Assembly (NCBI GenBank): GCA_026785985.1
Contig: JAJAYX010000501.1
Span: 1-11,238 of the forward strand
Direction: 5' to 3'
Length of the DNA: 11,238 bases
Source of the DNA: Rudanella sp.
Lineage (GTDB): Bacteria > Bacteroidota > Bacteroidia > Cytophagales > Spirosomataceae
Both the position numbers and the translations under genes were made by a program. A model generated the notes under the pieces. The model did not search any database. It worked only from the letters and a program-made list of their open reading frames with translations, and had not been told where the DNA came from. Shown here in pieces: positions 1 through 11,238 of this stretch (positions are counted from its first letter, which is position 1; each line of letters opens with the position of its first letter).

Positions 1-3
1 CAT

Positions 4-252
4 TCATCGTTTCTGTCGGGATGGAGTTAATGGGAGTGAAAGTGTGTTGGTCCGCTCGTCGTAGATGGAAATGTCCGCTCCTTTTGGGTGAAACACGTAG
101 GTGTTCTGGGTTGCCCTTCGGTACACGCCAAAGCTCCAGATGATGCTACTGACTACCGTGAAAGCCAGAAGAATCAGGCCACCAATGCCGAGCAACATGG
201 TTTGTTTATGCCTGATTAGCAGGTTATTTTGGTAATAATCGGTTCGGTTCAT
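4..252 (-). CDS. Small single-pass membrane protein in the TraK position
   Basis: An 82-residue protein downstream of traJ. A hydrophobic stretch at about residues 19-42 (LLGIGGLILLAF...) looks like one membrane anchor, with a polar N-terminus and a short polar C-terminal tail. I chose the ATG at 252, 18 nt after the traJ stop; a TTG nine bases upstream is the alternative. The next gene probably starts at the window edge: an ATG at 5-7 overlaps this stop as ATGA, and another at 1-3 follows it directly. Bacteroidetes TraK has an N-terminal anchor followed by a motif like YVLD, and this protein has YVFHPKG at a similar place. However, full TraK is near 200 residues, so this could be a short TraK-like protein, a truncated one, or something unrelated. 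The function is not established. Confidence 0.55.
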   Translation of the reverse strand: MNRTDYYQNNLLIRHKQTMLLGIGGLILLAFTVVSSIIWSFGVYRRATQNTYVFHPKGADISIYDERTNTLSLPLTPSRQKR

Positions 253-270
253 GCGGTGCAAGAGATTGAT

Positions 271-1582
271 TTAGATGGTGTTTCCATTGCGTTTGTTTTT
301 CCGGGGGAAAGTTTTGCGATAGGCCCCACGGGTTGCTCCATCGGCGGCAGCAACTGCCCCCGCCCCGGAACCGACGACTGCCCCGACGATGCCTCCTGCT
401 ACGCCTTTGACTCCCCGGCTAAGGACGCTTCCGCCCGACGAAGCCCCGGCCTGTGCGCCCCGCGCTACCCCACCCGCGACGTGCGCGGCCATTGTGAACG
501 GGGCCTGAGCCGCACCAGCCGCCATGTTACCCCCCAGCCGCGCTACGTTGGTGATTCCTCCACCAACCCGGTTCGCTACCGAATAACCCGCTGCTTTGAG
601 GGGCCTGGCCACCGGAGCCGATACTGTCCCTGCACCTGACTTAGCCAGGCTGGTCGCCCCCTGTACCATTGCCCCGACACCGCCCACCGTGACGAGCATA
701 TTGGTCATTGACGGAACCTGACAGTACCCAATCAGGCACATGACCAGAATACCGATGAAGGCCAGGCCCATGTACTCGGGCGTATGTGCTTCGGCACCCC
801 CGGCATTACCCAGCACAATGGTTTTTGGGTCGTAATAGCTGAGTTATTTGAGCGTGACCTTGAAGGCGATAGACGAGTAAACAGCCGCGACGGTGGGCAG
901 CAGGGTGTAGTTGATGTACTTACCAAACCACTCGGCAATGTTGTTGGTCATGCCGGGAAACACGGCCAGCGCGATGGCGATAGGTGCCCCCATGCGTAAC
1001 ACCAGCCGGTACGTAAAGGAGATCAGGAACAAAATGCACTCGGCCAGTTGCATCAGGGCCAGCAGGATGTCTTGGGTGTAGGAGAGCAATTCGTACTTGA
1101 ACTTCTCCGAGTACTCCGCAAAACTCAGTTTCAGGCTCGACCCGAACGCATCGGGCCGGGCCGCCGGAGCGGTCAAAGGTGGGGTCAACCTGCCGGAATA
1201 GTTCGGGGTGTTCGCCAATTTCCTGCCACTTGGCATCGACGGTTTGCTGGAGCAGTTTGGTCTGTTCGGCGATTTTCTCGTACAGCGTTCCGTTCTGCCG
1301 CTCAACGGCGGTGCGGATGCTTTCGCCCAACTTGTCGATCCCATTACAAATGCGGGGCGACAGGCCAATCAACACCATCAACATGAATGGGCGCAGGTAG
1401 GGGAAGAAGTCGATTGACTCCGAACGCATGACCTGGGGAATCAGCCGGGAGAAAATATAGACTAATGCCCCGATACCCGCCACCGCGCGGATTTTAGACT
1501 CGATCAGGGCGGTAATGTCCATCGTCGAGGCTGTCATATCGGCGTAGAGACCGAGCAGGGTTTTGTAAGCGTCAAAAAGCAT
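271..1582 (-). CDS. traJ: TraJ-like conjugation membrane protein, interrupted by a 16-nt element and an in-frame TAA
   Basis: This resembles TraJ of Bacteroidetes conjugative elements, a multi-pass inner-membrane protein of the mating apparatus. The start MLFDAYKTLLGLYADM is followed by a membrane segment near residue 35 and a charged, coiled-coil-like stretch (RQNGTLYEKIAEQ). Further membrane segments follow (ILLALMQLAECILFLISF; APIAIALAVF), then a late hydrophobic pair and a long Ala/Gly-rich tail ending in basic residues. The 16-nt element at 1156-1171 lies between codons 137 and 138 (VDPTFD-PDAFGSS). Removing it gives 1296 nt, 432 codons including the stop. One further defect remains: codon 241 is TAA (844-846), with the same frame continuing as LSYYDPKT into the C-terminal part. 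A CAA-to-TAA change would explain it. The C-terminal part could be re-initiated, for example at the GTG at 814-816. The 5' gap to traI is 58 nt. Confidence 0.75.
844..846 (-). other. In-frame TAA inside traJ
   Basis: The codon after KVTLK reads TAA. The same frame continues open for 190 more codons and encodes hydrophobic segments expected of TraJ (GLAFIGILVMCLIGYC). This is the only non-element defect I found in the conjugation operon. It may be a nonsense mutation (a single C-to-T change from CAA), a sequence error, a recoded stop, or a real split of the gene into two products. Confidence 0.8.
1156..1171 (-). repeat. 16-nt hairpin element, copy A (in traJ)
   Basis: In coding orientation this is CGCTCCGGCGGCCCGG, flanked by GAC and CCC. 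It has the same orientation as the gene. It shifts traJ by +1 between codons 137 and 138; removing 16 nt joins TTTGAC to CCCGAT and restores the frame. Confidence 0.9.
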
Positions 1583-1640
1583 ACGTTTGAGCCGGATTTG
1601 GGCGTGAGAATTGGTTGGTACAGGGTCAGTGAATCAGGCG

Positions 1641-2677
1641 TTAACCGCCACTGCTACTCATTTTGTCCTGGCATTCCCGTTGTATAGCGGCTCGTTTGTC
1701 AGCTGCAATTTGACGGCCCCGGATACGAATCAGAATCTCGAACTCGGCATCCGAAATAATATGTCCGTCGTACGGGTCGATATAGCCGTTGGGTTTGCCT
1801 TTTTTGTCGGGGTCATAATAGGGAGGATAGAGGGCCTTCAACTCCTGATAGGCAAACTGTTCGCCCTGTAAATCAGCGATTTGCAGCTTGTCCTGGCACT
1901 CCTGCATCAGGGCTGTTTTGCGGTCGAGTTCGGCCTGTTTCTGCCGTTGCTGCTGGGCAATGGTTTCTTCGTCCAGTGCCGATTTGCTGCGGTCTGTGTA
2001 ATCATCGTCGTACCCTTTTTCACCCAGCATGAACTGCACTTCCCCATAATTGCCCTGCTTCGTCAGCGTGGGTTCGGCCATAGCATACAGGCGGCTGCCG
2101 GGCCGCCGGAGCGGTCATCTGCCAGTCCTTTTGCGACCGAATCCGGCGCAGCGACAGCGACCGCACCTTGTAATAGTAGTTGTTGACCAGCCCCTGAAAC
2201 TTTTTGGCACTCTCGTAGGCCCGGAATATCCATTCGATACGCCCCTGATCGTTCATCTCGAACATATTTTGCGAGGTGCCCTGCCGCATATCTTTCAGGA
2301 TATCGTTGGCATGGCCACCCATCGCGCTCAGGTCGTCGGCAATGAGTGAGTACTCGGCCGGGTATATGTGGCCGTCTTTGCTAATCACCGTTGAGATGCT
2401 TTGCAGGGTGCGGCCGGGCCGCCGGAGCGGTCGTTTGCTGCACCGTCTGAATCAACTGCTGCCCCCGGTGATAGCTCTGCACGGCTCCTTTCACCTTCTT
2501 TAGCTTCTCGATGGCATCGACCATCGTTTTAAAAGTCGGTTTCTGAATCAGCGACATCAAGTTTGATACCGCCGTATGGATGGGATCGGAGACCACAAAC
2601 TGCGCGTTCAGGGCAGTTGTCACCAGCAACAGGCACAGAAGCAGCCCTGCCACCCGGAAAACTCGGTTGGTTTGCAT
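1641..2677 (-). CDS. traI: TraI-like (DUF4141) conjugation protein, interrupted by two 16-nt elements
   Basis: A secreted or periplasmic protein in the position held by TraI/DUF4141 in Bacteroidetes tra operons, between traG and traJ. The N-terminus is a clear signal peptide (MQTNRVFRVAGLLLCLLLV... to about ALNAQ), which is why I start at 2677 rather than further upstream. Then comes FVVSDPIHTAV, similar to the family's opening after signal cleavage. The middle is helical and charged, and the C-terminal half is a Gln/Lys/Glu-rich coiled-coil-like region ending QDKMSSSGG. Two elements (2414-2429 in codon 83, 2098-2113 in codon 183) break the frame twice. Removing 32 nt gives 1005 nt, 334 residues, as one open frame (TVQQTTRTLQS and WQMTSRLYAM across the joins). 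The gap from traG is 31 nt. The family call rests on position, signal peptide and length. Confidence 0.7.
2098..2113 (-). repeat. 16-nt hairpin element, copy B (in traI)
   Basis: CGCTCCGGCGGCCCGG in coding orientation, flanked by GAC and CAG. It sits inside codon 183 (after its second base). Removal rebuilds ACC and the join QMTSRLYAM. Confidence 0.9.
2414..2429 (-). repeat. 16-nt hairpin element, copy C (in traI)
   Basis: CGCTCCGGCGGCCCGG in coding orientation, flanked by GAC and CCG. It sits inside codon 83 (after its second base). Removal gives the join VQQTTRTLQSIS and leads into the second part of the gene. Confidence 0.9.
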
Positions 2678-2708
2678 ACGTTTTTGGGATTGAAATTGGG
2701 TTGAGAGA

Positions 2709-5332
2709 CTATCGTTTTGGGTACAACATTGGTACGCCCTGTGCATTGACGGGCAGGTATCCCCCGGCCCGTTCGCCCCTTGACCAGCCCTTCACCGCCG
2801 ACTCTAAATCATTGCCGTAATGAGTGGTGGCCAGATCGTTGATCTCCTCCACTTCCGACCGCTCGGTGGTGAAGGTGCCGTAAGCCATGCGACTTACCTC
2901 CACCCCATAAACCTTGCAGTAATCACCGATCAAGAGGGCCAAATCATTGTAGGGCGGGCGGTTGGGGTCTTTTCCTTTGTTGATACTCAGGATGATGTTG
3001 GCTTGTTTCTCGGACAGCGAAAGGGTTTGCATAACCTCGGCAAATCGCTTCTCGTAGTTGTGCTGGTCGAGCAGAAACTTGATCGGGGAGTTATTGATAA
3101 TGGCATCCTTCACAATCGCATTCCCCACCAGATCATCGATCTCCTGCGTCACTACCCCCAGCGAACCGAAGTGTTTCCGCACGGTTTTGCTGCCGCACGG
3201 GCGGCCCCGACCATTTCAGAAACTGCGCGAAGTTCTCCTTAGCCAGTGCTTTCCAGGCTTCCTCGATGATGAGCATTTTCAGTACACCCTTCACACTGAA
3301 AAGTTTACGCACGTAGGTGTTCATAATCATGATGCCGGGCCGCCGGTGCGGTCGTGATGGGAAACAAAACCGGGTGATCTTTGATGTTGTCTAATTCGTA
3401 GACCACAAAAGGCAATTCCATGAGGTCAATGTTTCGGCGCGAATTGAGCAGGTAGCCGTACTGATTATCCGCGTAAAAAGGCCGCAATACGTAGAGGAAG
3501 TTGTTCAGGTCAAACTCCTTTTCCGACCCCATGTTCCGGGTGAAAATGGCCGGATAGGTATCCCGCGTGAACTCGTAAAAACTGTCGAAGCAGGTAAACA
3601 GATCGTCGCCCGATTCCCACGCCCGGCGCATGGCTCCGTAGTACTCATGCACAATGTTGGCGATGGTCACTTCCTCAGCTTTCGTGGCGGGTTCACCGTC
3701 TTTCTTCCAAAGTGCCATCAGCAGGTTGGCCAGCGCGTCTTTCGTTTCCTCATCGGGGTCAAGATCGCGGCTGTAAAACGGCGGGGCCGCCCGTGCGGTT
3801 GAACTCAATCGGATTATCCGGCTCATACCTGATATAACGCCCACCCATGAGCGCGCACAACCGCTTGTAGGAACCACCCACGTCCACCAAACTGACGTGA
3901 ATGCCGTGACTAAGCAGATAATACACCATGTTGTTGATGATGAACGATTTACCCGTTCCCGACGGCCCGACGACCATGAAATTCCGGTTGGCGATAAGTC
4001 CCCGTTCCATCGGCCCAAAAAACGGATCGACCATACAGGGTCTGCCGAATCGGTCGGTGAGTAGCAGCCCATTTTTGCAGAAGAAATCGTCCCGGTAATT
4101 GGTTTCGGTGTTCCAGAGGGCTGTCGCTTCTTCCAGAAAACAAGTGGCCAGATTGTCGGCCCCGATCTCGGCAATGTTGCCCGGAATACACGACCAATAC
4201 AGCGTTTCGGCATCGTATTGGGCCAGTTTCGGTTTAAAACCCAGCTTGGAAATAGCCGCAGCCGTCTGCGACCGGTAGGTATCGACCAGATCGGGGTCGC
4301 GGTGAAAAACCAGTACGTTGTAATGCGCCCGCACCACCCGGCGGTTCCGGTCTTTTACTTCCTCCATAAACGCATCCTTCGAGCGAATACTGACCGCTCC
4401 GGCGGCCCGGCTCGTTCTCCTTCGACCAGGCAGAAAAGGAGGTGTGCCGCTTCACTTCCTTCGTCAATTGGTTGGTCAGCGCGTCGCCATCCTCGATCAG
4501 CAGCACTTGATTGTAGATGTGGTTGAAGGGCAGGAGCATCCCCAGAGCCGAGCCAGTGGAAATGGGGAAATGGCTGCTATCGGTCGAGAATTGTTCCAGC
4601 CGGGCGGAGTTGTAGACCTCGTTTGGGAAGTCGGCTAACTCTGACAGGGCATAGGTGTACGTCTGCTGACCGGCCACCATCAGGCCATTAGTTAGGTCAA
4701 TGTCGTGCAGTGTGGGGTCATCCAGCGAAAGCGAAAAATATCGCTGGTACAATCCGGTCTGTTCGCCATTATCCAGTAATTCGGCTGATCCTAAGCGATT
4801 TAGCTTCAGTTTGCCGGAGTCCTGATAGATGGCCGCAAACTGATTCACCACATCCACAAACTCCGCCCAGGTGCGACTGTCCTGCATTTCTTTAGGCACC
4901 AAATGCCGTTTCAGCAGCGACGATTGCCCACTAGTCCGTTTCATGGGCGATGTCGCCGGGCGCGTTACGTACAGGTAGCACCGATGGCGTAAGTAGGGAC
5001 GATCCGCAAAATGACGCTCATTTTCCCACACTAAACTGTTCGCATTTCGAAGGAAATCGCTCTCGAATGGTGGTACATATACGTCCGCTCCGGCGGCCCG
5101 GTTCGATGAATAGGTCTTGCTTATGTACCATGTAGCCAACCGGTAGCACCTTGGCGGCCCGGACTAGTACATCGTGCAGCGTATCGTACTCCCCATCGGA
5201 TACCGCGAAGATTTCCGGCGATTGCAGTTCAAAAGCCGCCGTGATGTCGGCGTTTTTCGAGACGATACAACCCGTTGTCTCGTCGATACAAAGAATGGGC
5301 AGCAGGTCTTTTAGAGTTTTACTTCGTTTCAT
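2709..5332 (-). CDS. traG: TraG-family conjugation ATPase (VirB4-like), interrupted by five 16-nt elements
   Basis: This is the VirB4-like ATPase that powers assembly of the Bacteroidetes conjugation machine at the inner membrane. With five 16-nt elements removed, the 2624 nt become 2544 nt, one open frame of 847 residues, the usual TraG size. Family motifs in order are the VHKQD motif near residue 70, RAHYNVL, Walker A GPSGTGKS at about 445-452 (3945-3968), FNPFY at about 500, the stretch LDNIKDHPVLFP, Walker B LIIEEAW at about 666-672, KTVRK, and VVTQEIDD. The elements lie between codons 77/78, 302/303 and 501/502, and inside codons 645 and 687. Across each junction the restored protein matches the family in spacing: FIE-DVYVP, FN-PFY, FPITT-IMIM, LKWCSKTVRK. 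The start overlaps the DUF4133 gene by ATGA. Read without removal, translation stops after about 104 residues. Confidence 0.92.
3194..3209 (+). repeat. 16-nt hairpin element, copy E (in traG, reverse to the gene)
   Basis: CGCACGGGCGGCCCCG on the plus strand, antisense to traG, flanked by TGC and ACC. The stem variant is CGGG/CCCG. Removal restores LKWCSKTVRKHFG, which has the same spacing as the family's KYLFKTVRKFFG. It lies inside codon 687, after its first base. It is the only copy whose 3' flank begins with A. Confidence 0.9.
3335..3350 (-). repeat. 16-nt hairpin element, copy D (in traG)
   Basis: CGCACCGGCGGCCCGG in coding orientation, flanked by GAC and CAT. It lies inside codon 645. 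Removal restores FPITTIMIMNTY, with the spacing of the family motif FPVVTIIIMETF just before Walker B. Confidence 0.92.
3782..3797 (-). repeat. 16-nt hairpin element, copy I (in traG)
   Basis: CGCACGGGCGGCCCCG in coding orientation, flanked by AAC and CCG, with stem variant CGGG/CCCG. Removal between codons 501 and 502 recreates FNPFY, a conserved TraG motif. This copy fixes the excised length at 16 nt to within a one-base shift. Confidence 0.93.
4395..4410 (+). repeat. 16-nt hairpin element, copy H (in traG, reverse to the gene)
   Basis: CGCTCCGGCGGCCCGG on the plus strand, antisense to traG, flanked by GAC and CTC. Removal between codons 302 and 303 joins KENE to VSIRSKDAF and opens the frame into the ATPase domain. 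Confidence 0.92.
5086..5101 (+). repeat. 16-nt hairpin element, copy J (in traG, reverse to the gene)
   Basis: CGCTCCGGCGGCCCGG on the plus strand, antisense to traG, flanked by GTC and TTC. Removal between codons 77 and 78 gives KQDLFIEDVYVPPF, the same spacing as the family's KQDWFIEENYRPD. Confidence 0.92.
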
Positions 5333-5699
5333 CGGAGTTTATAGGGCGTAGTTGGCCGAACGGGAATCAGCCGGTTGAAAGACTGGTACTGACACACAAA
5401 CTGGGGCTTTAGCTGATGCACTTTTTGCTTGACGGCACCCCACCGCCCGAAGCGGTTATTGCGGGTGTAGCACCACAGTAGTGTACTGCCTGACCCCAGG
5501 AAAAGCAGCAAGATGGCCACCAACACGGGTGCGCCCAGAATGTAGCCGAGCAGGGTGGCAAAGACCGAAGTAATCAGCCCACCAGCCGCGTAATAGAAGT
5601 AGAGACCTCGCAAACCCCGAAACTCGATCGCTCCGGCGACCCGGTTCGTTGTCGGCCCCCCGGAAAACAGGAAAGGATCGCTCCGGCGACCCGGTTCAT
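5329..5699 (-). CDS. TraF-like DUF4133 membrane protein, interrupted by two 16-nt elements
   Basis: A small inner-membrane protein that lies directly upstream of traG in Bacteroidetes tra operons and probably contributes to the mating channel (VirB3-like by position). Removing both elements leaves 339 nt, 112 residues. The restored N-terminus, MKSFPVFRGADNEIEFRGLR, matches the DUF4133 pattern of a short opening, a GxDxxxEFxGLxG motif and then two hydrophobic segments (AAGGLITSVFATLLGYILG; VLVAILLLFLGSG). The start ATG at 5697-5699 overlaps the upstream stop as ATGA, and the stop overlaps the traG start the same way, so translation is probably coupled. One element follows the fifth base of the gene, inside codon 2. 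Without removal no conventional start reaches the GLRG motif in frame; the first in-frame start lies after it. Confidence 0.85.
5629..5644 (+). repeat. 16-nt hairpin element, copy F (in the DUF4133 gene)
   Basis: CGCTCCGGCGACCCGG on the plus strand, antisense to the gene, flanked by GAT and TTC. It carries the R=A variant, matched by T instead of C just before the element (TCGC/GCGA stem). Removal joins codon 13 (GAA) to ATC GAG, giving NEIEFRGLRG. Confidence 0.92.
5679..5694 (+). repeat. 16-nt hairpin element, copy G (codon 2 of the DUF4133 gene)
   Basis: CGCTCCGGCGACCCGG on the plus strand, identical to copy F 50 bp away, including the GAT and TTC flanks. It follows ATGAA of the gene, so it splits codon 2 but leaves the upstream gene's TGA intact. 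Removal creates ATG AAA TCC. Confidence 0.92.
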
Positions 5700-6148
5700 A
5701 GCATTGCTGAAATTATTGAACTCATCAGGAACAGAAACGCCAATGAGCCAAACCACTTGAACATGAATTCATACAGGTCGTCGTCGCCCCGCCGAAACTT
5801 CTGGAAAATCCGAATCAGGCCGATGATGGCCACCACAATACCGAGAAGCAGGGCCGCCCGACTGCCTTCAACGGCCAACGACTGGGTGTACTGTTGGGCG
5901 AGGTAGTCGCTCCCGCCAAACGACGAGGAGAAGGCCCCGCTCAGAATGAAGCGATCTACCAGAAACACAACCCCGCCACAGAAAGCAAGGCTGGTTAGCC
6001 ACAATACGAGCGGCCCTTCAACGTCCTCACCCCGGTTCCACTGTTGATAGAGCCGGTAACCGGCTACCACGGCAGCGAACGCACATAGCCATAACCCAAT
6101 TGATTTTACCTGCCCGTAGGCCTGTAGTTCGTCGTACACCAGAATCAC
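5696..6148 (-). CDS. Membrane protein with two TraE/DUF4134-like modules
   Basis: A 150-residue protein with about four hydrophobic segments and no signal peptide cleavage site. It appears to hold two copies of the module seen in the neighbouring TraE-like proteins: a membrane segment, a short motif of the type YRLYQQWNRGED or IRIFQKFRRGDDD, then a second membrane segment (FCGGVVFLV; LAFLFLMSSIISAM). In the TraE/DUF4134 family the equivalent motif is like RIYxKxxxGDxDV. It overlaps the genes on both sides by ATGA. It contains no 16-nt element and its frame is intact. Its role is inferred to be in the conjugation channel or pilus, from its sequence module and its position in the operon; the exact family name is uncertain. 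Confidence 0.7.
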   Translation of the reverse strand: MILVYDELQAYGQVKSIGLWLCAFAAVVAGYRLYQQWNRGEDVEGPLVLWLTSLAFCGGVVFLVDRFILSGAFSSSFGGSDYLAQQYTQSLAVEGSRAALLLGIVVAIIGLIRIFQKFRRGDDDLYEFMFKWFGSLAFLFLMSSIISAML

Positions 6149-6694
6149 TTGGTCAGTTGGGTATGGGGGCGCAAAGAGTCGGAGGCTGAACGGTAATAGT
6201 TGCGAATCGAATCGACGCGGGCATCACCACCTGGCTGGTAGGGGGTAGCTCCCACCGCGTCCGTTGATGGATTGGCTATTTCGGAGTTGTCTTCTGCCCC
6301 GCGAAACAGGAGTTTATCGGTCCCGAAACGAGCCGCCGATACGGCGGGCATCCGGTAACTGACCCATCCCTGCAAAAACAGCGCGACCATGCCGACACCA
6401 ATGATGGCCGATACCAGCCGCCAGCTTTCAAGCGCAAACTCACCCGTGCCGGCCTGAACCCGTGCGTAGATTCGGAGACCGCCGATCAGGGCCGTAAGGC
6501 CGCAAACGGCCCAAACGAACTTCAGGAATGTAGGCATTCGGCCGCACCGGCGGCCCGGTCAGAATTGGATTGGTAAACTGCCCGTCGATACCGACCGACG
6601 TGGCTGGGTTCCCGTTGAGGTTGATGTCCTGGGCCGAGGCAATCAGGCTGAATAGACAGCAGCCCAGTAAAAGCAGCGTTTTGGAGCGAAACAT
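6145..6694 (-). CDS. TraE/DUF4134-like membrane protein with signal peptide, interrupted by a 16-nt element
   Basis: The start at 6694 gives a strong signal peptide (MFRSKTLLLLGCCLFSLIASAQ), and the mature part begins DINLNGNP. The element at 6543-6558 lies inside codon 46. Removing it joins TNPIL to SRMPTFLKFV and gives 177 residues in one frame. The rest has two hydrophobic segments around the loop RIYARVQAGTGE, similar to the RIYSKMQAGDQD loop of the gene upstream, so I read it as a paralogue of that gene. A long polar tail follows the second segment. The start lies 13 nt after the previous stop, and the stop overlaps the next gene by ATGA. An internal ATG just after the element could start a form without signal peptide if the element is not removed. 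Confidence 0.72.
6543..6558 (+). repeat. 16-nt hairpin element, copy K (in the TraE-like gene)
   Basis: CGCACCGGCGGCCCGG on the plus strand, antisense to the gene, flanked by GGC and TCA. Removal inside codon 46 fuses the signal-peptide part to the membrane part of the protein. Confidence 0.9.
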
Positions 6695-6707
6695 AGAAGC
6701 AACAGGA

Positions 6708-7046
6708 TTAAGGTGCCTGGAAAAATACGGCTTCGAGGATGGCGGCAAATGCCAGCAGAAACAATACCGAACCACCCCAGTTAACCGCCGACTTCTGCAC
6801 GTCCTGATCGCCCGCCTGCATTTTCGAGTAGATGCGGAAAGCGCCGAAAATCCCGACGATAGCGGCAATGACGTACATGACGGTGGTCATGGGCCGGAAA
6901 TAATCCTGCAACTGCTTGGTGGTTTGGGTGAGTACCTGAACCCCCGCTCCAATACCCTTTGTTTGATCGACGCTTTGGGCCAGCGTTGTACCAGTGGCCA
7001 GCACGAGCAGTAACAACCCGCGCCTAATACCTGAAAATCGTTTCAT
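6708..7046 (-). CDS. traE: TraE-family (DUF4134) small membrane protein
   Basis: This is the first gene of the conjugation operon. The 112-residue protein starts with a signal peptide (RRGLLLLVLATGTTLAQ) and has two membrane segments (MYVIAAIVGIFGAF; GSVLFLLAFAAILEAVF) separated by RIYSKMQAGDQDVQK. That layout and the GDxDV motif are typical of TraE/DUF4134 of Bacteroidetes conjugative transposons, thought to be VirB2-pilin-like. The frame is intact and there is no 16-nt element. The start follows an AT-rich leader with no clear Shine-Dalgarno, as is usual in this phylum. Confidence 0.8.
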   Translation of the reverse strand: MKRFSGIRRGLLLLVLATGTTLAQSVDQTKGIGAGVQVLTQTTKQLQDYFRPMTTVMYVIAAIVGIFGAFRIYSKMQAGDQDVQKSAVNWGGSVLFLLAFAAILEAVFFQAP

Positions 7047-7092
7047 GAAAATTTTGCGTTGGTTAGTTCATGTCTCTGGCCAGATGACAGGA

Positions 7093-7100
7093 CAAATATG
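7093..7100 (-). promoter_or_regulatory. Possible -7 box for the conjugation operon
   Basis: Read on the minus strand this is CATATTTG, one base off the Bacteroidetes -7 consensus TAnnTTTG, about 47 nt upstream of the first tra start. I see no good TTG at -33. The adjacent DNA (about 7095-7165) is very AT-rich with A and T runs, which suits a promoter region. Confidence 0.4.
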
Positions 7101-7168
7101 GGAATAATGTTTAAAATATTAAATATAAAAAAGTAAAAAAATATTTCTAAAAACGATTTATTTATTGC

Positions 7169-7200
7169 TTGGTATTGAAATTCAACAAGTTATACCCTTG
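7169..7200 (+). promoter_or_regulatory. Possible promoter of the lipoprotein gene
   Basis: TTG at 7169-7171, then 21 bases, then TACCCTTG at 7193-7200, one mismatch from TAnnTTTG. It would give an untranslated leader of about 100 nt before the ATG at 7309. Confidence 0.45.
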
Positions 7201-7221
7201 GTCAATTGGTGATATTTTTCG

Positions 7222-7308
7222 AGCGATCAAAAGGGGCATTAGTTTGCTTTTCGGGTTGTCGGGCGGGTGATTTATAGTTAACCCAAAACTTTATCCTTTT
7301 TGATCGCT
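7222..7308 (+). promoter_or_regulatory. Long-range inverted repeat ending at the lipoprotein start codon
   Basis: AGCGATCAAAA (7222-7232) and TTTTGATCGCT (7298-7308) are perfect 11-bp inverted repeats. A further GG/CC pair follows after a bulged T. The second arm ends exactly before the ATG at 7309. In the mRNA leader this would pair the ribosome-binding region with upstream sequence; in DNA it could be a protein site. Confidence 0.5.
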
Positions 7309-7914
7309 ATGCGTACTATAGTTAATTACTTAACCGCCGTTTTACTCTTTACGTCAAGTATCCTTGCGCTTTGGAGTTGCTCCCCCAAGGCTGATCCCGT
7401 CGCGCTTACCCTCGATCAACGCAATGAACAGTCTGCTAGCCCAGCCGTGCGGCTGAGTGGAAACTACACCTGCATCCGTCTTCAGTTGGAGAATGGGTAT
7501 TTGGAAAGTCGTAGTCAAATAAAAGGGAACGGATACGCTGTGAGTGTTCAGGCAAAGGGCGATTCGGTTCAGTTATCCTTATCGGGTGATGGGACAGCCG
7601 GGCGTTTTGCCCAACTCGATTTGGGTACGTATGCTGTTGAGTATAAAACCACTGTTGGCGCCGGTGCTGGCTATTTCACAGTAAAAAAAGACATTCTGGA
7701 CGGTTTCAGTGCGGTGACTGTGATCGACCGGACTGTTGTGGGAACTGCAGCCCGTCAGATTATATATTCATTCCCCATCACACTATATCAATTTCTGCCG
7801 GGTACGCCGAATACCGGTCAGTTTACGCCCGTCAAAGCATCCGATATCTTCTCAACCACCCAGCGGATCGTGGGAATTTTCACGGTTGAGCGGGTTTTGT
7901 CGTTGCCCAACTGA
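7309..7914 (+). CDS. Predicted lipoprotein of unknown function
   Basis: A 201-residue protein that I do not recognise. The N-terminus is a lipoprotein signal: MRTIVNY, a hydrophobic stretch and then LWSC. The Cys at about residue 24 is the likely lipidated residue, although Trp at -2 is unusual. After it come SPKADPVALTL and a region rich in beta-strand-like alternation (LSGNYTCIRLQL, YAVSVQAKGDSVQLSL, YAVEYKTTV), suggesting a beta-sandwich-like secreted domain. I prefer the ATG at 7309 to the TTG at 7300. The gene is transcribed away from the conjugation operon and ends 178 nt before parA. It may be plasmid cargo or a surface-exclusion-type protein; nothing in the sequence settles this. Confidence 0.75.
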   Translation: MRTIVNYLTAVLLFTSSILALWSCSPKADPVALTLDQRNEQSASPAVRLSGNYTCIRLQLENGYLESRSQIKGNGYAVSVQAKGDSVQLSLSGDGTAGRFAQLDLGTYAVEYKTTVGAGAGYFTVKKDILDGFSAVTVIDRTVVGTAARQIIYSFPITLYQFLPGTPNTGQFTPVKASDIFSTTQRIVGIFTVERVLSLPN

Positions 7915-7983
7915 GGCAGGAACTGGGATAAGCTTCAATTCGCCCTGTCAGAATAAAACAAGACATTGAACAGACATTCAGTC

Positions 7984-8058
7984 AGTTGGTTAGCTGAGTA
8001 GCTAACTATTTAGCTAAGAATAAATAGTGAGTAGTTGGATAGTTGGCTATTTTTAGCC
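7984..8058 (+). promoter_or_regulatory. Palindrome cluster upstream of parA, candidate centromere/operator
   Basis: Within 75 bp there are three inverted repeats: GTTAGCT/AGCTAAC with a 4-nt loop (7989-8006), ACTATTTA/TAAATAGT with an 8-nt loop (8005-8028), and GGCTA/TAGCC with a TTTT loop (8045-8058). AGTTGG occurs three times (7984, 8033, 8041) and TAGCT three times. Repeats just before a small parA with a ribbon-helix-helix partner are usually the partition site and the autorepression operator. A weak promoter (TTG at 8035-8037, then TATTTG at 8059-8064) overlaps them. Confidence 0.55.
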
Positions 8059-8092
8059 TATTTGCCCCCGTAAACCTTTACGCATACCCAAC

Positions 8093-8689
8093 ATGAAAAT
8101 CATCACGGTTGCTCATCAGAAAGGAGGAGTGGGTAAAACAACCCTGGCCCTGAATCTGGCTTTTTACCTGAAAGACATCAAGCGGGTCGGCATTGTTGAC
8201 ACCGACTTACAGGGCAGTGTGCAGGGGCTTGATTCGTTGCTGGATGGCATCACGCTGGTCAGCTACGAGGACTTACAGGCGGGTAACTACCCCGAACTGG
8301 ACGTAATCATCATTGATACGCCACCCTACCTGACGAACCGGCTCAGCGATCTGTTTTCGGTCTCCGACTTTGTGCTGATACCGACAAAAGTAAGTTACCT
8401 CGACGCGATGGCCCTAAAAGCAACGATGGCATTACTACAACAAACGCAACAGGAGCGGCCCGACCTGCGGGCGGGAATCGTCCTGAACATGGTGAAACCC
8501 CGCACCTCGATGAACCGGGAGATCAAAGATATTCTGGATGCCTACCCAATTCCGACCCTGAAAACCCGAATTCACGAGCGGGTAAGCTACATCCGCTCCG
8601 TGATTGCCGGGGGAATTGTGCAACTGGAGGATACGAAGGCACACGAGGAAATGGCTGATCTGGCTGAGGAAATTATTGACCAACTTTAA
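8093..8689 (+). CDS. parA: ParA-family partition ATPase
   Basis: A 198-residue deviant Walker ATPase that would move plasmid copies apart on the nucleoid. The Walker A motif KGGVGKTT lies at about residues 10-17, with the signature first lysine of ParA/MinD proteins. IVDTDLQGS at about 34-42 is the A' motif and DVIIIDTPP at about 69-77 is Walker B. There is no N-terminal DNA-binding domain, so it is the short (type Ib, ParF-like) form. The palindrome cluster lies just upstream and the partner gene 30 nt downstream, in the order expected for a partition operon. A Soj-like regulator is the alternative, but the partner gene favours plasmid partition. Confidence 0.9.
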   Translation: MKIITVAHQKGGVGKTTLALNLAFYLKDIKRVGIVDTDLQGSVQGLDSLLDGITLVSYEDLQAGNYPELDVIIIDTPPYLTNRLSDLFSVSDFVLIPTKVSYLDAMALKATMALLQQTQQERPDLRAGIVLNMVKPRTSMNREIKDILDAYPIPTLKTRIHERVSYIRSVIAGGIVQLEDTKAHEEMADLAEEIIDQL

Positions 8690-8694
8690 CTGAC

Positions 8695-8710
8695 CGCATC
8701 AGCGGCCCGA
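8695..8710 (+). repeat. Decayed 16-nt hairpin element, copy L (between parA and its partner)
   Basis: CGCATCAGCGGCCCGA, flanked by GAC and CTT, matches the consensus except at three positions (T for C at 5, A for G at 7, A for G at 16). Positions 5 and 16 change together (C-G to T-A), but position 7 breaks a pair of the second stem. The GAC flank fits the other copies. It lies just after the parA stop and interrupts no gene. Confidence 0.5.
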
Positions 8711-8719
8711 CTTACTATA

Positions 8720-9004
8720 ATGGCTGAATCACTTAAAGAGCGGCAGGCACGCATGGCCGAAAAACTCAAAACGGAGGCTCCCAAAACTCCTCTTCAGGAG
8801 GTTAATCCGGTTACTGAAGCGGAGAGTAATAAAACCACCCAAAACAATCCGGTTGCCGCCGACGGGAGCGAACTGGTACAACTCAATTGTAAGGTGTCGA
8901 AGCGACTGCTGAAGGGTGTTCGGCAGTCAGCCCTCGACCAGGACAAGGAAATCCGTGATGTTGTGCGGGAAGCACTGGAGGAGTATTTGGCGAAGCGTAC
9001 CTAA
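8720..9004 (+). CDS. Ribbon-helix-helix partition partner (ParG/CopG-like)
   Basis: A 94-residue protein. The first half is polar and probably disordered (MAESLKERQARMAEKLK, then Thr/Asn/Pro-rich). The last 45 residues look like a ribbon-helix-helix DNA-binding fold: a strand VQLNCKVSK, a helix RLLKGVRQSALDQ, a turn, and a second helix DVVREALEEYLAKR. A flexible N-terminus plus a C-terminal RHH is the ParG layout. In such proteins the tail stimulates the ParA ATPase and the RHH binds the upstream repeats. The position 30 nt after parA supports this. I see no 16-nt element inside it. Confidence 0.75.
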   Translation: MAESLKERQARMAEKLKTEAPKTPLQEVNPVTEAESNKTTQNNPVAADGSELVQLNCKVSKRLLKGVRQSALDQDKEIRDVVREALEEYLAKRT

Positions 9005-9070
9005 CAGAAATAATTGTAGGCATCAGGACTACTACCAATCTGGAAGAAGTACTTTCTGAACTCGAAATAA

Positions 9071-9410
9071 CGTATTCAAGTCGACAACGGCAGTGAATTT
9101 ATTTCGAAAGCGTTAGATCTTTGGGCCTATGATAACGGGGTGATCTTGGACTTTTCCTGGCCTGGGAAACCCACGGATAACCCGTTTATCGAGTCTTTTA
9201 ATGGAAGTTTTCGGCAGGGCCGCCTGTGCGGATGAGTGTTTAAACGCCCACTGGTTCTTATCGTTGGATGACGCCTGTGATAAGATTGAGTTATGGCGAC
9301 AGAAATATAACACGTTTCGACCTCACAGTTCACTGGGCGGATTGACCCCAGATGAGGTCGGAATTGAAGGGAAGAAAAAGACAAATGAACGTCCGATCCT
9401 CAATCTTTGA
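9071..9410 (+). pseudogene. IS3-family transposase, C-terminal fragment, interrupted by a 16-nt element
   Basis: The last part of an IS3-family OrfB (DDE transposase). Residues read RIQVDNGSEF (second catalytic Asp), [18 protein letters not shown] (catalytic Glu in FIESFNG), then [15 protein letters not shown] and [17 protein letters not shown], all family signatures. The first Asp and the N-terminal half are missing; a TAA at 9068-9070 precedes the fragment in frame. The element at 9215-9230 shifts the frame between FR and DECLN. Removing 16 nt gives 107 residues in one frame. Because the gene is 5'-truncated it cannot make an active transposase, so this copy is a neutral test of the element's behaviour. 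Confidence 0.88.
9215..9230 (-). repeat. 16-nt hairpin element, copy M (in the IS3 remnant, reverse to the gene)
   Basis: CGCACAGGCGGCCCTG on the minus strand, antisense to the transposase fragment, flanked by ATC and CCG. It carries a third stem variant, CAGG/CCTG. Removal rebuilds FNGSFRDECLN, the standard IS3 sequence. Confidence 0.92.
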
Positions 9411-9449
9411 GCGGTCCAATAAATGGGGGTACCTCAAATACCTAAAAGA

Positions 9450-9481
9450 GTAATTATGCCTTTACAAGAAGGAATAATTAC
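9450..9481 (+). promoter_or_regulatory. Palindromic operator of the toxin-antitoxin operon
   Basis: GTAATTAT (9450-9457) and ATAATTAC (9474-9481) are perfect inverted repeats, continued inward by CCTT/AAGG around a 6-nt loop. It lies just before a TATATTTA box (9483-9490, one base off TAnnTTTG) and the antitoxin start. Xre antitoxins usually repress their own promoter through such sites. Confidence 0.6.
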
Positions 9482-9482
9482 C

Positions 9483-9490
9483 TATATTTA
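9483..9490 (+). promoter_or_regulatory. Possible -7 box of the Xre/RES operon
   Basis: TATATTTA differs from TAnnTTTG in the last base only. It is 17 nt before the antitoxin ATG, so the leader would be short. The -33 region falls inside the palindrome. Confidence 0.4.
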
Positions 9491-9507
9491 CCACACATAT
9501 TCTATGA

Positions 9508-9948
9508 ATGATTAATATGAAACGAGTTGCATCACCCATTGGTCTGCTTCTTCAGGATGTACCGGGACATATCAATGATAGCGAAATCCTGAACTTCCTC
9601 TACACCAGAGAGGTCAACTGGCAGCATGTCAACGCCATTAAGACCCTGACCGATTTTAATGACGGTGTCATTTCCGACTGGCTTAACGTCAGTGTCAAAA
9701 CATTTCGCGAATACAAAAAGCCCCCAACTTCCCTCAAGGAAAATGTCAAAGAGCAGGTGTTGCTCCTTTTATCGCTGATCAAACACGGGATTGACGTATT
9801 CGGCTCGGTTAGTGAATTCGACCAGTGGCTAAATCGGAAAAACTTTTATTTCGACAACAAAATGCCCAATGACTACCTGAATACGGTGACTGGGGTCAAA
9901 TTTGTGGATGATCGGTTGACGGCCATGGAATACGGGGATAACGTGTAA
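9508..9948 (+). CDS. Xre/MbcA/ParS-type antitoxin (DUF2384)
   Basis: A 146-residue antitoxin for the RES toxin that follows 3 nt downstream. The N-terminal half has a helix-turn-helix-like stretch (GVISDWLNVSVKTFREYKK). The C-terminal half carries the DUF2384 pattern: a DVFGSVSEFDQWL helix, then MPNDYLNTVTGVKFVDDRLTAMEYG, in which the P..YL.T..G...V.D.L..ME.G spacing is typical. That domain covers the toxin active site in known pairs. It probably also represses the operon through the palindrome upstream. I start at the ATG at 9508; the ATG at 9517 is possible. Confidence 0.85.
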   Translation: MINMKRVASPIGLLLQDVPGHINDSEILNFLYTREVNWQHVNAIKTLTDFNDGVISDWLNVSVKTFREYKKPPTSLKENVKEQVLLLLSLIKHGIDVFGSVSEFDQWLNRKNFYFDNKMPNDYLNTVTGVKFVDDRLTAMEYGDNV

Positions 9949-9951
9949 GCC

Positions 9952-10404
9952 ATGGAAGTGTTCCGAATCAGTAAGGAGGTCCATGCGACTTCGTTAAGCG
10001 CATCAGGTAGTGCCAATCGGTGGAACACCAAAGGCCAGCAGGTCCTTTACACTGGCTCATCACGGTCCCTGTCATCCCTGGAATTGGTAGTTCACCGGGG
10101 GGCCATCCAACCGAACGTCGGCTACGAAGTGATGGTGATCTCAATCGCGGATGATGACTATCTAATCAAACAAGTCCAGCGCAGCGATCTTCCCCCCAAC
10201 TGGCGAAGCCTGGCGGGTTATCCTAGCTTGAAGGGGATTGGATCAGCCTGGTACAACCGCCAGGAAAGCCTGGTGCTCAAAGTGCCTTCGGCCATCATCG
10301 TTTACGAGTATAACTACATCATCAACACGGAGCACCCTGATTTCGGTAGTAAAGTACAGTTAGTGCGGACCGAAGATTACTTTTGGGATTCAAGGCTTTT
10401 ATGA
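9952..10404 (+). CDS. RES-domain toxin
   Basis: A 150-residue RES-family toxin; characterised members consume NAD+ or ADP-ribosylate targets. The start MEVFRISKEVHAT with its early Arg is followed by GSANRWNTKGQQVLYTGSS, the RWN..G..V.Y pattern of the family. SLSSLELVVHRG carries the conserved Glu. The motif VPSAIIVYEYNYIINTEHPDF contains the conserved Ser and the N..IN..HP ending. These give the Arg, Glu and Ser of the RES name. The length matches compact RES toxins. It pairs with the antitoxin 3 nt upstream, so the two form one operon. It could serve plasmid maintenance or phage defence, the latter because of the BREX genes next door. Confidence 0.88.
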   Translation: MEVFRISKEVHATSLSASGSANRWNTKGQQVLYTGSSRSLSSLELVVHRGAIQPNVGYEVMVISIADDDYLIKQVQRSDLPPNWRSLAGYPSLKGIGSAWYNRQESLVLKVPSAIIVYEYNYIINTEHPDFGSKVQLVRTEDYFWDSRLL

Positions 10405-10408
10405 TAAC

Positions 10409-10450
10409 TATGGTGCTCCCCAAAACCTGTAAGAATTGGGGAGCACCATA
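10409..10450. terminator. Perfect 15-bp hairpin between the toxin and the BREX genes
   Basis: TATGGTGCTCCCCAA (10409-10423) and TTGGGGAGCACCATA (10436-10450) pair perfectly around a 12-nt loop. It starts 4 nt after the toxin stop. A terminator is the likely role by position, but neither strand has a T-run after the stem, so it could instead be an attenuator or a protein-binding palindrome. Confidence 0.6.
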
Positions 10451-10468
10451 AAGAAGACCAATTCATTC

Positions 10469-10951
10469 ATGAACCTAACCAATGACCTATTGCTTACACG
10501 CCTGGCTGTATTATCGCTGAGCAGTATAGCTGGCTGGCTACCCAGCGTCTCCACAGACGAAGTGGAGATGCTGGCCTACGTTCTACCCAAAACCGCACCA
10601 GTAGCGACGATACAGCTGGGTGTCAACATAGCCTGCCACAAACACGATCAGGCGGTAGGAGATGGGAAATACCACCTGTTTCGATTAGCCATTCCGCTGG
10701 AAGAACGAATTAGTCGAGCGTTAAATGAACACCAGCGAAGCGGTAACCTTCCTAACGCAACGGTTGATCAAAGCGTCGCTTACCTGACTAAACTGACTGA
10801 GGGGGTAGCGATTGATCCACAGAAAGGCCCGGTGCAGGCTGGCTTATATACTGAGTTGGCCCATAACCCGATGGATATGCTAACTTGCCTCGCTAAACAT
10901 TACCTGATCGCTTACCAAAATGGCTATCAGACTTTTCCTTACTTTTCATGA
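10469..10951 (+). CDS. brxE: BrxE-like protein of a BREX defence system
   Basis: A 160-residue protein resembling BrxE, the first gene of type 6 BREX loci. The pattern LLLTRLAVLSL...GW, then VLPKTAPVATIQLGVNIACHKHD, GDGKYHLFRLAIPLEERI and a GPVQAG motif near the end fits what I recall of that family. I could not run a profile search. I start at the ATG at 10469; the upstream TTG lies inside the hairpin. The stop overlaps the next gene by ATGA, and that gene looks like brxA, giving the brxE-brxA order of type 6 loci. The function of BrxE is not known in detail. Confidence 0.55.
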   Translation: MNLTNDLLLTRLAVLSLSSIAGWLPSVSTDEVEMLAYVLPKTAPVATIQLGVNIACHKHDQAVGDGKYHLFRLAIPLEERISRALNEHQRSGNLPNATVDQSVAYLTKLTEGVAIDPQKGPVQAGLYTELAHNPMDMLTCLAKHYLIAYQNGYQTFPYFS

Positions 10952-11238
10952 GTGTCGTTTATAATTCTGACTTGCTAAAAGCAACTGGCTTAGTGCAGGA
11001 AACACTGGTATTACTGGAAGCTTATCAGCCTGGGCAGACCAAAGAGGAATTTGGTCGGTACGTCAAAGAGGCCGATTTGCTGGGTAAAGCAACCCAGAAT
11101 CGCGTTGATGATATCCTCAGGTCCAGCTTTTTTCGGCGTTACGTAGCAACTGGTACTAATACCGTAACAGCCCTGAAGCTTTTGCAAACGAATCATGCCG
11201 GGCTTGAGGTGCTGAATCAGCTTCTTTTAAGCTTTACC
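10948..11238 (+). CDS. brxA: BrxA-like (DUF1819) protein, 5' part, cut by the window end
   Basis: An open frame of 97 codons running off the right edge, starting with an ATG that overlaps the preceding stop. The N-terminus, YNSDLLKATGLVQETLVLLEAY, and the later ADLLGKATQNRVDDILRSSF and FRRYV match the DUF1819/BrxA pattern of a helical N-terminus with an N/D-L-L-x-K-x-x-x-x-R motif. BrxA is a small DNA-binding core component of BREX phage exclusion. The full protein should be about 200 residues, so about half is visible. Expected next genes are brxB and brxC. Confidence 0.65.
   Translation, partial: MSVVYNSDLLKATGLVQETLVLLEAYQPGQTKEEFGRYVKEADLLGKATQNRVDDILRSSFFRRYVATGTNTVTALKLLQTNHAGLEVLNQLLLSFT

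Follow-up and report, generated by a model that had tools for sequence, protein, structure and literature searches.

A repeated 16-base hairpin, probably a very small mobile element, in five conjugation genes of a Rudanella genome

The inserts that interrupt five conjugation genes of Rudanella sp. are copies of a repeated 16-base hairpin, which is likely to be a tiny mobile element placed by precise single-strand transfer; the genes themselves are likely to be off. We give this reading a probability of roughly two in three. The hairpin is likely to be one of the smallest mobile elements of DNA so far known; if it does move, its 16 bases would match or undercut the shortest mobile unit on record. 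The window analysed, that is, the whole stretch of DNA, is 11,238 nt long.

Inserts and empty sites in the conjugation genes

The sequence CGCWCNGGCGRCCCNG has 12 exact matches in the window. Eleven fall within positions 1156–6558, in agreement with the initial annotation, whose list lacked the twelfth, an exact match at 9215–9230 on the minus strand inside the relic of an IS3-type transposase (rve_3). A 13th match, with two mismatches, is found at position 5849; in 200 shuffled windows, matches with at most two mismatches averaged 0.38, with a maximum of 3. The five genes lie on the minus strand, and five of the eleven inserts are sense and six antisense. The gene traJ (271–1582) has one insert, at 1156–1171, and traI (1641–2677) has two, at 2098–2113 and 2414–2429, all three on the minus strand and sense; these gene names are those of the initial annotation, Pfam giving no name for either fragment. 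In traG (2709–5332), which encodes a TraG P-loop ATPase, there are five inserts, two of them sense, on the minus strand (3335–3350 and 3782–3797), and three antisense, on the plus strand (3194–3209, 4395–4410 and 5086–5101). The DUF4133 gene (5329–5699) carries two antisense inserts on the plus strand, at 5629–5644 and 5679–5694, both with the loop CGAC and preceded by T, and the TraE-like gene (6145–6694), which two DUF4134-family open reading frames (ORFs) adjoin, carries one, at 6543–6558, also antisense and on the plus strand. All eleven inserts are exact matches for which the relatives' site is empty.

It had been claimed that removal of 16 nt per copy restores a single frame to each gene, and the lengths then given fit the homologues from Spirosoma lacussanchae, which have 883 (traG), 334 (traI), 431 (traJ), 112 (DUF4133) and 177 (TraE-like) residues. 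With the insert flanks abutted by script, all five homologues align in a single frame; on the unedited sequence, they align in six, three, two, one and two pieces, respectively. The coding sequence is otherwise intact, as had also been proposed, save for a single TAA in traJ, which we place at 844–846 on the minus strand. No close traG other than the broken one of the window was found in this genome, and Rfam at its gathering thresholds gave no match in the window. That the frames are whole once these hairpin inserts are left out is what would be expected if they were translational bypassing elements, like those of T4 gene 60 or the Magnusiomyces byps. Translational skipping nevertheless fits poorly because the inserts occur in both orientations, in the window and among the 57 genic copies overall (25 sense and 32 antisense). 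Furthermore, no long ORF is interrupted at 164 of the 221 sites, and some copies sit in tRNA genes. Bypassing is thus very improbable.

At all eleven points, six related species carry the gene without the 16 bases, so that the insert-free alleles sought by the initial annotation exist. Eleven copies and six relatives give 66 comparisons, of which 65 were possible; in 59 of these, the flanks abut with a gap of 0. The other six read −16, all at the pair 5629/5679, whose members are 50 nt apart; we attribute these readings to the adjacent insert, which falls within the flank used for comparison. The copy at 9215 has no counterpart in the six relatives. The empty sites show no duplicated bases, and insertion at these eleven points of one operon therefore occurred without target duplication. 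Comparison of IS110 copies with and without the element again gives a clean 16-nt gap; a tree of six IS110 copies lacked the resolution to show whether the shared insert is inherited. Inserts are 16 nt in length, some being 14 or 15 nt. Gene conversion was considered as the source of shared IS sites and rejected, since flank differences lie only a few bases from the insert; very short tracts are excepted.

Pairing within the element and with its target

The element has two palindromes that overlap and take in a host base, and compensatory changes are seen in them. Positions 6 and 15 are complementary in 197 of 207 sites, and base 11 is complementary to the host base preceding the insert in 188 of 207. 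Where the loop base is G, C precedes in 160 of 166 cases; where it is A, T precedes in 28 of 39 (Fisher p ~1e-22). This set of 207 excludes copies less than 30 nt from a locus end or directly adjoining another copy and merges contexts with equal 10+10 flanks; its loci are non-random, some having been chosen for holding clusters. With only nine anchor bases fixed and contexts with equal 6+6 flanks merged (339 contexts), complementarity is 92% at 5:16, 93% at 6:15 and 87% at −1:11, compared with 63%, 43% and 61% in shuffles. A control pattern (125 contexts) showed no pairing at the three claimed positions; its excesses lay at 4:11, 4:12 and 12:16. The target is A[CT]|Y. No preference for hairpin-loop targets was seen in 203 sites against 1015 controls, or in 4 against 20 for the window, and the GC skew in 20 samples of genome G146 was too weak to place the origin or terminus in examining lagging-strand bias.

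The covariation of base 11 with the host base is a direct, testable clue to how so small an element finds its target. The folded single strand would be the moving form, base 11 may act as a guide base does in REP and IS200/IS605 systems, and an HUH-type enzyme would drive the movement in trans. The frame shifts would be expected to abolish the proteins. The operon may first have lost selection or taken one insert, with further copies then outpacing ordinary mutations; since eleven inserts stand against one other lesion in the tra genes, insertion must be very fast, a demand that tells against this reading.

A closely allied proposal, which overlaps this explanation and names its enzyme, would make the 16-mers REP singlets of minimal size that depend on a RAYT (TnpAREP) for their movement. 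It is consistent with the short hairpin and conserved 5′ tetranucleotide, with an internal base that apparently specifies the target base, and with inverted pairs 33–140 nt apart in several genomes, where there are many single copies too. PMC8266576 describes TnpAREP as cleaving C|T on either side of the REP, at a site that depends on a GTAG motif. Here, the flanks inspected hold no constant GTAG or CGTC tag, and the place of the tag is taken by CGCN, which our search pattern fixed. The inserted unit is, moreover, the singlet, whereas PMC3116915 regards singlets of REP as remnants, now defunct, of doublets. No mobilising enzyme was identified when RAYT and IS200 were examined as linked mobilisers, neither showing a link, and this weighs against the main reading too. 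Copies occur at only two of the 49 Y1-transposase loci, in one case inside the gene itself, and the presence of two RAYT groups (35 and 71 of 150 genomes, E 1e-15) does not follow copy number; neither group includes G137, which carries 128 copies. We consider a REP origin to have a low probability.

Spread, avoidance of genes and the IS3 family

The search of the whole genome and its relatives proposed at the outset returned 45 exact copies in the source genome (reversed control, 0) and matches in 104 of 150 genomes of the family (reversed control, 0–3 per genome). The source genome is fragmentary, with 891 contigs and 71.7% completeness, and for four of the 45 copies a contig end is no more than 26 nt away, as might be expected of a sequencing or assembly artefact. 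Single-contig genomes, however, hold 75, 36 and 21 copies. This spread, together with the compensatory changes, refutes an artefact as the source of the element family, and leaves it next to no probability for the inserts themselves. Fourteen viral contigs carry one exact 17-mer. A literature search of partial coverage found no description of this 16-nt element.

Outside the source genome, the element avoids genes. In other genomes, 12 of 60 sites (5/30 and 7/30) lie in ORFs of at least 120 codons, compared with 70–83% of random points in the same loci (353/504 and 419/502). One counted site (L085) has an unpaired stem base and lies in a long ORF that by eye resembles dnaK; it was retained in the count, although it probably matches by chance. 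Copies that break an ORF number 29 of 45 in this genome and 28 of 176 elsewhere, a contrast that weighs against the mobile-element reading; in this count of 221 sites, identical contexts were merged, and the two DUF4133 copies and that at 9215, being below the threshold, were classed as 'other'. Outside the window there are 40 fragments of broken ORFs, 30 of which were scanned. Eighteen matched a transposase, integrase, resolvase or IS-type HTH, two of them through HTH_21 alone and one (L021) below the Pfam cut-off; six matched other families and six gave no match. Inserts are harmful in genes, which counts as support for the mobile element, and plain inactivation of the operon is the best reading given the avoidance of genes and the mostly transposase- or recombinase-like nature of the broken ORFs. 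The initial annotation had offered either an insertion burst that killed the operon or cellular removal or skipping of the inserts. The burst is the better supported, by the dispersed 16-nt family, the relatives' empty sites, the gene avoidance elsewhere and the mostly transposase-type named matches; skipping at translation fares badly, as described above. The element would explain frame-shifted plasmid and transposase genes throughout the family that might otherwise pass for errors of sequencing.

One IS3 family holds 64 inserts in 16 of its 21 copies, 14–20 nt in length (all but one 14–16), at only 15 sites; independent placement among 165 eligible junctions gave a mean of 53.6 sites and a minimum of 45 in 5000 runs. 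Such concentration favours an alternative in which the inserts are intron-like or reversible: some cells would excise them precisely from their DNA or RNA, and the genes that carry them would keep a low level of function. So do the copies L240 and L358, each with five frame-shifting inserts and neither a stop nor any other frame-shifting indel, the shared inserts of L240 and L239, which differ at 1 of 80 nt as against 100 of 310 third positions of orfB, and the dN/dS of 0.05–0.15 between same-genome copies sharing inserts, as in an insert-free pair (0.09–0.13). Two IS3 copies at two places in G153, 99.5% identical over 617 nt, have the same insertion point filled, a pattern equally explained by movement in trans by insert-free copies. 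Site 342 is patchy on the tree (five copies, five changes), which would call for precise gain or loss more than once, whereas site 923 clusters (seven copies, two changes). Against reversibility stand the general avoidance of genes, the occurrence of both orientations and the lesions: 8 of 11 copies with at least four inserts have a stop or other frame-shifting indel, as if decaying, versus 3 of 10 with none to two. We judge intron-like behaviour of this kind unlikely. A bolder version, in which these would be the smallest intron-like elements known, is slightly less probable still. In it, 16-base inserts that form pseudoknots would colonise bacterial genes at positions that are fixed and inherited; their precise excision from DNA or RNA, whatever the orientation, would let a gene with five or more of them go on working. 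The IS3 result tells against plain inactivation, as it suggests that genes may keep inserts and yet stay intact in other respects, and it is on account of these shared, well-kept inserts that we retain removal from DNA or from RNA as a possibility. Copies with up to seven inserts are a ready system for asking whether inserts come out again.

Comparison with known systems

Mobile bypassing elements (byp) and T4 gene 60 provide precedents for short, structured, frame-shifting inserts, and the 16-mers resemble them in this. The 16-mers differ in occurring in both orientations, with 32 of 57 genic copies antisense, whereas bypassing elements act in the sense strand of an mRNA, and in lying also outside genes and in tRNA genes. 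With IS200/IS605 elements, whose targets are chosen by pairing with guide bases according to PMC8266576, the element shares a hairpin and insertion without target duplication. Base 11 and the −1 base vary together, and the former may pair with the latter as a guide would; the matching base is in the loop, rather than 5′ of the hairpin, and the 16-mer is a single unit without a Y1 transposase gene of its own. The likeness to REP elements and REPINs with RAYT extends to the short hairpin, the 5′ tetranucleotide, the inverted doublets of some genomes and the pyrimidine adjoining the insertion point, in contrast to which no linked RAYT gene was found and singlets are inserted inside genes.

The earlier view that no described bacterial system comes near overlooked these REP elements and the small dispersed repeats (SDR) of cyanobacteria, which Elhai et al. 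reportedly described in 2008 from Nostoc and its relatives. SDR are 21–27 nt in size, and their secondary structure is supported by compensatory changes. PMC2884548 also mentions them. Like SDR, the element is very small, dispersed, structured with compensatory changes and apparently mobile; it occurs in tandem with itself (L151) and within short tandem repeats (L147). Unlike SDR, it measures 16 nt (14–16), belongs to another phylum, takes a host base into its two overlapping palindromes and has been shown to insert without duplication at eleven points of one operon. It is thus likely to be a very small mobile repeat that resembles the cyanobacterial SDR but is shorter and inserts without target duplication.

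Copies and architecture of the element

In the window, contig C501, CGCWCNGGCGRCCCNG occurs 12 times without a mismatch, 11 times in the conjugation operon and once more at 9215–9230, within the relic of an IS3-type transposase; shuffled window sequence gave a mean of 0.38 matches with two mismatches allowed. Beyond this relic lie an Xre/MbcA/ParS-type antitoxin gene and then a RES-domain gene (9508–10404), likely a toxin–antitoxin pair, and a BrxA-like gene of BREX defence (10948–11238) cut by the contig end. The source genome, which is fragmentary (4.68 Mb, 891 contigs, 71.7% complete), contains 45 exact copies, 22 and 23 per strand, and no match to the reversed control sequence. For four of the 45 a contig end is no more than 26 nt away (contigs C263, C395, C676 and C225), as might be seen if the sampled population contained both filled and empty alleles.

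Loosening two positions of the finder pattern yielded 207 distinct sites; positions 6 and 15 are complementary at 197 of these, and base 11 complements the host base preceding the insert at 188. Fixing just nine anchor bases gave 339 contexts, in which complementarity reaches 92% at 5:16, 93% at 6:15 and 87% at −1:11 and in each case exceeds 500 of 500 shuffles; base 5 equals base 12 in 85% (60% on shuffling). Neither of two control patterns, with 125 and 14 contexts, has such complementarity at these three pairs, though the first has excess pairing at other position pairs. Two palindromes thus overlap in the element: YCGC....GCGR, which takes its Y from the host, and abGG....CCb'a'. Their order is that of an H-type pseudoknot, and we infer that the element folds in this way.

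The same operon was compared at nine loci of relatives (Rudanella, two Fibrella, Fibrivirga, two Spirosoma and three Runella), none of which carries an exact copy of the element. In six of these relatives the flanks of the window copies abut, with a gap of 0 in 59 of 65 comparisons and of −16 in the remaining six, all at the pair of DUF4133 copies that are separated by 50 nt; at 6543 one comparison is missing, and 9215 could not be compared in any of the six. Insertion duplicates no target bases, and the target consensus is A[CT]|Y. The base before the insert belongs to the target, since insert-free relatives already have it, as in GAC|CAG in six of six at 2098.

Spread through the family

The element is real and widespread, with matches in 104 of 150 family genomes and 75, 36 and 21 copies in three single-contig genomes. 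Copies lie in intergenic DNA, transposases, short tandem repeats (L147), tandem with themselves (L151), inverted pairs, and tRNA or tRNA-like genes. Three of the last kind, in genome G003, are tRNA-Gln, tRNA-Pro(cgg) and, by eye, a tRNA-Tyr-like gene (L134:396–411, L134:870–885 and L128:226–241); all are interrupted immediately 5' of TTCGA in the T-arm, and ARAGORN still calls the first two. Inverted pairs at four G003 loci (L079, L131, L136 and L146), spaced by 79 nt with each copy in a ATTCCTCG...CGGAATGAC palindrome, resemble composite REPIN-type units. In the source genome, L307, L308 and L309 are diverged copies of the same transposase gene, which by eye is ISAs1-like; all three have one insert site in common and two of them a second, the 16-mers being identical. 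The exact 17-mer CCGCTCCGGCGGCCCGG occurs in fourteen IMG/VR contigs (L386–L399), where some matches may be due to chance in GC-rich DNA.

Effect of the inserts on genes

From ten genomes, 60 sites were taken in list order. ORFs of at least 120 codons contain 12 of these sites, but 353 of 504 and 419 of 502 points placed at random in those loci. Overall, 57 of 221 sites break an ORF, 29 of 45 in the source genome and 28 of 176 elsewhere. A Pfam scan of 30 of the 40 broken-ORF fragments outside the window found transposase, integrase, resolvase or IS-type HTH domains in 18, no match in six, and other families in six (UPF0236, a helicase domain, DUF1016/YhcG, DJ-1/PfpI, an acetyltransferase and a sodium symporter), the insert lying 28–41 codons from an ORF end in the last three. 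Because ORFs are avoided and the broken ones that were scanned are mostly of transposase or recombinase type, the insert seems to be harmful in working genes and to persist in dispensable ones, and inactivation is therefore the likeliest fate of the conjugation operon.

In two genomes of the same genus (G001 and G002), traG is an uninterrupted frame of 864 codons, with 92% identity over the query; the source genome has no second close traG, the only other showing 40% identity. Against relatives, operon dN/dS is 0.02–0.10 in most gene pairs and 0.10–0.26 in the least conserved stretch, and these low values indicate that the operon was under selection until lately. The one lesion seen besides the inserts is a TAA in traJ. 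We conclude that the conjugation genes are most likely dead.

Recurrent inserts in an IS3 family and nearest known systems

Plain inactivation does not fit the pattern in an IS3-family transposase of one genus (g4), compared in 21 copies from 12 genomes, among them the insert-free reference L349 (copies drawn from L238–L240, L322, L327 and L349–L365). These carry up to seven inserts each, 64 in all, of 14–20 nt at 15 recurring sites, one in the HSDRG motif; independent placement would give about 54 sites (minimum 45 in 5000 runs). Insert type tends to remain specific to the site across genomes, with compensatory stem changes (sites 751 and 821). Two copies, L240 and L358, have five frame-shifting inserts each and neither a stop nor any other frame-shifting indel; such lesions occur in 8 of 11 copies with at least four inserts versus 3 of 10 with at most two. 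Values of dN/dS are 0.12 for L239 and L238, which have six sites in common, and 0.05–0.08 for L240 and L239, versus 0.09–0.13 for an insert-free pair.

The inserts could be old, kept and tolerated, and therefore removed somehow; the avoidance of genes, however, speaks against efficient removal. Alternatively, the same points may have been struck repeatedly, but the weakness of the target consensus speaks against chance re-use. On the tree, in which 7 of 13 inner forks are open, most sites appear and vanish (site 342, 5 copies and 5 changes) and some cluster (site 923, 7 copies and 2 changes); two nearly identical copies in genome G153 have one insert in common. The weak consensus and the gene avoidance would be compatible if removal took place at a low level or were reversible.

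Singlets of Pseudomonas REPINs are regarded, in the account of PMC3116915, as dead remnants, and mobility of a singlet would therefore be a novelty among REPINs. Single-strand transposition by HUH enzymes (IS200/IS605 and TnpAREP), as PMC8266576 describes it, is precise and free of duplication, with a hairpin unit and an internally matched target base. The 16-nt element shares with these systems its precise, duplication-free insertion and its hairpin, and its base 11 may act as the internal match to the target base; no HUH-type enzyme linked to it was found among the Y1-transposase loci or the two RAYT groups examined. It is likely to be mobile and to rank with the smallest elements of its kind, the nearest described class being the small dispersed repeats of cyanobacteria, which are longer, at 21–27 nt.
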